Under the pieces are notes generated by a model. The model saw only the letters and a list, made by a program, of their open reading frames with translations. It was not told where the DNA came from and ran no database searches. Source: a virus. Taken from it: a stretch of DNA of 64,000 nt. How positions within the stretch are numbered: position 1 is the stretch's first letter; the number at the start of each line of letters is the position of its first letter. The stretch lies in IMG/VR virus record IMGVR_UViG_3300024520_000069, positions 1-64,000 of that record; one strand, 5' to 3'. Positions 1-64,000 of the stretch are shown here, piece by piece. The position numbers and the translations under genes were made by a program.

Positions 1-1
1 C

Positions 2-199
2 TATACATGGCTGGCTATCTACGAAAACGACGAGTGGCGAATTCGTGCGGGATGTCGCAATTTCTCGATCCCTGAAGCACAGGAGCACTGGACCGCAGAT
101 GATTACGACGGCCCTGACAGTGTGAAGAACACCATCGATAACGCACTGGACTGGGTGCTGGGGCAGGCACTTAAGAGCACAAAGGAGGACATGACATGA
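2..199 (+). CDS. C-terminal part of a cysteine-repeat family protein (5' truncated)
   Basis: The window opens inside a gene; the frame from base 2 is open for 65 codons and stops at 197-199. The product matches the C-terminal module of the next two genes almost residue for residue: [21 protein letters not shown], then an EAQEHW motif and an acidic helix ending in a DWVL motif. By analogy the missing part should hold cysteine triplets, but this cannot be seen. The tail after DWVL differs from the other copies. The stop overlaps the next start as ATGA, so it is the first visible member of a coupled run. Function unknown. Confidence 0.85.
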   Translation, partial: YTWLAIYENDEWRIRAGCRNFSIPEAQEHWTADDYDGPDSVKNTIDNALDWVLGQALKSTKEDMT

Positions 200-741
200 C
201 AACATGGATCACAGACGATAATGGCAACCGCGCCAGCGTCGAATACTGGGGAAGCGTTGAGGCAGCAGAGGAGTCACTGAAGACGTTGGTCAACTGCCGC
301 AACTGCCGCAACTGCAACAACTGCCGCAACTGCCGCAACTGCCGCAACTGCAGCGACTGCAACAACTGCTATGACTGCCGCAACTGCAGCAAGTGCTATG
401 GCTGCCACGACTGCCGCAGCTGCCGCAACTGCCGCAACTGCCACAACTGCCACTACTGCGACAACTGCCGCAACTGCCACTACTGCCACAACTGCGACAA
501 CTGCGATTTGAGGATATATCACGTCGCCGTCCCTGTGGCAGACCTACGCGGCTATACATGGCTGGCTATCTACGAAAACGACGAGTGGCGTATTCGGGCG
601 GGGTGTCGTAATTTCTCGATCACTGAAGCACGGGAGCACTGGACCGCAGATGATTACGACGGCCCTGACAGTGTGAAGAACACCATCGATAACGCACTGG
701 ACTGGGTGCTGGAGCAGGACACATCAAGGAGGACATCATGA
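196..741 (+). CDS. Cysteine triplet-repeat protein, copy 2
   Basis: A protein of 181 residues in three parts. Residues 1-33 are a short acidic N-terminus ([11 protein letters not shown], then a [14 protein letters not shown] stretch). Residues 34-103 hold 24 cysteines spaced exactly every third residue, mostly as RNC, NNC, HNC, YDC or DNC triplets. Residues 106-181 are a globular module with the [14 protein letters not shown] motif. There is no signal peptide, so it should stay in the reducing cytoplasm, which favours metal binding or a solenoid over disulfides; this is inference. GGAGG (183-187) precedes the ATG. The 9-bp DNA period should make repeat number prone to slippage. I know no experimentally characterised family with this pattern. 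Confidence 0.85.
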
Positions 742-1265
742 CAACATGGATCACAGATGACAATGGCAACGAGGCCAGCGTCGAGTACTGGGGCAGCGTT
801 GAGGCAGCAGAGGCGTCACTGAAGACGTTGGTCAACTGCCGCAACTGCACCAACTGCACCAACTGCCGCAACTGCCGCAACTGCCGCAACTGCCGCAAGA
901 GCCGCGTCTGCCTCAACTGCCGCAACTGCACCAACTGCTATGACTGCTCTGACTGCCACGACTGCCACGACTGCTATGACTGCTATAACTGCCACGACTG
1001 CCACGACTGCCACGACTGCGAATACTGCGATTTGCGGATATATCATGTCGCTGTCCCTGTGGTGGACCTGCGCGGCTATACATGGCTGGCTATCTACGAA
1101 AACGACGAGTGGCGTATTCGTGCGGGATGTCGCAATTTCTCGATCCCTGAAGCACAGGAGCACTGGACCGCAGATGATTACGACGGCCCTGACAGCGTAA
1201 AAGCAACCATCGATAACGCACTGGACTGGGTGTTGGAACAGGACACATCAAGGAGGACATCATGA
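738..1265 (+). CDS. Cysteine triplet-repeat protein, copy 3
   Basis: A tandem paralogue of the preceding gene, 175 residues, nearly identical at both ends and different in the repeat. Between residues 34 and 97 there are 22 triplets, 21 of them with cysteine; the eighth reads RKS, so Ser55 breaks the register once. The second half of the array favours YDC and HDC where copy 2 favours RNC and HNC, so the repeats diversify while the flanks are conserved. The C-terminal module again carries GCRNFSIPEAQEHW. It is ATGA-coupled on both sides and preceded by AAGGAGG. Function unknown; a metal-binding or protein-surface role is only a guess. Confidence 0.85.
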   Translation: MTTWITDDNGNEASVEYWGSVEAAEASLKTLVNCRNCTNCTNCRNCRNCRNCRKSRVCLNCRNCTNCYDCSDCHDCHDCYDCYNCHDCHDCHDCEYCDLRIYHVAVPVVDLRGYTWLAIYENDEWRIRAGCRNFSIPEAQEHWTADDYDGPDSVKATIDNALDWVLEQDTSRRTS

Positions 1266-1720
1266 CAAGCAAACAGGAACTGGCTGACAGACTCAGCCAC
1301 TTCGCCATCAGTGACGGCTATAGCAGCATCGGTGCTTGGAAGGTCCGCGAGATCATCGAAGCCCTGTTACATGAAGAGGACAAGGGTTTTGACGCCGGTG
1401 CCCACCTCAAGGCTGGGGGCAAGGTGACATATCCCAGTCTGGAAGGATACATGATGATTGTTGGCGAAAAAGTGAGCGTCTTTAATAGGCAGGGCGAGTG
1501 GCAACATCGTGCCGATGCCTCTGACCTCCTGCGGGATGACCTTAAGCCTTACGAGGAACCTGCCCGTGAAAGGGGTTGGTACTGGTGTGGTTACGGGGGT
1601 GACCGCCGCCCCTTGTGGTGGAACGGGGCAGACTGGCGGCTAGCCCCCGACGGACAGTACACGCTGAATAGCAACGTTACCAACATCAACCCCCAACGTA
1701 TCGTGGAGGATATGTCATGA
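1262..1720 (+). CDS. Hypothetical protein with AHLKAGGKVTYP motif
   Basis: A protein of 152 residues, not recognised. An N-terminal helical part (residues 1-45) is followed by AHLKAGGKVTYP, a YMM motif and VSVF, then a tryptophan-rich C-terminus (RGWYWCGYGGDRRPLWW). The AHLKAGGKVTYP...YMM...VSVF block recurs in the partial gene at the right end of the window (63791-64000), so the two are paralogues. AAGGAGG lies just before the start, which overlaps the previous stop as ATGA. No catalytic motif is visible. The block may be a small beta-rich domain. Confidence 0.75.
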   Translation: MTSKQELADRLSHFAISDGYSSIGAWKVREIIEALLHEEDKGFDAGAHLKAGGKVTYPSLEGYMMIVGEKVSVFNRQGEWQHRADASDLLRDDLKPYEEPARERGWYWCGYGGDRRPLWWNGADWRLAPDGQYTLNSNVTNINPQRIVEDMS

Positions 1721-1917
1721 CGCATCCGGTATTAAGAACAGTTTGGACCGACATCACAAAGTTTGTAAGTGGGCTGGTTGCCATAATTATCCTAGGCATT
1801 GCGTTCTTTGCCCCACTAATAGTGGCCACCCTCACAGACAACCATTACTGGCTGGGTCTGTATATAGGGTACGCCCTGCTCATCTGGCTCATGACGTTAT
1901 ATCGTCGCACATATTGA
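1717..1917 (+). CDS. Small membrane protein, two predicted helices
   Basis: A protein of 66 residues with two hydrophobic stretches: residues 17-38 (LVAIIILGIAFFAPLIVATL) and about 43-60 (YWLGLYIGYALLIWLMTLY), ending in basic RRTY. That is the shape of a two-helix inner-membrane protein. The start overlaps the previous stop as ATGA and GGAGG lies upstream. A small two-helix protein can be a holin, but the lysis genes are elsewhere (19.1-20.0 kb), so a role at the host membrane early in infection is more likely. Function unknown. Confidence 0.65.
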   Translation: MTHPVLRTVWTDITKFVSGLVAIIILGIAFFAPLIVATLTDNHYWLGLYIGYALLIWLMTLYRRTY

Positions 1918-1927
1918 GGACAGTATC

Positions 1928-2140
1928 ATGAATGAACTTGAAGCCCTGCGGGCAGTGATCATAAGTTACGAAACCGCTTATCCAGTCATGGCGTTCCCTG
2001 AACTGGACGATGATGAATGGGCTTACATCCACGAACGTATCGGCAAGTCGATGACCTCAAGGCTTCACGCAAGCTGGGGGCGGCACATCATCCAGTCCAT
2101 TATGAGAATGGCAAAGGAGAACGAAGATGAGGGCACTTGA
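1928..2140 (+). CDS. Hypothetical small protein
   Basis: A protein of 70 residues, largely helical and acidic at both ends, with an ELDDDEWAYIHERIG stretch in the middle. Not recognised. It lies 10 bp after the membrane-protein gene, with GAGGA at 1916-1920 as ribosome site, and its 3' end overlaps the next gene by 14 bp. Composition is GC-rich like its neighbours. Confidence 0.65.
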   Translation: MNELEALRAVIISYETAYPVMAFPELDDDEWAYIHERIGKSMTSRLHASWGRHIIQSIMRMAKENEDEGT

Positions 2141-2621
2141 TCTTAGCCGGGAACTGACCCGGAAAATTGTTGAGCTTGAGATGGAAATCGAACGCCTCAA
2201 AGCTGATCGCTCTGCCGATCATGTAGTGGTAGACCCCCGCTGCGACAAAGGTATGCACTGCTACAGCCGCAGCATGAACCAGCCGTATCCTCGCCTCTGC
2301 ACACGTTGCAGGGAGCCGGAACCAGAGCGCAAGGGCAGGATCAGTCGTCGGCCTATGCCAGCCGGTGATGGACTGACGAAGTTCAATATGCGGACAAGCC
2401 ACGAAGAGAGTGACAGGTACGGGCAATCTGTTGTGGCCGATGCCGAACAACTGATGCAGGACCAGTTTGCCAAGAACACGGCGGCACTGGTGGAAGAGAA
2501 CACTCAGCTACGTTTGTCCCTGCGGGAGATGCTGGTGCAAGCCAACGCCCACCCTGCTGGTGTAGGACACTGGGAACAGCGGCACCGTGCGCAGGAGTTA
2601 CTTGGGGAGGAAGTGGGATGA
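2127..2621 (+). CDS. Hypothetical protein with short cysteine cluster and coiled coil
   Basis: A protein of 164 residues. Residues 1-30 are a charged helix (LTRKIVELEMEIERLKAD), followed by a GMHCYSRSM...LCTRCRE segment with three cysteines that could help bind a metal, then a second predicted coiled coil near residues 108-140. Not assigned to a family. It overlaps the previous gene by 14 bp and the next by 4 bp (ATGA). Confidence 0.6.
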   Translation: MRALDLSRELTRKIVELEMEIERLKADRSADHVVVDPRCDKGMHCYSRSMNQPYPRLCTRCREPEPERKGRISRRPMPAGDGLTKFNMRTSHEESDRYGQSVVADAEQLMQDQFAKNTAALVEENTQLRLSLREMLVQANAHPAGVGHWEQRHRAQELLGEEVG

Positions 2622-2854
2622 CTGACATTGTAGAGAGGTTACGACTGTCGTGGGCTACAGATATGTCGATCATCTCGCAAACAGACAAATGGATGCGTGA
2701 GCGAAGAGAAGCCGCTGACGAGATCACCCATCTCCGCAAGGTGGCGGACGTGTTGTCTACCGAGCTTACCATGGCAGAAGAGGAACTGGCGTGTGCGGAA
2801 GATGAGATCACCCGCCTCAATACCCAGATGCGTGAGTTGGAGGACAAGACATGA
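2618..2854 (+). CDS. Ead/Ea22-style small coiled-coil protein
   Basis: A protein of 78 residues opening with MTDIVERLR and containing EAADEITHLRKVADVL, a pattern common in small accessory phage proteins of the Ead/Ea22 kind. The remainder is one long charged helix with heptad character, suggesting an oligomeric coiled coil. The function of such proteins is unknown. GGAGGAAG lies just upstream. Its stop at 2852-2854 overlaps the ATG of a following frame that is closed by an amber codon. Confidence 0.65.
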   Translation: MTDIVERLRLSWATDMSIISQTDKWMRERREAADEITHLRKVADVLSTELTMAEEELACAEDEITRLNTQMRELEDKT

Positions 2855-3060
2855 GCTAGAGGACCAAGACATTCCTTGTCTACCCGCCTGACCATGAGCC
2901 TCTGACGGGCACTCATGTTATCTGCGAGAGCAAGGGCGCTGCGAACAAGGTCGCGCAGAGATTGGGGCCGGGGGCCGAGATACACGAAAGTCTGAGCGAG
3001 AAACGACCCAATGGTGGGCACGCTTATTACACTGAGAGGGTATGGACGCTACATGACTGA
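2851..3060 (+). pseudogene. Small coupled gene interrupted by TAG at codon 3
   Basis: The ATG at 2851 overlaps the preceding stop as ATGA, exactly like its neighbours, but codon 3 (2857-2859) is TAG. Beyond it the frame stays open for 66 codons to TGA at 3058-3060 and reads like a real protein: TKTFLVYPPDHEPLTGTHVI, then a SKGAANKVAQRLG helix and NGGHAYYTERVW. No other good in-frame ATG follows. Either this is a recent nonsense mutation, a sequencing error, or a gene needing amber suppression. Other genes here end normally, some with TAG, so genome-wide recoding is unlikely. Confidence 0.55.
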
Positions 3061-3253
3061 TAAGACATACAACGATGGCTACCTTAAAGGACTTGATGAT
3101 GCTGTACAAATATGTGTGAGGCTACGTGACATATACCTCAGTGAAAAGTATGCGGTAGATCAACCCATGTCTTCTTTCTCTGAGAGGTTTGCTTTAGGTG
3201 AAGTTAAGCATGAGCTATCCAAGCTACATGCCATGGCTATAACGGAGGATTGA
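3053..3253 (+). CDS. Hypothetical small protein
   Basis: A protein of 66 residues beginning MTDKTYNDGYLKGLDDAVQ. The start at 3053 was preferred to an upstream in-frame ATG at 3011, which would overlap the preceding frame by 50 bp. The product is a helical, charged protein with no recognised motif. It overlaps the interrupted frame at 2851-3060 by 8 bp. From here on the base composition falls to the lower GC of the replication genes. Confidence 0.6.
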   Translation: MTDKTYNDGYLKGLDDAVQICVRLRDIYLSEKYAVDQPMSSFSERFALGEVKHELSKLHAMAITED

Positions 3254-3257
3254 TATT

Positions 3258-3365
3258 ATGGATGACATAGCTTTAGCAATTGTTATATGTTGTATCTTAT
3301 TTATAGGAGAACCTGATATGTATGACTTGATTATGAAAGCATTAGAAAAGGCAGCAGCACAATGA
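3258..3365 (+). CDS. Very short membrane peptide
   Basis: A 35-codon frame, MDDIALAIVICCILFIGEPD and onward, with one hydrophobic segment (residues 4-16) and an amphipathic C-terminal helix. GGAGG at 3244-3248 is well placed for the start. An internal ATG at 3318 has its own AGGAG and could make a 15-residue product instead. The stop overlaps the next start as ATGA, supporting translation. Function unknown. Confidence 0.45.
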   Translation: MDDIALAIVICCILFIGEPDMYDLIMKALEKAAAQ

Positions 3366-3547
3366 GCGATGAACCTGCACACATGTTCCAATACTGGCTT
3401 GAGAAGTATGACCGTCCAGAGGCGTTGGAAGCATACTTCCCAGAGACCTTAGCATCTTCACCAGAACTTCAAGCAGCTTTAGCTATGTATAATAATTCAA
3501 CTCTATTAATTGACACGATTATGGAAAGGTTGTCAGATGAAGTATGA
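3362..3547 (+). CDS. Hypothetical small protein upstream of primase-helicase
   Basis: A protein of 61 residues (MSDEPAHMFQYWLEKYDRPE at the start), acidic and mostly helical, with no recognised domain. It is coupled to the peptide before it (ATGA) and overlaps the primase-helicase start by 11 bp, so it belongs to the replication operon. Confidence 0.6.
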   Translation: MSDEPAHMFQYWLEKYDRPEALEAYFPETLASSPELQAALAMYNNSTLLIDTIMERLSDEV

Positions 3548-5198
3548 TCTGAGTACACACAAGACTGATAGTAAGCCTACAACACGAGGCAAGTGTAATA
3601 ACTGTAGCACTGATCACGGCAACGTCACCTATAGTGATGGACATACTTACTGCTTTAACTGTACCTCATTCGTTAGTGGTGATGGTACTACCCCTATGAC
3701 TGTACAGACTACCCCAACCCATGGTGGACGCCTCACTAAAGGTGATACATATGGTGCCATCCCTGACAGATACCTTAAGGACACTACTACTAAGAAGTAT
3801 GGTGTGACCACTGAGGTAGTGGGAGGTAAGACTACCAAGCATTGGTATCCATACCACACAGACAACGGTTCCCTCATTGCTAATAAGGTTAGGCAGTGTG
3901 CTGATAAGAACTTCTTCATTGAAGGTGACATGGGTAGGGCAACCCTGTTTGGACAACACCTGTTTCCCAAGGGTGGGTTGTTCGTCACCTTATATGAAGG
4001 TGAAGTTGATGCCATGTCAGGGTATCAGTTGACCGGATCGAAGTACGCTTCTGTGTCTGTCCGTAACGGTAGCAGCGGTGCTGTTAAAGATGTGAAGATG
4101 AACTTCGAATACCTTGACAGCTTTGAGACTGTGGTTATCTGCTTCGATAATGATGAGGCTGGTAAGAAGGCAGAGGCAAAGGTTGCATCCCTGTTCTCCC
4201 CTAACAAATGTAAGATCGTTAGGCTTGACCTTAAGGATGCTAACGAGTACCTCAAGGCTGGTAAGTTTGAAGACTTCACTAAGGCATGGTGGGCTGCATC
4301 AGTGTACACACCGGCTGGGATCATTAACCTTGCCGACATTGGTGATGCCCTATTCAACGAAGACAACCAGACCACTGTCCTGTATCCATGGGATGGTATG
4401 AATACCATGCTCTATGGGCTACGTACTGGTGAGCTTGTCACACTCACGGCAGGTACTGGGACTGGTAAGTCATCAGTACTTAGGGAACTACAACACCACT
4501 TCATGAAGGTGTGTGATGATAACATTGGTGTCCTTGCCCTTGAGGAGAACATTAACCAGACATGCTGGCACATCATGAGTGTTGAGGCTAACGCACGTCT
4601 TAACATTAAAGAGATACGTGACAAGTTCCCAAAGGATGAGCTTAAAGAGTATCAAAAGAAGACTGTGGGTGGTGGTAAGTTCTTTGGCTTCGATCACTTC
4701 GGCTCATTGGACAACGATGAAATCCTGTCACGTATCCGGTACATGATTAAGGCATTAGGGTGCCGCTGGATTTTTTTAGATCACTTATCTATTCTTGTGT
4801 CTGGACAGGAAGGCGGTGATGAACGGAGGTCTATTGATATTCTAATGACAAGACTTCGTAGTATGGTTGAAGAAACCCAATGTGGCATGGTGCTGGTATC
4901 TCATCTGAAGCGTACCAGTACTGATAAAGGAGCCGAAGACGGTAAAGAGATTTCTATTGGGCATCTTAGAGGATCACAATCAATTGCACAGCTTAGTGAT
5001 GCTGTCATTGCAATGGAGCGTCAACAACAAGCTGCTACTGAGAAGGAAGCCAACACTACGACCATGCGTATCTTGAAAAACAGATACTCAGGAATGGGAG
5101 GAGTAGCTACTTACTTAGGATACGATAAGGATACAGGAAGACTATATGAAACTGTCTTAGAAGACGAGGATGATGAGTTCACTGTGTTTGACGGTTAA
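3537..5198 (+). CDS. Primase-helicase, T7 gp4 type
   Basis: A 553-residue bifunctional primase and DnaB-family helicase. Zinc-binding cysteines are at 20, 23, 39 and 42. The TOPRIM primase part shows LYEGEVDAM (acidic residues 154 and 156) and CFDNDEAG (Asp204, Asp206). The RecA-like helicase core has Walker A AGTGTGKS (305-312), Walker B near WIFLDHL, and an arginine-finger region near LKNRYSG. The C-terminus is acidic and ends in DDEFTVFDG, like the T7 gp4 tail that contacts the polymerase. The start at 3537 is preferred to a longer in-frame ATG at 3510 because the zinc domain then begins normally. It should unwind DNA and prime the lagging strand for the polymerase at 6113-7840. Confidence 0.95.
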   Translation: MKYDLSTHKTDSKPTTRGKCNNCSTDHGNVTYSDGHTYCFNCTSFVSGDGTTPMTVQTTPTHGGRLTKGDTYGAIPDRYLKDTTTKKYGVTTEVVGGKTTKHWYPYHTDNGSLIANKVRQCADKNFFIEGDMGRATLFGQHLFPKGGLFVTLYEGEVDAMSGYQLTGSKYASVSVRNGSSGAVKDVKMNFEYLDSFETVVICFDNDEAGKKAEAKVASLFSPNKCKIVRLDLKDANEYLKAGKFEDFTKAWWAASVYTPAGIINLADIGDALFNEDNQTTVLYPWDGMNTMLYGLRTGELVTLTAGTGTGKSSVLRELQHHFMKVCDDNIGVLALEENINQTCWHIMSVEANARLNIKEIRDKFPKDELKEYQKKTVGGGKFFGFDHFGSLDNDEILSRIRYMIKALGCRWIFLDHLSILVSGQEGGDERRSIDILMTRLRSMVEETQCGMVLVSHLKRTSTDKGAEDGKEISIGHLRGSQSIAQLSDAVIAMERQQQAATEKEANTTTMRILKNRYSGMGGVATYLGYDKDTGRLYETVLEDEDDEFTVFDG

Positions 5199-5237
5199 GT
5201 CTTGTGTATGATCGTGGAGTATAGTATATTATATTTC

Positions 5238-5816
5238 ATGATCATTCATTGCTATAAGTGTAACAAAGATTTAGATAAGGGAGCTTTCTCCTTAAGTCAA
5301 ATCAATCACCATCTTTCTACAGATAATGCTGTTATGTGTAGCTCTTGTAATACTGCTAGGTGTGCTGCCTATCGGAGTAAGAAAGATAATACTGATAAGA
5401 TTAGAAAGAAAAGTAAGGAGTACTATTATAGAAATAGAGATAGGATTCTTAAGCAGAAGAAAGAGTACTCTAAAGAATACATATCTGATCAGCGTGTAAA
5501 TTACTATGCTAATAACTTAGAAAAAAGAATGGTATGGTCAGCTAGAGGAAGGGCAAAGAAGAAGGGCATTGAGTTTAAGTTAAGTCCTAGTGACATAGTT
5601 ATACCAGAAATGTGTCCTCTTTTAAATATTCCTTTACGTAAAGGGGTAGGTCGGATTGAGGAGGGATCACCTTCGCTTGATAGGATTGATCCGACTAAAG
5701 GATATGTTCCTGAGAATGTACAAGTTATCTCTAGTAAAGCTAACACTATGAAATCTAATGCTACTCTAAAAGAGTTAGAGTTGTTAGTTAAGAACATGAA
5801 GAAGTTACAGAATTGA
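5238..5816 (+). CDS. HNH-type homing endonuclease-like protein
   Basis: About 192 residues. The N-terminus has a CYKC...CSSC zinc-ribbon pattern (HCYKCNKDL and VMCSSCNTARC), the middle is very basic, and the C-terminal third carries the motif typical of phage HNH endonucleases: MCPLLNI, then SLDRIDPTKGYVPENVQVI and SKANTMKSN. The gene is AT-richer than its neighbours and sits between primase-helicase and polymerase, as expected of a free-standing mobile endonuclease. The start is uncertain: ATG codons at 5208 and 5238 are both possible and neither has a strong ribosome site; 5238 puts the first CxxC at the N-terminus. Confidence 0.75.
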   Translation: MIIHCYKCNKDLDKGAFSLSQINHHLSTDNAVMCSSCNTARCAAYRSKKDNTDKIRKKSKEYYYRNRDRILKQKKEYSKEYISDQRVNYYANNLEKRMVWSARGRAKKKGIEFKLSPSDIVIPEMCPLLNIPLRKGVGRIEEGSPSLDRIDPTKGYVPENVQVISSKANTMKSNATLKELELLVKNMKKLQN

Positions 5817-5820
5817 AAAC

Positions 5821-5896
5821 AGGCATCTAGTTTAATTGGTAGAACTTGCTGCTCATAACAGTGAAGGTATCGGTTCGAGTCCGGTGGTGCCTACCA
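5821..5896 (+). tRNA. tRNA with anticodon CAT (elongator Met or Ile-lysidine type)
   Basis: A complete cloverleaf was folded by hand. The acceptor stem AGGCATC/GGTGCCT is fully paired with one wobble. The D arm is closed by GTTT/GAAC, the anticodon stem is TGCTG/CAGTG with loop CTCATAA, and the T arm is ATCGG/CCGGT with loop TTCGAGT. A discriminator A and an encoded CCA end the gene. The anticodon is CAT. The 1-72 pair is formed and the anticodon stem lacks the three G-C pairs of initiators, so it is not tRNA-fMet. Whether it reads AUG or, after lysidine modification, AUA cannot be decided by eye. Confidence 0.9.
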
Positions 5897-5923
5897 CACA
5901 CATACATAAAGGAGTAATATGAC

Positions 5924-6106
5924 ATGCAATGCACTAACTGTGGTGAACATTCTGATGGTGACATAAGCCTTGAAGACATGCCCAACGAGAGATACATGCC
6001 GTACTGTCCCAACTGTAGGACTGAGCACTACACCGCCCTGCCACGATCAGTACCTAAGACGTTTGAGTTAATGCTGGAACGTATTAAGGCGTTAGAAAAG
6101 GAGTAA
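5924..6106 (+). CDS. Small zinc-ribbon protein
   Basis: A protein of 60 residues with two CxxC pairs, CTNC near the N-terminus and CPNC in the middle, forming a probable zinc ribbon, followed by a short charged helix (FELMLERIKALEKE). AAGGAG precedes the ATG at 5924; an ATG four bases upstream gives only a very short frame. It lies between the tRNA and the polymerase gene, so a role in DNA or RNA binding is reasonable but not shown. Confidence 0.7.
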   Translation: MQCTNCGEHSDGDISLEDMPNERYMPYCPNCRTEHYTALPRSVPKTFELMLERIKALEKE

Positions 6107-6112
6107 CACAAC

Positions 6113-7840
6113 ATGGAAGTATCATGTGACATTGAGACTGACAGCCTACACCCTACCTTAGTACACTGCATCTCATGTGTTGACCTTGATACAGGGGATG
6201 TAGATGAGTTCCGTCAAGAAGAATGCTATACCCTATTCCCTAAGTATGCTAAGAAAGTTACCAAGTGGGTATTCCATAATGGTATAGGCTACGACACACC
6301 AGCCATTGCCAGACTGCTTAAGGTTCACATCCCCCTCAGTATACAGGAGGACACTATGGTTATGTCTCAGCTTGCTGAGCCTGACATGAAAGGTGGTCAC
6401 TCCCTTGCCGCATATGGTGAGAGGTTTAAGGATGCGAAGCTGGAGCATGAGGACTGGTCAGTGTTCACCGAGGACATGATGAGGCGCTGCACACAGGATG
6501 CTAAGCTCACCGTTAAAGTTTATAAGTACCTACGTAAGAAGCTGAAGAAGTTCAGTAGATCATCACTTGAGCTTGAGTACCGTGTCAAGGCTATCGTCAC
6601 ACAACAGGAGTTCAATGGCTGGCCCTTCGATGTACGTGGGGCAGACATACTTGTGGCCCAGCTTGAGGCTAAGAAGTTTAATCTGGAGGCAGAGGTACAT
6701 GATGCTTTTAAACCCCTGCCAGACTTTAACAGGGTTGTCACACCTAAACGTACCAAGTCTGGTGAGTGGGGTAAGGCACAGATCAAGTGTTTAGGCCATA
6801 CCCATATGGGCTATGTTGATGGGGTGTTCTCCCTCATTGACTGGCCTGAGTTTAACCTAGCCTCACGTCAACAGATAGCCAAGCACCTCATCCACCATGG
6901 TTGGAAGCCTAAGAAGAAGACTGATAAGGGTAGCATCATCGTTGATGAGGCAGTCCTTGAGGGTGTGGATATACCGCAGGCCCAGCTAATCATGGAGTAT
7001 ATGATGCTGGGTAAGAGGATCACACAGATCAACTCATGGATCAAGGCAACTAAGAATGGTAAGGTATATGGATCAGTGATAACCATTGGTGCCATATCTA
7101 ATCGTATGGCCCATCACTCACCTAACTTGGGTCAAGTACCTGCAACATATTCACCATATGGTAAGGAATGCCGTAGCCTATTCACATCAGGACTGGATGA
7201 AGACTATGTGTTGTTCGGCACTGACGCATCAGGCTTGGAGTTGAGATGCCTTGCCCACTACATGAACGATCCTGAATATACTGAGGAAATTCTTAGTGGT
7301 GACATTCATATTAAAGTAAAGGAAGCTCTAGGGTTATCAACACGGGATGAGGCTAAGACATTTTCATATGCTGTATTATACGGCGCTGGTGCTGGTAAGA
7401 TTGGAGAGATTGTGGGTAAGGGCTCTAGTGCTGGTAAGAAAATGATTGCTGATTATGTTGAGATGATCCCAGCTTATGGTGTTTTAAAAGATAGGGTAGC
7501 TAAAGCAGCAAAGAAGCCTCAGATAGTTGGCCTTGACGGGAGACTGTTAAAGATTAGATCACCACATAGTGCCCTCAACCAATTACTACAGAGTGCTGGT
7601 GCTATCATCTGTAAACAATGGTTAGTAGAGCTTACTAAACTATATAGAAAAGCAAAGCTTGATGTTACTCTGGTAGGATCGATCCATGATGAGTATGCTA
7701 TGATAGTTCATAAAGATGATGTAGATAAGTTGAAGCTAATTGCTAAACAAGCAATTGATAAGTCTGAAGAAATATTAAAAGTAAAATGCCCTTTAGATTG
7801 TGATTCTAAAGTAGGTAAGAACTGGTCTGAGACTCATTAA
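6113..7840 (+). CDS. DNA polymerase, family A with 3'-5' exonuclease (T7 gp5-like)
   Basis: A replicative polymerase of 575 residues, shorter than T7 gp5. The exonuclease domain has DIET (Asp6, Glu8), HNGIGYD (Asp61) and RCTQDAKL (Asp129), so proofreading is probably intact. In the polymerase domain, motif A is DASGLELR (Asp371), motif B is RDEAKTFSYAVLYG (Lys415, Tyr423) and motif C is HDE (525-527). The position equivalent to E. coli Phe762 is Tyr419, as in T7, usually linked to fast replication and weak discrimination against dideoxynucleotides. It works with the primase-helicase upstream and the SSB downstream. It is flanked by two nuclease genes of homing type. Confidence 0.95.
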   Translation: MEVSCDIETDSLHPTLVHCISCVDLDTGDVDEFRQEECYTLFPKYAKKVTKWVFHNGIGYDTPAIARLLKVHIPLSIQEDTMVMSQLAEPDMKGGHSLAAYGERFKDAKLEHEDWSVFTEDMMRRCTQDAKLTVKVYKYLRKKLKKFSRSSLELEYRVKAIVTQQEFNGWPFDVRGADILVAQLEAKKFNLEAEVHDAFKPLPDFNRVVTPKRTKSGEWGKAQIKCLGHTHMGYVDGVFSLIDWPEFNLASRQQIAKHLIHHGWKPKKKTDKGSIIVDEAVLEGVDIPQAQLIMEYMMLGKRITQINSWIKATKNGKVYGSVITIGAISNRMAHHSPNLGQVPATYSPYGKECRSLFTSGLDEDYVLFGTDASGLELRCLAHYMNDPEYTEEILSGDIHIKVKEALGLSTRDEAKTFSYAVLYGAGAGKIGEIVGKGSSAGKKMIADYVEMIPAYGVLKDRVAKAAKKPQIVGLDGRLLKIRSPHSALNQLLQSAGAIICKQWLVELTKLYRKAKLDVTLVGSIHDEYAMIVHKDDVDKLKLIAKQAIDKSEEILKVKCPLDCDSKVGKNWSETH

Positions 7841-7889
7841 CTTGTAAACCTATTCCTCGTATGTTAATTTATTAATTGGAGGTTTAGTT

Positions 7890-8330
7890 ATGGATACACA
7901 GATTAAGTATAAGCAGCAGAACAAATTAAAGACAGAACAAACTGCTCATCCAACAAAATATCCACAGGGACATTTTAAAGATAAGCCCTGCGGTATATGT
8001 GATGTCATGTACTCCCCTCAAGCTCCGAGTAGTAAGTACTGCTCTGATACTTGCGCCCATACAGCACTCACTTCAAGATACTTAGAACGTACATACAATA
8101 TAGACTACAAGAAATATATAGATATGTATGATACACAGGAAGGTAAGTGTGCTATATGTGGTGGTGATGGGTTCACTATGGCTGAACATCATAAGTTAAA
8201 ATTAGTAGTAGACCATTGTCATGCTACTGGTAAAGTCAGGGGATTGTTATGTCATAACTGTAATAGAGGGCTTGGTCTTTTTAAAGACAGTAAAGAAAGT
8301 TTATCAGCAGCCCTAAACTATTTACATTAA
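7890..8330 (+). CDS. Recombination endonuclease VII-like protein
   Basis: A protein of 146 residues. The C-terminal half matches the endonuclease VII family (T4 gp49): EGKCAICGG, then LVVDHCHATGKVRGLLCHNC and NRGLGLFKD, where the two CxxC pairs hold zinc and DHCHATG is the active-site region. An additional N-terminal zinc-finger part (CGICDVMYS...YCSDTC) precedes it. GGAGG lies upstream of the ATG at 7890. It could resolve branched replication DNA before packaging, or be a homing enzyme of the same fold; its isolated, AT-rich position fits either. Confidence 0.85.
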   Translation: MDTQIKYKQQNKLKTEQTAHPTKYPQGHFKDKPCGICDVMYSPQAPSSKYCSDTCAHTALTSRYLERTYNIDYKKYIDMYDTQEGKCAICGGDGFTMAEHHKLKLVVDHCHATGKVRGLLCHNCNRGLGLFKDSKESLSAALNYLH

Positions 8331-8335
8331 TGGGC

Positions 8336-8363
8336 TTGACATGCCTGAGAATATCTATATAAT
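8336..8363 (+). promoter_or_regulatory. Sigma-70 promoter ahead of ssb
   Basis: TTGACA at 8336-8341 and TATAAT at 8358-8363 are both perfect consensus hexamers, 16 bp apart. It lies just after the endonuclease VII-like gene and about 70 bp before the SSB start, so it should restart transcription for SSB and possibly the nuclease genes. The -35 is part of TTGACATG, which recurs at 14334 and 52841. Confidence 0.8.
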
Positions 8364-8433
8364 CACTAAATGAAACGGGCAGGATAGTCTGTCCACATAT
8401 TTGAAACGACTACCAGAAAGGAACATACCTATT

Positions 8434-8895
8434 ATGACAATCATCAACGGAACTGCACACTGGGCTTCTATCACCTCACCTAACACTACCTTTGAACCGA
8501 CGTGGCAGATTGATGTGTCACTTGATAAGGCTAATAAGGCTAAGGTTGTGGCTGATGGACTTAAGGTTAAGAACAAGGGAGATGACCGTGGAGACTTCGT
8601 ATCCCTGAAGCGTAGGACTCATCGTAAAGATGGCAAGGATAATCAGGCACCTACCCTGATTGATAAGAAGAAGCGCCCCCTTAATGTACTCGTAGGTAAT
8701 GGGAGTATTGTTAATGTTAAGTATGCCGTGTTTGAGTATAACAATCAGTTTGGTTCTGGCATTGGTGCTGACCTGAAGGCTGTGCAGGTACTTGAACTGG
8801 TAGAGTATGGTGATGATGAGGACTTCGATGACCTCTCAGACGATGATGCCGGTGATGATGATGACTTCGATGATATCCCACTCGCCGCTGAATAA
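8434..8895 (+). CDS. Single-stranded DNA-binding protein (T7 gp2.5-like role)
   Basis: About 153 residues from the ATG at 8434, which has AAAGGA upstream; the frame also opens at a TTG further up, which is less likely. The body looks like an OB-fold phage SSB (W-Q-I-D-V-S strand, many lysines, then the strand VNVKYAVFEY). The last 30 residues are almost entirely acidic with phenylalanines (DDDDFDDIPLAAE), the tail by which such proteins recruit polymerase and helicase. It has its own consensus promoter, in line with the large amounts needed. Confidence 0.85.
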   Translation: MTIINGTAHWASITSPNTTFEPTWQIDVSLDKANKAKVVADGLKVKNKGDDRGDFVSLKRRTHRKDGKDNQAPTLIDKKKRPLNVLVGNGSIVNVKYAVFEYNNQFGSGIGADLKAVQVLELVEYGDDEDFDDLSDDDAGDDDDFDDIPLAAE

Positions 8896-8925
8896 CTAAG
8901 GTAATATAACAGGTGGCGTAACCTC

Positions 8926-8993
8926 ATGGGCCACATGTGTGTGTATATGTGTAGTTCTTTAACACAATACATATGTGTGTGGCCCATATTTTT
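8926..8993 (+). terminator. Long hairpin with T-run between ssb and exonuclease
   Basis: ATGGGCCACA at 8926-8935 pairs with TGTGGCCCAT at 8978-8987, a perfect 10-bp stem. The 42-nt interior can itself pair (TGTGT with ACACA). ATATTTTTG follows immediately, so it looks like an intrinsic terminator, probably leaky, that would keep SSB expression above that of the downstream genes. It could instead be an RNA-processing hairpin. Confidence 0.6.
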
Positions 8994-9008
8994 GAAAGGA
9001 CATCTACG

Positions 9009-9839
9009 ATGAAACAAATAGACACAGTAGTGGAGGACATATACGATGTTTTTTATAATGGGACTTGTCCTGATGACGATACTCTTGATAGTCATGTATC
9101 TGCTATACGAAGGGCTATTGTACGTCAGATCACGGAAGTTAGGGAAGGCCCACAAAACCTCCGACTCTCCCAAATAGGGAAGCCTAACCGTGTCACATGG
9201 TATGACCTACAGGACATGGAGAGGAAGCAGCTTGATGCTACTACAAGGATTAAGTTCCTGTTCGGTGACATCATTGAGGAATTAATCTTGCTGTTGGTTA
9301 AGACGGCTGGACATAAGGTGACAGATGAACAGAAAGAAGTATGCGTTGAAGGTGTCTTGGGACACATGGATGCTAAGATTGATGGTGTCATATGTGACAT
9401 TAAAAGTGCGAGTCCTTTTGGCTTTAAGAAGTTTGCGGACAATAACGTAGGTGCTGACGATGCCTTCGGATATATCCCACAGGTATCATCCTATGCTGAG
9501 GCAGAGGGTGAGGATAGGGCAACCTTCCTTGCCATGAACAAGGTGACAGGTGAGCTTGCCTTGGCTGATGTGCATAGCATGGAGATGATCAACGCCTCTG
9601 ACAGGGTTAAAGAGTTGAAGGCTATGGATACCCTACCTGAACGCTGCCATAGTGATGTCCCTGATGGTGCTAGTGGTAACCGTACCTTGGACAAGGCATG
9701 TGGCTGGTGTGATTATAAGGAAGGGTGCTGGGCTGACATCAATGATGGGATAGGCTTACGTAAGTTCCAGTACTCTACGTACGTTAAGTACTACACCCAC
9801 ATCAGTAAACAACCCAGAGTACCGGAGATTACTACATGA
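9009..9839 (+). CDS. PD-(D/E)XK exonuclease with probable Fe-S cluster (Cas4/AddB-like)
   Basis: A protein of 276 residues; start at 9009 with AAAGGA upstream. The nuclease core shows GDIIE (Glu90), GHMDAKIDG (Asp121), CDIKSAS (Asp130-x-Lys132) and a PQVSSYAEA motif as in RecB-type exonucleases. Near the C-terminus, CGWCDYKEGC (231, 234, 240) has the CxxC-x5-C spacing that binds a [4Fe-4S] cluster in Cas4 and AddB, with Cys20 as candidate fourth ligand. It probably degrades or resects DNA during replication or recombination, or recycles host DNA. There is no CRISPR context, so Cas4 here is only a structural comparison. The next start overlaps its stop. Confidence 0.85.
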   Translation: MKQIDTVVEDIYDVFYNGTCPDDDTLDSHVSAIRRAIVRQITEVREGPQNLRLSQIGKPNRVTWYDLQDMERKQLDATTRIKFLFGDIIEELILLLVKTAGHKVTDEQKEVCVEGVLGHMDAKIDGVICDIKSASPFGFKKFADNNVGADDAFGYIPQVSSYAEAEGEDRATFLAMNKVTGELALADVHSMEMINASDRVKELKAMDTLPERCHSDVPDGASGNRTLDKACGWCDYKEGCWADINDGIGLRKFQYSTYVKYYTHISKQPRVPEITT

Positions 9840-10312
9840 TTGAAGTACCCATCACAGAGGACATGATCATCAAGGCCAAGCGTATGGCTGATGGGATGGG
9901 TGTCTTGAAGGCAAGCATCATGCAAGGCAAGGGTAACCTATATGGTTTCTTGGGTGAGCTTATCTATCTTGAGGCATGTGGGGGTAAACACCTCAACACA
10001 TATGATTATGATATCGTAATGGATGATGGGACTAAGGTGGATGTGAAGACTAAGAAGACATCTGCTGTACCTAAGCCTCATTACGATGCTTCAATAAGTA
10101 ACCATAACCTTAAGCAAGCCTGTGATATCTACGGGTTCTGTAGGGTTAAGGATGACCTCAGCGTTGGCTGGGTCTTAGGCAACAAATCAAAAGTGTCCTT
10201 CTTTGATGGGGCAAGATTTGTTAAACGTGGAGAATATGACCCATCAAATGGGTTCAAGGCTAGGTCTGACCATTGGTCTATGCCTATTAAGGAGCTTGAT
10301 CAAGTAAGTTAA
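9836..10312 (+). CDS. Putative PD-(D/E)XK endonuclease
   Basis: A protein of 158 residues ATGA-coupled to the exonuclease. FLGELIYLE (Glu41), TYDYDIVMDDGT (Asp59) and KVDVKTKK (Asp69-x-Lys71) give the E...D...DxK pattern of the restriction-endonuclease fold. Single-domain enzymes of this type in phages include Holliday-junction resolvases and endonucleases like T7 gp3, to which this may be the functional counterpart; the sequence alone does not settle that. Confidence 0.65.
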   Translation: MIEVPITEDMIIKAKRMADGMGVLKASIMQGKGNLYGFLGELIYLEACGGKHLNTYDYDIVMDDGTKVDVKTKKTSAVPKPHYDASISNHNLKQACDIYGFCRVKDDLSVGWVLGNKSKVSFFDGARFVKRGEYDPSNGFKARSDHWSMPIKELDQVS

Positions 10313-10313
10313 C

Positions 10314-10757
10314 ATGACTAAAAGAAAAAAGAAAACACATGGGCATTGGGATACAATCCTGACACTCAAGCCTGACACTGCATTTGGTTTCATCTACCTC
10401 GTAACCAACACAGTGTCAGGTAGGAAATATGTGGGTAAGAAACAGTACTACTTCTACCGCAAAGGTAAGAAGGTGTCCAAGTCTAAATGGGAAACATATA
10501 CTGGTTCATCTAAAGAGTTGAACAAGGACATCAAAGACCTTGGCAAGGATAAGTTCATCTTCGAAATCCTTGCAGAGTATATGACCCGTGGCTGGCTCAC
10601 CTATGCAGAGGCAAACCTACAGCACAAGCGTGATGTCTTGACGACATACATGACTGATGATATGACGCCCCTCTACTACAATAAACAGATCGGTGCCATA
10701 CGTTATATGCCTAAACGTATTGATGACCCTACCCCAGTGAAAAGGGTTAAGAAATGA
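10314..10757 (+). CDS. GIY-YIG endonuclease-like protein
   Basis: A protein of 147 residues. FGFIYLVTN followed by GRKYVGKKQ is the GIY-YIG signature (here FIY and YVG); downstream a TGSSKELNKDI region and FEILAEY resemble the catalytic helix and later strands of the family. It is strongly basic at both ends. Such proteins in phages are free-standing homing endonucleases or accessory nucleases. It sits in a tight run, coupled to the next gene by ATGA, so it is not an obvious late insertion. Confidence 0.75.
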   Translation: MTKRKKKTHGHWDTILTLKPDTAFGFIYLVTNTVSGRKYVGKKQYYFYRKGKKVSKSKWETYTGSSKELNKDIKDLGKDKFIFEILAEYMTRGWLTYAEANLQHKRDVLTTYMTDDMTPLYYNKQIGAIRYMPKRIDDPTPVKRVKK

Positions 10758-11095
10758 AGGGTGCAGCAAACGGTCTATCAACGATTGAAGATATATTCTT
10801 CGCAACCAACACCAGTGAGGAGCGCGTCCTATTCCTCTCTGTGATACTACAAGCCTTGCTTGACGCTACCAAGCCAGCCTACCCTGAAGAACCTGAGAAC
10901 GCTATCCTTGAGAGGGATCAGGCAAGGGCATGGTTCGCTTCATCAGTTGGTGTGACAGCCAAGGACTTCATTGAAGTGTGTGAGCTTGCAGGGGTTGACC
11001 CTAGTTATACTAAGGGGTTTGCCTATAAGGTATTGGAGAGTGAGGAGGTTCCTTTTATTCGTAAGAGGATCAACGCATTACTTAGACATTCATAA
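10754..11095 (+). CDS. Hypothetical protein of the replication operon
   Basis: A protein of 113 residues, predicted all-helical, with an RDQARAWF segment and a basic end (FIRKRINALLRHS). No family recognised. It is ATGA-coupled to the GIY-YIG gene and precedes the MazG-like gene by 15 bp, so it is transcribed with the DNA metabolism genes. Confidence 0.65.
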   Translation: MKGAANGLSTIEDIFFATNTSEERVLFLSVILQALLDATKPAYPEEPENAILERDQARAWFASSVGVTAKDFIEVCELAGVDPSYTKGFAYKVLESEEVPFIRKRINALLRHS

Positions 11096-11110
11096 TAAGG
11101 AGAATTAAGT

Positions 11111-11704
11111 ATGGCACTACAATGGGGACGCCGATGTATGCATTGCAATGGCACTACAGAAGGGGTAGGGTCAGTACCTTACCTCTGTAGTAACTGTGGT
11201 GACCCAGCGTCACTAACTAAATGGATGGAAGATGATTTGAACGCTCGTTTCAGAGCAGTATGGGATAGTTATGAAGGAGATTTAGAGATGATGTTAACTA
11301 AAGAATCTATAGTGGGTGAGTTCCATGAGGCAATGGATAGTACACCCGAAATGTACAAGGACTTGATAGCCCTACGTATGAAGCTGATCAAGGAAGAAGC
11401 TGCTGAGGTATGTGATGCCCTCACTGACTTGGTCCTCTACAACAACGGTGACCTTGAAGGGCACAGGCGGCGTGAGGAACACCTCCTTAAAGAACTCTGT
11501 GACCTACAATATGTCTTGTCTGGTACAGTGTACGACTTAGGTTGGACAAGCGTCTTCAGCCCTGCATTTAACAGGGTACATAAGAGTAACATGAGTAAGT
11601 TGGGTGTGGATGGTAAACCCATCAAGCGTAAGGACGGTAAAGTATTGAAGGGGCCTAACTATGCCCCACCATATCTGGAGGATTTGATTGATGAACACAA
11701 GTAA
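11111..11704 (+). CDS. MazG-like nucleotide pyrophosphohydrolase with N-terminal zinc ribbon
   Basis: A protein of 197 residues. Residues 10-40 hold CMHC...CSNC, a zinc ribbon. The rest matches all-alpha NTP pyrophosphohydrolases: KLIKEEAAEVCDAL (ExxE motif) and HLLKELCDLQYVL (ExxD motif) provide the magnesium-binding acidic residues, followed by NRVHKSNMSKLG and a GPNYAPPYL tail common in phage members. Such enzymes hydrolyse NTPs or dNTPs, or may act on (p)ppGpp. AAGGAG precedes the ATG. The 3' end overlaps the RNR gene by 14 bp, linking it to nucleotide supply. Confidence 0.8.
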   Translation: MALQWGRRCMHCNGTTEGVGSVPYLCSNCGDPASLTKWMEDDLNARFRAVWDSYEGDLEMMLTKESIVGEFHEAMDSTPEMYKDLIALRMKLIKEEAAEVCDALTDLVLYNNGDLEGHRRREEHLLKELCDLQYVLSGTVYDLGWTSVFSPAFNRVHKSNMSKLGVDGKPIKRKDGKVLKGPNYAPPYLEDLIDEHK

Positions 11705-14147
11705 TTACGGACCACAATTGGAAGCAGCCCAAGTACTTGATGCTGAGAAGTATCGTGGTGATGGCGAGTCTTTCTATGAGAAATGTTGTAGGCTTGCTGG
11801 TAAGTATGCTGACTATGAAGAGCATAGGGAGAAGCTACAGGACATCTTCCTTAACCAGAGGTTCTTGGCAGGTGGACGTATCCAAGCACCTAATGGGAGC
11901 AGCCACAACTGCTTCGTATCACAGACTATTGAAGACAGCATGGACTCCATCATGGATGGGGCAGCTAAAGCAGCACAGACCATGCGTATGGGTGGAGGTA
12001 TTGGTTATGACTTCAGTAAAATTAGGCCCAGTGGTGATCGTATTGTCTCTATTGATAGCTCTGCTTCTGGCCCCCTTTCCTTTATGGATATCTATGACGC
12101 TGTATGTAACACTATTGTTAGTGCTGGCCACCGTCGTGGAGCTCAGATGGGGGTCCTCCGAGTAGATCATCCTGACATCCACAAGTTCTTGAGGGCCAAG
12201 CAGAACAACGGTAAGCTCACCAACTTCAACATCAGTGTAGGCATCACTGACAAGTTCATGCAAGCAGTGGAAGACTGTGACTACTTTGATCTTGTCTTTG
12301 ATGGTAGGGTATACGAGACAGTGGATGCTGGTGACCTGTGGGATGAGATCATGCGCTCCACATGGGACTGGGCTGAGCCGGGAGTCCTGTTCCTTGACAG
12401 GATTAATGAGATGAATAACCTCCACTACTGTGAGGACATACAGGCTACCAATCCTTGCTTACATCCTGACTCTATTGTTGAGACAGTGCATGGACGTGTG
12501 AAGATTAAGGACATCAAAGAACCAACACAAGTATACACTATGGATACGGACGGTTCTCTTGGTATTTCTGAAGCCACAGCTTCTTGGATATCTAAGAAGG
12601 GTGTCGAGACCATCAACGTAAACACCCGTAATGGTAAGACTGTACGTGTCACTAAAGACCACCTCATCCACACAGACAACGGCTGGAAACAGGCAGGACA
12701 GTTACGTGTGGGTGAACGGGTTACCCAGCTCTGTAGAGCACGGAGAGGTGTCGCTTACTCTGGTGTTAAATTAACTACAGAGGACAACCGAGCGTACAGG
12801 ATGGAGCACCGTATGGTGGCCAACGCAGTCTATGGAGTCGGGGAAGGTGATGACGTACACCACATTGATGGGGATACTTACAATAACTCCATTGATAATC
12901 TTGAGGTTATGCCACATAGCTTACACAGCTATCTGACAGCAACACAGGACAATCCCCAGACACACCAACGCCACACTAAACTGGGAGACTTCAAAGCTAC
13001 AGGTGTTACACCTAAGACTGTGATGCCTATGCCAGAGGACCTTCGCTCTAACATGAAGAATCACTTCGGTAACTGCGTATCAAGCATCACTGAGGGTGAG
13101 GTAACGGATGTGTATGACCTGACTGTCTCAGGTACACATAACTTCATTGCTGATTTCACGGTGGTTCATAACTGTGCGGAACAACCGTTGCCACCTAATG
13201 GTGCTTGTCTGTTGGGTTCGTTTAACCTGACTAAGTATGTACAGACTGCTGATCATTTAGAGATATCAGGTGATCATGAAGTATGGAGTAAATTACATAT
13301 CTTCAACTGGGATCAGTTCAAGCATGACATCCCCCATGTGGTGAGGATGATGGACAATGTTATTGACCTTGCCCAGTATCCCTTGCCTGAACAGGAGAAT
13401 GAAGCTAAAGGTAAGCGTAGGATGGGCTTAGGTATCACAGGCTTAGCCAACGCTGGTGAGGCTGTGGCTGGTCAGTATGGTTCTGATGCGTTCATTCGCT
13501 TCACAGAAGATGTGATGTCTGCCCTACGTGACAACACATACCGTGCATCTGTGGCCTTGGCTATAGAGAAGGGATCGTTTGATCTGTTTGATCGTGATCA
13601 ATACCTTGAGTCCCCATTCATTAAATGCTTACCGATGGATATCTATGATGACATTAACAAACACGGGATACGGAATAGCCACCTTCTTTCTATCGCTCCC
13701 ACTGGCACTATTAGTTTCACTGCTGATAACGTCAGTAGTGGGATTGAGCCAGTTTATTCCATCGTTACAGACAGAGTTGTCCAGAGACCTGATGGTCCAA
13801 TCGTTGTTCGCCTTGAGGATTACGGTAAGAGAGTCTTCGGCGTTGATGGTATTGTGGCTGACGCCCTGCTTGTGGATGAACATCTTCATGTCCTCCTTGC
13901 TGTTCAAAAGTACGTTGATAGTTCCGTTAGTAAAACTGTTAACGTTGGTGGGCATGTAACCTTCAATGAGTTCAAGGACATCTACATGAAAGCCTATCAT
14001 GGTGGGGCTAAAGGCTGCACCACATTCAGGGCAAGTGGTAAGAGGTTCGGACAAGTCCTCACTGCTGTTGATACTGAAGAAGAAGAACTTGCTGAAGGTA
14101 CAGCTTGTTTCATTGATCCAACCACAGGTAATAAGGAGTGTTCATAA
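11691..14147 (+). CDS. nrdJ: Class II (B12-dependent) ribonucleotide reductase containing an intein
   Basis: An 818-residue precursor; after removal of a 239-residue intein the mature enzyme is 579 residues. Class II features include SHNCFVSQTIEDS (Cys74, redox partner), GGGIGYDFS, HRRGAQMG, and ATNP joined to CAEQPLPPNGACLLGSFNL, which resembles NPCGEQPLP of class II enzymes rather than the NLCxE of class I. The later SIAPTGTISF and GIEPVYS also fit. It reduces ribonucleotides with adenosylcobalamin, so the host must make or take up B12. Start: ATG at 11691 with GGAGG nine bases upstream; a TTG one codon earlier is less likely. It ends with a cysteine (NKECS) that may serve re-reduction. Confidence 0.9.
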   Translation: MNTSNYGPQLEAAQVLDAEKYRGDGESFYEKCCRLAGKYADYEEHREKLQDIFLNQRFLAGGRIQAPNGSSHNCFVSQTIEDSMDSIMDGAAKAAQTMRMGGGIGYDFSKIRPSGDRIVSIDSSASGPLSFMDIYDAVCNTIVSAGHRRGAQMGVLRVDHPDIHKFLRAKQNNGKLTNFNISVGITDKFMQAVEDCDYFDLVFDGRVYETVDAGDLWDEIMRSTWDWAEPGVLFLDRINEMNNLHYCEDIQATNPCLHPDSIVETVHGRVKIKDIKEPTQVYTMDTDGSLGISEATASWISKKGVETINVNTRNGKTVRVTKDHLIHTDNGWKQAGQLRVGERVTQLCRARRGVAYSGVKLTTEDNRAYRMEHRMVANAVYGVGEGDDVHHIDGDTYNNSIDNLEVMPHSLHSYLTATQDNPQTHQRHTKLGDFKATGVTPKTVMPMPEDLRSNMKNHFGNCVSSITEGEVTDVYDLTVSGTHNFIADFTVVHNCAEQPLPPNGACLLGSFNLTKYVQTADHLEISGDHEVWSKLHIFNWDQFKHDIPHVVRMMDNVIDLAQYPLPEQENEAKGKRRMGLGITGLANAGEAVAGQYGSDAFIRFTEDVMSALRDNTYRASVALAIEKGSFDLFDRDQYLESPFIKCLPMDIYDDINKHGIRNSHLLSIAPTGTISFTADNVSSGIEPVYSIVTDRVVQRPDGPIVVRLEDYGKRVFGVDGIVADALLVDEHLHVLLAVQKYVDSSVSKTVNVGGHVTFNEFKDIYMKAYHGGAKGCTTFRASGKRFGQVLTAVDTEEEELAEGTACFIDPTTGNKECS
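12456..13172 (+). mobile_element. Intein with HNH endonuclease domain inside the RNR
   Basis: An in-frame 239-residue insertion. It starts at Cys (CLHPDSIVETVHGRVKI, block A), has RVTKDHLIHT as block B, and ends with VYDLTVSGTHNFIADFTVVH followed by Asn, the standard C-terminal block with His-Asn before the +1 cysteine. In the middle, DVHHIDGDTYNNSIDNLEVM is an HNH endonuclease motif, so it is a homing-competent intein rather than a mini-intein. It sits between Asn-Pro and the Cys of the RNR active-site loop, so the catalytic cysteine is also the splicing nucleophile. Confidence 0.93.
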
Positions 14148-14148
14148 C

Positions 14149-14337
14149 ATGACATCACCAATAGAACATGCAAGACTTGAGACATTGGCTGGACGTAAGA
14201 TAGCCAAGCATGATGTACTAGCACATCTACGCAGACTTAACATCGACAAAGGTACGGCAGGTATGGAAGATACTTATCAAGGAGGATATCATGCAATGCT
14301 CAGGGAAATCACCTTAGCTGTGGAGAAAATCCCTTGA
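14149..14337 (+). CDS. Hypothetical small protein after RNR
   Basis: A protein of 62 residues beginning MTSPIEHARLETLAGRKIAK, basic and helical. AAGGAG lies 11 bp before the ATG at 14149. It closes the replication operon; the -35 of the next promoter overlaps its last codons. No family recognised. Confidence 0.65.
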   Translation: MTSPIEHARLETLAGRKIAKHDVLAHLRRLNIDKGTAGMEDTYQGGYHAMLREITLAVEKIP

Positions 14338-14362
14338 CATGTATGCCTGACTAGTGTACATT
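14334..14362 (+). promoter_or_regulatory. Sigma-70 promoter of the radical SAM/glycosyltransferase cassette
   Basis: TTGACA at 14334-14339, a 17-bp spacer and TACATT at 14357-14362. The -35 is perfect and sits in the recurring TTGACATG; the -10 matches four of six consensus bases. It lies 115 bp upstream of the radical SAM gene, so the cassette can be transcribed independently of the replication operon. Confidence 0.7.
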
Positions 14363-14402
14363 CTAACCATAGCCTACCAATTGCTATAAGTTGTGGACTA
14401 CC

Positions 14403-14441
14403 GAGGAGTGGCAGGGTTTCCTCCTTTACTTGCCACTCCTC
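14403..14441 (+). promoter_or_regulatory. Leader hairpin, 11-bp perfect stem
   Basis: GAGGAGTGGCA (14403-14413) pairs perfectly with TGCCACTCCTC (14431-14441) across a 17-nt loop that contains TCCTCC. It lies in the predicted 5' leader of the radical SAM transcript and has no clear T-run, so it is more likely an mRNA-stabilising, processing or attenuation structure than a plain terminator. The pyrimidine-rich loop could also pair with purine-rich ribosome sites. Confidence 0.6.
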
Positions 14442-14477
14442 TAATACTTTAAAGGACATATAAAGGATTAAGACAAT

Positions 14478-15419
14478 ATGGCTTATACTATCACAGACAA
14501 GATCGACAACATCACAGGCATCCACGATAACTACCGCATCCCTAACCCTCCCCCACCCATCAGTGTTAAGATTGAACTGACAGGTAAGTGTAACTTCCGT
14601 TGCGCCTTCTGTGCTACATCTGACCACAAGCGCCCCATGGCAGAGATGGATCGTGGCCTGTACAGTGCAGTCCTTGATGAGCTTATGGATTGTGGTGTTA
14701 AAGAGGTGGGTATGTTCTACCTTGGTGAGTCTATGATGGTTAAGTGGCTCCCTGAAGCTATTGCAGAAGCTAAGGATAAGGGCTTTGAGTATGTCTTTCT
14801 CACAACTAATGGCTCCCTGTCCTCGCCTGATAAAGTAGAGGCGTGTATGGGTGCTGGACTTGACTCCCTCAAGTTCTCTCTTAACTATGCCGATGCTGAG
14901 CAGTTCGCTGAAGTGGCACGGGTTAAGAAGAGCCTGTTCAATGTCATGCTTAACAACATCAAAGCTGCCCATGATGTTAGGGAAGCTAATGGGTTTGACT
15001 GTGGCCTGTACGCATCATACATTGACCTTGATGCTACACAGGATGACAAGATGAAGGCCCTCCTTGATGAGCTTGACCCATACCTTGATGAAGCCTACTC
15101 ACTCCCCCTGTACTCACAGGCTGATGAGACTGGTGCTGACAACGTAGGTCGTGGTTGGGATGTGAAGGCTGGTAATCCCGGTAGGGCTGGTAATATGCGT
15201 GAGCCTGTACCGTGCTGGTCATTGTTCTCAGAGACACGTATCACATGGGATGGTCGTGTTGCTGCATGCTGCTTCGATCATGAGCACAAGTTTGATATGG
15301 GTCCAGCCATTCCATTCATGGAGTCATGGCACTCAGATAAGTTCCAAGCCCTTCGCGCTGCACATCTTAAGAAGGATGTTGCTGGTACTGAGTGTGAAGC
15401 CTGTGTGGCCTATGGGTAA
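14478..15419 (+). CDS. Radical SAM/SPASM-type enzyme
   Basis: A protein of 313 residues. LTGKCNFRCAFCATS (Cys38, 42, 45) is the CxxxCxxC motif that binds the radical SAM [4Fe-4S] cluster; GMFYLGESMM and FLTTNGSLSS are the usual following strands of the partial TIM barrel. A C-terminal cysteine set (PCWSLF at 246, AACC at 264-265, CEAC at 306/309) resembles a SPASM or Twitch auxiliary-cluster domain, often seen in enzymes that modify peptides or sugars. It is the first gene after the 14334 promoter and heads a run with two glycosyltransferase genes, so its substrate may be a sugar or a glycosylated virion protein; that is inference. Confidence 0.85.
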   Translation: MAYTITDKIDNITGIHDNYRIPNPPPPISVKIELTGKCNFRCAFCATSDHKRPMAEMDRGLYSAVLDELMDCGVKEVGMFYLGESMMVKWLPEAIAEAKDKGFEYVFLTTNGSLSSPDKVEACMGAGLDSLKFSLNYADAEQFAEVARVKKSLFNVMLNNIKAAHDVREANGFDCGLYASYIDLDATQDDKMKALLDELDPYLDEAYSLPLYSQADETGADNVGRGWDVKAGNPGRAGNMREPVPCWSLFSETRITWDGRVAACCFDHEHKFDMGPAIPFMESWHSDKFQALRAAHLKKDVAGTECEACVAYG

Positions 15420-15588
15420 TTCTTTTAAGGTTAAGATAGAAACTGAACGGAACGATACAGAACAGTGCTATAACCACAAACTAACAGTAAACTATCCACA
15501 CCATGTAGTGTATTCGCCAAAGGTAGTTTTCACTGATGAGTATCTTGAAGAACAAGGTTTAACCATAGAGGATATATTGAAGATATGA
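15412..15588 (+). CDS. Small hypothetical protein in the radical SAM cassette
   Basis: A protein of 58 residues starting MGNSFKVKIETERNDTEQCY, likely beta-rich in the first half with an acidic helical end. The ATG at 15412 overlaps the radical SAM stop by 8 bp, and its own stop overlaps the next start (ATGA), so it is co-translated with both enzymes. It might be a partner, a substrate or a carrier; nothing in the sequence decides this. A longer in-frame start upstream would lie wholly inside the radical SAM gene. Confidence 0.6.
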   Translation: MGNSFKVKIETERNDTEQCYNHKLTVNYPHHVVYSPKVVFTDEYLEEQGLTIEDILKI

Positions 15589-16382
15589 CATATAACATTT
15601 ACATAGGCTATGATCCACGGGAGGACTTGGCATATAAGGTACTTGTCAAGTCTATCATGGACACAGCTTCCATGGGTGGTGATATTAATATTATCCCTAT
15701 CATGAGGGAGAATCTACGACATGCTGGTATCTATAAGAGGGGACATATGGATGTTGATGGTCAATGTTATGATGCCCTTGATGAGCGACCATTCTCCACA
15801 CAGTTCTCCTTCACCCGCTTCTTAGTACCAGTGCTCCAACAGTATCAAGGCTGGGCATTGTTCATGGACTGTGACATGTACTTGAGGACGGATATACGTA
15901 ACTTGTTCGACCTGTACTGTGACGATGATCGTGCCTTACTGTGCGTCCAGCATGACTATGAGCCGAGGTTTAGTAGGAAGATGGATAACCAGATACAGGA
16001 GTGTTACAGTAGGAAGAACTGGTCTTCATTTGTCCTATGGAACTGTGGTCACGTAGCTAACAGGGCCTTGACTATGAAGGCAGTTAATGAACATACAGGC
16101 GCATGGCTCCATAACTTTAACTGGATTGAAGATGATGACTTGATTGGACATCTCCCTGAAGAATGGAACTGGCTTGATCACTGGTCCCCTGAAACTATTG
16201 ATGCTAAGAACGTACACTTCACAACTGGTGGTCCCTTCTTCAGGGATTGGAAGCCTTCTAAGAATTGTGAGGTAAGGTACGCTGCTGAGTGGAACCATCT
16301 AGCTAAGGATATTGAGTCGAAGAACTTAGCTAAATTAATACCAGAATACACACCATACTGTTCATCTTTTGGAGACACATAA
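15585..16382 (+). CDS. GT8-like glycosyltransferase
   Basis: A protein of 265 residues. NIYIGYDPREDLAYKVLVKS opens a GT-A fold as in family 8 and similar nucleotide-sugar transferases. WALFMDCDMYL gives the metal-binding DxD (Asp95, Asp97), preceded by FSTQFSFTRFLVP. NCGHVANRALT and a tryptophan-rich segment near residues 190-200 fit the acceptor side. It would transfer a sugar from a nucleotide donor. It is ATGA-coupled to the small protein upstream and followed with no gap by the fusion protein. Acceptor unknown: virion protein, host surface glycan or modified DNA are all open. Confidence 0.8.
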   Translation: MTYNIYIGYDPREDLAYKVLVKSIMDTASMGGDINIIPIMRENLRHAGIYKRGHMDVDGQCYDALDERPFSTQFSFTRFLVPVLQQYQGWALFMDCDMYLRTDIRNLFDLYCDDDRALLCVQHDYEPRFSRKMDNQIQECYSRKNWSSFVLWNCGHVANRALTMKAVNEHTGAWLHNFNWIEDDDLIGHLPEEWNWLDHWSPETIDAKNVHFTTGGPFFRDWKPSKNCEVRYAAEWNHLAKDIESKNLAKLIPEYTPYCSSFGDT

Positions 16383-18665
16383 ATGATAACAATAGTAACA
16401 TCTATTCATAAGGACGGTATGGACACATACGGTCTCAACATGCTCAAGGCTGCTGAGAAGTATTGGAGTAAGAACCTTAAGCTCATCGTATGGTATCATG
16501 ACTTTGACATTGATAGCTACGATGTACCCCAATCCAAGAACATTACCTATCGTAACCTCAACCATATTGAGGACATGATCCAGTACCGTAAGGAGATGAA
16601 GGGTAACGATGGTACTCAGCATGGTAAGAACCCATACAACTGGCGGCTTGATGCTATCAAGTGGTGCCATAAAGTATATGCCATGACAGAGCAAGCCTTT
16701 GAAATGAGCGAGGCATCTGTTGATGCTGGCTGGTTGATCTGGCTTGATGCTGATACCATCACCCATACTAAGCTGAGTGAGGCTGACCTCAAGCCATTCC
16801 TACCAGAAGGTAAAGCCTTCGTACACCTTGGACGTACTGCCACTGACTATAGTGAGACATCCTTCATGGGCTTTAACCTCAAGTATGAGGCACCCCTTAA
16901 GATGTTGGGCGACCTACGTGGCATCTATAACTCCAAGGAGGTTGTATCTTATAGGGAGTGGCATGATGGGTTCATCATTGAGAGGCTCATCAATCAGTAT
17001 AGGGCACATGGCATGCCTGTCCTTAATCTTACACCTGAGTGTGAGACCCTTGATGCCTTTGGTGATTCCCCCTTGGCTAAATGGATGACACACTTCAAGG
17101 GTGACCTGAAGTTCAAGAGCCTTGGTGCTGGTGAGGTATCCCCTGATGTGGTAGGGCCTAAGAGATATAAACAGCTTGCTGACCTCATCAGACACTACGA
17201 AGCTAAGTCTGTTGTAGAGTGTGGCACATGGAATGGTGGTCGTGCCATTGAGATGGCATTGGCAGGGTTTGAGCATAGTGACACATTCTCATATGATGGG
17301 TATGACCTGTTCGAAGATGCTACGGCAGAGAGTGATGTGTTGGAGATGAATACTAAAGCACACAACAGTCTTGAAGCTGTGACTGGTAGACTTAACGCCT
17401 TCAAGGATAAGATGGCTGAGGAAGAGAAAGACTTTAATTTCTCTTTAACTAAGGGTGATACTAAAGAGACTATAAAGAGTGGCTCATTAACCTATGACCT
17501 TGCCTACATCGACGGTGGTCACTCATACGAGACATGTCGTTCAGACTATAATATGCTGAAGCACATCCCTGTCGTGGTCATGGATGATTATTTCTCAGCA
17601 GATAAAGATGGAAAGGTAGCACCAGATGAGCATCTCGGCACTAACAAAGTTATGGAGAACGATATTGAAAAAGGTCTCCGACGCGCTATCCTACCCTCAT
17701 CCGATCCTGTATTGGGAGGTGGGATCACACACCTTGCTGTTGTCTTAGCTGATCCTGATTTCCCTGATGTGCCTGTTGATCTCTTAAGGGTTCCTATTGT
17801 TATCAACCCTAAAGACTGTATGCCTGTGGAGTACATCCATAACAATGTGAAGGAGAACTATAAGCTCCTCCCAGAATGGGACTGGCTCAAGAAGTGTTCC
17901 ACATCTACCACACCTGTGATCGTCATCAGTGGCGGTAGTAGTGTGGACTTCGCAGAGGTTAAGGCTGTGAGGAAGAAACATAAGGACGCCATCGTTGTCT
18001 GCATCAAGCATGCCTATCCTAAGCTCCTGAAGCATGGCATCGTGCCAGACTACTGTGTCATCCTTGACCCACGTCCTATCACTGGGCTGAGTACACATGG
18101 TATCTTACGCAAAGACTTGTTCAAGAAGGTTAATAAGAAGACCAAGTTCCTGTTGGCCAGCATGACTGATCCATCTGTGACAAGTCACCTCCTTGAGAAG
18201 GGTGCTGATGTGAGGGCATGGCATGCCTACACTGATGCCATCATGGACATGGAGAACCTTGACAAGATGATGGTACACCCAGACCTCCCCATCCCTAACA
18301 ATACTACATTAGTTACAGGGGGAACCAGTGCCGCTATGAGGGCTATTGGGATGTTCCATATCTTTGGCTTTAGGGTGTTCCACCTGTTCGGCTTTGACTC
18401 CTCAGTACCAGAGGAGGACATGAGTGATGACATGAATGCTGAGACCACAGAAGATGGTCGGCCTAAGTACTTCAAGGTAGAGATTGATGGTGACGTGTAT
18501 AACACCACTGGTGAACTACTTGCCATGGCTCAAGACTGTGAGAAGCTGTTCGATAGGGAAGATGTGGATGTTAACTACATCTTCCATGGTAGGGATACCC
18601 TGATCTCTTCAGTGTATCGTATCTCTCGTAAGGCCCTTGAAGTTAAGTTTGAGGACTTGTTATAG
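16383..18665 (+). CDS. Glycosyltransferase - methyltransferase - DUF115 fusion protein
   Basis: A protein of 760 residues with three apparent domains. Residues 1-240: a GT-A type glycosyltransferase-like domain (ITIVTSIHKDGMDTYG; WLIWLDADTIT with Asp122 and Asp124). Residues 255-460: a class I SAM-dependent methyltransferase of the Methyltransf_24 kind (SVVECGTWNGGRAIEMAL as motif I; DLAYIDGGHSYE; VVMDDYF). Residues 505-760: a DUF115/Maf-like domain (PVIVISGGSSVDFAEVK; DYCVILDPRP; TGGTSAAMRAI; FHLFGFDSS), a family found in flagellin glycosylation and in an archaeal pterin pyrophosphokinase. One chain may therefore build and methylate a glycan. It directly follows the GT8-like gene. Confidence 0.8.
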   Translation: MITIVTSIHKDGMDTYGLNMLKAAEKYWSKNLKLIVWYHDFDIDSYDVPQSKNITYRNLNHIEDMIQYRKEMKGNDGTQHGKNPYNWRLDAIKWCHKVYAMTEQAFEMSEASVDAGWLIWLDADTITHTKLSEADLKPFLPEGKAFVHLGRTATDYSETSFMGFNLKYEAPLKMLGDLRGIYNSKEVVSYREWHDGFIIERLINQYRAHGMPVLNLTPECETLDAFGDSPLAKWMTHFKGDLKFKSLGAGEVSPDVVGPKRYKQLADLIRHYEAKSVVECGTWNGGRAIEMALAGFEHSDTFSYDGYDLFEDATAESDVLEMNTKAHNSLEAVTGRLNAFKDKMAEEEKDFNFSLTKGDTKETIKSGSLTYDLAYIDGGHSYETCRSDYNMLKHIPVVVMDDYFSADKDGKVAPDEHLGTNKVMENDIEKGLRRAILPSSDPVLGGGITHLAVVLADPDFPDVPVDLLRVPIVINPKDCMPVEYIHNNVKENYKLLPEWDWLKKCSTSTTPVIVISGGSSVDFAEVKAVRKKHKDAIVVCIKHAYPKLLKHGIVPDYCVILDPRPITGLSTHGILRKDLFKKVNKKTKFLLASMTDPSVTSHLLEKGADVRAWHAYTDAIMDMENLDKMMVHPDLPIPNNTTLVTGGTSAAMRAIGMFHIFGFRVFHLFGFDSSVPEEDMSDDMNAETTEDGRPKYFKVEIDGDVYNTTGELLAMAQDCEKLFDREDVDVNYIFHGRDTLISSVYRISRKALEVKFEDLL

Positions 18666-18666
18666 G

Positions 18667-19086
18667 ATGGCTAACTTAGGACCACTCAATGAGAAGCAGG
18701 AGAAGTTCTGTCAAGCCTATGTCCTGACACAGAATGGTGCAGCAGCAGCCCGTGAGGCAGGGTATGCTACTAAGTCTGCATCAGTGACAGGATATAAGCT
18801 GATGAAGGATGAGAGGATCAAGCTACGTATTGAAGACTTGGGTAAGGAGATGACAACAGAGATTGATGTTGTCACTGAACTTGAGAAGCAATACACTGCT
18901 GCACAACAACAGGGGCAAGGACAGGTAAGTCTTAAAGCCCTTGAACTCTTGTCGCGTGTGCGGGGTAATGCAGCCGATGAAGACCTCACAAATCCCCTCA
19001 TCCTTGAGAAGAATATTGTGAGATGTCTTGAGATACTTGGGGCTGATAAGGTTAACGAATTATTGGAGAGGTGTAGCTTTGACTGA
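18667..19086 (+). CDS. terS: Terminase small subunit-like protein
   Basis: A protein of 139 residues. LNEKQEKFCQAYVLTQNGAA followed by AREAGYATKSASVTGYKLMK is the helix-turn-helix opening of Terminase_2-type small subunits, and the rest is a helical oligomerisation part. It should recognise phage DNA and load the large subunit. It lies 31 kb from terL and on the opposite strand, which is unusual but not unknown. GAGG upstream is the only ribosome site and is spaced rather far, so translation may be coupled to the preceding gene. Confidence 0.75.
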   Translation: MANLGPLNEKQEKFCQAYVLTQNGAAAAREAGYATKSASVTGYKLMKDERIKLRIEDLGKEMTTEIDVVTELEKQYTAAQQQGQGQVSLKALELLSRVRGNAADEDLTNPLILEKNIVRCLEILGADKVNELLERCSFD

Positions 19087-19154
19087 ACATGTAGACACAT
19101 TCAAAACAAAACCCTCAACGGATAAGTATCGTAGAGGCTATGATGTAATCTGGA

Positions 19155-19595
19155 TTAAGAGAGGAACAGGGCTGTCTCAGAAACCCGTCGTCTTACAAGC
19201 CCCTTCAATACCCTCCCAGAAGCCATCCTCCACTTCTTAAACTCTTGTGAGGCACCCCAGTAGTCATACCTATTCAGCTTCATACGAAGGGTTGAACTTT
19301 GGAAGTTCCCAGACCCGACGTTATATATAAAGGAGCATAGGGATGAGTACTGGTCCTCATTTAATGGTACGTTGACCAGCCTACGGATGGCACTATAGAC
19401 ATGCCTTAACTCCCTACGTAAGAGGGCCTCACCATAGTCCTCAGTGATGAACGTGTGATCCCCTGTGATAGGTGAACCATCCATCTCCCATGTACTCCCA
19501 TATCCTATAGTCCACACATTTGCTGGACAACGATATGGCGTGGCAGACCAACCTTCAAATGCTTTGATGATGGCGAGTCCTTCACTGTTGATCAT
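19155..19595 (-). CDS. Endolysin, lysozyme of GH24 type
   Basis: A protein of 146 residues. IIKAFEGWSATPYRCPANVWTIGYGST corresponds to the catalytic Glu...Asp/Thr region of phage lysozymes (FEG...YxCPxxxWTIGYG), and LLRRELRHVYSAI, SLCSFIYNVGSGNF and FKKWRMASGRVLKGLVRRR follow the T4/P22-type order. No signal peptide is seen, so it depends on the holin-like protein just upstream. It is the last gene of the late operon and converges with the plus-strand arm. Confidence 0.9.
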   Translation of the reverse strand: MINSEGLAIIKAFEGWSATPYRCPANVWTIGYGSTWEMDGSPITGDHTFITEDYGEALLRRELRHVYSAIRRLVNVPLNEDQYSSLCSFIYNVGSGNFQSSTLRMKLNRYDYWGASQEFKKWRMASGRVLKGLVRRRVSETALFLS

Positions 19596-19597
19596 GA

Positions 19598-20041
19598 CTA
19601 CTTATTCCACTTACTCATAAGCCTCTGACCAAACCAGAAGGACAGGACAGCAGCGAAGATGGCTTGCATCTCAGGGTTCCAGATATCATTGTACTGTGCC
19701 ATGGTCATGTAGTCGAAGTTGACTGCAAGGGATAGGCCAATGAACTCAAGGAAGAATACATACGTAATAATTGGACGTACTGTGGCACTGAGATTGATCA
19801 CCCACTGTGATGCCTTACGTGTGATAGAAGCATGCTCCTTATGTAGGGACTCCACCTCACGTATGTCACCCTCCACAGCCATCATCTGCATCTTCTGTGC
19901 GCCAAGCTGTAGCTGTATCTTGGACTGCTCTACCATGAGCTTGAGTTCATGTGCCTTGTCCTGCTTGTCTTGGAAGTAGTCAAGTATCTTAGGGACGAAA
20001 GATGTGCCAAAGCCAAGGAGGCTACCTATTAGTGAAAGCAT
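19598..20041 (-). CDS. Holin-like membrane protein
   Basis: A protein of 147 residues. A hydrophobic start (MLSLIGSLLGFGTSFVPKIL), a long charged helix (residues 22-75), then two membrane segments near 83-105 (VRPIITYVFFLEFIGLSLAV) and 120-140 (MQAIFAAVLSFWFGQRL) match the three-segment holin family found beside lysozyme genes in many phages. It lies two bases upstream of the lysozyme gene in the same direction, the classical holin-endolysin order. Confidence 0.75.
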   Translation of the reverse strand: MLSLIGSLLGFGTSFVPKILDYFQDKQDKAHELKLMVEQSKIQLQLGAQKMQMMAVEGDIREVESLHKEHASITRKASQWVINLSATVRPIITYVFFLEFIGLSLAVNFDYMTMAQYNDIWNPEMQAIFAAVLSFWFGQRLMSKWNK

Positions 20042-20046
20042 GTCTA

Positions 20047-23000
20047 TTAATTCTCCTGTGTTGTATTGAGTTTAGTATCTCTAGGCTTACTCTTCTTAAA
20101 GACAGCAGCCCCATCAAGGGCTTGCCACTGACGTATGAGGGCTTCCATTGGTAGTTTGTTCTCACCCTTACGCGCCGTTATCTCAAGATCAGAATCAATA
20201 GGGTCAGGACTGAAGACGTTCTCCCTTGCCAAGCTCATATGATCCCACAAGTTACTATTGAAATCCCTGCCGATGTTCATAGCATCAACCATCATACCAT
20301 CATTGAAGCCTAAGTTACGATAGGCATCCATAGTGGTCTTCAAGTCTTGATATCCTTCAAGCTTCTTCATCTGCCCATTATAGTAAGCAGCAAGCATGTC
20401 TTCCTGTGTATCCCTACTATCCCCAACATGGAACTCCTTAAGGATGCCATGTAATGGGTCCATAGAATCCTTGATCTTCCTCTTAGCACCACCAAGCTGC
20501 CAGTTAAATGCAGCAGTTAGGTCATGGTTACGTGGAGCGAGGCCAAACATAGCAGCCACGCCTGTACTTTCAGGATGCTGCTGTGCTGCATATTTATTAA
20601 AACCATCTTTGTTAATGGTGTCAGCACGTTTCCTCCACCACCTAACAAATCCGGGTTCGAAAGGTTCACCAGCCAGCCCTAATACAAACCCAAGCTGATC
20701 AGAGGTTTGGGCTTCCTGTTCTAACTTATCAAACCCTTTACCTTGTACACCATCAAGGATAGTTCTGGTGAGCATGGAAGGTTTGGTGAATGGCATGATC
20801 TGGTTCTCAACCAATCCCCACACATGCTTGTTAAGGTCCACATCTGTGTCAGCAGCAATGGCTGAATGGATAGCTACACCAGCAGATCGTACATAGTCAA
20901 AGGGATCAAGGGATGTTGTCTTAAAGAATGGTACATTCCTATGTCCAGTTTTCTTATCAGTCTCAATAGGTCCATCATAGATCACGTTGGAGTAGGCTTG
21001 ATAGTTAGGCATGGTGTGGCGTATATCCTCATCCTGTGTGGCAGAGATATCGTTACCAACACGGGACAACTCAGCCATAGCTGTGGGCATCATACCAACA
21101 GTAGTCATACCGGCAAGCCTCTTAGACGCTGCCTCAACCAAGTGTGGGTTACCACTACGTGCATCCTGCATGGTGTACTTGATAAGGTTCTTTGAGGTAC
21201 GGATCATCTCAGCAGGGAATGAGATGAAGTCACCAAATGGGGCCATACGTGCAGCCTGTACCAGCTTTGAAACCTGACCATAGTTAGGCATGAGGTCGCG
21301 TGTACGCTGTGATGCCATCTTCTCAAGACTATTAGCACCTTCCTTGACCAGACGATCTACCTCTTCTTGATATGTTGCCCTCTTAGCAAACGAGGACTTA
21401 GCAACCTTAGCTCTAGCAGCCATAAGTTTTCTATCAGCATCAGCCATCTTAGGGTAGGCTTTGGCAAGGTAATCCTTACTCTTCATGTAATGGATCATCT
21501 TGAATGTGTCATCTTCTGCCTGATAGGCTTGCATCAGCTTCTTATCAGCCCACCCCAAAGACTTATCCCACACCCTACGCGCCATCCTCTTACGCATATA
21601 CTTGTCTTGTGCGCTACCAAACTGTCCCATGTTCTGTTTAATCATGGACACTGTGGTGCCACTATCAACAACCCCAAGCCTCTGGAGTTCAGCAAGTTCA
21701 AGGCCAAGGGCTTCATCAGTGGTGCTGGTGATTTTCTTTGCCACATCCTTGTAGGCTTTCTTACCTATGGGGAGCATGCCATTAGCGGCAAGCATGGTGA
21801 CCTGACCAACAGTGTTGCCTACATGGGTGGCAGGGTTGTAGATGGTCTTGGATTTCTGTGTCAATGACTTACCCATCAACCACCACTTAGCTATAGGGTT
21901 ATTAGGGTTCTTAACATCAAGACCATCCCTCATAACTCTGGCATATGAAGGATCAACATACATGTGTGCCAAGTCAGAGTGTGGTTTGAAGTCAGACTTG
22001 AGGGCCTTATCACCTTTAGATAACTTATCAGTGAAGATACCCTTCATACGTCCCTCAAGGATTTGATCCATTGAGACAAGACTACCATCAAGTTCAGGTG
22101 AAGAGTAGCCTAACCTCTTACTATGTTTACCAGTCTTCTGAGATACCTTCGATGAAGCTATACCAGCCTTGGCTATACCAGAACTGATGAGGTTATCCTT
22201 AATTTCATCAAGGAACCTATACTCAGCCTGTATCTTAGCCATCTTCTCCATGGTCTTACCATAGTTACTGAAGGGATTCTTAGACTTACCATACAAGTTC
22301 TGAATAACTTTAGGCACCTTGGCACGGCCCTTGAAGATATCTGAAGTACTATGCATCACATTCTTACCTGTGATACTATCCAAGATATCCTGTGCTGCAA
22401 ACTGATCATCAGCTTTAATGAGCTTGAGGAGCTTGTCCTGTATGATGCGCTGATCAGCAGTACCATAATACTTCTTCACCCAGTTCATTGCGTCATGGAC
22501 AACCTTGTCATTCACGTCAGGGTTTTTAATACGCTTGGCCAGCTTCTTCTTAAAGGCTTGGTTGTCGAATACATCATAGGAGATGTTGAGGTATGTTCCT
22601 TTATTCTTATCCATGGAGATGGCAAGCTTACCCCCAACAATGTCATCTCGTAGAATGGCTGATGTGTTGTTGTCAATGTTATTACGCATCTTCCACAGGA
22701 GCTTACCAGCGCCCTTAGACACGCCATTGACAATGCTCATGGCCTTTGCATCACCATTCAAGGCAAGATTCACTGTATCTTCATAGAAGTCTTTAGGCAT
22801 AGGCTTGCCTTGTGCTTTGTAGCCATCCTTAATAGACTTACGGAACTCAACTTCAATGCCCTCAGCAGCGTCCATAGCAGCAGCACCAGCGTTATCCCTG
22901 CGATATGCGGCAGCAGCAAAGGCATCATCTGTGTTACGATTAGCCTTCAGCCATTCCTTACTCCACCGAATAGGCTTAGACTTATGTACTTTACCAAGTA

Positions 23001-23859
23001 CCTTCTGTGCTGAGGAGGACTTAAGCCCAGCCTTCAATAGCTTACCACCAACAATAGTTGCAGGAACTAAGGCACCTTCTAGGGCTAGGTTAGATACAAA
23101 GTTCTTCCCATATCGTGTGAGGTCTGAGTCATCTTCTTCAGACCAATCCAGCATGTGGGACTCATCAAGCCCTTCAGACATGGTGGCACCGGCAGCACTT
23201 GCCAAGCCCATACCAGACAAGTACTTAGCTTCAGCATACTTCTTCCTAGCCTTAGACAGTACAGCCCTCTGTGCTGGTGATGATGCTAAGGACTTAGCTA
23301 ATCGGTAGCCTTTAATACCAGCCTTACCAGCCTTGAATAAGCCGAGTGATGGGACAGCCCATGTGCCTACATCTCTGAGACCCTTCTTAAACCCAGCCCC
23401 AGTCCACTCATCTTCACCTGTGGTCTGTTCTTCAAGTGCATCATCAATGGTGAGGGAGCCTACACCAAAGTATGGGTCAGCAGCAGCATCTAAGTCCATG
23501 AGGGTTTCTTTACTGAACATGGTGCCGATACCCTCACCAGCTTCCCTTGCCCACTTACTCATGAAGTCTGGTGTGACGGCATGCCATAGGTCAGCAGCAT
23601 CACTGGCTGTCTCACCAACAATACCTGATAGGACATCCATACCCTTACCAAGACCCTCATTCTCCCCAACAGAGAAGTCCTGATCCCTGTAGCCTTTACT
23701 AGTCCACAGGTCAGCATAGACTCCATAGGCTTCATCATACTCTTCAGGTGTGATGCCTTTGTCATCCCTCATTTTAACGAAGGCTTCCTTATCCCCAGTA
23801 GCTCTGAAGGTCTGGGTCAGTTCTTGGAAGTCATTTGAGTAGGGGGAGAGTGTTCCCAT
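20047..23859 (-). CDS. Large internal virion / DNA ejection protein
   Basis: A protein of 1270 residues, the largest in the window, between fibre and lysis genes, where T7-like phages encode gp15/gp16. It is mainly helical with many charged stretches. The N-terminus (residues 1-60) is acidic, a hydrophobic glycine/alanine segment near residue 215 (GLASAAGATMSEG) could insert in a membrane, and the middle is lysine-rich. I see no lytic transglycosylase motif. The role as core or ejection protein rests on position and size; the sequence itself gives no fold I can name. Confidence 0.65.
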   Translation of the reverse strand: MGTLSPYSNDFQELTQTFRATGDKEAFVKMRDDKGITPEEYDEAYGVYADLWTSKGYRDQDFSVGENEGLGKGMDVLSGIVGETASDAADLWHAVTPDFMSKWAREAGEGIGTMFSKETLMDLDAAADPYFGVGSLTIDDALEEQTTGEDEWTGAGFKKGLRDVGTWAVPSLGLFKAGKAGIKGYRLAKSLASSPAQRAVLSKARKKYAEAKYLSGMGLASAAGATMSEGLDESHMLDWSEEDDSDLTRYGKNFVSNLALEGALVPATIVGGKLLKAGLKSSSAQKVLGKVHKSKPIRWSKEWLKANRNTDDAFAAAAYRRDNAGAAAMDAAEGIEVEFRKSIKDGYKAQGKPMPKDFYEDTVNLALNGDAKAMSIVNGVSKGAGKLLWKMRNNIDNNTSAILRDDIVGGKLAISMDKNKGTYLNISYDVFDNQAFKKKLAKRIKNPDVNDKVVHDAMNWVKKYYGTADQRIIQDKLLKLIKADDQFAAQDILDSITGKNVMHSTSDIFKGRAKVPKVIQNLYGKSKNPFSNYGKTMEKMAKIQAEYRFLDEIKDNLISSGIAKAGIASSKVSQKTGKHSKRLGYSSPELDGSLVSMDQILEGRMKGIFTDKLSKGDKALKSDFKPHSDLAHMYVDPSYARVMRDGLDVKNPNNPIAKWWLMGKSLTQKSKTIYNPATHVGNTVGQVTMLAANGMLPIGKKAYKDVAKKITSTTDEALGLELAELQRLGVVDSGTTVSMIKQNMGQFGSAQDKYMRKRMARRVWDKSLGWADKKLMQAYQAEDDTFKMIHYMKSKDYLAKAYPKMADADRKLMAARAKVAKSSFAKRATYQEEVDRLVKEGANSLEKMASQRTRDLMPNYGQVSKLVQAARMAPFGDFISFPAEMIRTSKNLIKYTMQDARSGNPHLVEAASKRLAGMTTVGMMPTAMAELSRVGNDISATQDEDIRHTMPNYQAYSNVIYDGPIETDKKTGHRNVPFFKTTSLDPFDYVRSAGVAIHSAIAADTDVDLNKHVWGLVENQIMPFTKPSMLTRTILDGVQGKGFDKLEQEAQTSDQLGFVLGLAGEPFEPGFVRWWRKRADTINKDGFNKYAAQQHPESTGVAAMFGLAPRNHDLTAAFNWQLGGAKRKIKDSMDPLHGILKEFHVGDSRDTQEDMLAAYYNGQMKKLEGYQDLKTTMDAYRNLGFNDGMMVDAMNIGRDFNSNLWDHMSLARENVFSPDPIDSDLEITARKGENKLPMEALIRQWQALDGAAVFKKSKPRDTKLNTTQEN

Positions 23860-23861
23860 GT

Positions 23862-25679
23862 TTAATTACCTTGTGCATTAGGGACTAAAGACTGCCTAGC
23901 TTCTGGATCACCAGCAGCAGGACGAGCACCTACAGTACTTCCAACAGTGGTTGCAGTGCCTGTAGCTTTCCCTGTGTCCTTCAAGTTTGTGTAGTAATTA
24001 CGAAGGATATTCTTATAGGTATCAAAGTACACACTATCCCTATCCCTGACAGGCCCTTCAAGGCTATTCACATACTCCCTAGCTTTCCTCTCAGCATAGG
24101 CAGCACCTTCACTAAGGACAGGCTTATTTTTAGCCAGCTTTGCAAACGCATCACCAAAGATTTCTTTAGCTATATCTACAGAAGCATTGGAGGTGATACG
24201 TTTAAGTTTCTCTTCTTTGTTCTTGCCTTTAGCAGCAGCAATCTTGGCATTGTATTCCATCAATGCCTTGGCAGATTCATCCATCCTGCCCTGTCGTGTA
24301 GCTTCCAAACCATACTCAGCCTTGGCATCTTCAAACTCACCTTCAGTCTGTGCAGCACCGGCAGCAGTTTCAGCCTTCTTAGCAGCGGATAGACTGTCAA
24401 TCATACCTTCACCAGCTTCAGCACCAGCAGTGAGGACACCCTTACCAGCAGAGCCAGCCTTGATCATGTTCAGGCCCATCTTAGACAGGGCAAGGAACTT
24501 ATCATGTTTGATATCTTCCATGCTCTTCTCATAGGTCTTGGAACGTGAGTCAGACCTCTTCTTAACAAGGTCAAGCATCTTCTGTTCTGCTGGGGTGAGG
24601 TTACCTTCTTGCGCCCTACGGACAAGACGAGCTATGTAATCCTCACTAATCTTATCCATAGGATTACTTTCAAAATGTCCAGCAGATTTGGAATCGTTAT
24701 AAGGATTAGGAGCACCCCCTGTATTGAGGGATGCAATACCACCACCCTTATTAGCGAAGCCCATAGCCTTGCCCATAGCAGTGGTTCCAAAGTTGCCACC
24801 CATGTTGCCATAGATACCAGCACCTGTGGCACCAATGCCTAACATCTGTGTGAACCTGTTAGGTGCAGGGGCTTGAGGACCAACAGTGGTCTGGGTCTGC
24901 ATCTTGGATGGATCAATCATGTGGCCACGGATGAGGTTAGAGTAGCGGGACAGGACTTCATCAGGGAATGCCTGTTCACGCATGAACTCCTGATAGCCAA
25001 GGTCAAGACCACGCTGGGCCTGTCCTTCCTTTTGAGCACCAACACCAGCAAGACCAGCAATCTCCTGACCTGTCAATCCAGCATGGGTCTGTCCTAATGC
25101 GGCCAAGCCTTGAGCACCACCAGCTTCACGACGCTTCTGATCAAGGAAGGTTTGGAGGCCAGTCTCATAAGCCTGATGGGAACCCTGCTTCTGAATATCA
25201 TTCATAAGCTGACCTTCATCACGGCCCTGTGCAGCTTCAAGGATGGCATGGCGTGACCCGCCAAACCCACCAGACTGCCCAGCCTTATCAAGGATAGACT
25301 GTTCCCTCACATCACCCAACTGATCAGCCTTACGCTTCTGGATATCTACAACATCCTGCATGTAAGGGTTCATGTAGTCGGCACGTGCAGCATCATTCCA
25401 CTTAGATGTGGACTGGGTCATCAAGTCACGGGCAGGGGCCATGTACTGTGAAGAAGCACCAACCTGATCCTTGAGCAGCTCTTGTGCATCTTGTGTCTCT
25501 TGGGAGAACTCAGCAATACGTGGCCCCGGAAACTTCTGATACCCACCTTCATACTGAGCCTCAGCCCGATCACGGGACTGCTTCAGGATGTCAGTGATGT
25601 ATGGCTTAAGTTCATCAGGGAACTCAGACTTGGTGCTGGTTGTGTGGGTACTTACTGGTTGTGGCTTATCGTCATCCAT
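23862..25679 (-). CDS. Putative internal virion protein
   Basis: A protein of 605 residues, rich in Gln, Ala and Gly. The N-terminal half is helical (PELKPYITDILKQSRDRAEAQ-like, then repeated EAQ and GLQ helices); residues near 280-320 are glycine-rich (GIGATGAGIYGNMGGNFGTT), and the C-terminal half is a long charged coiled coil (LKRITSNASVDIAKEIFG). This resembles putative internal or ejection proteins of marine podoviruses. It is separated from the 1270-residue protein by 2 bp, so they are probably made and assembled together. Confidence 0.6.
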   Translation of the reverse strand: MDDDKPQPVSTHTTSTKSEFPDELKPYITDILKQSRDRAEAQYEGGYQKFPGPRIAEFSQETQDAQELLKDQVGASSQYMAPARDLMTQSTSKWNDAARADYMNPYMQDVVDIQKRKADQLGDVREQSILDKAGQSGGFGGSRHAILEAAQGRDEGQLMNDIQKQGSHQAYETGLQTFLDQKRREAGGAQGLAALGQTHAGLTGQEIAGLAGVGAQKEGQAQRGLDLGYQEFMREQAFPDEVLSRYSNLIRGHMIDPSKMQTQTTVGPQAPAPNRFTQMLGIGATGAGIYGNMGGNFGTTAMGKAMGFANKGGGIASLNTGGAPNPYNDSKSAGHFESNPMDKISEDYIARLVRRAQEGNLTPAEQKMLDLVKKRSDSRSKTYEKSMEDIKHDKFLALSKMGLNMIKAGSAGKGVLTAGAEAGEGMIDSLSAAKKAETAAGAAQTEGEFEDAKAEYGLEATRQGRMDESAKALMEYNAKIAAAKGKNKEEKLKRITSNASVDIAKEIFGDAFAKLAKNKPVLSEGAAYAERKAREYVNSLEGPVRDRDSVYFDTYKNILRNYYTNLKDTGKATGTATTVGSTVGARPAAGDPEARQSLVPNAQGN

Positions 25680-25682
25680 AGC

Positions 25683-26093
25683 TTAAAGTTCCTTTACTAA
25701 CTTTACGTTACCTTCTTTATATCCAAACTGCGACATGAGCTTGATCCATCCTTTACGACCAGTGAACTCTATAGTCCGACAGTCATAGTGCTTGGCATAT
25801 TTCACCATGACTTCATGGAATGACTTGCCCCATTTATGGATGTCACTACCTCCCATGAGGATAATGCTTAGGGCGTTGTACTTAGGGTGCTCAACAACTT
25901 TGACAATGGTTGCCTGAATTATTGAGTGGGTGTTATAGGTTATGAATAGTTTGTACTGTCCACACCTGAGTAGGGTAGACACATCACCCCAATCCATCTC
26001 ACCATTGTTACGGTCAAGGGCTTTACTTATTAAAGGTTCTATAGCTGGTAGATACTTATCCATCAACTCAGTAGGTACATGGCTTGTTATCAT
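25683..26093 (-). CDS. GNAT-like protein in the ejection-protein cluster
   Basis: A protein of 136 residues with the general look of an N-acetyltransferase fold: YKLFITYN strand, ALSIILMGG strand, KWGKSFHEVMVKYAKHYDC helix, RTIEFTGRKGWIKLMSQFGYKE, where the last part resembles the C-terminal GNAT motif (RxGW...FGY). The usual acetyl-CoA loop (Q/RxxGxG/A) is not clear, so enzymatic activity is uncertain. Small proteins of this type occupy the T7 gene 13 position in several podoviruses. It overlaps the next upstream gene by 4 bp. Confidence 0.6.
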   Translation of the reverse strand: MITSHVPTELMDKYLPAIEPLISKALDRNNGEMDWGDVSTLLRCGQYKLFITYNTHSIIQATIVKVVEHPKYNALSIILMGGSDIHKWGKSFHEVMVKYAKHYDCRTIEFTGRKGWIKLMSQFGYKEGNVKLVKEL

Positions 26094-27319
26094 CTACCTA
26101 TTTTAGCAAGTTGTGCCAGACCATCCAACTGTTTTGGTTGCTTAGTGGAGCCTGTTGCGTCTTTACGAACCCCCTCACGCCACCCATCCATCAGCTTAGC
26201 TCCAGCCTTGGGACTACCGTTACCTAACATGGACATGGTAGCAGCATCAACGACATATTCATCAGGACTTAGAAGCGCCATATCAGGGTCATCAGGACCG
26301 CCGTTGACCTTGAACGGCACTTCATCCGACATACCATCTCCGGGTCCGTCAACGAGTCCTGCGAACTCTTCAAAGTTACCTCCGGCACTTCGATACGCTG
26401 TGTGCAACCCGCCACCATGGGCAGCAGTATTAACACTATAAGGCTTGTAGTCCTCAAAGTACCTGATAGGTTCATCACGCCCAAGTGCTGCATTTAATAT
26501 CTCTTCCTGTGTAAGTACTTCATGTATCTGATCAATGCCGGTCCTTGTAGCTTCAGGGGTTGGTTCCGTTACTGGATCATTGTTGGAGGGTTCTGAAGCC
26601 TTCTGTTGATTATACCAGTTACGCCAGCGTTCCTCCTCTGACAGGTTATCTTCAGGGCCGTCTTCGCCACTATGTTGATTACCAGAATCACGGAGGTCTT
26701 TGTCTTGCTGTAGTTGGGCGTCTGTCTTAAAGGAGATATCATTTCCAGCGAGTGCTTTACCGCCAAAACTAACACCAAGACCTATCGGGCCTCCTAAAAG
26801 AGTACCAAGTACTTTACTACCCATCATAGCTAAAGCACCTTTAATACCATACTCAGTCCCGCCGTGACCTAAAGGCTTACCCTTACTATCCCATCCATAA
26901 CCTTTACTAACACCTACCCCAGCATTTATTGTAGGATGATCACTATGGAAATAGGTACCATCTCCAATATCCTTAGCCCCTACAATACTACTAGAATCTC
27001 TATCAGGCATCTCAGTACCTTGCTCACCCGGACCGGGGTCTTGATCAGCCTCTTCACCACCACCATAGTTACCACTACCGTCATAACTACCTTCAGTACT
27101 TACACCAGACTCAGCATATCCATCACCTCCACCAACATTACCTACACCCGGAGTAGAGTAGAACTCCCTCAACCCAGTAGACGGATTGATAGTACCAGAC
27201 CCACCCATAGCTTCAAGCATCTTAGCTTCCATAGGATTGATGTGGGCAAGCATGGTGTCACCACCACGACCCTTCATGGCCATGAGTTTAGCTAGTCCCT
27301 GCATTGGTGCTTGTGGCAT
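26090..27319 (-). CDS. Putative virion protein, glycine-rich
   Basis: A protein of 409 residues. It starts with a methionine-rich segment (GLAKLMAMKGRGGDTMLAHI, MEAKMLEAMG), continues with a glycine/serine/aspartate-rich low-complexity part (residues 45-110), a small hydrophobic patch near 190-205 and a conserved-looking C-terminus (MALLSPDEYVVDAATMSMLG). Similar proteins sit beside ejection genes in marine podoviruses, so an internal or tail role is likely. No enzyme motif is visible. Confidence 0.55.
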   Translation of the reverse strand: MPQAPMQGLAKLMAMKGRGGDTMLAHINPMEAKMLEAMGGSGTINPSTGLREFYSTPGVGNVGGGDGYAESGVSTEGSYDGSGNYGGGEEADQDPGPGEQGTEMPDRDSSSIVGAKDIGDGTYFHSDHPTINAGVGVSKGYGWDSKGKPLGHGGTEYGIKGALAMMGSKVLGTLLGGPIGLGVSFGGKALAGNDISFKTDAQLQQDKDLRDSGNQHSGEDGPEDNLSEEERWRNWYNQQKASEPSNNDPVTEPTPEATRTGIDQIHEVLTQEEILNAALGRDEPIRYFEDYKPYSVNTAAHGGGLHTAYRSAGGNFEEFAGLVDGPGDGMSDEVPFKVNGGPDDPDMALLSPDEYVVDAATMSMLGNGSPKAGAKLMDGWREGVRKDATGSTKQPKQLDGLAQLAKIGR

Positions 27320-27332
27320 ATGTGTGGTTCCT

Positions 27333-27551
27333 TTAATTACCTAAACCCTGTGAGGGCCTAGCATAGTTAGATTGGGGTTTGGTATTGTCTGCGTAGACGT
27401 TAGTCCTATCATTATACAACTGACCTGTATTAAATGCCAATCCTTGGGCTTGCTTCTTAGCACCAAGGGAATTGTCCAATACTTTACCAGTGTTCACATT
27501 GTGGATGAACGATGAGTTGTTGATGTATGCTATGTATTCTTCACGGGTCAT
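27333..27551 (-). CDS. Small hypothetical protein
   Basis: A protein of 72 residues, polar and Asn/Gln-rich (NTKPQSNYARPSQGLGN at the end). It lies between two structural genes in the same direction and shares one base with the upstream stop. Likely a small virion or assembly protein; not recognised. Confidence 0.6.
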   Translation of the reverse strand: MTREEYIAYINNSSFIHNVNTGKVLDNSLGAKKQAQGLAFNTGQLYNDRTNVYADNTKPQSNYARPSQGLGN

Positions 27552-28159
27552 TAAGCTGTTACCTTAAACCATGCACAAACCTGTGCCGGTGCTGTTGTTG
27601 TCGTTGCACTGAGGGTTCTGAAGTTGACAAGATCACCAGCAGAGATGCTTAAAGGTGTGGCAGTGTAGTCTGCTGTGCCTGTACTGGCAGTAGCACAAGC
27701 CACGGTGTATGTAGCATTGGGTGTCTGGTTATGGACTAGCTGCACTTCAGCAACAGCAGATGCATTGTTGATGGCCAATGTCATGTAGTGTAGTTCACAT
27801 GCAAATGGGATGACAATACCAGCCCCTGCTGGAGTGTTAGCACCATTACCATAAGCCCACTCATATGTGGTAGCGACTAGAGTAGAGTTCTCTTCAGCCC
27901 AGATGGGGAACCAGCTAACACTACTCCCACCACTAGGTGTAGACCACTCCATAATATAGTCAGCATCAGTGGACTTGGTGAGGACTTGACTTGTATCACC
28001 ACCACTAGGGGGCAGTCTGGGGTTGTCCCGTATACGAGCATCAGTGAGGTCAAGCTCATTGGAGAGCATGGCAGAGTACTGCTGGAGAGTCCTGTATTGT
28101 TCTTCAGGTGTCATCCCACCAAAGTCTGTATGGGTTGGTAGCTCTGGGTATCTACTCAT
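27551..28159 (-). CDS. Putative tail appendage protein
   Basis: A protein of 202 residues. The N-terminal third is helical (GMTPEEQYRTLQQYSAMLSN); the rest is a Ser/Thr/Ala-rich beta domain of jelly-roll character (strands with VPFACELHYMTLAINNAS and ISAGDLVNFRTLSATTTT), ending in CAWFKVTA. This arrangement, a helical anchor and a beta receptor-binding-like domain, fits a small fibre or baseplate-associated protein. It lies directly after the nozzle-like gene. Confidence 0.55.
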   Translation of the reverse strand: MSRYPELPTHTDFGGMTPEEQYRTLQQYSAMLSNELDLTDARIRDNPRLPPSGGDTSQVLTKSTDADYIMEWSTPSGGSSVSWFPIWAEENSTLVATTYEWAYGNGANTPAGAGIVIPFACELHYMTLAINNASAVAEVQLVHNQTPNATYTVACATASTGTADYTATPLSISAGDLVNFRTLSATTTTAPAQVCAWFKVTA

Positions 28160-28162
28160 CCA

Positions 28163-29980
28163 TCAACGTAGTCCATCAATCTGTGCAGACAGGCGAGGAT
28201 CACCCCATGCCCATGACGTATCAGTGGAGTCTGCATCAATACGAACCTTGGCTTGTCTACCCCTGATCCTGAAGTCAGTCTTCTGTGTGGCAGAGTTTAT
28301 GAGGTAAGGCCCCTTCGTAGTCTCTGGCCCATTAGGGTACATCTTTGTAGTAATCGTGAAGGAGATGTTTCCATCGTTGATAGTGAAATCTGGAATGAGT
28401 TTATCAACGAACATAATGTTCTTACCTTCTTCGAAATCAAAGTCAGCAGATTCAAGATAAGATACGTTACTACTTCCATCAAAGTCAACCACAGAAGTAG
28501 GTTCATTATCGAAAATATAACTATCAGAACCGGTAGTAATAGTATTGCCGAATACATGACGATCTTTATAAGTTGTCCATTTAGAGGTTCCGTAAACCCA
28601 GTGACCTTCTTCGATATTGAAGATGACATAGGAATCACACTCTGTAGAATCGTTTGAAGGATAGAGCCATACAATCTCTTTAAACTCTGAGTTAATTCCT
28701 GCATACACTTTATCTTTCTGGGACTTGTTAGCATCATCAAATATGTACTGCCTCACAGGACAGTCCAAGGTCTTCACAGAGCCATCGAACATGTAGAAGT
28801 TACTACCACCCATCCATACTGTGGCACCATCATAGTCCACAGCAGCATGGGGACCAGCCAACCCACAACCACTCCCCAACTGTCGGAAGTTATAGATGAA
28901 TGGTGCGCCAACATACTGCATGGCATGGGCTGCATTGTCAGTGAAGATGTTGATCTGGTTACGGGAACGTACAGCACCAACGATCTTAGTACCATCAGTG
29001 ATCTCTACTTCACCAGAGGTGGTGGAGACAGAAGGTGTCCAATCGTTATAGGTTTCCTGTGAAGCCCAGCGTACCCTCAATGGGGAGTACTCAGCAGCGT
29101 AGCCTGTACAGCCAAAGGAGATGAGGTGTCTATCGTTGGGTGACACAACAATGAAGTCATTGATTGTGGGGGCAGCAGTGACAACGACAGCCCTCTCAGG
29201 GGTGATGGATGCATCCCTATCCCAGTAGAAGATATTCCCGCCCCTACGAGCAGCCAACATATCTTCACCCCAGTTATCAAGTGACCATTGGGAGATGGCG
29301 AATGTGATGTTTGAAGATGAGGCAGCAGTATTCCATGCCCTCACACCTGTGGTAGATACACCAGCATTAAACACACCAGCACCAAAGCCAAGCCCTGCTG
29401 TTGGATTAGTAGTGCCTGTCTCAAGGAGATAGTTGATCGTAGCCTCACCAGCAGAGACATCAGTTGCAGATGCAGTACCACTGGCAGAGACTTGAAAGTT
29501 ATTGATGTCAGTAACTGAGGTAACCTCATACACGCCGGACAGGGTGATAGCACCTCCACCAATAGCAGTGGCTGAGGTGAACTCCACAAAGTCACCAGCA
29601 TCCCGGCCATGTGTGGCTATGCTTACGTTAACCCTTGCCGAGCCATCAGTTGTGGAGAATGAAGATACCAAGGCTTGGGTAGATACGATGGGGGTGATGT
29701 CATAGAGGGTATCATTCTCAGACACATACCACTTCTTCTCTGTAGCAACACTGAATAGTTTCTGCCCATCATTGTCCTGCCACTGTAGACTATCCCTGCC
29801 AATACCTTCGAACTGGGTAGTATTATTCTTGACATAGCCCCTTATGTTCTGGGGACGACCTTTCCTGAACCTGACATGATCGCCATCAAACCAGTTACCT
29901 TCTTCAGCATACTGGGTTGACTCCCGATTAAATCCGGGCTTGAACTTAAGTCTGAGTAGTTTGGAATCAGTGGAAGCCAT
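28163..29980 (-). CDS. Tail nozzle / tubular protein B-like structural protein
   Basis: A protein of 605 residues. It starts with KLLRLKFKPGFNRESTQYAE and EEGNWFDGDHVRFRKGRPQN, typical of podoviral nozzle or DNA-stabilisation proteins (P22 gp10/T7 gp12-like role). The middle repeats beta-propeller-like strands (RGGNIFYWDRD, VVVSPNDRHLISFGC-like, RNQINIFTDNAAHAMQYVG, TVWMGGSNFYMFDGSVK), as in the nozzle's propeller. It should form the distal tail tube that retains DNA. One base separates it from the fibre gene upstream. Confidence 0.7.
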   Translation of the reverse strand: MASTDSKLLRLKFKPGFNRESTQYAEEGNWFDGDHVRFRKGRPQNIRGYVKNNTTQFEGIGRDSLQWQDNDGQKLFSVATEKKWYVSENDTLYDITPIVSTQALVSSFSTTDGSARVNVSIATHGRDAGDFVEFTSATAIGGGAITLSGVYEVTSVTDINNFQVSASGTASATDVSAGEATINYLLETGTTNPTAGLGFGAGVFNAGVSTTGVRAWNTAASSSNITFAISQWSLDNWGEDMLAARRGGNIFYWDRDASITPERAVVVTAAPTINDFIVVSPNDRHLISFGCTGYAAEYSPLRVRWASQETYNDWTPSVSTTSGEVEITDGTKIVGAVRSRNQINIFTDNAAHAMQYVGAPFIYNFRQLGSGCGLAGPHAAVDYDGATVWMGGSNFYMFDGSVKTLDCPVRQYIFDDANKSQKDKVYAGINSEFKEIVWLYPSNDSTECDSYVIFNIEEGHWVYGTSKWTTYKDRHVFGNTITTGSDSYIFDNEPTSVVDFDGSSNVSYLESADFDFEEGKNIMFVDKLIPDFTINDGNISFTITTKMYPNGPETTKGPYLINSATQKTDFRIRGRQAKVRIDADSTDTSWAWGDPRLSAQIDGLR

Positions 29981-30918
29981 TAAGTCCTCTTAAAGTCTTT
30001 AACGATCACCGTGTCAATCAGGGAAGTATCACGAACTGAATAGACAAGGAGATCAACAGAGTTGATGGAGGTTGTCAAGGTTGGGGCAGTCCCTGATGGG
30101 AACTTCCAAGAGTCGTTGAGGGACAGGGTTCTTGTACCAGTACCATCCTGATGTACATAGATTTTACCAACCATACCATTGACAGGATTGTCAGGGTAGG
30201 GGATGGTCCTATTACCACCAAGGGTCACAGCAAAATGGGAGCCAAGGCTAAGGTCAAGGGCAATGGTTGTAGCATCTGTGAGGCAGACAACAGTATCAAT
30301 CTGGGGAGCACCTGTGTATGTGACGGCTGATGTGAACCCAACAGCGCCAGACACTGTGACATCCCCTGTGAACCCTGCTGTACCTGTGTAGGTCTTACCC
30401 CCAGTAACAGTCTGTGTGGCTGACGCAGTGACATAGCGTACATCAGCAATAGACACAGGGGTAAGCTCATTAACTGATGTGCCAATGTTCAGGGCAGCGG
30501 CAGTACCCATGCCAGAGTTAAGTTCAACAACAGAGACACTATCACAGACATACATATTAATACTGGACTGTGATGTATTTGCACCACTACCAGCAGCAGT
30601 CTTAATGTTGATTGATGTGCCAGCACTGACTGTGGCAGCGTTATGGATGACGTACCCCTTAGTTGCAGCAGGGATGATGATGTCAAGGGAATCAGTCACT
30701 GTACCTGTGAGGTAGAGGAAGGCATGGCGGGACTGATCAGAGGCACCATTACTATTAGTCAAGGTGACATCAACACTAGACACAGTGACTGTGACATAGC
30801 CAGCAATGGCTTCATCATATAAGTCAACATTGGTGTTAAGGAGATCACCCCATGAGTTAGGGTTCTCTCCATCGCCTTGTTTAATTGCCCTTATATTAGT
30901 CGAGTATGTTGATGCCAT
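29980..30918 (-). CDS. Tail fibre-like protein
   Basis: A protein of 312 residues. An N-terminal attachment segment (IKQGDGENPNSWGDLLNTNVDLYDEAIAG, seen in many phage fibres) is followed by Ser/Thr-rich beta sequence. The last 100 residues (FAVTLGGNRTIPYPDNPVNG, QDGTGTRTLSLNDSW, TSINSVDLLVYSVR) are nearly the same module as the C-terminus of the protein at 34177-34695, so the two share a terminal domain. It is probably one of several short fibres. Confidence 0.65.
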   Translation of the reverse strand: MASTYSTNIRAIKQGDGENPNSWGDLLNTNVDLYDEAIAGYVTVTVSSVDVTLTNSNGASDQSRHAFLYLTGTVTDSLDIIIPAATKGYVIHNAATVSAGTSINIKTAAGSGANTSQSSINMYVCDSVSVVELNSGMGTAAALNIGTSVNELTPVSIADVRYVTASATQTVTGGKTYTGTAGFTGDVTVSGAVGFTSAVTYTGAPQIDTVVCLTDATTIALDLSLGSHFAVTLGGNRTIPYPDNPVNGMVGKIYVHQDGTGTRTLSLNDSWKFPSGTAPTLTTSINSVDLLVYSVRDTSLIDTVIVKDFKRT

Positions 30919-30933
30919 ATCTAAATGATTCCT

Positions 30934-31545
30934 TTAAAGTGTGATACCGAAAGTGTATGCGTCAGGCCAGTTGTTGATTGGGGCTATGAAGTTGTTTGCT
31001 GTGGTAGCTGCATCCAACTCTACCAAGTCTCCTATACTGACACAAGCATTGATTTGTCCTTCAATGAAGTTAGAGATTGTACGAACCTCTTTACGATAGT
31101 TTGCCAAGGAAGTCTTAACAGGCTTACCAGTATCCTCAATCCCACGAATGACTTGCCAGTCATGGACCTGTAACATTCCAGCAGCTACAGCTTTGATCTT
31201 GGTGATGTACTGGCTCTTAAGCCCTTCATTGATACGTGGGTCTCCCCTATCATCAGTGACTGTCACACCTTCAACTACTTCAACAACATCTTCCAACACC
31301 TTTGGGGTTGATGTGTAGGAGTTAGTGACAGTACCATTAGCAAAAACTAAACCATTACTCCCAACCCTATGATATTTACTGGAGGGCTTGGATGCTTTGA
31401 CCACTGTGTACCAGCCAATGTTGTTAAGCTCTGCCTCACTCCAGTACCTGAATATTGTTGAAGGGTGATTAACATTACCCACTGTGACAGGTTTAGCCCT
31501 GCTAAGGGTCTTAACGATCACACCATCCAATACATTAGCCCACAT
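30934..31545 (-). CDS. Putative tail fibre-associated protein (DUF4376-like end)
   Basis: A protein of 203 residues. It opens with MWANVLDGVIVKTLSRAKPVT. The C-terminal part (IKAVAAGMLQVHDWQVIRGI, LANYRKEVRTISNFIEGQI, APINNWPDAYTFGI) resembles the RxExRxI...WP pattern of tail-fibre assembly chaperones and DUF4376-type fibre tips. It may help trimerise a neighbouring fibre. Not certain. Confidence 0.5.
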   Translation of the reverse strand: MWANVLDGVIVKTLSRAKPVTVGNVNHPSTIFRYWSEAELNNIGWYTVVKASKPSSKYHRVGSNGLVFANGTVTNSYTSTPKVLEDVVEVVEGVTVTDDRGDPRINEGLKSQYITKIKAVAAGMLQVHDWQVIRGIEDTGKPVKTSLANYRKEVRTISNFIEGQINACVSIGDLVELDAATTANNFIAPINNWPDAYTFGITL

Positions 31546-31548
31546 AAC

Positions 31549-31854
31549 TTAACCTACCCCCATTGAAATTTTCCATATATAGCCCATCAGTCCAAGGACT
31601 GTCAAGCCTAACGAGCTTATCAACCATGTCCCAATCCTATACTTAAAGCCTGTCTCTTCCTTCATATGAGCTACTAATGCATCATAGAACTTATCCATCT
31701 TAGCGTTGAGTCGTTCACTGTTGGCAGTACGCCTCACATCAGTTGCTTGCATAAGTTCCTCCAAAGCTTCTACCTTGTTCTCAAGACCTTCAACTCTGGC
31801 AGCTACTTTACCTATGTCTTTATTTATATCAATAATAGCAAGCTCCATATCCAT
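31549..31854 (-). CDS. Coiled-coil protein with C-terminal membrane anchor
   Basis: A protein of 101 residues: a charged coiled coil (IDINKDIGKVAARVEGLENKVEALEEL), an amphipathic middle, and one hydrophobic helix at residues 77-94 (WLISSLGLTVLGLMGYIW). This is the architecture of XhlA-like proteins, which assist lysis, although the match is by shape only. It forms a mirror-image pair with the next gene upstream, which has an N-terminal anchor. Confidence 0.6.
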   Translation of the reverse strand: MDMELAIIDINKDIGKVAARVEGLENKVEALEELMQATDVRRTANSERLNAKMDKFYDALVAHMKEETGFKYRIGTWLISSLGLTVLGLMGYIWKISMGVG

Positions 31855-31855
31855 A

Positions 31856-32152
31856 TCAGTGTTGCCTTCTATGCTCGTTAGTTACATGGTTGTCAAGGTC
31901 AGTTTCAAGATCATCAGTACGATCCCTCCACTGGCTACCTAAAGCATCGTTGTGTTCTTTCTGCTCTTCAATGAAAGACAACACAATAGCCCTGAATACC
32001 TTAGTTTCTGATACTGACTCTACATTTACCAGCTTTTTCACTAGTGTCATATCATTCTGAAGTAAGGCGTAGCCAGTAGCTCCACCACTGAACATGAGCA
32101 GTAATGGGATCAGCTTCCATAACGTATCCGTGGATATCTTCAGGTCAGCCAT
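31856..32152 (-). CDS. Coiled-coil protein with N-terminal membrane anchor
   Basis: A protein of 98 residues: one hydrophobic segment at residues 11-31 (LWKLIPLLLMFSGGATGYALL), then a charged helical region rich in Glu, Asp and His (FIEEQKEHNDALGSQWRDRT). It could be a membrane-anchored lysis accessory (i-spanin-like shape) but lies among fibre genes, away from holin and endolysin. Its ATG overlaps the stop of the fibre gene upstream by one base. Confidence 0.6.
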   Translation of the reverse strand: MADLKISTDTLWKLIPLLLMFSGGATGYALLQNDMTLVKKLVNVESVSETKVFRAIVLSFIEEQKEHNDALGSQWRDRTDDLETDLDNHVTNEHRRQH

Positions 32153-34173
32153 TATCTTGCCCTGCCTGATGGGGTGCCAAAGATCACATCGACATATGTA
32201 ATCCCGCTCCCGTTCATCCGGCTATTGGAGTTCTGGGACTTCACGCCCTTGCTGGTGAAGTCGATGTTGTTACCAGAAGTCTGCTTTGAGTTGAGATCAA
32301 AGGCGTAGAAATCACTCATCACATTGTAGTTGCTGTTGGTGACAGCATCTATATTGAACCACTCGACAGTGGCGCTGATGTGCTTTGACCAGAACCATTC
32401 AGGCGCTACACCAGCGTTGATGAAAGCGTATGTGGACCCGCCCCCGACATGGGACATGATCTTGATAAAGTCACCATCAGCCAGCACCAGATAATCATAG
32501 GTGTCTGTGGCATGTCCTGTGCCAATGTCGAAACTATTGATACCCACGTTGGTGATGTTGGAGGATAGCTGTTCAGCACCACCACCAGTGACCTGTAGCA
32601 AGTCACCAGCAGTCAGGTCAGGATGATAAAACCAAACCTCACCGCTGCTTCTGGGGAACAGGAGAATAGCGCAACGAGCTTCACCGAGACTATGGGTTAC
32701 AGTTGTGTCCCCAGTGCCGTTTGTATGGGCCTGTGATCCTGCCGCTGTACCGCTGGCACTCCCAATATTGATCGACCATGCTGTCCATGTATCGGTGCCA
32801 GTCAAGGTGCTTACTGACTGGTAAGTAGCCGTGCTGGAAGTGCTGTACTCATTGCCGCTATCGTGACTGAACCGCCAAATCCAATTCTCGCTGGTAGTGT
32901 AGTTCTTGTAGATGTCCACACGGTTGGTGAAAGAATGGGCAGCAGACAATGTGCTGGCAATGTTGGTCTCTGTATCAGTGACGGCGACAAAATGATCAGA
33001 CAGGGCTGTAGTTACAGCGTTATGCACATCCACGTTGGCTTGGTTGAGGTAGGTGTAGCCGCTGATGGGGTAACTCAGGTCAACCTCTTCCACGATGGTA
33101 CAGTTAGCTGCCGCGCCGGTATGGACAAAAGCGAATGGCACCCAGTGCTTATCAGCGTCAAGACTGCCGGAGAATGTATGTTTGACTGTACCGCCGTTCT
33201 GGTAAACCTTCACCGTATTAGCGTCGAAATCCAGACAATATGCAATCTCGTCACTGGTAGTCACTGTGAATGAATAACTGTCATAAGAACCGTTCTGGAT
33301 TGTATCTTTATTACTGGTACAGAAGTTCAACTGACTGGTATTTTCAACAACACTACCTAATGACCCCCAGTCGGTAGCTACTTGTCCCGGCACCATTACA
33401 CCGGCAGATGCCAGAGCAGATGTTGAAGTGGATTTAAATGTAATTTGCCACTGGCCAGTACGGGGAAACGGGATTGTTGCCTCTGCCCCACCACCAACTG
33501 ATGTGCTTGTGGCTACAGTGTTGCCAGAAGACAGGGCAAAGCTACTGCTGTCCATCTGCAAAGGATTAAACAGGCACATCTCAGCAGTCGGAGTGTTGGT
33601 GACCAGCGTAACAGATGTGTCAGTCCAGTCACCGGCAGAGCCACTGTTCGTACCAGCGTCACCTTCAAACTTGAAATAGTGCTCACCCGCCGTGGCGGCT
33701 ATGGCAACCCAAACACCTGTCACACTGTCTTCCTCACCGAAATTGGTGACTGCATCAGTGCCTGATTTCAGATGGACTTCCGCTGCATAGCCCTCGAAGT
33801 CGTCGAAGAGTTTCTGGTTCGACAAGCTGGTCGTTGTGCAGGAGCCACGGGACACGCCATTGACATAGATGCCGTTGTTGCTGATGTGAACGTGCATCCA
33901 GCCAGTAGTGTCTCTGTGCAATGCCGATGTGCTGGTGCCTTCGGCCTCAAGAGTATCGTTGCTGTTGAAGTGGATTTCCCCGGCAGTTGCGCCGAGCATG
34001 AGGTTCTCCGAACCCGTGTCAGTCAGGTATATCCATGCCGAGAACGTCCACGGGGCAGTAATACTGTAGGTGGCAGAAAGCTCCGATCCACTGGTGAACA
34101 AGCCAGCATAATCAATACTAAAACCACCACTACTCTGCCCACCAGCACCCATCAATAAGTTATTGTTAAACAT
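32152..34173 (-). CDS. LamG/concanavalin-like fibre or receptor-binding protein
   Basis: A protein of 673 residues. The first 200 residues look like a laminin-G/concanavalin fold (DYAGLFTSGSELSATYSITA, FSAWIYLTDTGSENLMLG, HVHISNNGIYVNGVSRGSC, LFDDFEGYAAEVHLKSG), the kind that binds glycans. The rest is beta-rich with SPRY-like strands (TTSDEIAYCLDFDANTVKVY-type) and a Ser/Thr-rich end. The DNA is GC-richer than the flanking fibre genes, suggesting separate acquisition. It is a strong candidate for a host receptor-binding protein. Confidence 0.65.
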   Translation of the reverse strand: MFNNNLLMGAGGQSSGGFSIDYAGLFTSGSELSATYSITAPWTFSAWIYLTDTGSENLMLGATAGEIHFNSNDTLEAEGTSTSALHRDTTGWMHVHISNNGIYVNGVSRGSCTTTSLSNQKLFDDFEGYAAEVHLKSGTDAVTNFGEEDSVTGVWVAIAATAGEHYFKFEGDAGTNSGSAGDWTDTSVTLVTNTPTAEMCLFNPLQMDSSSFALSSGNTVATSTSVGGGAEATIPFPRTGQWQITFKSTSTSALASAGVMVPGQVATDWGSLGSVVENTSQLNFCTSNKDTIQNGSYDSYSFTVTTSDEIAYCLDFDANTVKVYQNGGTVKHTFSGSLDADKHWVPFAFVHTGAAANCTIVEEVDLSYPISGYTYLNQANVDVHNAVTTALSDHFVAVTDTETNIASTLSAAHSFTNRVDIYKNYTTSENWIWRFSHDSGNEYSTSSTATYQSVSTLTGTDTWTAWSINIGSASGTAAGSQAHTNGTGDTTVTHSLGEARCAILLFPRSSGEVWFYHPDLTAGDLLQVTGGGAEQLSSNITNVGINSFDIGTGHATDTYDYLVLADGDFIKIMSHVGGGSTYAFINAGVAPEWFWSKHISATVEWFNIDAVTNSNYNVMSDFYAFDLNSKQTSGNNIDFTSKGVKSQNSNSRMNGSGITYVDVIFGTPSGRAR

Positions 34174-34176
34174 AGA

Positions 34177-34695
34177 TCAACCATACTCCAGCGTTGCAAC
34201 GGCTTGGACATTCGTAGATGTACGTACAATGTAATCTATCCGATCAGCCGAATTAATTGATGTTGACATAGTTGGGGCAGTTGCAGCAGCAAAGTCCCAC
34301 ACGCTATTATAAGATAGTGTCCTAGTCCCAGTACCATCCTGATACACAAAGATGCTACCAGTCTGTCCAGCCACACAGTTGCTTGGTGCAGCTAATGTAC
34401 GGTTGCCTCCAAGGGTCACAGCAAAGTTCTGGGCAGTGTTAAAGTCTACAGCTATTGAGGCTCCATCAGTTAATGAGACCACATCCATAACAGCAGCACC
34501 AGAGACCCTCACAGCCTTGCCTAAGTTGGCAGTACTATTGAGGACAACTGAACTACAGTATACATCAGTACCACTAACAATGCCAGCAATCGAGACTGCA
34601 CCAGCAAGGGTGATTCCACCTGTACCATTGACATCAATCGTAAGCTGACCGTTGGTTGTGGCAGCTTTGACTGTATCTACATTAATGTCTGACAT
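34177..34695 (-). CDS. Short fibre protein sharing a C-terminal module
   Basis: A protein of 172 residues (MSDINVDTVKAATTNGQLTI at the start). Residues about 85-172 (FAVTLGGNRTLAAPSNCVAG, QDGTGTRTLSYNSVWDF, TSINSADRIDYIVR) duplicate the end of the fibre at 29980-30918. The N-terminus resembles fibre segments that label discrete trimer layers. It lies between the LamG-like fibre and the long repeat fibre. Confidence 0.65.
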   Translation of the reverse strand: MSDINVDTVKAATTNGQLTIDVNGTGGITLAGAVSIAGIVSGTDVYCSSVVLNSTANLGKAVRVSGAAVMDVVSLTDGASIAVDFNTAQNFAVTLGGNRTLAAPSNCVAGQTGSIFVYQDGTGTRTLSYNSVWDFAAATAPTMSTSINSADRIDYIVRTSTNVQAVATLEYG

Positions 34696-34716
34696 GTAAT
34701 ATAATCTCCATAGTTA

Positions 34717-34941
34717 TCATGATAAGGCTAATGTCCCAGTTCGTACAGTACCGTCACTACCTTTGAGTCTGAATGTTAAAAGGGTATTCGATGTTGCTTC
34801 AATGACAAGGTCACCATTATTGGCAGGGGTTTGTGAGGATGATGTAACTAATACAATACCACCTGTACCCTTGCCAGACAACTCAAGATCAGTGTTGACC
34901 CCTGTTGCTGCTCCCAATGCATCTGCTTTGATAGTACTCAT
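34717..34941 (-). CDS. Small fibre-like protein
   Basis: A protein of 74 residues (MSTIKADALGAATGVNTDLE at the start, LTFRLKGSDGTVRTGTLALS at the end). The style is that of phage fibre tip or shaft modules (ELSGKGTGGIVLV). It overlaps the long fibre gene by 4 bp and probably forms part of the same appendage. Confidence 0.6.
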   Translation of the reverse strand: MSTIKADALGAATGVNTDLELSGKGTGGIVLVTSSSQTPANNGDLVIEATSNTLLTFRLKGSDGTVRTGTLALS

Positions 34942-37900
34942 ATGATCACCAATGTTCCGTCAATTGTTAGGGTAACCCCTGATGCGATTGTGAGGGGCCC
35001 AGTACATGAGCCATTCTCCCCAGACACAATAGATGTGCTGGTATTAAGCTCTGCCTCATTGATCCTGAAGATGTCTCCAGCACTGTTGCCTGTCGTACCA
35101 TTCTCACCTTTGAAGTACCCACCGCCTGTGTTGTTGGCAATGGATGTTGCCATAGTAGCTGACAGGGCTGTGATGGCGGTGTTACTATTAGAGATCGACG
35201 TGGCCATTGTAGCTGACAAGGCTGTGATGGCGCTATTACTGTTACCAATACTAGTAGCCATTGTGGCACTTAATGCTGTGATGTCTGAAGCATTCACAGC
35301 TATAGCGCTAGTATTTGCTGCGATAGATGGTGTAGCAGTAAACATCGCCCAATCTGCTACTCCTAATGCAAGGCCCATAGCAACACTAGTGAGTACGGAC
35401 ACAGCAGCAATATGGATGTTACTATTGTCAATACTTGTGGCCATAGTAGCACTGAGGGCTGTAATGGCTGAAGCATTATTGGAGATGCTTGTGGCCATAG
35501 TAGCTGATAAGGCTGTAATAGCTGAGTTGCTATTAGAGATCGACGTGGCCATTGTAGAGGATACGTTGGCAATGGATGTTGCCATCGTAGCACTAAGGGC
35601 TGTTATGGCGCTGTTACTATTGGAGATACTAGTTGCCATGGTAGCTGACAAGGCTGTCACATCAGAGCTAAGGGTTGCTACATCAACACCATCAACAGTA
35701 CCACCAAGGGTGAGGTTACCGTCAATACTCAGGTTACCTTGGTTGCCTAGCTGCATCACGAAGTCTTCACCAGACCCCGGAGTAGCCTGATAGATCACAC
35801 TGAAGAGTTCTGTTGGGGACTGTACTGCCCTCGTATCAATACGGAACATAGCCCCCGGAGAACCTGTGTCGTGTCCACCAGCCTGTGCATAGTTAGTTCC
35901 AAACTGGAGTAACTCGCCATTGACCTCAGTGATCAGACTAGCCTTTAAGGTATCTGTCATTGATATCATAGAACCGGTGAGGTTGATTTCCCCTGTGCCT
36001 GTAATGTTACTACTGTTCAAGTCAAGGTCACCACCAAGCTGCGGGGTAGTGTCTTCAACAATATCATCAATACCACTAGCTGCTGCGTTTGCTATAGATG
36101 TGGCCAATGTGGCACTCAAGGCTGTGAGGGCTGTATTGGTATTGTTAATACTCGTAGCCATCGTAGCACTCAATGCTGTGATAGCTGAGTTGCTATTAGA
36201 GATCGACGTAGCCATCGTAGCACTGAGGGTAGTGATGGCGCTGTTGATAGACGTAGTAGCGTTGTTGATGCTTGTTATAGCATTAGCATTAGTGGTGATG
36301 TTACTGTTACTATTAGAGATAGATGTTGCCATAGTGGCCGACACAGCATCAATAGCTGCCTGTACATCAGTCTGGTCTGCAAGAGTACCCGTTATAGCCC
36401 CCCACGCAACACCAGTAATGATGCCTGTCAGGTTAGAACCATCACCATAGTATTCGGCAGCACTCACGTTGCCGCTAAACACAGCAGAAGCACCTGACAC
36501 AGCACCAACGACATTCATGGCCTGTATAGATGCATGTGTAGGTACTTGTAATGTGTTGGTTGTGAAGTCAGCTACTGATGTTGGGGCAGTTCCTCCAACA
36601 CCTGTGAGGTTTGAACCATCACCATAGTATTCAGCAGCACTTACATTACCAGAGAATACAGCAGAGGTTCCTGATACAGCACCAACAATGTTAATGGCCT
36701 GTACAGAAGCATGGGCTGTCACCTGTAGGGTATTGACAGTGAAGTCAGCTACTGATGTAGGGTTACTCCCAATACCTGTGAGGTTAGAACCATCACCATA
36801 GTACTCTACCGCACTCACATTACCACTAAGGGTGATGGCTGTACCACTCACATGCCCTGATAAAGTACCACCAGACAGGGGTAAGTGGTTTGAGATACTG
36901 GATGCCATAGTAGCTGATAAGGTAGTGATAACGCCATTAACAGATACAATAGCATCCTTATTGGCTGTGATGCTCACGTTACTCTTGGCGATAGATGTGG
37001 CCATTGTGGCGCTAACAGCTTCAACGTCTGTCATCACTGCCAAGCCTGTACCGCCAAGCTCACCAGAGACAAGGGCAATGTTAGTTGCGCTAATGGTGCC
37101 AGAGAATACAGCAGCAGTACCACTGACCACACCAGCAATGTTGAGGGCTTCCACAGAGGCTTTAGTAACGACCTGTAGGGTATTGGTTGTGAAGTCAGCT
37201 ACAGAGGTTGGTGCGACTGCTGTGATACCTGTGAGGTTGCTACCATCACCATGGAACTCTACTGCGCTTACGTTACCACTGAACGTACCTGCTGTGGCAC
37301 TGACGATACCGCCAACTACATTGTTGGCGTTGGTGGCGTTAGTCGCACTTATGGCAAAGGATGCGTTGGTGGATGAGGTTGCGAACACAGCAGAGACTGC
37401 ATTGGTAGCAGCACTGGCAGATGTGGCAAAGGTGGCGTTGACTGCATTGGTGGCGTTAGTTGCACTGATGGCAAAGGATGCATTAGTAGCTGATGTGGCG
37501 AATGCAATGTTGGTGAGGTTGCTGCCATCACCATGTACTTCACTGGCAGACACAGTCCCTGAGAATGTGGCAGTAGTACCGCTAACCACACCATTGAGGG
37601 TGAGGCCAGCAATGGATGTCTGTCCAGATACTGTGAGGGCTGTGAGGGTGATGGATGTCTCATCAGATGCAGAGACTACTTGACCAGCACTGTTAACTTC
37701 AAAGTTAGCTATTGGCCCGTAAGATGCAGAAGTAACTCCAGAAGCATTAAGGGAGATAGTAGGATTGCCACTAGTCCCATCACCATTACCGACAGATACA
37801 CCTGATCCAGCAGTGATAGTTCGTCCGTAGATTGTTCCAGAATTAGAAGCAACAATACCAGTGGTACCAGTAAGATCAGCAATAGCATTAATAGCAGAAG

Positions 37901-38099
37901 CATCTACAGTCAAAGCCTCCCCATTGAGTTGGAATGTACCGTTAATATTAACAGCAGCGTTACTGATCTGGAGGGCAGAGTCTGTACCCTCACCATCAGA
38001 GACAGGCCGCATAGTGGTATCAACTCCACTATTGCTATTACTAACTTGGAGTAGGTCTTTATATGTGGCTGATGGTGTCTTACCAGTCAGTGCGGCCAT
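34938..38099 (-). CDS. Long tail fibre with tandem repeat shaft
   Basis: A protein of 1053 residues. The N-terminus (KTPSATYKDLLQVSNSNSGV) is a common attachment segment. Two repeat types build the shaft: five copies around GDGSNLT(G/N)(I/V), in units such as GNVSAAEYYGDGSNLTGI, and about 15 copies of ALSATMATSISNSNSAIT-like 15- to 18-residue heptad-bearing repeats, expected to form a trimeric coiled coil. A non-repeat domain (GGHDTGSPGAMFRIDTR, SVIYQATPGSGEDFVMQLG) interrupts them. The end is a short beta domain (GCTGPLTIASGVTLTID-like). It should be the main long fibre. Confidence 0.75.
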   Translation of the reverse strand: MAALTGKTPSATYKDLLQVSNSNSGVDTTMRPVSDGEGTDSALQISNAAVNINGTFQLNGEALTVDASAINAIADLTGTTGIVASNSGTIYGRTITAGSGVSVGNGDGTSGNPTISLNASGVTSASYGPIANFEVNSAGQVVSASDETSITLTALTVSGQTSIAGLTLNGVVSGTTATFSGTVSASEVHGDGSNLTNIAFATSATNASFAISATNATNAVNATFATSASAATNAVSAVFATSSTNASFAISATNATNANNVVGGIVSATAGTFSGNVSAVEFHGDGSNLTGITAVAPTSVADFTTNTLQVVTKASVEALNIAGVVSGTAAVFSGTISATNIALVSGELGGTGLAVMTDVEAVSATMATSIAKSNVSITANKDAIVSVNGVITTLSATMASSISNHLPLSGGTLSGHVSGTAITLSGNVSAVEYYGDGSNLTGIGSNPTSVADFTVNTLQVTAHASVQAINIVGAVSGTSAVFSGNVSAAEYYGDGSNLTGVGGTAPTSVADFTTNTLQVPTHASIQAMNVVGAVSGASAVFSGNVSAAEYYGDGSNLTGIITGVAWGAITGTLADQTDVQAAIDAVSATMATSISNSNSNITTNANAITSINNATTSINSAITTLSATMATSISNSNSAITALSATMATSINNTNTALTALSATLATSIANAAASGIDDIVEDTTPQLGGDLDLNSSNITGTGEINLTGSMISMTDTLKASLITEVNGELLQFGTNYAQAGGHDTGSPGAMFRIDTRAVQSPTELFSVIYQATPGSGEDFVMQLGNQGNLSIDGNLTLGGTVDGVDVATLSSDVTALSATMATSISNSNSAITALSATMATSIANVSSTMATSISNSNSAITALSATMATSISNNASAITALSATMATSIDNSNIHIAAVSVLTSVAMGLALGVADWAMFTATPSIAANTSAIAVNASDITALSATMATSIGNSNSAITALSATMATSISNSNTAITALSATMATSIANNTGGGYFKGENGTTGNSAGDIFRINEAELNTSTSIVSGENGSCTGPLTIASGVTLTIDGTLVII
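35130..36340 (-). repeat. Coiled-coil-coding tandem repeats in the long fibre
   Basis: At the DNA level units of about 45-54 bp recur, each with the plus-strand core GCCATNGTNGCNGANNNGGC or close variants (for example near 35150, 35210, 35500, 35635, 36155). They encode the ALSATMATSI repeat. Units are similar enough for unequal recombination, so the number may vary among related phages. Confidence 0.7.
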
Positions 38100-38374
38100 T
38101 ACAGGAACTCCCAGTTATGTTCATCTAAATCATCCCAACCATTGTTAATGTTTTCCCATTCCTTCTGACGCTCAAGGAAGCTATCAGGTCTGGCATTCTT
38201 AATACTCACATCTTCTATGATACGTGCATTCCTATTCTGTGGGTGGTTCTTGGTATCAAACTTCCCATCATAATCAGTGGGACATACCAAAACGCCATAG
38301 CTATTCTTCCTTAATTCCTTACGACGGTACTTCCATCCACAGACATCACACACACCCCATGCATTACGCTTCAT
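38099..38374 (-). CDS. Zinc-binding small protein, copy A
   Basis: A protein of 91 residues. RNAWGVCDVCGWKYRRKELRK, then VLVCPTDYDG and KNHPQNRNARI give a CxxC plus a later Cys, with His, as zinc ligands. It is a paralogue of the protein encoded just upstream at 38377-38592, with an extra C-terminal tail (WENINNGWDDLDEHNWEFL). Similar CDVCGW proteins occur next to adaptor genes in other podoviruses; role unknown. Confidence 0.7.
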   Translation of the reverse strand: MKRNAWGVCDVCGWKYRRKELRKNSYGVLVCPTDYDGKFDTKNHPQNRNARIIEDVSIKNARPDSFLERQKEWENINNGWDDLDEHNWEFL

Positions 38375-38376
38375 GT

Positions 38377-38592
38377 TTAACTTCCTTCGCCGGGGTCAAT
38401 CCTTGGGTTCCTGATTGCAGGGTTCTCTCCAACCTTTGGTATCCTATTCTGTGGGTGGTTCTTTAAGTCAAAACTACCATCGTGGTCAGCAGGGCATACG
38501 AGGAGTCCAAAGCTATTAGGCTTCAGTTGTGAATGCCTGTAGCGCCAGCCACAGACATCACATATCCCCCATGCCCTCTTATTACTAGCCAT
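38377..38592 (-). CDS. Zinc-binding small protein, copy B
   Basis: A protein of 71 residues: KRAWGICDVCGWRYRHSQLK, LLVCPADHDGSFDLKNHPQN. It aligns with copy A over the first 60 residues, so the pair arose by tandem duplication. The start overlaps the stop of the adaptor gene upstream by one base. Probably a virion or assembly accessory protein. Confidence 0.7.
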   Translation of the reverse strand: MASNKRAWGICDVCGWRYRHSQLKPNSFGLLVCPADHDGSFDLKNHPQNRIPKVGENPAIRNPRIDPGEGS

Positions 38593-39284
38593 TAGATAAG
38601 ATTCAGCTTAGGTGTGAAATGCATTGAGACACGTTCCCGATCTTCTTCCATAGCTCTGGTGAGCCTACCATCATACTCAGACTCGATGAGGGCCAGCTTG
38701 TTAGGATCAAGCCCATCCTTCTTAAGTCCCATCTGGTAAGCTACACCAGCAGTCAAGGCTGGGTAGAATCGACGGGATATGTCAGGCGTTTGCGATGCGG
38801 ATTTATCCACATCTTGGATGTACTTGACTTGCTCAAACTTGATAACGTCTGTGCTGTTGTCTGGTATAGGCCACAGATATACGGTGGGTGTGTTACCTGC
38901 ATTGGCGCTGCGTACAGCATATTGTGTGGTTCTACCCGTCTGTGACTTGTTTGGAAGTTGAAGATACTCTTGCATTGAGATACGGTCAAGGGAGATGTCT
39001 GATGGCACATTGTTCGTTGTCCTACTATGCACAGCGTTTAAGACATCAAGGGTTGCTGATGTCAGGGCAAGGGTAGTTACGGATGTGGTGAGGGTTACGG
39101 CAGTGGTATCAACAGACCAGAGGGTGATGCCCCTATTCTGCCAATCATTGAAGAGGAGGTTGATGGAGCGTCTGGCAGACTTAGGGTCATGGCCAGAAGT
39201 TTGCTCACCCCCAATCATCTCAAGGGCTTCCTGAATTACTTCATCAATGTCCATAGAGAAGTCATATGTTCCGCTAGTACTCAT
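38592..39284 (-). CDS. Head-tail adaptor / tail tubular protein A-like
   Basis: A protein of 230 residues. FSMDIDEVIQEALEMIGGEQ, KSARRSINLLFNDWQNRGIT and a later TVYLWPIPDNST segment are characteristic of podoviral adaptors that join portal to nozzle (P22 gp4/T7 gp11-like roles). The C-terminal half is helical (RRFYPALTAGVAYQMGLKKD). A second adaptor-like protein is encoded at 42482-43135; the two probably form successive rings. Confidence 0.7.
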   Translation of the reverse strand: MSTSGTYDFSMDIDEVIQEALEMIGGEQTSGHDPKSARRSINLLFNDWQNRGITLWSVDTTAVTLTTSVTTLALTSATLDVLNAVHSRTTNNVPSDISLDRISMQEYLQLPNKSQTGRTTQYAVRSANAGNTPTVYLWPIPDNSTDVIKFEQVKYIQDVDKSASQTPDISRRFYPALTAGVAYQMGLKKDGLDPNKLALIESEYDGRLTRAMEEDRERVSMHFTPKLNLI

Positions 39285-39299
39285 CAGTGATACCTTCCT

Positions 39300-39536
39300 T
39301 TAGGTTGCCGCTTGCCATTTAATCTTCTCAACATCTACTAGTTCTTCAGGACCATTAGCCATGTTATAGATACGGTCCATCCTACGATGGGCTTCTTCAA
39401 GTTGTTTCTTCAGTTCATCATAGTGGGGCCAGAGGTGGAGTGTTGCCCTATTAGCATCTGGATAGTCTAAGGCATGCATGGAATACTTTGATTCAGTGTA
39501 TAGGTAGTCAACCATTTCTTTGTGTGTGTGGAACAT
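39300..39536 (-). CDS. Small hypothetical structural-operon protein
   Basis: A protein of 78 residues, helical and charged (MFHTHKEMVDYLYTESKYSM at the start). It lies between adaptor and structural genes in the late operon. Not recognised; small proteins here are often minor tail components. Confidence 0.6.
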   Translation of the reverse strand: MFHTHKEMVDYLYTESKYSMHALDYPDANRATLHLWPHYDELKKQLEEAHRRMDRIYNMANGPEELVDVEKIKWQAAT

Positions 39537-39560
39537 CTTATTATTTAATCTCCAATAAGC

Positions 39561-40655
39561 TTAGTCTCGTTCGACTTCATACTTACCAATCAGTCGAACA
39601 TTGTATTTAAGTAGGGATGTCATGTCATCACGTATCAGGATTGACATGTAGTTCTGTGAAGCTGGGCCATCAATAACTAATGGTTCAGAGTAATCGAAGT
39701 CCATAGTAATCGCAGTGTTTGTCCCATCACTGATAGCGTTAGAAATATTAAAACCTACATCAAAGAACTCGCCAAGCTGTTTGAATGTTAAGGAGAAGCG
39801 CACTATACTATCCTCAACCCACTGTAGTCCCATCCCATTTGTGAGGGTCAGTCCTAATATCTGGTCATATGATAGGGCTGGCATTGTTCCGGCAGACAAG
39901 GTAGATGCAGCAGGACCAGCAATAGTAACCCGTACCCTGTATGTAGTAAACTTCTGGCCTTGGGGAGGTACAGCTAAGAACTCAATAATCTCACCGGTCT
40001 CTTCAAGCTGGAAATCATCAATATAGAACTTAGGAGACTTACCAGTACCTTTTGTATTATGAACCATCCTGAACGCATCAATGGTAGCTGCTTCAAGACT
40101 CATAGCGGTTAAAGGTATAGTTATATTATGCCAGACATCAAACTCATTAGAGTTTGCGTAGTCCTCAAGATTTACTGATGTACCAACCGCAAGACCAGTC
40201 CCAGTATCCCAACCCTGAATTGATACCCCATCACCAGCATCCCAATCTTTATCAATATTAATCCATAAAGTGATAGCCACATAGCTACTCAAGTCAATAG
40301 ATGACGCCCTTAAGAACTGCCATGTATCACCAACAGCAGGGTTATCAACCTTAATGGAGAGGGTGCTGGGTGGTCTAGGGCGCTCTCCATTATCAAATTT
40401 AGGTTTGACCCCAATTATGTTAGACCCTGTCCACGCTGAGGTATCAGTACCATCATGGATAAGCTCAGGCAATCCTCCAAATAAACCATTCTGGTTCATC
40501 TCAAAACCATAGTCAGGGTTTAGGAATAAGATTTGGGCAGGGCGATAGCGCCTGTACGGCTCCATTGCTGTACGTGCCTCACCTTCATCGGTAATGCCAA
40601 GTTCTTTAACATTACCTTTACCGTCACCACCTAATACCCTGACAGGAATAGTCAT
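39561..40655 (-). CDS. Structural protein with jelly-roll-like domain
   Basis: A protein of 364 residues. After an N-terminal segment (MTIPVRVLGGDGKGNVKELG), residues 75-215 resemble a carbohydrate-binding jelly roll (LSIKVDNPAVGDTWQFLRA, VAITLWINIDKDWDAGDGV, FYIDDFQLEETG). The remainder is beta-rich and ends in LLKYNVRLIGKYEVERD. It could be a decoration or tail-surface protein that binds glycans. It is 3 bp from the gene upstream. Confidence 0.55.
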   Translation of the reverse strand: MTIPVRVLGGDGKGNVKELGITDEGEARTAMEPYRRYRPAQILFLNPDYGFEMNQNGLFGGLPELIHDGTDTSAWTGSNIIGVKPKFDNGERPRPPSTLSIKVDNPAVGDTWQFLRASSIDLSSYVAITLWINIDKDWDAGDGVSIQGWDTGTGLAVGTSVNLEDYANSNEFDVWHNITIPLTAMSLEAATIDAFRMVHNTKGTGKSPKFYIDDFQLEETGEIIEFLAVPPQGQKFTTYRVRVTIAGPAASTLSAGTMPALSYDQILGLTLTNGMGLQWVEDSIVRFSLTFKQLGEFFDVGFNISNAISDGTNTAITMDFDYSEPLVIDGPASQNYMSILIRDDMTSLLKYNVRLIGKYEVERD

Positions 40656-40658
40656 CCC

Positions 40659-41276
40659 TTATTCTTTCACCGTATCGCCTACATAGCCGTTAACAGAGAT
40701 CGCAATCTTCTCACCATCTGTGGCAGTACCTCCACCTTCACGCTTGTAAGCTATATACCATGTACCACCGGGGCCAATTACGTTTGTACCATTCATATTA
40801 CGTTGTGTGGACAGGCGTGATGTGACCGGCCACTCATGAAACTCAGTACCTGATGTGTATGTTAAGTCTGCCGAGCCATCACTGATCTTAACTTCAGCAC
40901 CTCCAGTAATAAACTGATTAGGTTTACTGGTATGTTTCTGTACTACAGCAGTGGTAGTAGCATCTGTACCTCCTGTAAGACCAACAGGGATAATGCCTTG
41001 TACTAACAGTAAATCTACTGGGGTGATTGTTTGAGGATCAATATACAGACGAGTGATATGAAAGTTCTTGTCGGCTGTATTATTAGTGATTGCAATTAGC
41101 ACACCTGATGCCGCAGCAGCAGTGTGACAGACAGCATGTCCGATATAGGCATCCCCTACATGTGCTGATTCCTCTTCTGCATGGAAGCTAACAGATTCCA
41201 CACGGGCCAGTCCTGTGGAACGGAATAGCCATGATTTAATTCCACCTTTTGAAGTACGCCCTGTAATCTCAGTCAT
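40659..41276 (-). CDS. Putative structural protein
   Basis: A protein of 205 residues. The first third holds histidine-rich strands (SVSFHAEEESAHVGDAYIGH); then ISDGSADLTYTSG and PGGTWYIAYKREGGG suggest a beta-sandwich. No family recognised, but the size, position and beta content suggest a virion protein. The stop-start distance to the next gene is minimal. Confidence 0.55.
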   Translation of the reverse strand: MTEITGRTSKGGIKSWLFRSTGLARVESVSFHAEEESAHVGDAYIGHAVCHTAAAASGVLIAITNNTADKNFHITRLYIDPQTITPVDLLLVQGIIPVGLTGGTDATTTAVVQKHTSKPNQFITGGAEVKISDGSADLTYTSGTEFHEWPVTSRLSTQRNMNGTNVIGPGGTWYIAYKREGGGTATDGEKIAISVNGYVGDTVKE

Positions 41277-41471
41277 CTAAAACTCCTCACCAATGCCGCT
41301 GGAAAGACCATCTCCATAGGCAGCTTCCAGCAGTTTAAGCATGCCCTTCTGTGTCTCTACTAAATCTTTAAGTAATGCTACAATAACATCTCCATTCGTT
41401 GAGGCTACTAAGGTACTATCCCTACCTAACTCATCAACTCCCGAAGAGCCTAGTTTATTTAAGTTACTCAT
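41277..41471 (-). CDS. Small hypothetical structural-operon protein
   Basis: A protein of 64 residues (MSNLNKLGSSGVDELGRDST at the start), ending in an acidic GIGEEF. A central helix (VIVALLKDLVETQKGMLKLL) may mediate oligomerisation. It abuts both neighbours without gaps. Confidence 0.55.
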   Translation of the reverse strand: MSNLNKLGSSGVDELGRDSTLVASTNGDVIVALLKDLVETQKGMLKLLEAAYGDGLSSGIGEEF

Positions 41472-41735
41472 CTAACCAAACACCCAACATCTATAGTTTA
41501 CACTGTTACCAATAAACTTCAAAACCTTAGTTCTAAATCTATCAACAGTCATAGTCTCAGAAGCCTTGAGTGTCATAGTGGCAACATTGTTTCTTTTAAG
41601 ATGGACTGTTAAGTCTGATGTGCCGTCATTAGTTATAACTAAACGTCTGGAATACCAAGGCAAGTCAATAAAGACTGAAGAAGGTATAGCAACTCCTTCA
41701 ATGCTGTGGATGTTAGAATATATTAAAGCGTCCAT
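41472..41735 (-). CDS. Small beta-rich structural protein
   Basis: A protein of 87 residues with a regular strand pattern (VFIDLPWYSRRLVITNDGTS, LTVHLKRNNVATMTLKASET). It looks like a small beta-sandwich, such as a tail-completion or decoration protein. It overlaps the 39-residue frame upstream by 13 bp. Confidence 0.55.
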   Translation of the reverse strand: MDALIYSNIHSIEGVAIPSSVFIDLPWYSRRLVITNDGTSDLTVHLKRNNVATMTLKASETMTVDRFRTKVLKFIGNSVNYRCWVFG

Positions 41736-41842
41736 ACCCTACCCCACCATACCTTAAGTTTCTTCCATGTAGATAAAGGCGGACGATGGAGTTGGAAAGC
41801 CCCATCGCCAATCACCGGATCACTTAGTTTACGTATGATCAT
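41723..41842 (-). CDS. Very short basic protein
   Basis: A 39-codon frame on the minus strand starting at 41842 (MIIRKLSDPVIGDGAFQLHR) and ending KVWWGRVWTL. It fills what would otherwise be a gap between the LysM gene and 41735, overlapping the next gene by 13 bp as is usual here. The ribosome site (AAAGAG) is weak and distant. Probably real, function unknown. Confidence 0.45.
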   Translation of the reverse strand: MIIRKLSDPVIGDGAFQLHRPPLSTWKKLKVWWGRVWTL

Positions 41843-41858
41843 TATTCGTCAAGACTCT

Positions 41859-42479
41859 TTAGCTACGACGAGCCTTGCCCCAGCCTTTGATTTGCCCACC
41901 ATTGGCACGTTTGACAGGCTTCTTCTTAGGCTTGCCTACATTGGCTTTGGCCTTACTGAAATCAGGGGACTCAGTATAATCCTCCTTCATATCTTTGGAG
42001 AGCTTACCACCACTGGCACGTTTGACTTTCTTCAACTCTTCACGCATAGCCTTGGCAGAAGCATTACCAGCAGCCTTAGCCTGTGCATCTGTCGGACCAC
42101 GTTTCTGAATAGCTTCACGGGTCTTACGCTGTTTTGCAACCAAGGCAAGACGCTCCTTGTTACGGTCAGCATATGAACGCTTCTTAGTGGTAGGCTTCTT
42201 CATACCAGCTTCAGTGGCCTTCTTATGTCGAGCCAAGTCCTTGCCATAAGCTGCCTTAGCTTTAGAACCTCCACCAAGATTAATAGACGCACCAGCCTTA
42301 ATCTTATTCTTATCTTTAATGGAAGGGTTAGCCTTCATGAGGGCAGCTACAGTGGTGCCGTGCTGTTTAGCAATCTTTGAAAGACTATCACCTGACTTGA
42401 TCTTATACTTAGCTTTAGATTTTTCTTTAGCTTTATTATTAGCCCTAAGTGCTGCCAGTTTTTCTGTGTAACTACTCAT
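41859..42479 (-). CDS. LysM-domain protein, lysine-rich
   Basis: A protein of 206 residues. Residues 25-70 form one LysM domain ([20 protein letters not shown], then ALMKANPSI and INLGG), which binds peptidoglycan or chitin-like glycans. The remainder is extremely rich in Lys, Arg and Ala. It lies between the two adaptor-type genes, so it may be a virion component that touches the cell wall during DNA entry; the basic tail may bind DNA. No catalytic domain is attached. Confidence 0.75.
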
Positions 42480-42481
42480 AA

Positions 42482-43135
42482 TTAATTAGCTCCCATCAAA
42501 GTGTTGTCGCCACCCGAAGGATTGGCTGGTTTCTGTAGGTCATCCCTACGGGTACGTCTTGCCTGATTGCGAAGGGCTTCGATGGCACCTTTGTACCGCT
42601 CTTCAAATACGTTCAAGACTGTGAAGTTCTTGGTAAACATCATAGCTTCTACCATACACGCATAGAACAGGGCATCATAGCAGAAGTCTGTGAAGTAGTT
42701 GGTGTCTGTTGCTGTGGTCAAGGATGTGGGCCTTGCAATGTAGGCAATCTCACCATCCACTGTACTGGCAGGGGTAGGGGCAACCCTCACCGTAGTACCG
42801 TTCAGTTTAGCGTAGTAGGTTGGGTTACCTGTACTAGCACTCACTGGCCAGTAATCATTGAGGAACTCATCAGTTCTGAGGAGGAGGTTAATCTTACTCC
42901 CACCAATCACAGCATTCAGGTTCTTCACAATACGTGTCCCAGTAGGGAGGGTGACTTCATTATTCCCACCAGTGATGGCTATAGAGGTGTGGGTGACCAA
43001 GCCATAGTCATCAAGGTCACGGGTCATCCTCTCTTCAGCCCTATTGATCATCTTAGGGGTGTAGTCAAGGAACTCCGTAGAGTCATTCTCACACGCCTCA
43101 ATGAGATCATTCTGTAGGTACAGGTAATCTGGCAT
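42482..43135 (-). CDS. Head-tail adaptor protein
   Basis: A protein of 217 residues. [20 protein letters not shown], then [20 protein letters not shown] and a long strand-rich middle ([20 protein letters not shown]) match podoviral gp4-type adaptors that sit below the portal. The C-terminal helix ([20 protein letters not shown]) would project into the ring. It follows the small gene at 43142-43447. Confidence 0.65.
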
Positions 43136-43141
43136 GTCTGA

Positions 43142-43447
43142 TTAGCCGTAGAACACTGTAATGGTTGCGGCAGATGTTGGAGCGGTCACAGACACAAGCC
43201 CATCAACACGAATACCTACATCAGGGAGATGGATATGGGTGAGGTCATTAGTAGTGGTGAGATTAAACTTGATGATATTACCTGCCGTACTATTAAATGG
43301 CGTAGTTGAAGTACCATCCAAGACATAAGTACCTACCCCTGTTGCATGAATGGCACGGATACGTGTGTCTTGTACAGTAGCTGAGGTTGTGATATCGACT
43401 AGGACACCACTACCAACCAGATGTGCGCTTCTTATATTCGTAGCCAT
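43142..43447 (-). CDS. Small beta-rich structural protein
   Basis: A protein of 101 residues with a strand-rich, Thr-rich sequence (SGVLVDITTSATVQDTRIRA, GIRVDGLVSVTAPTSAATIT). It resembles small head or neck proteins found after capsid genes. It is the first gene after the promoter-terminator junction, so it heads the neck/tail transcription unit. Confidence 0.6.
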   Translation of the reverse strand: MATNIRSAHLVGSGVLVDITTSATVQDTRIRAIHATGVGTYVLDGTSTTPFNSTAGNIIKFNLTTTNDLTHIHLPDVGIRVDGLVSVTAPTSAATITVFYG

Positions 43448-43492
43448 ATAACTATACCCCTATATACAATTTACGTGTTGAAACTAAATAGG

Positions 43493-43522
43493 ATTATAAC
43501 GTGTGATGTGACATATATGCAA
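43493..43522 (-). promoter_or_regulatory. Late promoter candidate for the neck and tail genes
   Basis: Read on the minus strand: TTGCAT (43522-43517), 18-bp spacer, TATAAT (43498-43493). The spacer begins with ATATGT and ends with GT before TATAAT, closely matching the site at 46680-46709. It lies 46 bp upstream of the 43447 start and directly after a terminator, so it should restart transcription for the neck and tail genes. Confidence 0.6.
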
Positions 43523-43555
43523 ATAAAAAGGGGAAGCCCGATTGGACCTCCCCTT
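43521..43555 (-). terminator. Intrinsic terminator after the major capsid gene
   Basis: On the minus strand AAGGGGA and TCCCCTT form a perfect 7-bp stem with a 14-nt loop, followed by TTTTTATTT. It lies 31 bp after the capsid stop. Its T-run overlaps the -35 of the next promoter. It probably lets most late transcription stop after the capsid. Confidence 0.8.
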
Positions 43556-43585
43556 AGTTTATTTAGTTGTTAAGTACTGTTAGGA

Positions 43586-44497
43586 TCAGCTAGAGCCAGC
43601 AGCACCAAACATACCACGCCAGTCAGACCAGCCAAAGCCATAACGCTCACGACACTTGTAACGCAGGTTACCAGTATCGAAGTCAGGCTCCATCTTAGTC
43701 TGGAGGGCTACACGGGTGAACATCTTGGTACCATTAGGAACGTCAGTCTTAATGAACCAAGCATTCGTATCAGTGAAACGACGGTTGACATGATAGCCAC
43801 CCGGAATAACTCCCTGATTACGAACACTATTGATGTCGTTGGTCGCAACCCCAGTAGCACCCGGAGTGTTGAGGACAACGTCAGCAGTGAAGACCAAGTC
43901 AGACGGGATATGCAGGGACTGTGCGCCAGCCCCAATAAGGATACCACGATCATCTTTGATCTTTGAGATAGCAATACATGCAGTCTCAATAGCAGACTCA
44001 GCCAGATCAGTCGCACCAATGTAGTTGGACTGATTACCGTCACCAACAGTGGGATGTGCGGCAGAGAACAGTTCTACACCATCACCGCCCGTATAGGCAC
44101 TGTTGAAGCCGTTGTTAAAGGTGTCAGCACCCTTAACCTGCTTAGTGTTAGCCATTGCACGGGCCAGAGCTTTAGCACGAAGCTTAGCAAAGGAGTCGTA
44201 CAGATTATCTTCCATAGCCTCTTCAGTGATGGCGAATGCAAGGGCAATGGTCTCGTTAGTGTAACGAGAGACATAGCCTTCAGCAGCTTCATCATACTGA
44301 ACAGCGGCACCCTCACCCTTAGTAGGGGCGGTACCGAATCCGGTGAACAGGACTTCCTCTTCGAATGCACGATCCGAAGACTCCATCTCGTAGAGTACTT
44401 TGTGTTCATCATCAACACTACCATACTCCATACCGAAAACTTCATTGAGGCCCGGAAGGAGTTGTTTAGAAATACTTGCGCGATTAATAGCAGCCAT
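43586..44497 (-). CDS. Major capsid protein
   Basis: A protein of 303 residues. RASISKQLLPGLNEVFGMEY, EEEVLFTGFGTAPTKGEGAA, IALAFAITEEAMEDNLYDSF, HPTVGDGNQSNYI and the C-terminal YKCRERYGFGWSDWRGMFGA identify a phage major capsid protein of HK97 fold as found in podoviruses with similar portals. It follows scaffold and decoration-type genes and is followed by a strong terminator, in line with high expression. Confidence 0.88.
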   Translation of the reverse strand: MAAINRASISKQLLPGLNEVFGMEYGSVDDEHKVLYEMESSDRAFEEEVLFTGFGTAPTKGEGAAVQYDEAAEGYVSRYTNETIALAFAITEEAMEDNLYDSFAKLRAKALARAMANTKQVKGADTFNNGFNSAYTGGDGVELFSAAHPTVGDGNQSNYIGATDLAESAIETACIAISKIKDDRGILIGAGAQSLHIPSDLVFTADVVLNTPGATGVATNDINSVRNQGVIPGGYHVNRRFTDTNAWFIKTDVPNGTKMFTRVALQTKMEPDFDTGNLRYKCRERYGFGWSDWRGMFGAAGSS

Positions 44498-44516
44498 TTT
44501 TTAATGCTCCTTCAGG

Positions 44517-45074
44517 TTAAGCAGAGACAAACGTGTCAACATGCTGGATCAAACGAACTTCAACTTTAGGATAAGCAGAAGTGATGGAATTACCGGGTTC
44601 GTCAACAAGACCAACAACGCGAGCGGCCAAGAGGCCAGTGCCGCGAGTACTTGCATCAATACCGAAACCGGAACGCTTGGTTACCGTCGAACCTGCGCCG
44701 AGGGTTACACCAAAGTTCAACATACCAATGTCACCAGCGGTAACAGAAGCATCAGCCTGAATAGTGTAAAGCTGGTGCTGATCATCAATGACGTTAGCCA
44801 CGATGTCGGATGCTGAAGTGCTGGCTGGCCAATAGGCAGAGAACTTAGGCTCGCCGTCCTGTGTATAAGAGCAACCAGTGAAGACGCCAAGGAGCTTATC
44901 CGTGTCCCCAGTCATTACGTTCACCTTACCTGCAACAAGGGTCACTGCATCGCCAGAAAAGATATTGGCGTTGTAGGCACTTGCAATTTCGTATACGTTA
45001 GAGCCAGTGCTGTTAGCATTGCCCCCACGTTTGCGGGAAGGGCGAAAGCCGTCGAGTGCTTTAGTAGCAGACAT
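44517..45074 (-). CDS. Capsid decoration or head structural protein
   Basis: A protein of 185 residues starting MSATKALDGFRPSRKRGGNA, then a beta-rich part (LVAGKVNVMTGDTDKLLGVF, KFSAYWPASTSASDI, YTIQADASVTAGDIGMLNFG) and YPKVEVRLIQHVDTFVS. Proteins of this layout occur directly upstream of capsid genes in podoviruses and are abundant head proteins, likely decorations. Only 19 bp separate it from the capsid gene. Confidence 0.6.
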   Translation of the reverse strand: MSATKALDGFRPSRKRGGNANSTGSNVYEIASAYNANIFSGDAVTLVAGKVNVMTGDTDKLLGVFTGCSYTQDGEPKFSAYWPASTSASDIVANVIDDQHQLYTIQADASVTAGDIGMLNFGVTLGAGSTVTKRSGFGIDASTRGTGLLAARVVGLVDEPGNSITSAYPKVEVRLIQHVDTFVSA

Positions 45075-45114
45075 ATTTACTTTCCTCCAAGATTAATGTG
45101 ACATGTGAAAAGTC

Positions 45115-45603
45115 CTAGTCAAATACAGGGGTTCTACCCCTAGTGACATTAGACTTGCTTGTGTTCCTAATCGGCATCTTAGAGTCTGAGGCGTTTTCAA
45201 GCTGCATATTAACAGCATCCATCATCTCAGCACTACGAGCTTCATAGAACTCTTTGCGAGCTACAGCTTTACCAACTGGCATCTTTGCCAAAGCAAGGTC
45301 TCCACGACAGACCGCTCCGCTGTAACGTCCTTCTTCCCTCACGAAGGAAGACATTGCCATCTCTGGCACTTCTTCGAACTGCACGAACTCCCAACCTTCT
45401 TGGACTCGTTTACCAATATTGGTATAATCATCAGCACCCTTTAGGAGGACTCTGATCCAGCGTAGGGCCAAGCCCTGCGAACTAAACCTATCCCTGACTT
45501 CATCAGGAATATCAAGCATGTTAGGTTCTTCGTAGTTATAGGTAACTGCCTCAGTAGTTAAGGCTGCTCGTTCTTCAGTCATTCGTGAACTAGTACGTGT
45601 CAT
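45115..45603 (-). CDS. Hypothetical head-module protein
   Basis: A protein of 162 residues. EPNMLDIPDEVRDRFSSQGL, LALRWIRVLLKGADDYTNIG and VQEGWEFVQFEEVPEM suggest a compact alpha/beta protein of a type seen between scaffold and capsid genes. The C-terminus is polar and basic. Function in the head is inferred from position only. Confidence 0.6.
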   Translation of the reverse strand: MTRTSSRMTEERAALTTEAVTYNYEEPNMLDIPDEVRDRFSSQGLALRWIRVLLKGADDYTNIGKRVQEGWEFVQFEEVPEMAMSSFVREEGRYSGAVCRGDLALAKMPVGKAVARKEFYEARSAEMMDAVNMQLENASDSKMPIRNTSKSNVTRGRTPVFD

Positions 45604-45624
45604 AATTAATCTTTACCCTCCACG

Positions 45625-46620
45625 TTATACATTGATTGTAGTATATTCATCACCAGCCGACTCAGCTTGCATTTTCCGAGCAGCCATTCGTTCCAGTGGA
45701 ATATTCCATTTATTGGCAAGCTCTACATCCTCTTGTGTGAGTTTGATTTTCTTACCTTTATTTGGTGCTGAGGTACGTGATGTCCCAGCAACTACTTGTC
45801 CTGACTTAGGCTTTGGAGCTTCTTCGTCAGCTTTAAATTTATTGGGAAGTGCTTGACGCAAACGAGAGTCAACTTCCTGATAAAACTCATCATCAGACGG
45901 ATCGAACCCTTCTTCTTTAAGCTGGGCATCCACTGCAAGTGCAGCAGCCGTCATGATATTATCTTTGCCAAACCACTCATTCTCTGAAACCCACTCAGCA
46001 GCTTTAGGATCATAGTCCGCAGCGTTAATCTGCTGTTGCTGTACTTGAGTTTCTTTAGGGGCAGCTTTAACTGTAGTGGCAACATCCTCATAATCTTTGT
46101 AGGCTTCTTTGCCCTGATTGATGAGGCTCAACTCCTGCTGGGTCTTGTTCATCACCTCTTGGGCATTAACCATCCCAGTTGAATCATCTTCTTCAATGGC
46201 TTTAACATAAGCCTTCTTAACGATGTCCAACTTCTCAGTGAGTTGTTTCTCAGATAGGTCTAGGTTGTCCTTCTGAGCTTTAGCAAACGTATGTTCCTTT
46301 TCCTTGAGGTTGCCCTCTAGTTCTTGGATACGTGCTTCCTGAGACTTGATCTGATCTTCACGATCTTTCCGCTGTTTGATTAGTTGGCGGATACGCTTTT
46401 GTGCGCCCTTAGTCTCAATCCCCTCAAGCTCTTTAGGAGCCTCTTCTTCTTTTGGTTCAACTTCCTTAGCTTCAGGTTTGGCTTCTTCTTCTTCACCCTC
46501 AACTTCGAAAGCTACTTTGGTTTCTTCTTTTTCTTTGGGGGAGTTAATTTCTGACCAGTTATCCTCCTTATCATGAGTTTCATCAGGGTCCACTTCGAAC
46601 TCTACTTTGTCTTCATTCAT
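45625..46620 (-). CDS. Scaffolding protein
   Basis: A protein of 331 residues. The N-terminal 75 residues are strongly acidic (EEEEAKPEAKEVEPKEEEAP), residues 80-160 form a long coiled coil (IRQLIKQRKDREDQIKSQEA), and the C-terminus is basic with a helix-turn-helix-like end (KKIKLTQEDVELANKWNIPL). That is the standard design of phage scaffolds whose basic C-terminus binds the capsid protein. Position, between the GroES-like gene and the head genes, agrees. Confidence 0.8.
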   Translation of the reverse strand: MNEDKVEFEVDPDETHDKEDNWSEINSPKEKEETKVAFEVEGEEEEAKPEAKEVEPKEEEAPKELEGIETKGAQKRIRQLIKQRKDREDQIKSQEARIQELEGNLKEKEHTFAKAQKDNLDLSEKQLTEKLDIVKKAYVKAIEEDDSTGMVNAQEVMNKTQQELSLINQGKEAYKDYEDVATTVKAAPKETQVQQQQINAADYDPKAAEWVSENEWFGKDNIMTAAALAVDAQLKEEGFDPSDDEFYQEVDSRLRQALPNKFKADEEAPKPKSGQVVAGTSRTSAPNKGKKIKLTQEDVELANKWNIPLERMAARKMQAESAGDEYTTINV

Positions 46621-46679
46621 AATTCATAGTTCCTTCATACGTCCCATACGAATAGGGATCGAATACGTTTATAGGTTAA

Positions 46680-46709
46680 TATATAACATACACTTATACA
46701 TGCATGCAA
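46680..46709 (-). promoter_or_regulatory. Late promoter candidate for scaffold and capsid genes
   Basis: On the minus strand: TTGCAT (46709-46704), 18-bp spacer beginning GCATGT and ending GT, then TATATA (46685-46680). It has the same -35, the same spacer length and the same ATGT and GT positions as the site at 43493-43522. It lies in the gap between the GroES-like gene and the scaffold gene, about 60 bp before the scaffold start. Confidence 0.55.
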
Positions 46710-46712
46710 ATA

Positions 46713-47123
46713 TTAATTGCTTAGGTTATAGGTTGGGTCTAGTTCTGTGGGGTCTCCAACGATCATCGTTACCTGATCATCATAGAGGAGGAGCATCTTA
46801 ACCCCTTTATAGATCATCTTAACCCCTGCATGCTTTGCGTAGGTTACGTGATCTCCCACACCACACCATGCACCATTGGGGAATTTATCCTTGTCATGAT
46901 AGGCAACTTCACCCATCTTCAGGACTTTACCAACAGTGGTGAGGTAGGCGATATCATCCTTGGTACTGTCAGGGATGATGATCCCACCCTTAGTCTTAGC
47001 CTTCACTGAGATTGGACGTACCAATACATGGTAGCCTTTAAGGATGGGGAGTACTTCAGGATCAAGGATGTCTTCATCATCAATCCATTCATCGTTCTTA
47101 CTTGCGATATTGCCGATTTGCAT
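46713..47123 (-). CDS. GroES-like co-chaperonin
   Basis: A protein of 136 residues. ILKGYHVLVRPISVKAKTKG, GGIIIPDSTKDDIAYLTTVG, KVLKMGEVAYHDKD and VGDHVTYAKHAGVKMIYKGV follow the Cpn10 fold: the barrel strands, a mobile-loop segment (residues 43-57) that should contact GroEL, and a conserved GDxVxY turn. It resembles phage co-chaperonins such as T4 gp31 in role. Its position beside scaffold and capsid genes suggests it helps host GroEL fold the capsid protein. N-terminal 25 residues and the acidic tail are extra. Confidence 0.85.
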   Translation of the reverse strand: MQIGNIASKNDEWIDDEDILDPEVLPILKGYHVLVRPISVKAKTKGGIIIPDSTKDDIAYLTTVGKVLKMGEVAYHDKDKFPNGAWCGVGDHVTYAKHAGVKMIYKGVKMLLLYDDQVTMIVGDPTELDPTYNLSN

Positions 47124-47130
47124 TACTCTA

Positions 47131-47319
47131 TTAGTCCTCTTCCAGTCTGGATTTAATGATATGTTTAATAGTCTGGTCAGCCCTATTCAGACCGCTAATA
47201 GTTCCGACCAGTAGTTGATAGTTAGGGTAATCCACAGCAGCACCTGACGCAAGGACTTCTTTCACGTCAGCTATTTCTGCTTGGATTTTGTTGTGGATTT
47301 CTGTGTAGATGGTTGCCAT
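47131..47319 (-). CDS. Small hypothetical head-module protein
   Basis: A protein of 62 residues, all helical and amphipathic (IYTEIHNKIQAEIADVKEVL). Similar short helical proteins lie between portal and scaffold genes in related phages. Not recognised further. It ends 7 bp before the GroES-like gene. Confidence 0.6.
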   Translation of the reverse strand: MATIYTEIHNKIQAEIADVKEVLASGAAVDYPNYQLLVGTISGLNRADQTIKHIIKSRLEED

Positions 47320-47368
47320 GTAATCTTTATATCACATGTTAAATTTACATGGTAGGGATATTTATATG

Positions 47369-47443
47369 TGGTCTAGCTGGTAGGAATCGAACCCCCGTCA
47401 TTTTGCTTATGAGACAAAGCTGGGACCACTCCAGTCCATCCCG
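47369..47443 (-). tRNA. Degenerate tRNA with anticodon CAT
   Basis: Read on the minus strand, the sequence has a full 75-nt tRNA layout: acceptor CGGGATG/CAGCTAG, D arm CTGG/CCAG, anticodon stem TTTGT/GCAAA with loop CTCATAA, T arm GGGGG/CCTAC with loop TTCGATT, discriminator A and encoded CCA. The acceptor stem pairs at five of seven positions (two G-A mismatches) and the T stem has another, so it may be a decaying or unusual tRNA. It lies between two late genes. Both phage tRNAs share the loop CTCATAA. Confidence 0.55.
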
Positions 47444-47493
47444 CATTAAAGTAACAAGACTATACCACTACAGTATAGCCTTGTCAATAGTTT

Positions 47494-47610
47494 TTATTTA
47501 CCTGTCTTAGGGTCTTTACGCCCATTCAGGATATTCTTCCTGATACGGGCTGAGGTGGCAGTGGATTTCAACTTAGTCCAGTCACCTACTTTAGCGCCTT
47601 TCTTAGCCAT
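47494..47610 (-). CDS. Very short basic protein before the portal-side tRNA
   Basis: A 38-residue frame: MAKKGAKVGDWTKLKSTATS, then ARIRKNILNGRKDPKTGK. AAAGGAG lies 8 bases before the start. Highly basic, so nucleic acid binding is possible. It begins 2 bp after the portal gene ends. The coding reading is supported by the strong ribosome site and by its fit in the gap. Confidence 0.6.
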   Translation of the reverse strand: MAKKGAKVGDWTKLKSTATSARIRKNILNGRKDPKTGK

Positions 47611-47612
47611 AA

Positions 47613-50093
47613 CTATTCTCCTTTCTTTGATGCTTTATTCTGTTCAACCATGACCTTACCTATGATGTCGGCAGCTTTAATACGCTTGGTAGTATCGCTT
47701 GCCTCTTCCTGTGAGATCAGGTCAGTTATAATCTTCACAGCTTCCATGAGCTTCTCATGCTCACGATCCTTCTCTTTCTCTTCAATGTTGGACATGATCT
47801 CAGTGCCTTTGCCAGTAGCATCAATCCTGAGCTTCATCTCCTTCAAGTCAAGGTCACGATCTTTGAGGAGCACATTGGCATTCTCCTTTGCCATCTGTGC
47901 ATCAATCTTCTTATCTTCAAGCTGGAGTCGCTGACCTTCCATGGCCACCATCTGCTGTTCAGGTGAGGCAGAGCCTTGGGCAGCTTGTGCGTTGGCTTGG
48001 GCAACCTGTTGTGCGGCTTGGGCCTGTGCCATCTCCATAGCCTGTGGAGAACTATTTGGACCGACCATAGCTTTGGTAGTCCCCATCATCTGCTCCTGAT
48101 ACTTCATCACAGAGTGTTCCTGTATGTTGGCATTCAGGATAGGCTGTAGGCGCTGCATGATTGGGTTGGCACCATTGATGGGGTCTTGCATGTACGCCAT
48201 CTTAACTTGGATGTGGGCGTCATGGTCTTGCCCAGCAAATGCCTTGATGGGGATACCCTTAGCGGCAGCAACGATGTCAGTGACAGGATCAACAGGCTGA
48301 GGCTCAGGCTTCTTAGGCATGATCCTCTCAAGGTTGGGGAGGTTAGCTGCCTGTAAGACAGTCCGATTAAGCTCTTCCATGTTGAACATTCCGGGAGGTG
48401 ACTTATATGCAACATCCAATGCCATCTGTGCCATCATCATACGGTGGGCATTGGATGGGATGTTGGGGTCAGTGACAGGGATGATATCAACCCTACCATC
48501 GAAGTCCTTCTTATACGCCTTACCAGATTCATTGGGGAGGTCATATGGGTAGATGGCAGGGCCACTCTCATAGTTGACCCGTGCCAAGATTTGTAGCTCT
48601 TCCTTCTGGGACTTGTGGAGCCTCTTATGGATTGCAGAGAAGAACTTGCCAGAAGCTTCAAGGAGGACCATGGTAGTTCCAACAGGGCCATAGTTGGCAC
48701 TGTCATTGATTACCTGCTCAGTATTGTCGGCAAACTTCTGTCCAGTCTCTGTGACGAACTGTAGCATGGAGAACAGGGTTGGTGATGGTTCCTTATATGG
48801 CAAGGGTACAATAGCTTTAGTGAGGTCAACACCAGTTGCCTCAACCTCCCTGAACTCACCCGGAGATATAGGATCATTGTCACCAACAACACGTACTCCT
48901 TTAGCTTTGAATCCGGCAGGGAGTGTTGCAAATTGGCCAGCATCGAGGAGGGAGCGCATGGCAGCAGTGGCAGACATGGTGAGGTTACCAAGGAAATGGA
49001 TCAACCCTAAGCCATAGAAACCAAAACCGGGCACATATTTATAGTGGGTGAAGAACTGCTTAGCTTTACGCATGCTGTCCTTGTCATCATAGTTCCTGCG
49101 AATGGAGAGGACTTGATGGGTTCCTTCAATCACTGATACGATGTAGGGGAGATATGCGTAGCTACTGTCATCCTTATCAGATTCAATCTCAAGGTATGTG
49201 TGCTGTTCAAGGATAACATACTGGGGATCAAACTCTGAAGATGGGGTGACACCCATGATCACATTCATCTTATCACCCAATGGATTAGACTCTGGCAGGG
49301 AAGGTTCCTGTAGGTCTATATCCATGTAGAGGCCATTGACAATGTCCCTATCCATATCTATTTCAGAGCGGTAGATGACCTGTGTGTAGCGATCAGCCTT
49401 TGCCAAGTTGGATGCAAAGTTTGAGACAAAGAACTGTTCCAATGGGACAAACTCTGAGACAGGGCGTTGGAGGTTACCATCATAGTATGTCTTCTTAAAT
49501 GCGCTGCCAATGATTGGGAGGTGGAAGAGCATCCTCTCAGTCTCATCAAAGTACTCAGGCATCTCAGTGGTTAGCTGGTAGTTCAGGACATTGCGGACAC
49601 GGTTGGCCTGATCCATCTTCTCAGGTGTTTGCTCGCCAAGTATCTGGGTCTTCACAGGCCCACCAGCAGGGAGTAACTCAGCAGATGCCTTACTCTGGAA
49701 TGTGACAGCAGCTTCAATGATTAGGGGATGTACAGCAGTGGTAGCACCTTCAAAGGGTTCACTAGTCTCTTCAAGCTTGAGGCCCAACAGGTCAAAGCCC
49801 CTCTCAAACATACCTTCCCACTCAGCACGGGATTCCTTGTCAGACTCATAGGAGTCAACAACCTGCATGCCAATCTCTCTAAGGACTTCTTCATCCATAT
49901 CTGTGGCAAGGTTTGAGTAGAACTCCTTGTCAGAACTGAACGGGTCTTCTGAAGCTTCACCACCTTCGGGGCCAAACTCTACAGTGACGCTACCATCTTC
50001 AGGATCATACTCCATCTCATGGGTGAGTCCTTCAGGTACTGCATCAATGCTGGGTGTGGTGGATTCGAAGGGATTCCTATCTACTAGTGACAT
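47613..50093 (-). CDS. Portal protein
   Basis: A protein of 826 residues, the dodecameric channel of the head vertex. Marker segments include EEVLREIGMQVVDSYESDKE, RAEWEGMFERGFDLLGLKLE, FEGATTAVHPLIIEAAVTFQ, PVKTQILGEQTPEKM and SGKFFSAIHKRLHKSQKEEL, typical of long podoviral portals. Residues 665-790 are a Gln/Ala-rich helix and a charged coiled coil (LQLEDKKIDAQMAKENANVL), probably the barrel extending into the capsid. It follows terL with a 60-bp gap. Confidence 0.85.
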   Translation of the reverse strand: MSLVDRNPFESTTPSIDAVPEGLTHEMEYDPEDGSVTVEFGPEGGEASEDPFSSDKEFYSNLATDMDEEVLREIGMQVVDSYESDKESRAEWEGMFERGFDLLGLKLEETSEPFEGATTAVHPLIIEAAVTFQSKASAELLPAGGPVKTQILGEQTPEKMDQANRVRNVLNYQLTTEMPEYFDETERMLFHLPIIGSAFKKTYYDGNLQRPVSEFVPLEQFFVSNFASNLAKADRYTQVIYRSEIDMDRDIVNGLYMDIDLQEPSLPESNPLGDKMNVIMGVTPSSEFDPQYVILEQHTYLEIESDKDDSSYAYLPYIVSVIEGTHQVLSIRRNYDDKDSMRKAKQFFTHYKYVPGFGFYGLGLIHFLGNLTMSATAAMRSLLDAGQFATLPAGFKAKGVRVVGDNDPISPGEFREVEATGVDLTKAIVPLPYKEPSPTLFSMLQFVTETGQKFADNTEQVINDSANYGPVGTTMVLLEASGKFFSAIHKRLHKSQKEELQILARVNYESGPAIYPYDLPNESGKAYKKDFDGRVDIIPVTDPNIPSNAHRMMMAQMALDVAYKSPPGMFNMEELNRTVLQAANLPNLERIMPKKPEPQPVDPVTDIVAAAKGIPIKAFAGQDHDAHIQVKMAYMQDPINGANPIMQRLQPILNANIQEHSVMKYQEQMMGTTKAMVGPNSSPQAMEMAQAQAAQQVAQANAQAAQGSASPEQQMVAMEGQRLQLEDKKIDAQMAKENANVLLKDRDLDLKEMKLRIDATGKGTEIMSNIEEKEKDREHEKLMEAVKIITDLISQEEASDTTKRIKAADIIGKVMVEQNKASKKGE

Positions 50094-50153
50094 ATGTCCT
50101 ATATCCTATAAGGGTGGTTTATGTGATGTAAGGCATAGTATATCGTAACATCT

Positions 50154-51710
50154 TTAAGTACGCCAATATAACTTCTTCTTACGCCTCGGCATGTCATCTT
50201 CATCCTCATCGTAGGTTGGGTCTTCTGGATGGAGGATGTTCCATGAGTCTTTGATGTAGAGGATGGCCATGGTCATGGCATCAACCTGATCATCATGGGG
50301 TGCGTTAGGGAACTGTAGGGACTCTGTAATGAGCGTGGAGGCCCATTCTTTGTTCTCAGGTACATACACCCTCCCCGACTCCATTAGGGGCGTAGCAGCG
50401 TACACACGGGCCACCTTGTCCCTATCTGGGAGGTATTCCAAGACAGGTAAGCCAGCCCTCCTCAAATCCTGTATCAATGATTGGCCAGATGCCTTCTTCT
50501 CAATGATGCACATGTCAGGCTTGTGACGTTCATATAGCTCCTGAGCCTTACGCCTCAAGTCTGGGTACTCCAACCTCTCACAGAAGTTACCTAAGAGGAT
50601 CATATTCCCCACAGTGTACTCATCACCACCACTATCCACGTTAACATAGTAGAAGATACCCCATGTCTGGATTACAGTGTAGTCAGCTTGCTTGGATGTG
50701 GAGAAGGCAGTGTCATATGTTTGGATGACGTACTCACAATAGGGTGGATCATCATCAGGCCATAGCTGGAACCAGTCCTTCTTAATGATACCACCTTCAT
50801 CAGGGGTAGGGTCCTGCATGTAGAGGGCATTCCAGTAGCGGGTACCATTACTTGCCTTGATCTCCTGCTCATCAATGGCCAATACCTCATCAGGCTTCCA
50901 CTCTGGGAAGTAGGATGAGCCTTCAGGCAGGTCTAATAGCTCTGCTGCATCCCTATCAAGCCATGCAGGGATTGAGATGACCTCCCATTGGTTGGTCATG
51001 TCATTGTCAGCCTCTTGTTGGAGGAGCCAACCACATAAGTCATCATAGTGGTAGCGTGTGTTGACGATTATGATGGCACCATTGGGCATGACACGAGTCC
51101 TTAGCCCTGCTGGGTACCATTCTTTGATGTATCTCCTACCTGCGGCACTGTATGAGTCTTCTTCGGACATGACATCGTCCAATATGGCTACGTGTGCTCC
51201 ACGACCAGCAATTTGGGACTTAACACCAGCAGCATAGTAGGAGCCACCCTTGTTAGTCTTCCACTTACCAGCAGCTTTCACGTCTGCCTTGAGGGCTGTA
51301 CCCCTGAATGACCTTGAGAATGATGATGTGTTGACTAAATCACGTACACTACGTCCAAAGTCTGATGAAAGTTGATCAGAGTGGGACACAGACATGATTT
51401 CATGGGATGGGTAGTTCCCCATATACCATGCAGGGAACAATTTACTACATATAACACTCTTGGAACTACGTGGTGGTAGGAATACCATCAATCTTTTGAC
51501 GTTACCATCAACAACACCCTGTAATTTCTCTGCTAAGAGCTTAACATGTGACCCCATGATGAAGTCAGGGACAACAAACTTAACTTCTTTGCGTATGAAG
51601 GTGAGGAAATCCTTGGATGCTGTGTAGTCTGTGTATTCTTGGAGGTAATGGTGGAGTTCAATATACTTATCTGCTGAACTTTTTGATATTTTATCTGTGG
51701 TTGAAGCCAT
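50154..51710 (-). CDS. terL: Terminase large subunit
   Basis: A protein of 518 residues. The ATPase part has FLPPRSSKSVICSK (residues 77-90) as P-loop, a variant in which the usual Gly before Lys-Ser is Ser, and HVAILDDVMSEEDS as Walker B. The nuclease part has QTYDTAFSTSKQADYT (first acidic residue), VLEYLPDRDKVARV and PHDDQVDAMTMAI, as in RNase H-fold terminases. It powers packaging and cuts DNA. It is the first gene of the late operon; terS is on the other strand at 18667. Confidence 0.9.
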   Translation of the reverse strand: MASTTDKISKSSADKYIELHHYLQEYTDYTASKDFLTFIRKEVKFVVPDFIMGSHVKLLAEKLQGVVDGNVKRLMVFLPPRSSKSVICSKLFPAWYMGNYPSHEIMSVSHSDQLSSDFGRSVRDLVNTSSFSRSFRGTALKADVKAAGKWKTNKGGSYYAAGVKSQIAGRGAHVAILDDVMSEEDSYSAAGRRYIKEWYPAGLRTRVMPNGAIIIVNTRYHYDDLCGWLLQQEADNDMTNQWEVISIPAWLDRDAAELLDLPEGSSYFPEWKPDEVLAIDEQEIKASNGTRYWNALYMQDPTPDEGGIIKKDWFQLWPDDDPPYCEYVIQTYDTAFSTSKQADYTVIQTWGIFYYVNVDSGGDEYTVGNMILLGNFCERLEYPDLRRKAQELYERHKPDMCIIEKKASGQSLIQDLRRAGLPVLEYLPDRDKVARVYAATPLMESGRVYVPENKEWASTLITESLQFPNAPHDDQVDAMTMAILYIKDSWNILHPEDPTYDEDEDDMPRRKKKLYWRT

Positions 51711-52359
51711 TTATCTAGGTCTCTTGGTACTTATGTTAAAAATATCTATATATGTTACCACATGTCCTATGGATGTCATAGCTTTAACCACACTTAGGAG
51801 CTTAACCCACCCAATAGGGGGAGACAAGAAGAATATTTCTATGAGTTGCCCTTGTGGGGGACAAAGAACCGTGCTATGCTATGCGTATATTAAGACAAAG
51901 TAGACCCTATAGGTATAGTATGTTATATGTATCTCTATATAGCTCTTCTATCTAACTATATTAAGCCTTATAGGGTAAAGGAAGATCAATAATAATGGTT
52001 AAATATATGTAGTTAGGGTTATAGATAAGTTCTCCCTAGACTCCCAAGACCTTTATAGACTTCCCATGTTACATAGTCTTACTAGCTATGTATAATCTCC
52101 TAATACATCCTTTACATTTTATGTGACATATGATCTTAGTATGTCTATGTAGGCTCGCCGTGTCAGCCATGGCTAGATGTGGACTATGTTGTCTCCCGTG
52201 TAAGGGGCATGGTCATGTTAAGCCGATTTTACTCAGTATGTTTCAGGGGTGGTATATATAAATATCGCTAGGCCTGTTCTTTTAGGTGGGGTCCACTATA
52301 AATCCAGCCATTACTTGCCATGTTTCCCGAGCCAAGTATAGACCAGCCTTGCTTTAAGT

Positions 52360-52448
52360 AGCCATGCCATGCCAGCCAAGTATAAGTATCACCATTACTT
52401 CGACTATACTTACAAGCCATGCCTGTTAAGCCATGCCAAGCCATGCCA
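52360..52448. repeat. AGCCATGCC and CCAAGTATA repeats
   Basis: Four copies of AGCCATGCC lie within 90 bp (52361, 52415, 52429 and 52439 approximately). CCAAGTATA occurs twice just before and among them (near 52332 and 52375), and AAGTATA/TATACTT make an inverted pair around 52377-52411. Such short clustered repeats are usual for protein-binding arrays at origins or control regions. Confidence 0.5.
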
Positions 52449-52662
52449 ATACTACCCTTGTATTACTTTCTACTAATACCGCCCCATGGTCTTGTCACTA
52501 TTGATTACACTATAGCCCTGCCATATCAGCCTAACTTATTGATATCATTACATTCCCCATTACTACGCCATTGCATAGCCCACATAGTACAAAGCATATA
52601 ACCCTAGCCTTATATGGTTACCCTATCCCTGCCTTATACTCACAATGACCATAACTAGCAAT

Positions 52663-52697
52663 GTTCCCGTTTCGTAGCCCGTCCGTTCCCATTTCGT
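52663..52697 (+). repeat. Two iteron-like direct repeats
   Basis: GTTCCCGTTTCGT (52663-52675) and GTTCCCATTTCGT (52685-52697) differ at one base and are spaced 22 bp start to start, two helical turns, so a protein could bind both on one DNA face. Confidence 0.55.
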
Positions 52698-52762
52698 TCA
52701 CGGCTATTTAACAATGATTATTTAGTTTTACACCAAGTAAACCGTGACAATAATGCAACAAA

Positions 52763-52771
52763 TGTGGATAA
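52763..52771 (-). promoter_or_regulatory. DnaA box
   Basis: TGTGGATAA on the plus strand is TTATCCACA on the minus strand, a perfect strong DnaA box. A single box can occur by chance, but here it lies 66 bp from the iteron pair and is bracketed by CCGTGA (52742-52747) and TCACGG (52794-52799). Confidence 0.5.
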
Positions 52772-52792
52772 CTCCTTCAAATAACGACAATT

Positions 52793-52808
52793 ATCACGGC
52801 TTCGTGAT
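52793..52808. repeat. Perfect short hairpin in the divergent region
   Basis: ATCACG-GCTT-CGTGAT is a 6-bp perfect inverted repeat with a four-base loop; one base further out AAT and ATT also pair. It lies between the DnaA box and the 52841 promoter. It could be an operator, a primer-structure site or a terminator stem without a T-run. Confidence 0.45.
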
Positions 52809-52840
52809 CATTATTACCCTGTTTCAAGTTAACCCATGAT

Positions 52841-52867
52841 TTGACATGAAAACCCACACTATATAGA
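52841..52867 (+). promoter_or_regulatory. Promoter candidate of the right early arm
   Basis: TTGACA at 52841-52846 is perfect and continues as TTGACATG, like the promoters at 8336 and 14334. The best -10 is TATAGA (52862-52867) at a short 15-bp spacing, with TATATA overlapping. It lies 46 bp before the ATG at 52913 and should drive the right arm. Confidence 0.55.
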
Positions 52868-52912
52868 CAGACCCCGTTATCAATATTCACATCCATTTTA
52901 GGAGCTATCACC

Positions 52913-53845
52913 ATGACCTTAGATATCAGCAATTCAAACGTAGTTATAGAAGAGGCTAACATTGAAGCCGCGCCTTCTATTGAGGAACTGGCTATGGATA
53001 AGGCAGAAGCCATTAACAATGCCCAGCACGTTGCTAATGTACAGGACACGGCAGAAGCGGAAGCCGCCGCCTTGGCCCGGCAGGAAGAGGCTACTTCCAA
53101 AGCCTTGGCCGTTGCCGTTGCTAAGGAAGAGGCAGAAGCCTTTAACCTGACAACACTGGCAACACTGGCCAAAGCCTCTTCCAAGGCTTCTACGCTAATT
53201 AGCGTCAACAAAACTACAGTGGCCAATGTATCGGAAGAAGCGCGCCTGTTCTTCTTCTATGCTTTCCAAGCCGTCACCGCTAATAAGGAAGTGACTGGTG
53301 AAATGGTTACCAAGGCTCGCGAGCATTTTGGTAAGGACAGTGTCACATGGAAGACAGTCACCAGCCGTGCAAGTGAAGCCAAGGCAGTTTGGCTATACAT
53401 CTCATGCAGTGGCAATCCTGCCATTGAGATAGAAAAGACCGACAGGCAGGAAGGCTTCACTATTGACGGTACATTTGACCCTGTGACTTGTCCTTTGGCC
53501 ATGTCAACAATAGCCAAGGCTATCAGAGACGCTGGGAAAGCCGTTGAGGCAAAGGAAAACCAATACAGTAACAAAGAGAGTGAAGCGCTTGAAGCCTTCC
53601 GGGTTGTCAATCCTGCCTTGGCCAAGTTGAGTGACGTTGAATTGAAAGACTTGGCGTTCCATGACGATAAAGCCAAGCGGGTTAACGCCATTGTTGACGG
53701 CTTTGACGCCATGGCAGAAGCAGAAGCCGCTAGGGTAGCAGAAGCAGAAGCAGTTGCGGAATACGAAGCCTTGACCGCTATCTTCAAGCGCTTCCCAAAT
53801 GAAAAGGCATTTGCCAAGGCGCTTAAAGCCTTCAAGGCAGACTAA
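52913..53845 (+). CDS. Alanine/glutamate-rich protein, first gene of the right arm
   Basis: A protein of 310 residues, not recognised. Residues 20-80 are an Ala/Glu-rich helix (EAEAAALARQEEATSKALAV), residues 105-200 look globular (ARLFFFYAFQAVTANKEVTG, DSVTWKTVTSRASEAKAVWL, FTIDGTFDPVTCPLAMSTIA), and the end is again Ala/Glu-rich (AMAEAEAARVAEAEAVAEYE). AGGAG precedes the ATG. It is GC-richer than the genes that follow. Being first after a strong promoter suggests high early expression, perhaps for host takeover. A perfect 14-bp palindrome lies inside its coding sequence at 53192. Confidence 0.7.
   Translation: MTLDISNSNVVIEEANIEAAPSIEELAMDKAEAINNAQHVANVQDTAEAEAAALARQEEATSKALAVAVAKEEAEAFNLTTLATLAKASSKASTLISVNKTTVANVSEEARLFFFYAFQAVTANKEVTGEMVTKAREHFGKDSVTWKTVTSRASEAKAVWLYISCSGNPAIEIEKTDRQEGFTIDGTFDPVTCPLAMSTIAKAIRDAGKAVEAKENQYSNKESEALEAFRVVNPALAKLSDVELKDLAFHDDKAKRVNAIVDGFDAMAEAEAARVAEAEAVAEYEALTAIFKRFPNEKAFAKALKAFKAD
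53192..53205. repeat. Palindrome ACGCTAATTAGCGT, copy 1 (inside a gene)
   Basis: A perfect 14-bp palindrome, with TACGCTAATTAGCGTCAA (18 bp) shared with two intergenic copies at 53964 and 53996. Here it encodes part of STLISVN in the 310-residue protein. Confidence 0.85.
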
Positions 53846-53905
53846 ACCGTCACCATATAGCAGGGCTGGCTAACGGCTAGCCTTGCCACGCCATAGGTTA
53901 TGGCC

Positions 53906-53934
53906 AAGCATAGGGTGCTTTGTGTCCTATGCTT
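53906..53934 (+). terminator. Hairpin after the 310-residue protein gene
   Basis: AAGCATAGG (53906-53914) pairs perfectly with CCTATGCTT (53926-53934), 9 bp with an 11-nt loop, 60 bp after the stop. Only a weak T-rich tail follows, so it may end or trim the transcript rather than be a strong terminator. Confidence 0.45.
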
Positions 53935-53963
53935 TGCCATGTCTTATCAGGATTGATTGCCCT

Positions 53964-54009
53964 ACGCTAATTAGCGTCAATAATTACCCTGCCCTACGCT
54001 AATTAGCGT
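53964..54009. repeat. Palindrome ACGCTAATTAGCGT, copies 2 and 3 (operator-like pair)
   Basis: Perfect 14-bp palindromes at 53964-53977 and 53996-54009, each within a 22-bp identical block that starts at 53960 and 53992. The centres are 32 bp apart, about three helical turns. They lie just upstream of the gene at 54032, as operators do. Confidence 0.85.
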
Positions 54010-54031
54010 CAACTATTACAAGGAAATACCT

Positions 54032-54295
54032 ATGCCTAAACAATTGTCCTATGAAACAGAGCGATATCTGCAAGGAAACCATGAACCGGATTACCCTGTT
54101 CAATCTGCCTTACAGGTAAAACAAACTGATATGTTTGTCAGTGTTACTTGTGACAGGCAGGTCAAGGCCAAGGCCAAGGCCAACAAAGACAGGCGTAATG
54201 ATATCAATAGGCTTCGATCATTGAGGCTTAAACAGGAGCAATTGAGTCGTGACATTATGTCAAAATTATTCACAAACTTAGAGGGAATATTATAG
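54032..54295 (+). CDS. Hypothetical basic protein
   Basis: A protein of 87 residues. The second half is very basic with a Lys/Ala repeat (VKAKAKANKDRRNDINRLRS), suggesting nucleic acid binding. AAGGA lies upstream. It directly follows the pair of palindromes, so these may control it. Not recognised. The next gene follows without gap. Confidence 0.65.
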   Translation: MPKQLSYETERYLQGNHEPDYPVQSALQVKQTDMFVSVTCDRQVKAKAKANKDRRNDINRLRSLRLKQEQLSRDIMSKLFTNLEGIL

Positions 54296-54523
54296 ATGGA
54301 TCAGAATAAATTCTTCCATGGTTTAAAATCTATTGGCTATAGGAGGGCTGGTAGTGATGGCATGGCTAAACTATTCAATGCTAGAACAGGCCACACTAAG
54401 CACGTGATAGCCCGGCATGGTAAAGTGTTTGTCATCCTCAAAGATAATGTTCATAGGGTAGTGGACAGGACAGAGTTTGATAGCGTTGATCATGCGGTCA
54501 AGTCTATGTTCCCTAACGGATAA
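54296..54523 (+). CDS. Hypothetical small protein
   Basis: A protein of 75 residues: FHGLKSIGYRRAGSDGMAKL, then HVIARHGKVFVILKDNVHRV. It appears to be a small alpha/beta protein. The VIARHGKVFVILKD...VVDRT segment resembles GVAWLVLKDQPKPVIDRT of the protein at 56752-56967, so the two may be distant paralogues. Function unknown. Confidence 0.65.
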   Translation: MDQNKFFHGLKSIGYRRAGSDGMAKLFNARTGHTKHVIARHGKVFVILKDNVHRVVDRTEFDSVDHAVKSMFPNG

Positions 54524-54597
54524 GGGTATTTGATATGACAAACAGGGCATGGTATGTGATGCCCTGCCCTTCGATTTATGCTTATAGGTTAAAGTTA

Positions 54598-54634
54598 GGG
54601 GATATGTATAGTTGTGACATGTCCCCTTTCTTTT
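54598..54634 (+). terminator. Intrinsic terminator
   Basis: GGGGATATGT (54598-54607) pairs with ACATGTCCCC (54617-54626): ten pairs with one G-T wobble and a 9-nt loop, followed by TTTCTTTT. A strong terminator after the first small genes of the right arm, 75 bp past the stop at 54523. Another perfect 8-bp hairpin (54543-54566) lies before it without a T-run. Confidence 0.85.
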
Positions 54635-54661
54635 ATCTATAAACTTAAAGGAGAATAGATC

Positions 54662-54913
54662 ATGAAGTTCAATGATATGTTAAGTACCATAAGCAAGGTC
54701 AATGATGACCGGCTTGTGTATGTCAGGTGTTGGGAGAATAGCGAAGATGAAGGCTTCAATGACTATGAAGTCTATGAACAATCCAAGAGATGGGTTCACT
54801 CCTACTATGCTGATGGCGGGACGTGGACCTACCTTCCCCCACAAATGATGATAGACAGCTACACTATGCCATATCGGGAGTACCGTACTAAATACAGGTA
54901 TGGAGAGCCATGA
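54662..54913 (+). CDS. Hypothetical small protein, acidic and tyrosine-rich
   Basis: A protein of 83 residues (MKFNDMLSTISKVNDDRLVY at the start), rich in Tyr, Trp, Asp and Glu. AAAGGAG lies before the ATG. It follows the terminator, so it needs read-through or its own promoter, which I did not find. No family recognised. Confidence 0.65.
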   Translation: MKFNDMLSTISKVNDDRLVYVRCWENSEDEGFNDYEVYEQSKRWVHSYYADGGTWTYLPPQMMIDSYTMPYREYRTKYRYGEP

Positions 54914-54914
54914 C

Positions 54915-54983
54915 ATGTCCACCCTGTCCAAGGCCAAGAACTTTCGTAAGGCTTTAAAGGCCCAGCATATCATGGCTGGCTAA
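54915..54983 (+). CDS. Possible 22-residue basic peptide
   Basis: MSTLSKAKNFRKALKAQHIM and two further residues. GGAG lies about 9 bases before the ATG, inside the previous gene's end. Short, basic and amphipathic; it fills a gap between coupled genes. Support is limited to the ribosome site and spacing. Confidence 0.35.
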   Translation: MSTLSKAKNFRKALKAQHIMAG

Positions 54984-55007
54984 TTCTGCTTTGCCTATCA
55001 TAGGAGT

Positions 55008-55268
55008 GTGATAGGCTTGGCAGAGTTAATCATACACATGGAGTTGATAGGAGTATGGAAGGACATGCCCAACACACAACGAAGCATTGACTACCTCAAT
55101 CATGAACTGTGGTTGAGGCATAGTAAATTTTATCTCCAGTTCAGTAATGATGTTGGGCTTGGTGTGAGCGCCGTTGACTATGATGGTGAGGAAGTTGATT
55201 GGTATCTTGATGCCAACACTGCATCCTTTGCTGTCTATGATGGCACCTTTAGCATGGGAGTTGAATGA
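55008..55268 (+). CDS. Hypothetical acidic protein
   Basis: Up to 86 residues, with SIDYLNHELWLRHSKFYLQF and SAVDYDGEEVDWYLDANTAS. The start is uncertain: a GTG at 55008 has its Shine-Dalgarno too close; an ATG at 55038 would give 76 residues. The stop lies one base before the pentapeptide-repeat gene. Not recognised. Confidence 0.55.
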   Translation: MIGLAELIIHMELIGVWKDMPNTQRSIDYLNHELWLRHSKFYLQFSNDVGLGVSAVDYDGEEVDWYLDANTASFAVYDGTFSMGVE

Positions 55269-55269
55269 T

Positions 55270-55941
55270 ATGGAAGTTAATGGGTATACTATTAAACCAG
55301 AGGCTGACCTTAGTAGAGCTAACCTTAATGGAGCCGACCTTAGACGGGCTAACCTTAATGGAGCCGACCTTAGACGGGCTAACCTTAATGGAGCCGACCT
55401 TAATGGAGCCGACCTTAATGGAGCCGACCTTAGTGGAGCCGACCTTAGACGGGCTAACCTTAATGGAGCCGACCTTAATGGAGCCGACCTTAGATGGGCT
55501 AACTTTTATGGAGCCGACCTTAGTAGAGCTAACCTTAATGGAGCCGACCTTAGATGGGCTAACCTTAATGGAGCCGACTTTAGTAGAGCCGACCTTAGAC
55601 GGGCTAACTTTTATGGAGCCGACCTTAATGGAGCCGACCTTAGACGGGCTAACTTTTATGGAGCCGACTTTAGTGGAGCTAACCTTAATGGAGCTGACCT
55701 TAGTAGAGCTAGCCTTCAAGATACTAAAGGTATCATATCTGTATCAGGTGCAGTATCTTTTTTGTATGATAGGTTTGCTTATAAATATGATGGGGTTATC
55801 TACATCAAGTCAGGGTGTAGGAACTTCACCATTGAAGAAGCAAGGGATCACTGGAACCCTGAAACATCAAAAGCCACTAATGCTGCTGCTAAATTGAGGG
55901 CAGCAGAGTATCTTTACACTGAAGCGAAGGAGTTACTTTGA
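55270..55941 (+). CDS. Pentapeptide-repeat protein with GCRNF-type C-terminal module
   Basis: A protein of 223 residues. From residue about 12 to 150 there are some 27 consecutive A(D/N)LxX pentapeptides (ADLSR, ANLNG, ADLRR), predicting a right-handed quadrilateral beta-helix that may mimic DNA shape; some such proteins protect or inhibit gyrase. The last 75 residues (FAYKYDGVIYIKSGCRNFTI, EEARDHW) match the C-terminal module of the cysteine-repeat proteins at the left end. Start ATG at 55270 with GGGAG upstream. The highly repetitive DNA (15-bp units) should vary by slippage. Confidence 0.88.
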   Translation: MEVNGYTIKPEADLSRANLNGADLRRANLNGADLRRANLNGADLNGADLNGADLSGADLRRANLNGADLNGADLRWANFYGADLSRANLNGADLRWANLNGADFSRADLRRANFYGADLNGADLRRANFYGADFSGANLNGADLSRASLQDTKGIISVSGAVSFLYDRFAYKYDGVIYIKSGCRNFTIEEARDHWNPETSKATNAAAKLRAAEYLYTEAKELL

Positions 55942-55942
55942 T

Positions 55943-56122
55943 ATGTTGATAACTAATACTTCAATCTTCACAGGTCAGGAGAATACCATTGACCTTGATG
56001 TGACACAGGAACAAATCAATGCGTGGCATGATGGTGTCCCTATCCAACGTGCCATGCCTAACCTCACCATTGATGAATGTGAGTTCATCATGACAGGTAA
56101 TGACTGGAATATGTATGAGTAA
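55943..56122 (+). CDS. Conserved small phage protein
   Basis: A protein of 59 residues: MLITNTSIFTGQENTIDLDV, TQEQINAWHDGVPIQRAMPN and a DECEFIMTGNDW end. The same pattern (short, TQEQ-W-x-G, IQ..P.L, E-FIMTG) occurs in many phages as a conserved protein of unknown function, sometimes near early genes. AAGGAG is near the start. It overlaps the next frame by 8 bp. Confidence 0.75.
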   Translation: MLITNTSIFTGQENTIDLDVTQEQINAWHDGVPIQRAMPNLTIDECEFIMTGNDWNMYE

Positions 56123-56204
56123 CATTATCAATACACCACTAGGCTTCATGATTGAGGCCGCTATACTTGGGACTGTCATAGTGATAGCCCTCATTATCTT
56201 TTGA
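56115..56204 (+). CDS. 29-residue membrane peptide
   Basis: MSNIINTPLGFMIEAAILGT followed by VIVIALIIF: a single hydrophobic helix with almost nothing outside. It overlaps the previous gene by 8 bp. It could be a membrane-active early peptide; only coding style supports it. Confidence 0.45.
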   Translation: MSNIINTPLGFMIEAAILGTVIVIALIIF

Positions 56205-56219
56205 AAAGGAATATGTATC

Positions 56220-56513
56220 ATGTCTAAGATTGTAATCATGACTGCCAAGGAAGTTAAAGCTCAGCTTAAAAATATTCGTGCTGCTGGGCACAACGCCAAG
56301 CCTCGCCGTCGTCAGTATAGCATTGCCTTCAAGCGGCAGGTTGCTGAGATGCATGTCACATATGGGGTGCCAGTTATTAAACTGGTTGAGACTAACAACA
56401 CATCAGGCTGTAACATCTATAACTGGGTCAAAGACTATAAGTCTGGTGCCTTGCAGGAACAGTTCGCTGTATCGAAATCGCGCAAGCGGCAGTATCTCAA
56501 TCGTGTAGCATAG
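56220..56513 (+). CDS. IS3/IS911-type helix-turn-helix protein
   Basis: A protein of 97 residues. RRRQYSIAFKRQVAEMHVTY, then GVPVIKLVETNNTSGCNIYN and WVKDYKSG follow the HTH_Tnp_1 pattern of IS3-family OrfA proteins. No transposase catalytic gene, inverted repeats or second frame are nearby, so it is probably a captured DNA-binding domain serving as a regulator. AAAAGGA precedes the ATG. The C-terminus is basic (SKSRKRQYLNRVA). Confidence 0.7.
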   Translation: MSKIVIMTAKEVKAQLKNIRAAGHNAKPRRRQYSIAFKRQVAEMHVTYGVPVIKLVETNNTSGCNIYNWVKDYKSGALQEQFAVSKSRKRQYLNRVA

Positions 56514-56588
56514 CATAGCTTAGTTAAGCTAGGTTTGCCTTGTCCCACCATAGACAAGGCTTGCCTAACTTTATTAGGGGTATATCCT

Positions 56589-56759
56589 ATGGATCAGAAA
56601 ACTTACAAGAGGTTATCAGGTAAGCATGTCGGTATCGGTGGGATTAAGTGTCCATGCTGTGCTTTAAAGGATAAGCACCGTGAGAAAACCTTGGCTTCAA
56701 GGTATGTAAGACATACCCTTAAAGATAAACTTATGGAGGAGTATAAACAGGATGTCTGA
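56589..56759 (+). CDS. Small zinc-knuckle-like protein
   Basis: A protein of 56 residues with a CPCC motif (GGIKCPCCALKDKHREKTLA), otherwise basic. Start at 56589 with AGGGG upstream, preferred to an in-frame ATG at 56535 that lacks a ribosome site. It may bind zinc or RNA. It overlaps the next gene by 8 bp. Confidence 0.6.
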   Translation: MDQKTYKRLSGKHVGIGGIKCPCCALKDKHREKTLASRYVRHTLKDKLMEEYKQDV

Positions 56760-56967
56760 TGATAAACTCTTAGTCCTGTCTGGTAAGACAGGCTATGGTA
56801 AGCATAGGATTAGGGAGCATGGCGTTGCTTGGCTAGTCCTAAAGGATCAACCCAAACCCGTCATTGACAGGACAGTAGTACGCTCTATCAGGACAGGTGA
56901 TGAGAGGTGGATCATGCTCAATGATGACCCACATTTTAATGTAGTTAGTACTACATGGAAGGAATAG
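56752..56967 (+). CDS. Hypothetical small protein
   Basis: A protein of 71 residues: KHRIREHGVAWLVLKDQPKP, VIDRTVVRSIRTGDERWIML. A small alpha/beta fold is likely. It resembles part of the product of 54296-54523. Not recognised. GGAGG lies upstream. Confidence 0.6.
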   Translation: MSDDKLLVLSGKTGYGKHRIREHGVAWLVLKDQPKPVIDRTVVRSIRTGDERWIMLNDDPHFNVVSTTWKE

Positions 56968-56980
56968 TAGGGTGATAGTC

Positions 56981-57163
56981 ATGACACAACGTAAGGATAA
57001 TGGTGGTAAGGGCAGGGTATTTAAAATACGTAGTCCTATCGTTCCACGATCTCATATAGCACAGCACCTTCGTAAGAAGGGTCATCATGTTGAGCCTGAC
57101 ATGAAACGTAAGGCATCTAAGGATGCTTGTCGTAACAAGATAGATGTGAAGGAGTACCAATGA
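56981..57163 (+). CDS. Basic small protein
   Basis: A protein of 60 residues, very basic (MTQRKDNGGKGRVFKIRSPI, HIAQHLRKKGHHVEPDMKRK). The ATG at 56981 was preferred to a GTG three codons earlier. It is ATGA-coupled to the Gp88-like gene. Nucleic acid binding is likely from charge only. Confidence 0.6.
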   Translation: MTQRKDNGGKGRVFKIRSPIVPRSHIAQHLRKKGHHVEPDMKRKASKDACRNKIDVKEYQ

Positions 57164-57852
57164 CATACAAGCAAGGTGAACTAGAGTTCAGGTGGTGTGA
57201 TGACATAGGTATGTTCGCCTTTGATCGCCCCATCCATGACATACCAGAAGAGGGTATCGAAGGATCATGTGAACATAAGACTACATACTGTGCTGACCAC
57301 TGCTATAACAACAAGTTATACAAGCTATACCCTGACATGTACAAGAGGGATGTACGTAATGAGTTGGCATGGCAAGCTGTTGATGGTGTGGCTATTAAGG
57401 CACAGTTGAATAGGAAACGTAGGTCAACCCAAAGGATTAGGGGATGCACCAGAGGTGAGAACTTCAAGGATGTGTCTGACATCTCTAGGTGGATGGATAT
57501 CCTATACCATAATCCACATACAGACTGGTGGATGCCTACCAAGGCATGGCGTGACCCATTACTATACCAATACATCATGAAGTGTATCAAGCCACATCCT
57601 AATGTGGTGGTGCTTGCATCGACTGACCTTACCACACATAAGGATGATTGGGATGGATTGGTATACCATGGCTGGTCTACCATGTTCTTTGGGGATAATG
57701 ATATGACCCATCTCCATGATGGTAAGGCCATGTTCAAGTGTCCCAAGACATGGAAGGATAACATGGATGGTCACTGTGATATCTGTAAGGCTGGTTGCTT
57801 TAGGGAGTTGACCTTGGCCGATACTGTTCACGTACATTTGAAGGAGCACTAA
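57160..57852 (+). CDS. Gp88-like phage protein
   Basis: A protein of 230 residues. SCEHKTTYCADHCYNNKLYK near the N-terminus, then SDISRWMDILYHNPHTDWWM, PTKAWRDPLLYQYIMKCIKP, NVVVLASTDLTTHKDDWDGL and a C-terminal HCDICKAGC recall the gene product 88 family of actinophages and others: two cysteine clusters around a TIM-barrel-like core (W-x-x-TK-W/R, NV-x-L-x-x-S-x-D). The family has no known activity; the cysteines suggest an iron-sulfur or zinc site. ATGA-coupled upstream. Confidence 0.5.
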   Translation: MTYKQGELEFRWCDDIGMFAFDRPIHDIPEEGIEGSCEHKTTYCADHCYNNKLYKLYPDMYKRDVRNELAWQAVDGVAIKAQLNRKRRSTQRIRGCTRGENFKDVSDISRWMDILYHNPHTDWWMPTKAWRDPLLYQYIMKCIKPHPNVVVLASTDLTTHKDDWDGLVYHGWSTMFFGDNDMTHLHDGKAMFKCPKTWKDNMDGHCDICKAGCFRELTLADTVHVHLKEH

Positions 57853-57853
57853 C

Positions 57854-58087
57854 ATGCTCCATAAACAACGGAGGACCACTATCGTGATGTGTTTCAAAGA
57901 CAAGACGTTCTGCTGGGTTGATGACTGTCTTACTAAGGACTGTCATCGTAACTTTAATATTAATGGTGAGCTACATGATGAGGCTGTATACTGGTGGGGT
58001 GGTGATGATTATCCCCTTGCCATGTCAGATTTTAGTAGTACCTGTGACAGTTATGTCACTACATCAAAGGAGTTGGTCAATGACTAA
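57854..58087 (+). CDS. Hypothetical small protein
   Basis: A protein of 77 residues with several cysteines and tryptophans (TFCWVDDCLTKDCHRNFNIN, YWWGGDDYPLAMSDF). Its 3' end overlaps the exported-protein gene by 8 bp. GGAGC lies upstream. Not recognised. Confidence 0.6.
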   Translation: MLHKQRRTTIVMCFKDKTFCWVDDCLTKDCHRNFNINGELHDEAVYWWGGDDYPLAMSDFSSTCDSYVTTSKELVND

Positions 58088-58397
58088 GAAAGTTATTATG
58101 TTAATCGTTGTGGTAATTTTATCACATGCCATGTTCACCCTCACTGAGGCACAAGCACAAGGTAAACCCCTATGTGGTAAACGTGCTGACATGTTGAAGG
58201 AAGTGTATAAGTATAGGGAGTTGCCTACCATTAGGGCTATAGCCAAGGGTAAAGAATGGATGCTTGAGGTATGGGCTAACCGTAGTACAGGTACATGGAC
58301 CCTGTTACGTACCAACACTAAAGGTATGACATGCTTCATCGTGGCAGGTGACTCATACATGGAGATGCCTATCCCTAAGACAGGTAAGGGTAGCTGA
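58080..58397 (+). CDS. Exported protein with signal peptide
   Basis: A protein of 105 residues. Residues 1-28 (MTKKVIMLIVVVILSHAMFT, ending in LTEAQAQG) are a typical Sec signal: basic start, hydrophobic core, AQA cleavage site. The mature part of about 78 residues has two cysteines (LCGKRADML, MTCFIVAG) that could form a disulfide and resembles small beta-sandwich periplasmic proteins of phages. It may act in the periplasm on superinfection or host surface; not shown. Confidence 0.7.
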   Translation: MTKKVIMLIVVVILSHAMFTLTEAQAQGKPLCGKRADMLKEVYKYRELPTIRAIAKGKEWMLEVWANRSTGTWTLLRTNTKGMTCFIVAGDSYMEMPIPKTGKGS

Positions 58398-58425
58398 TAC
58401 ATCTATAACTTAAGGAGTATAGCTA

Positions 58426-58635
58426 ATGTTTAGTGATACATACTGGAATGACTTCACCGATGAACAACATGCTGAGTATCGTGCTGAGTTTGTACGTAGC
58501 TGGGTATATGAGACAGGATGTAGTGAGGATAGTGCAGAGATGGCCTATGAACAGTTCCTTAATCAGGAAGGCTGGCACAACCATGATAAGTGGGTTGATA
58601 TCCGGCAAGGATCAAAGGAGTATGTAATAGTATGA
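58426..58635 (+). CDS. Hypothetical acidic small protein
   Basis: A protein of 69 residues, acidic and helical (FTDEQHAEYRAEFVRSWVYE, GCSEDSAEMAYEQFLNQEGW). AAGGAG lies before the ATG at 58426. It is ATGA-coupled to the next gene. Not recognised. Confidence 0.65.
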   Translation: MFSDTYWNDFTDEQHAEYRAEFVRSWVYETGCSEDSAEMAYEQFLNQEGWHNHDKWVDIRQGSKEYVIV

Positions 58636-58835
58636 AAGCATATGAAGTATTGGGTAGTGCCTATGGTGACCCGCACTATGACAGGACTGGCCTGTTCTAC
58701 TTTGACAAGGCACACGCTGACTATAGGGCAACCGAGATGACCTTGGCTAGTGAGTACTGGCATTACAAGGTAAGTCCTATTGATATACACTCAACCCTTA
58801 GTAAGGAGGATGTTAAAGATGCAGAACCTAGCTAA
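58632..58835 (+). CDS. Hypothetical small protein
   Basis: A protein of 67 residues beginning MKAYEVLGSAYGDPHYDRTG, then LFYFDKAHADYRATEMTLAS. The pattern suggests a small ferredoxin-like or alpha/beta protein. It overlaps the next gene by 17 bp. Not recognised. Confidence 0.6.
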   Translation: MKAYEVLGSAYGDPHYDRTGLFYFDKAHADYRATEMTLASEYWHYKVSPIDIHSTLSKEDVKDAEPS

Positions 58836-59133
58836 AGAGACTCGCGCCACACTTGTCAAGTACGGCAAGGGCCCTTGTGATGTGAAGCATATCACTGATG
58901 GGTATAACTGGTGTTCATGGTGGGAGTTCCTAAAGGTATCCGACATTGACTATGACGGTGGGTTTAGATGTGCTGAGATTAACACATCCCTCAAAATTGT
59001 AGGTGATGGATGGTGGCTTGAACGTGGTGAGTATGATGGTGCTGAATGGTGGGTATTTAAAACCATGCCAGTCATGCCTGAACTTGAGGGTGTTGTACAG
59101 ATTATGGAGGATACTGATAGTTATGATACGTAA
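58819..59133 (+). CDS. Hypothetical tryptophan-rich protein
   Basis: A protein of 104 residues, rich in Trp and Asp (DGYNWCSWWEFLKVSDIDYD, GDGWWLERGEYDGAEWWVFK). Start at 58819 because AAGGAGG (58803-58809) is ideally spaced for it. It overlaps both neighbours by about 10-17 bp. Probably a compact beta-rich protein; function unknown. Confidence 0.65.
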   Translation: MQNLAKETRATLVKYGKGPCDVKHITDGYNWCSWWEFLKVSDIDYDGGFRCAEINTSLKIVGDGWWLERGEYDGAEWWVFKTMPVMPELEGVVQIMEDTDSYDT

Positions 59134-59338
59134 AAGTCGTGAGGATATTTGGATTGAGACAGAAGAACGCCTCTATGAGGAGGCTAAGGATGATGACATG
59201 ACTGATGCAGAGGCTGAAGTCTATGTCGCCAGACATATTAATGCTGAGGTAGAGGAGTACTATAATGGCTATGGTGATTACCTCTATGATCAGTATAAAG
59301 ATAGGATGATGGAAGCTGAAGAAATCTTAGGAGAATAA
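59123..59338 (+). CDS. Hypothetical acidic helical protein
   Basis: A protein of 71 residues, strongly acidic and helical (REDIWIETEERLYEEAKDDD, INAEVEEYYNGYGDYLYDQY). GGAGG lies upstream within the previous gene. It is followed two bases later by the rIIA-like gene. Acidic proteins in early regions are often inhibitors of DNA-binding host enzymes, which is only a possibility here. Confidence 0.6.
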   Translation: MIRKSREDIWIETEERLYEEAKDDDMTDAEAEVYVARHINAEVEEYYNGYGDYLYDQYKDRMMEAEEILGE

Positions 59339-59340
59339 TC

Positions 59341-61554
59341 ATGAAATTACATAACGTTGATACCGCAGTGGAGATGGGTGGACAGGTCATGGATACCCAA
59401 GCCTACACTATTAAGAACTCATCGAAGATGTTTAACATCCTCAGTGATAAGATTTACAAGGACAAACCGCTCGCTTGTGTACGTGAGTTGTCCTGCAATG
59501 CGAAGGATGCTAGTGGAGGTAAGCCCTTTGATGTACACCTCCCTAATGAGCTTGAGCCTTGGCTTGAGGTAAAGGACTATGGCACTGGCCTGTCCCCTAA
59601 TGATATGATTGAACTGTACAGTACCTATGGCGGCACATCTAAGGATGAGAGCAACCTGTTCATCGGCGCGTTAGGTTTGGGTAGTAAGGTAGGGTTCTCC
59701 TATACTAAATCATTCACCACATCCAGTAGGTGGGACGGTACTGAGTATGTGTATGTTGCAGCCATGGATAGGGGTGTACCCCAGATCACCATGATTAAAC
59801 AGACGCCAACTGATGAGCCTAATGGCTTGAGTGTACGTATCCCAGTTAAACGTACTGATGTTGGGGAGTTCCATAAGGCTGCTGTTAAGGTGTTGAGTAG
59901 GTTCAACCCTAAACCTAACGTGACAGGTTATGCAGATTTCACCTTCGATACCTATGATTATGTCCTTGAGGGTGATGGATGGGGTGTGCGGAAGAACAAG
60001 GCCAGCTACTATAGTAGTGCTAAGCTCTGTGCTGTCATGGGTGAGGTAGCCTACCCTATTAATGTGGATAGTTTGAGGCTTGATGATGACGACAGCATAC
60101 GCCAGTTCAAGTATGTGAGTGCTGACCTCACCTTTAACTTAGGTGACCTTGACATATCCGCATCACGGGAGGAGTTGTCATATGATGATGAGACTATCCA
60201 AGCTATTAGGGATAAGCTCCATGACATCAAGCGTAAGGCATTGTCCCGTGTAATCCTACAGGTTAAGAAGGCATCCTCATTCTTTGAGGCACACAACGCC
60301 TTTAGGGAGGGTTATAGTGGTGTAGCTCAACTGTTAGGTAACCGTACCCCTGATGATATCATGTGGAAGATGCGTCCTGTGAGGCGTGACTATATTTTTT
60401 CAAGCATTTCACAGGGATCGAACATGGTTAGTGATGGTAACTCTGGCATCTATGCTACATATAGGGCATACATGTACCATGTTGCATCCTATAGGAAATC
60501 AACCAAATCCCTATCCCTCGCCGCATGTGAAACAACTAACCTCCCTATTAAAGGGGACACATGGGTAGTGTACATTGACACATCCCTTGATGATAGACAT
60601 ACCCGTACCCCATCCCGCATCTTGGCATGGATGAAATCTAATGATAGTGTTGATAATGATGTTGCTGTGATCAGGGCACCTAATCAGAAGCTGAAGGATA
60701 AGCTCATTAAGGATGGCATCGTTAACCTCATTGACATGCAGGACATACCTGACATTGCTAAAGCTGTAGGTGTGTTAGGTACTACACCAACTGCATCCAT
60801 CCTATCCAATGCTTATAGGTTCCAAGCTACTAGGTATAGTGGAAGGAGTAATAAAGACTATTGGTTTACTGATGAAACTCCCCTCAACCTTGATGAAGTA
60901 TCAGGGTACTATGTAGACCTCCATAGATGGAAGCCTGTGTTACATAGTGGAGACACTGTGTTACATAGTGGAGACATCCACCTTAAAGGTGATGACTTTA
61001 ATGACCTGTTTAAATGGCTCGTCAACATTAAAGTTTTACCTGAAGACTGTGCCATATATGGTACACCTGCCTCAAAGAAAAGTCCTTTTAAGGGACACGC
61101 TAACTGGACTGAGCTACTCCCCTATGCTGATACAGAGGCATTGAAGTTCTATAAAAAGAATGGGGCTGTGTTTAAGAAGGTAGTTGAGAAGGAAGAGTAT
61201 GATACCCTTAACAACAAGCTACATAGACTACTCACCCACACTAAATCACACCAGCTTAAAGAGTATAAGACATGTCCTGCTGTGTCCAGTGATGAGCAGG
61301 ATATACATGATGCTGGACATATCCGTCATGCTGTGGTACAATCCTTACCACTAGCCTATAAAGAATACTTAGACATTAAGTGGACTATAGATGACCATGA
61401 TAGGATTGAAAGGATTATAGAGGAAATAAAGGATAGGTATCCTATGTTGAAACCTTTATATGACTTATGTGAATACAGTTATAGTAGTAGTGTGATGGAA
61501 GATTATATGAACACTATTACTGACTATATTGAAACCATTGAAAGGAATAAATGA
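59341..61554 (+). CDS. rIIA: rIIA-like GHKL ATPase
   Basis: A protein of 737 residues. The N-terminus is a Bergerat-fold ATPase: RELSCNAKDAS (Glu49, Asn53, Asp56) as N box, VKDYGTGLS (79-83) as G1, and GALGLGSKVGFSYT (109-118) as G2. The remaining 500 residues resemble rIIA-type proteins (SADLTFNLGDLDISASREEL). It forms a pair with the rIIB-like gene downstream. In T4 the pair blocks exclusion by the lambda Rex system and influences lysis inhibition; here it is likely a counter-defence pair. Start ATG at 59341 follows GGAG at 59330. Confidence 0.82.
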   Translation: MKLHNVDTAVEMGGQVMDTQAYTIKNSSKMFNILSDKIYKDKPLACVRELSCNAKDASGGKPFDVHLPNELEPWLEVKDYGTGLSPNDMIELYSTYGGTSKDESNLFIGALGLGSKVGFSYTKSFTTSSRWDGTEYVYVAAMDRGVPQITMIKQTPTDEPNGLSVRIPVKRTDVGEFHKAAVKVLSRFNPKPNVTGYADFTFDTYDYVLEGDGWGVRKNKASYYSSAKLCAVMGEVAYPINVDSLRLDDDDSIRQFKYVSADLTFNLGDLDISASREELSYDDETIQAIRDKLHDIKRKALSRVILQVKKASSFFEAHNAFREGYSGVAQLLGNRTPDDIMWKMRPVRRDYIFSSISQGSNMVSDGNSGIYATYRAYMYHVASYRKSTKSLSLAACETTNLPIKGDTWVVYIDTSLDDRHTRTPSRILAWMKSNDSVDNDVAVIRAPNQKLKDKLIKDGIVNLIDMQDIPDIAKAVGVLGTTPTASILSNAYRFQATRYSGRSNKDYWFTDETPLNLDEVSGYYVDLHRWKPVLHSGDTVLHSGDIHLKGDDFNDLFKWLVNIKVLPEDCAIYGTPASKKSPFKGHANWTELLPYADTEALKFYKKNGAVFKKVVEKEEYDTLNNKLHRLLTHTKSHQLKEYKTCPAVSSDEQDIHDAGHIRHAVVQSLPLAYKEYLDIKWTIDDHDRIERIIEEIKDRYPMLKPLYDLCEYSYSSSVMEDYMNTITDYIETIERNK

Positions 61555-62390
61555 TTATGACATATCTTAACGAGTCTTCATACATCATCACCGACTCTAC
61601 TGTAACCATCTACCACAACGATAGCTTCGTTACTGTAGATGATACCTACGTTAACTGGGATAAGATTGTTGAAGCAGTACGTTGTACTGACTTTGATACC
61701 GCCCTCATGCTGAGTGATAGCGTTAAAGATATTGAGGTATTTGGTGATGGCATGATTGAGGTAACTGATGGCGTCATCTATTACATGGGTAAGGCTATCC
61801 ATAATGCCTTGACCTCACGTATCCTGTCCATGATTGAACAGGACTTCGATGTCCAACCCTTGGTTAACTTCCTCCATAACCTCATGGACAACCCATCCGG
61901 TAGGGCAGTGCAGGAACTGTATAGGTTCCTTGAATGTAACCGGTTACCCATCACCCCTGATGGATACTTCCTTGCCTATAAGAATGTAGGTCATGACTAC
62001 ATGGATCGTCACAGTGGTACGTTCGACAACAGCGTGGGGTCTGTATGTTCCATGCCTCGTAATGAGGTGATGGATGACCCCAATCAGACATGCTCTGCTG
62101 GTCTCCACTTCTGTAGCATTGAGTACCTTAATGGTACGTGGGGTCACGGTGGTCACACCATGGTAGTTAAGGTCAACCCTGCTGACGTGGTGTCTATCCC
62201 TGTTGACTATAACAACAGCAAGGGCAGGACATGTGCATATGAGGTGATCGCTGAACACTTTGATGAGCAGGTTGATACCCTGTCTGAGCATGTGGTGTGG
62301 CAGGAGCCTGAGAATGATTCCTTCTTCGACTATGAAGAGGATGTATCATACCACAACAAACGTGATAGCATGGGACGCTTTACCGCATAG
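61551..62390 (+). CDS. rIIB: rIIB-like protein
   Basis: A protein of 279 residues. DFDVQPLVNFLHNLMDNPSG and RAVQELYRFLECNRLPITPD, then GYFLAYKNVGHDYMDRHSGT, NQTCSAGLHFCSIEYL and VVKVNPADVVSIPVDYNNSK are hallmarks of rIIB-type proteins. The ATG at 61551 overlaps the rIIA stop (ATGA); a second in-frame ATG lies at 61557. The adjacency and order are the same as in T4, supporting joint function. The product ends in a short polar tail. Confidence 0.87.
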   Translation: MIMTYLNESSYIITDSTVTIYHNDSFVTVDDTYVNWDKIVEAVRCTDFDTALMLSDSVKDIEVFGDGMIEVTDGVIYYMGKAIHNALTSRILSMIEQDFDVQPLVNFLHNLMDNPSGRAVQELYRFLECNRLPITPDGYFLAYKNVGHDYMDRHSGTFDNSVGSVCSMPRNEVMDDPNQTCSAGLHFCSIEYLNGTWGHGGHTMVVKVNPADVVSIPVDYNNSKGRTCAYEVIAEHFDEQVDTLSEHVVWQEPENDSFFDYEEDVSYHNKRDSMGRFTA

Positions 62391-62517
62391 ACTTACCGCT
62401 TAGGTACTTTACATCCTAAGAAGAACATGCTACATTACACATAGACTAACCCCTATAGACAGGCTGTAGCTCCCTTGCTGCGTAAGACCTGTCCTTTTAT
62501 ATGGAGCTTCCCTTATC

Positions 62518-62898
62518 ATGGAAAGCGTGCAACAACAAATAGACCTTGAAGAATATCTTGCGGCTCAAAAGACTGGTGAGATGAGTGATAGGATAGATTT
62601 ATCTATTGATGAGTACATCGCATCCCAAACATATGATGCCCCACCCTATGAAGACACTGAAGTCCACTCACCTTCCCACTACAATGCCTTTGACATTGAA
62701 TGTATTGATGCTATCCAAGCCAGCATGTCCCCTATTGAGTTCCAAGGGTACTGTAAAGGTAATGCTATGAAGTACCTGTGGCGTTACACATATAAGGGTA
62801 AGCCAATGCAGGACTTGGATAAGGGACAATGGTACTGGAAGAGACTGATGGAGTCCTTTAAGGGGACCACTGAGGACAAGGGAGATTATGACGCATGA
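62518..62898 (+). CDS. DUF3310-type protein
   Basis: A protein of 126 residues. HSPSHYNAFDIECIDAIQAS, MSPIEFQGYCKGNAMKYLWR, YTYKGKPMQDLDKGQWYWKR form the DUF3310 pattern (sometimes labelled nucleotide kinase without good evidence). The first 45 residues are an acidic repeat-like part (IDLEEYLAAQ / IDLSIDEYIASQ). It follows a 127-bp gap that holds a weak GACAGG...CCTGTC hairpin. The stop overlaps the next start (ATGA). Confidence 0.8.
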   Translation: MESVQQQIDLEEYLAAQKTGEMSDRIDLSIDEYIASQTYDAPPYEDTEVHSPSHYNAFDIECIDAIQASMSPIEFQGYCKGNAMKYLWRYTYKGKPMQDLDKGQWYWKRLMESFKGTTEDKGDYDA

Positions 62899-63092
62899 TT
62901 ACCCAAGATGATATCGAAGCCTTCACCCCTGACCTTGAAGAGTTTAACAAGTGGAGGAGTAAGGCTATGATGAGGGAGCAACGTATCCTCCACATCATTG
63001 AGCTTATCTATGAGAGGAAGAACACATACCCTGACCGGAGTGAAATCTGGCAGGTACTTGATAACCTACAGAAAGAGGTAACGCAATCATGA
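62895..63092 (+). CDS. Hypothetical small protein
   Basis: A protein of 65 residues, helical and charged (EEFNKWRSKAMMREQRILHI, LIYERKNTYPDRSEIWQVLD). ATGA-coupled on both sides. Not recognised. Confidence 0.65.
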   Translation: MITQDDIEAFTPDLEEFNKWRSKAMMREQRILHIIELIYERKNTYPDRSEIWQVLDNLQKEVTQS

Positions 63093-63334
63093 ATGATACA
63101 CCAACACAAGGACAGCAATGGTTCTATGATCCTGTCCCACCAAGGGCAAGTGTCCTGTTACAGTTCATGTTCCTCAAGCTCAACCCTAACAAGGAAGGAC
63201 ATGGTAAACCCATTGAAGATAAGCAGCTTGAAGAAGCTATCACTATCCTGATGGATGGGATGCGTGAGGAAGATGTGCCGGAACCTGAAGACATGGGTGA
63301 CAATGTGATCCCCTTTAAAGGGAAGGATGATTAA
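63089..63334 (+). CDS. Hypothetical acidic small protein
   Basis: A protein of 81 residues, proline- and glutamate-rich (TQGQQWFYDPVPPRASVLLQ, REEDVPEPEDMGDNVIPFKG). ATGA-coupled upstream and overlapping the next gene by 8 bp. Not recognised. Confidence 0.65.
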   Translation: MNDTPTQGQQWFYDPVPPRASVLLQFMFLKLNPNKEGHGKPIEDKQLEEAITILMDGMREEDVPEPEDMGDNVIPFKGKDD

Positions 63335-63551
63335 GGCTATGAAGATTAAACTTGATGAAGTATGGACACTGCGGTCACCACAACGGTTCGGTATGAACAC
63401 TTGGGTATCCCCCTATAATGATAGGATCATTGAGGATATCCAGACTGGTACATGTAAGCTGATTATGCGGGGTAAGGAACCTGTGACTGCCAAGTCCTTT
63501 GATCATGCAGTGACTATCCATGATGCACGTAAGTTCAAGAAAGGAAATTGA
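63327..63551 (+). CDS. Hypothetical small protein
   Basis: A protein of 74 residues (MIKAMKIKLDEVWTLRSPQR at the start). A second ATG at 63339 is equally possible. DRIIEDIQTGTCKLIMRGKE suggests a small beta-rich protein. Not recognised. Confidence 0.6.
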   Translation: MIKAMKIKLDEVWTLRSPQRFGMNTWVSPYNDRIIEDIQTGTCKLIMRGKEPVTAKSFDHAVTIHDARKFKKGN

Positions 63552-63554
63552 TAC

Positions 63555-63788
63555 ATGACCTATGCAGAGATGGAAATGATTCGTGAAGATATGGATGAAC
63601 GGCCTTGGAGTATGGCAGAGCTATGTAATACCTATGCCCATGTCAAGGGTGTTAGGGAGTTCATCCTTAGTGAGTCCCTTGGTATTAATTCGCCAAGGGA
63701 TGAGGCATCATACATTGACGGTAACATTAGCATGGTTAGGCAGCGTAAGCTGATGGATGCTGTGTTCAAACCTGTTAAGGAGAAGTAG
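63555..63788 (+). CDS. Hypothetical small protein
   Basis: A protein of 77 residues, acidic helical start (MTYAEMEMIREDMDERPWSM) and a basic end (MVRQRKLMDAVFKPVKEK). AAAGGA precedes it. Two bases separate its stop from the last partial gene. Not recognised. Confidence 0.6.
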   Translation: MTYAEMEMIREDMDERPWSMAELCNTYAHVKGVREFILSESLGINSPRDEASYIDGNISMVRQRKLMDAVFKPVKEK

Positions 63789-63790
63789 CT

Positions 63791-64000
63791 ATGACAAGTA
63801 TTGATGGACTGATCACAGAGCTAACACATGCTCAGAAAATCGTAGCCACAAACGGCCCCGTATCCAAGACACTTGGGAAGGTCAAAGAAGCGCTTGGTAG
63901 ATTTGACGCCATCGCCCACCTCAAGGCTGGGGGCAAGGTGACATACCCACGGATCAAGCCAAACTACATGATGCTTGATGACGAGACAGTTAGTGTCTTC
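63791..64000 (+). CDS. Partial gene, paralogue of the one at 1262-1720
   Basis: Open to the window end (70 codons). After MTSIDGLITELTHAQKIVAT it shows AHLKAGGKVTYPRIKP, YMM and VSVF, the same block as in the protein at 1262-1720. AAGGAG precedes the ATG. The composition is again GC-rich, like the left end, suggesting one accessory block spans the window junction. Not otherwise recognised. Confidence 0.7.
   Translation, partial: MTSIDGLITELTHAQKIVATNGPVSKTLGKVKEALGRFDAIAHLKAGGKVTYPRIKPNYMMLDDETVSVF

Follow-up and report, generated by a model that had tools for sequence, protein, structure and literature searches.

A conserved glycosyltransferase unit beside the small terminase subunit gene of a marine-type phage and its recurrent radical SAM partner

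We describe a phage cassette that is real, conserved and little described, and our results support reading it as a phage glycosylation system of modular build in which a radical SAM (rSAM) partner recurs. The order of its genes and the identity of their domains are clear, the succession of a GT8-like gene, a glycosyltransferase/methyltransferase/Maf fusion (GT/MT/Maf) and the terminase small subunit gene (terS) is conserved, and the neighbourhood of rSAM and glycosyltransferase genes is recurrent.

The cassette and its setting

The window (the whole stretch of 64,000 nucleotides that was analysed) is contained in a 64,929-base phage record of IMG/VR. Its gene set includes a family-A polymerase, a primase-helicase, a Cas4-type exonuclease, an intein-bearing RNR, terL and structural genes. 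Pelagiphages HTVC027P and HTVC023P and phage DSL-LC04 have the nearest terL, at about 40%, and pelagiphages HTVC115P and HTVC103P have the nearest polymerase. The phage is of marine type.

Four open reading frames on the + strand (14478-18665) are flanked by the intein-bearing RNR (11688-14147) and by terS (18667-19086, + strand, assigned by PHROG and Pfam), just where the original prediction had placed four genes. The rSAM gene (14478-15419, 313 residues) overlaps by 8 bases an ORF of 58 residues (15412-15588), which in turn overlaps by 4 bases the gene of the GT8-like protein (15585-16382, 265 residues); the gene of the 760-residue fusion (16383-18665) directly abuts the GT8-like gene, and its stop and the start of terS are two bases apart. 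This spacing suggests translational coupling of the cassette genes and their co-expression with terS. The description of the cassette as self-contained has to be abandoned, given this proximity of terS and given that relatives keep GT8 - GT/MT/Maf - terS but lack the rSAM gene and the 58-residue ORF.

Upstream of these genes, an intergenic sigma-70-like promoter candidate (TTGACA-17-TACATT, 14334-14362, + strand) matches 10 of 12 consensus positions and is among the best such sites of its region. The surrounding background is no richer than chance, with 18 sigma-70-like sites observed in the region against 20.5 in shuffles, and the count across the whole window is likewise chance-like; the proposed promoter is a good consensus match and plausible, yet not beyond chance. 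The leader hairpin proposed with it (14403-14441, + strand, a 13-pair stem with a 13-nt loop) is borne out, since the 109-nt leader (14370-14478) folds at -32.6 kcal/mol, significantly more stably than shuffles (z = -3.4), none of 200 being equally stable. The hairpin matched no Rfam family.

Domains and folds of the cassette proteins

Pfam confirmed the first protein as a radical SAM/SPASM-type enzyme (Radical_SAM, 4e-14; SPASM, PF13186, 2e-9). The cysteines of the CxxxCxxC cluster motif (C38, C42, C45) are invariant in a 21-member subfamily, as are the C-terminal C246, C264, C306 and C309; the protein has both the core motif and the C-terminal auxiliary-cluster domain of the radical SAM / SPASM-Twitch group. 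The best Foldseek folds of its AlphaFold model (pLDDT 86.5) were, by E-value, DesII, MoaA, BlsE and BtrN, and by profile BtrN was also the solved protein closest in sequence (4e-14). BtrN, DesII and BlsE act on sugar-like substrates, and these matches favour sugar chemistry for the rSAM, yet identity of the window rSAM to the three is about 15-18% and the C-terminal match is partial. RiPP maturases followed close behind, a nearness in fold that counts against the module proposed below, and for this model Foldseek could not tell sugar-type and peptide-type rSAM enzymes apart.

The 58-residue ORF, present as predicted, matches no family of Pfam, PHROG or NCBIfam significantly and has no relative in IMG/VR or in the fetched loci, even where rSAM and GT8 adjoin. 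This orphan status bears directly on a reading in which the rSAM would mature the 58-residue protein as a RiPP-like peptide that is glycosylated afterwards. The overlap of the two genes, and the presence of SuiB and SkfB (RiPP maturases) among the structural matches of the rSAM, are in keeping with such a peptide modification. However, a RiPP maturase is expected to have a small, conserved precursor peptide encoded next to it, and the ORF has no relative in any rSAM locus; moreover, no curated RiPP model was matched at its cut-off, and the strictly invariant cysteines outside the core motif number four, whereas a two-cluster SPASM domain usually has more. We regard this reading as very improbable.

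Two rSAM loci also hold a GDP-mannose dehydratase and a DegT aminotransferase, and the substrate of DesII is a 4-amino-4,6-dideoxy sugar nucleotide; because of these two facts, our guess at a candidate rSAM substrate would be an amino-deoxy sugar similar to that of DesII. Distant plasmid homologues of the rSAM sit among LPS and nucleotide-sugar genes; at 24% identity, their alignment with the rSAM gave no usable stretch.

The 265-residue protein is named GT8-like because its score against Pfam GT8 (15.4 bits) falls under the curated cut-off of 24.3. The call of a GT8-like transferase is nevertheless upheld by its match to phrog_28018 (8e-47), by a GT8 enzyme as the best solved match of its profile (E 0.01) and by the DxD of GT-A-type enzymes, with D95 and D97 invariant among 33 homologues. 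The 760-residue protein is laid out as predicted, with a GT-A fold in the N-terminal third of the predicted structure (residues ~1-240), a class I methyltransferase (~260-460; Methyltransf_24, 5e-7) and a Maf/DUF115 domain (~470-760; MptE-like, the former DUF115, 3e-16), both Pfam matches lying over their cut-offs. The arrangement of these domains is unsure because the pTM of the AlphaFold model is only 0.53 (pLDDT 85.2). Its best Foldseek match in the PDB is the Maf structure 5mu5 (E 1.7e-8), in a multidomain alignment that is poorly superposed. The MptE-like/DUF115 domain has the Maf fold, and the likeness to Maf lies in this central fold; the window domain differs in being fused to a GT-A domain and a methyltransferase and in belonging to a phage operon with terS. 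A0A6J7X5Q0 (UniProt), from an uncultured Caudovirales phage, matches the structure of the fusion over nearly its whole length, at 31% identity, and is annotated only as a 'methyltransferase-domain protein'. Note that the fusion of loci L010/L011 has no methyltransferase domain, which is consequently dispensable.

A conserved transferase unit with a variable slot

Scanned with the GT8-like protein, IMG/VR yielded 82 relatives, the best 80 of which (42-55% identity) were kept. A homologue of the fusion is found on the same locus in 64 of these 80, typically as the next gene, and the loci mapped in full have RNR before the pair and terS after it. A single-sequence scan of IMG/VR with the fusion found nothing, and a profile scan returned at least 584 relatives. 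When the best 80 of these were inspected, GT8 lay directly upstream in 72 of the 76 loci with enough sequence, and terS lay downstream in all 52 with enough sequence. The two sets of 80 loci have two loci in common (L025 and L034). No rSAM was found in the best 80 of the 584 or more fusion relatives, and none accompanies GT8 and GT/MT/Maf in the best 80 of the 82 GT8 relatives. The search for the gene order thus returned the pair without the rSAM throughout both sets, a result that the original prediction had named as one that would tell against it. Given that the genes are separable in relatives, the cassette resolves into a conserved pair of transferase genes linked to terS and a recurrent, optional rSAM partner.

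The slot between RNR and the transferase pair is occupied in other members by a 2OG-Fe(II) oxygenase, by Hsp20, or by a GDP-mannose dehydratase together with a DegT aminotransferase. By comparison of these gene orders, the rSAM gene and the 58-residue ORF are an insert in a variable slot upstream of the pair.

Recurrence and independent recruitment of the rSAM gene

A single-sequence scan of IMG/VR with the rSAM found nothing, and the family was recovered by a scan with a degenerate CNFRC motif followed by a profile scan, which together gave 27 viral loci at 50-61% identity. Judged from these sequences, the subfamily is tight and mostly phage. Bacterial homologues are rare: one other was found among 273 genomes of one class, six others among 398 genomes of the phylum (E up to 1e-50), and one small class carried a homologue in 5 of 48.

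The non-redundant phage loci number 19, with the window counted among them, and in 12 a GT8 homologue lies next or nearly next to the rSAM, either upstream or downstream of it. Another type of transferase takes the place of GT8 in three loci (L184, L193 and L194), so that one or the other accompanies the rSAM in 15 of the 19. Locus L197 has a heptose-phosphate adenylyltransferase-like gene nearby, and no glycan gene was detected beside the rSAM in 3 of the 19. The rSAM family, which also occurs with other transferases, therefore speaks against a fixed four-gene unit as well. In 80 control phage loci found through RNR, such a GT8 was present in two and the rSAM in none; 78 of the 80 have no cassette gene at all, and RNR is a poor lineage marker. 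Sialyltransferase-like genes of L193 and L195 were considered as DUF115 relatives and rejected, profile comparison giving no support.

Maf-type genes lie beside the rSAM in the window and in L194, and another is 4 kb off in L192. TPR + GT-B-like genes were found within 3 kb of the rSAM in 7 of the 19 phage loci, and in 5 of 8 bacterial rSAM loci the neighbour is a TPR protein whose C-terminal domain is that of the phage TPR proteins. This C-terminal part matched a heptosyltransferase weakly (E 0.16), and the assignment of the TPR proteins as glycosyltransferases from weak matches also counts against the proposed module. Maf enzymes transfer a nonulosonic acid to Ser/Thr of flagellin. Maf and the TPR + GT-B enzyme FlmG are two known kinds of cytosolic flagellin O-glycosyltransferase (PMC11339370, PMC7591256), and counterparts of both, those of FlmG by architecture, occur beside members of the rSAM subfamily, which speaks for the protein-glycosylation module proposed below. 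The FlmG type (PMC7591256) is itself absent from the window, and its resemblance to the TPR proteins of other phages and bacteria is architectural only.

Seven of the 19 rSAM loci have the block within ~7 kb of the major capsid gene, and five of these continue straight into head-tail genes, in the order, with variations, capsid - decoration protein - TPR/GT-B-like - methyltransferase - rSAM - GT8 - SU10-type adaptor. Adjacency to structural genes is in itself no proof of a virion target.

The rSAM tree groups the window with phages L178 and L182 and three bacterial sequences (100/99). Locus L194, which has the window's order RNR - rSAM - GT/MT/Maf - terS without a GT8 gene, lies elsewhere in this tree, and a single clade of the window and L194 rSAMs was rejected (p-AU 1.9e-5, likelihood loss of 67 units); the p value is optimistic because the pair was picked after an earlier tree, but the likelihood loss is still large. 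In the GT8 tree, the window GT8 falls within a resident, rSAM-free clade (98/96). The separate rSAM clades and the resident GT8 together indicate that a transferase unit already in place gained the rSAM independently on at least two occasions, and this repeated recruitment is the strongest argument that the rSAM would work with these transferases.

These patterns also bear on whether the rSAM gene and the 58-residue ORF could be independent accessory genes that lie by chance upstream of the pair. Both are missing from all sampled relatives of the pair (the two 80-locus sets), unrelated genes such as Hsp20 fill the slot elsewhere, and some bacterial rSAM homologues stand outside any glycan context, adjoining respiration, nitrosative-stress or zinc-transport genes. 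The transferases beside the rSAM in 15 of 19 phage loci and its twofold arrival by GT/MT/Maf in the window lineage make such chance placement improbable; by its neighbours, the rSAM is not random cargo in the transferase unit.

A proposed pathway and its acceptor

We tentatively favour, at slightly less than an even chance, a phage-encoded, soluble protein-glycosylation module that would be made with the packaging genes, use a sugar tailored by the rSAM and act most likely on a virion protein. The enzymatic steps, sugar, acceptor, chemistry and purpose that we infer for it are as follows. In the first step, the Maf-type domain would link a sugar to Ser/Thr of an acceptor in the cytosol, which is most likely a virion protein that still awaits assembly or is being assembled. 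The glycan would then be extended by the GT8-like enzyme and by the fusion's GT-A domain and O-methylated by the methyltransferase domain. The rSAM may alter the sugar (by dehydrogenation, epimerisation or deamination), either on the nucleotide-sugar or on the glycan. No membrane segments are apparent in the cassette proteins, which together with the Maf fold indicates a cytosolic protein acceptor. The link to the virion comes from terS, downstream in 52/52 loci (drawn from the best 80 of the 584 or more fusion relatives), and from the 7 of 19 rSAM loci near the major capsid gene. It counts against the module that there is no GDP-mannose dehydratase in the window and that none of the proteins searched was identified as the product of a nucleotide-sugar synthesis gene, so the donors must come from the host. 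The occurrence of GT8 - GT/MT/Maf without the rSAM in the sampled relatives, and the bacterial rSAM homologues outside any glycan context, weigh in the same direction. From the joint pathway originally proposed, the building of a methylated glycan is well supported and the linkage of rSAM and glycosyltransferase is supported by independent loci, but a fixed four-gene pathway is not supported.

Phage glycosyltransferases are known to glycosylate modified DNA bases, and the cassette lies near replication genes, as would suit a module that decorates a modified base of virion DNA against restriction. DNA, one of the targets initially envisaged, is nonetheless disfavoured and hardly probable: PF00303 and PF02511 had no match in the record (a contig not certified complete), which leaves it with no thymidylate-synthase-type base hydroxymethylase, and the Maf fold belongs to protein transferases.

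A more serious, though still unlikely, alternative is that the transferases remodel the host surface, altering the LPS/O-chain of the infected host, perhaps to keep other phages out, with a sugar made or tailored by the rSAM. Distant rSAM homologues do lie in LPS-type loci, and the RNR-terS slot varies as other host-interaction regions do. A study of pelagimyophages describes a hypervariable region with GT8 genes and radical-SAM gene cassettes and reads these related glycosyltransferases as modifying the host O-chain (PMC7029224). The cassette, however, includes no membrane protein, lipid carrier enzyme or flippase, its Maf-type domain indicates a protein acceptor, and its position by terS is constant.

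Implications

The pelagimyophage cassettes resemble ours in uniting phage GT8 and rSAM genes in one variable region; they differ in belonging to T4-like myophages, and the available part of that text reports no Maf fusion or terS linkage (PMC7029224). The view that no described phage pathway combines these enzymes stands insofar as no paper on this gene combination was found in the open-access literature, but the idea was partly anticipated there.

On a wider scale, many phages might possess a dedicated virion protein O-glycosylation, in which flagellin-type cytosolic transferases (Maf- or TPR-type) would act with a mostly phage-borne rSAM, recruited repeatedly and independently, whose product would be a sugar absent from host structures. 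We consider this generalization possible but rather unlikely. Hundreds of uncultivated phages carry the unit GT8 - GT/MT/Maf - terS, which is almost absent from the records of cultured phages; a common phage glycosylation system may therefore have gone unstudied. If our proposal is true, a phage-enriched rSAM subfamily tied to glycosyltransferases would represent new phage sugar chemistry and would answer, in a form open to testing, which molecules are modified by the many glycosyltransferases that marine phages encode.

The conserved unit of GT8-like gene, GT/MT/Maf fusion and terS occurred in variant forms among the phage relatives. At one locus (L020:6671-8373) the GT8-like gene was present in two tandem copies ahead of the fusion, and in two others (L010:8734-10383 and L011:2207-3817) the GT-Maf fusion lacked the methyltransferase domain. 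Two large phage contigs of 236 kb and 395 kb (L049 and L050) carried NeuB-like and KdsA/KdsB-like genes close to separate GT8 and methyltransferase genes, all but the latter two named by eye, and the radical SAM gene lay at another position on the same contigs (loci L188 and L190).

Among bacterial members of the radical SAM subfamily, those at L205:7896-8927 and L206:7986-8948 were flanked by cytochrome d1-like, ScdA/RIC-like, NnrS-like and hemerythrin-like genes; no glycan genes were recognised among these neighbours, which were named by eye from translations.

Upstream of the cassette, the RNR large subunit (window 11688-14147) is interrupted at approximately residues 257-495 by an HNH endonuclease-containing, intein-like insert, which ends in VVHN and is followed by the Cys of the C-extein. 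The RNRs of relatives (e.g., locus L177) are without this insert.

In the structural region, a 1270-aa protein (window 20047-23859) matched no PHROG family; homologues at 32-35% were found within the window's lineage (L131 and L194). Finally, the GC content of window 1-3000 was 53-57%, compared with about 45% in the rest, and this segment is possibly foreign or part of a different module.
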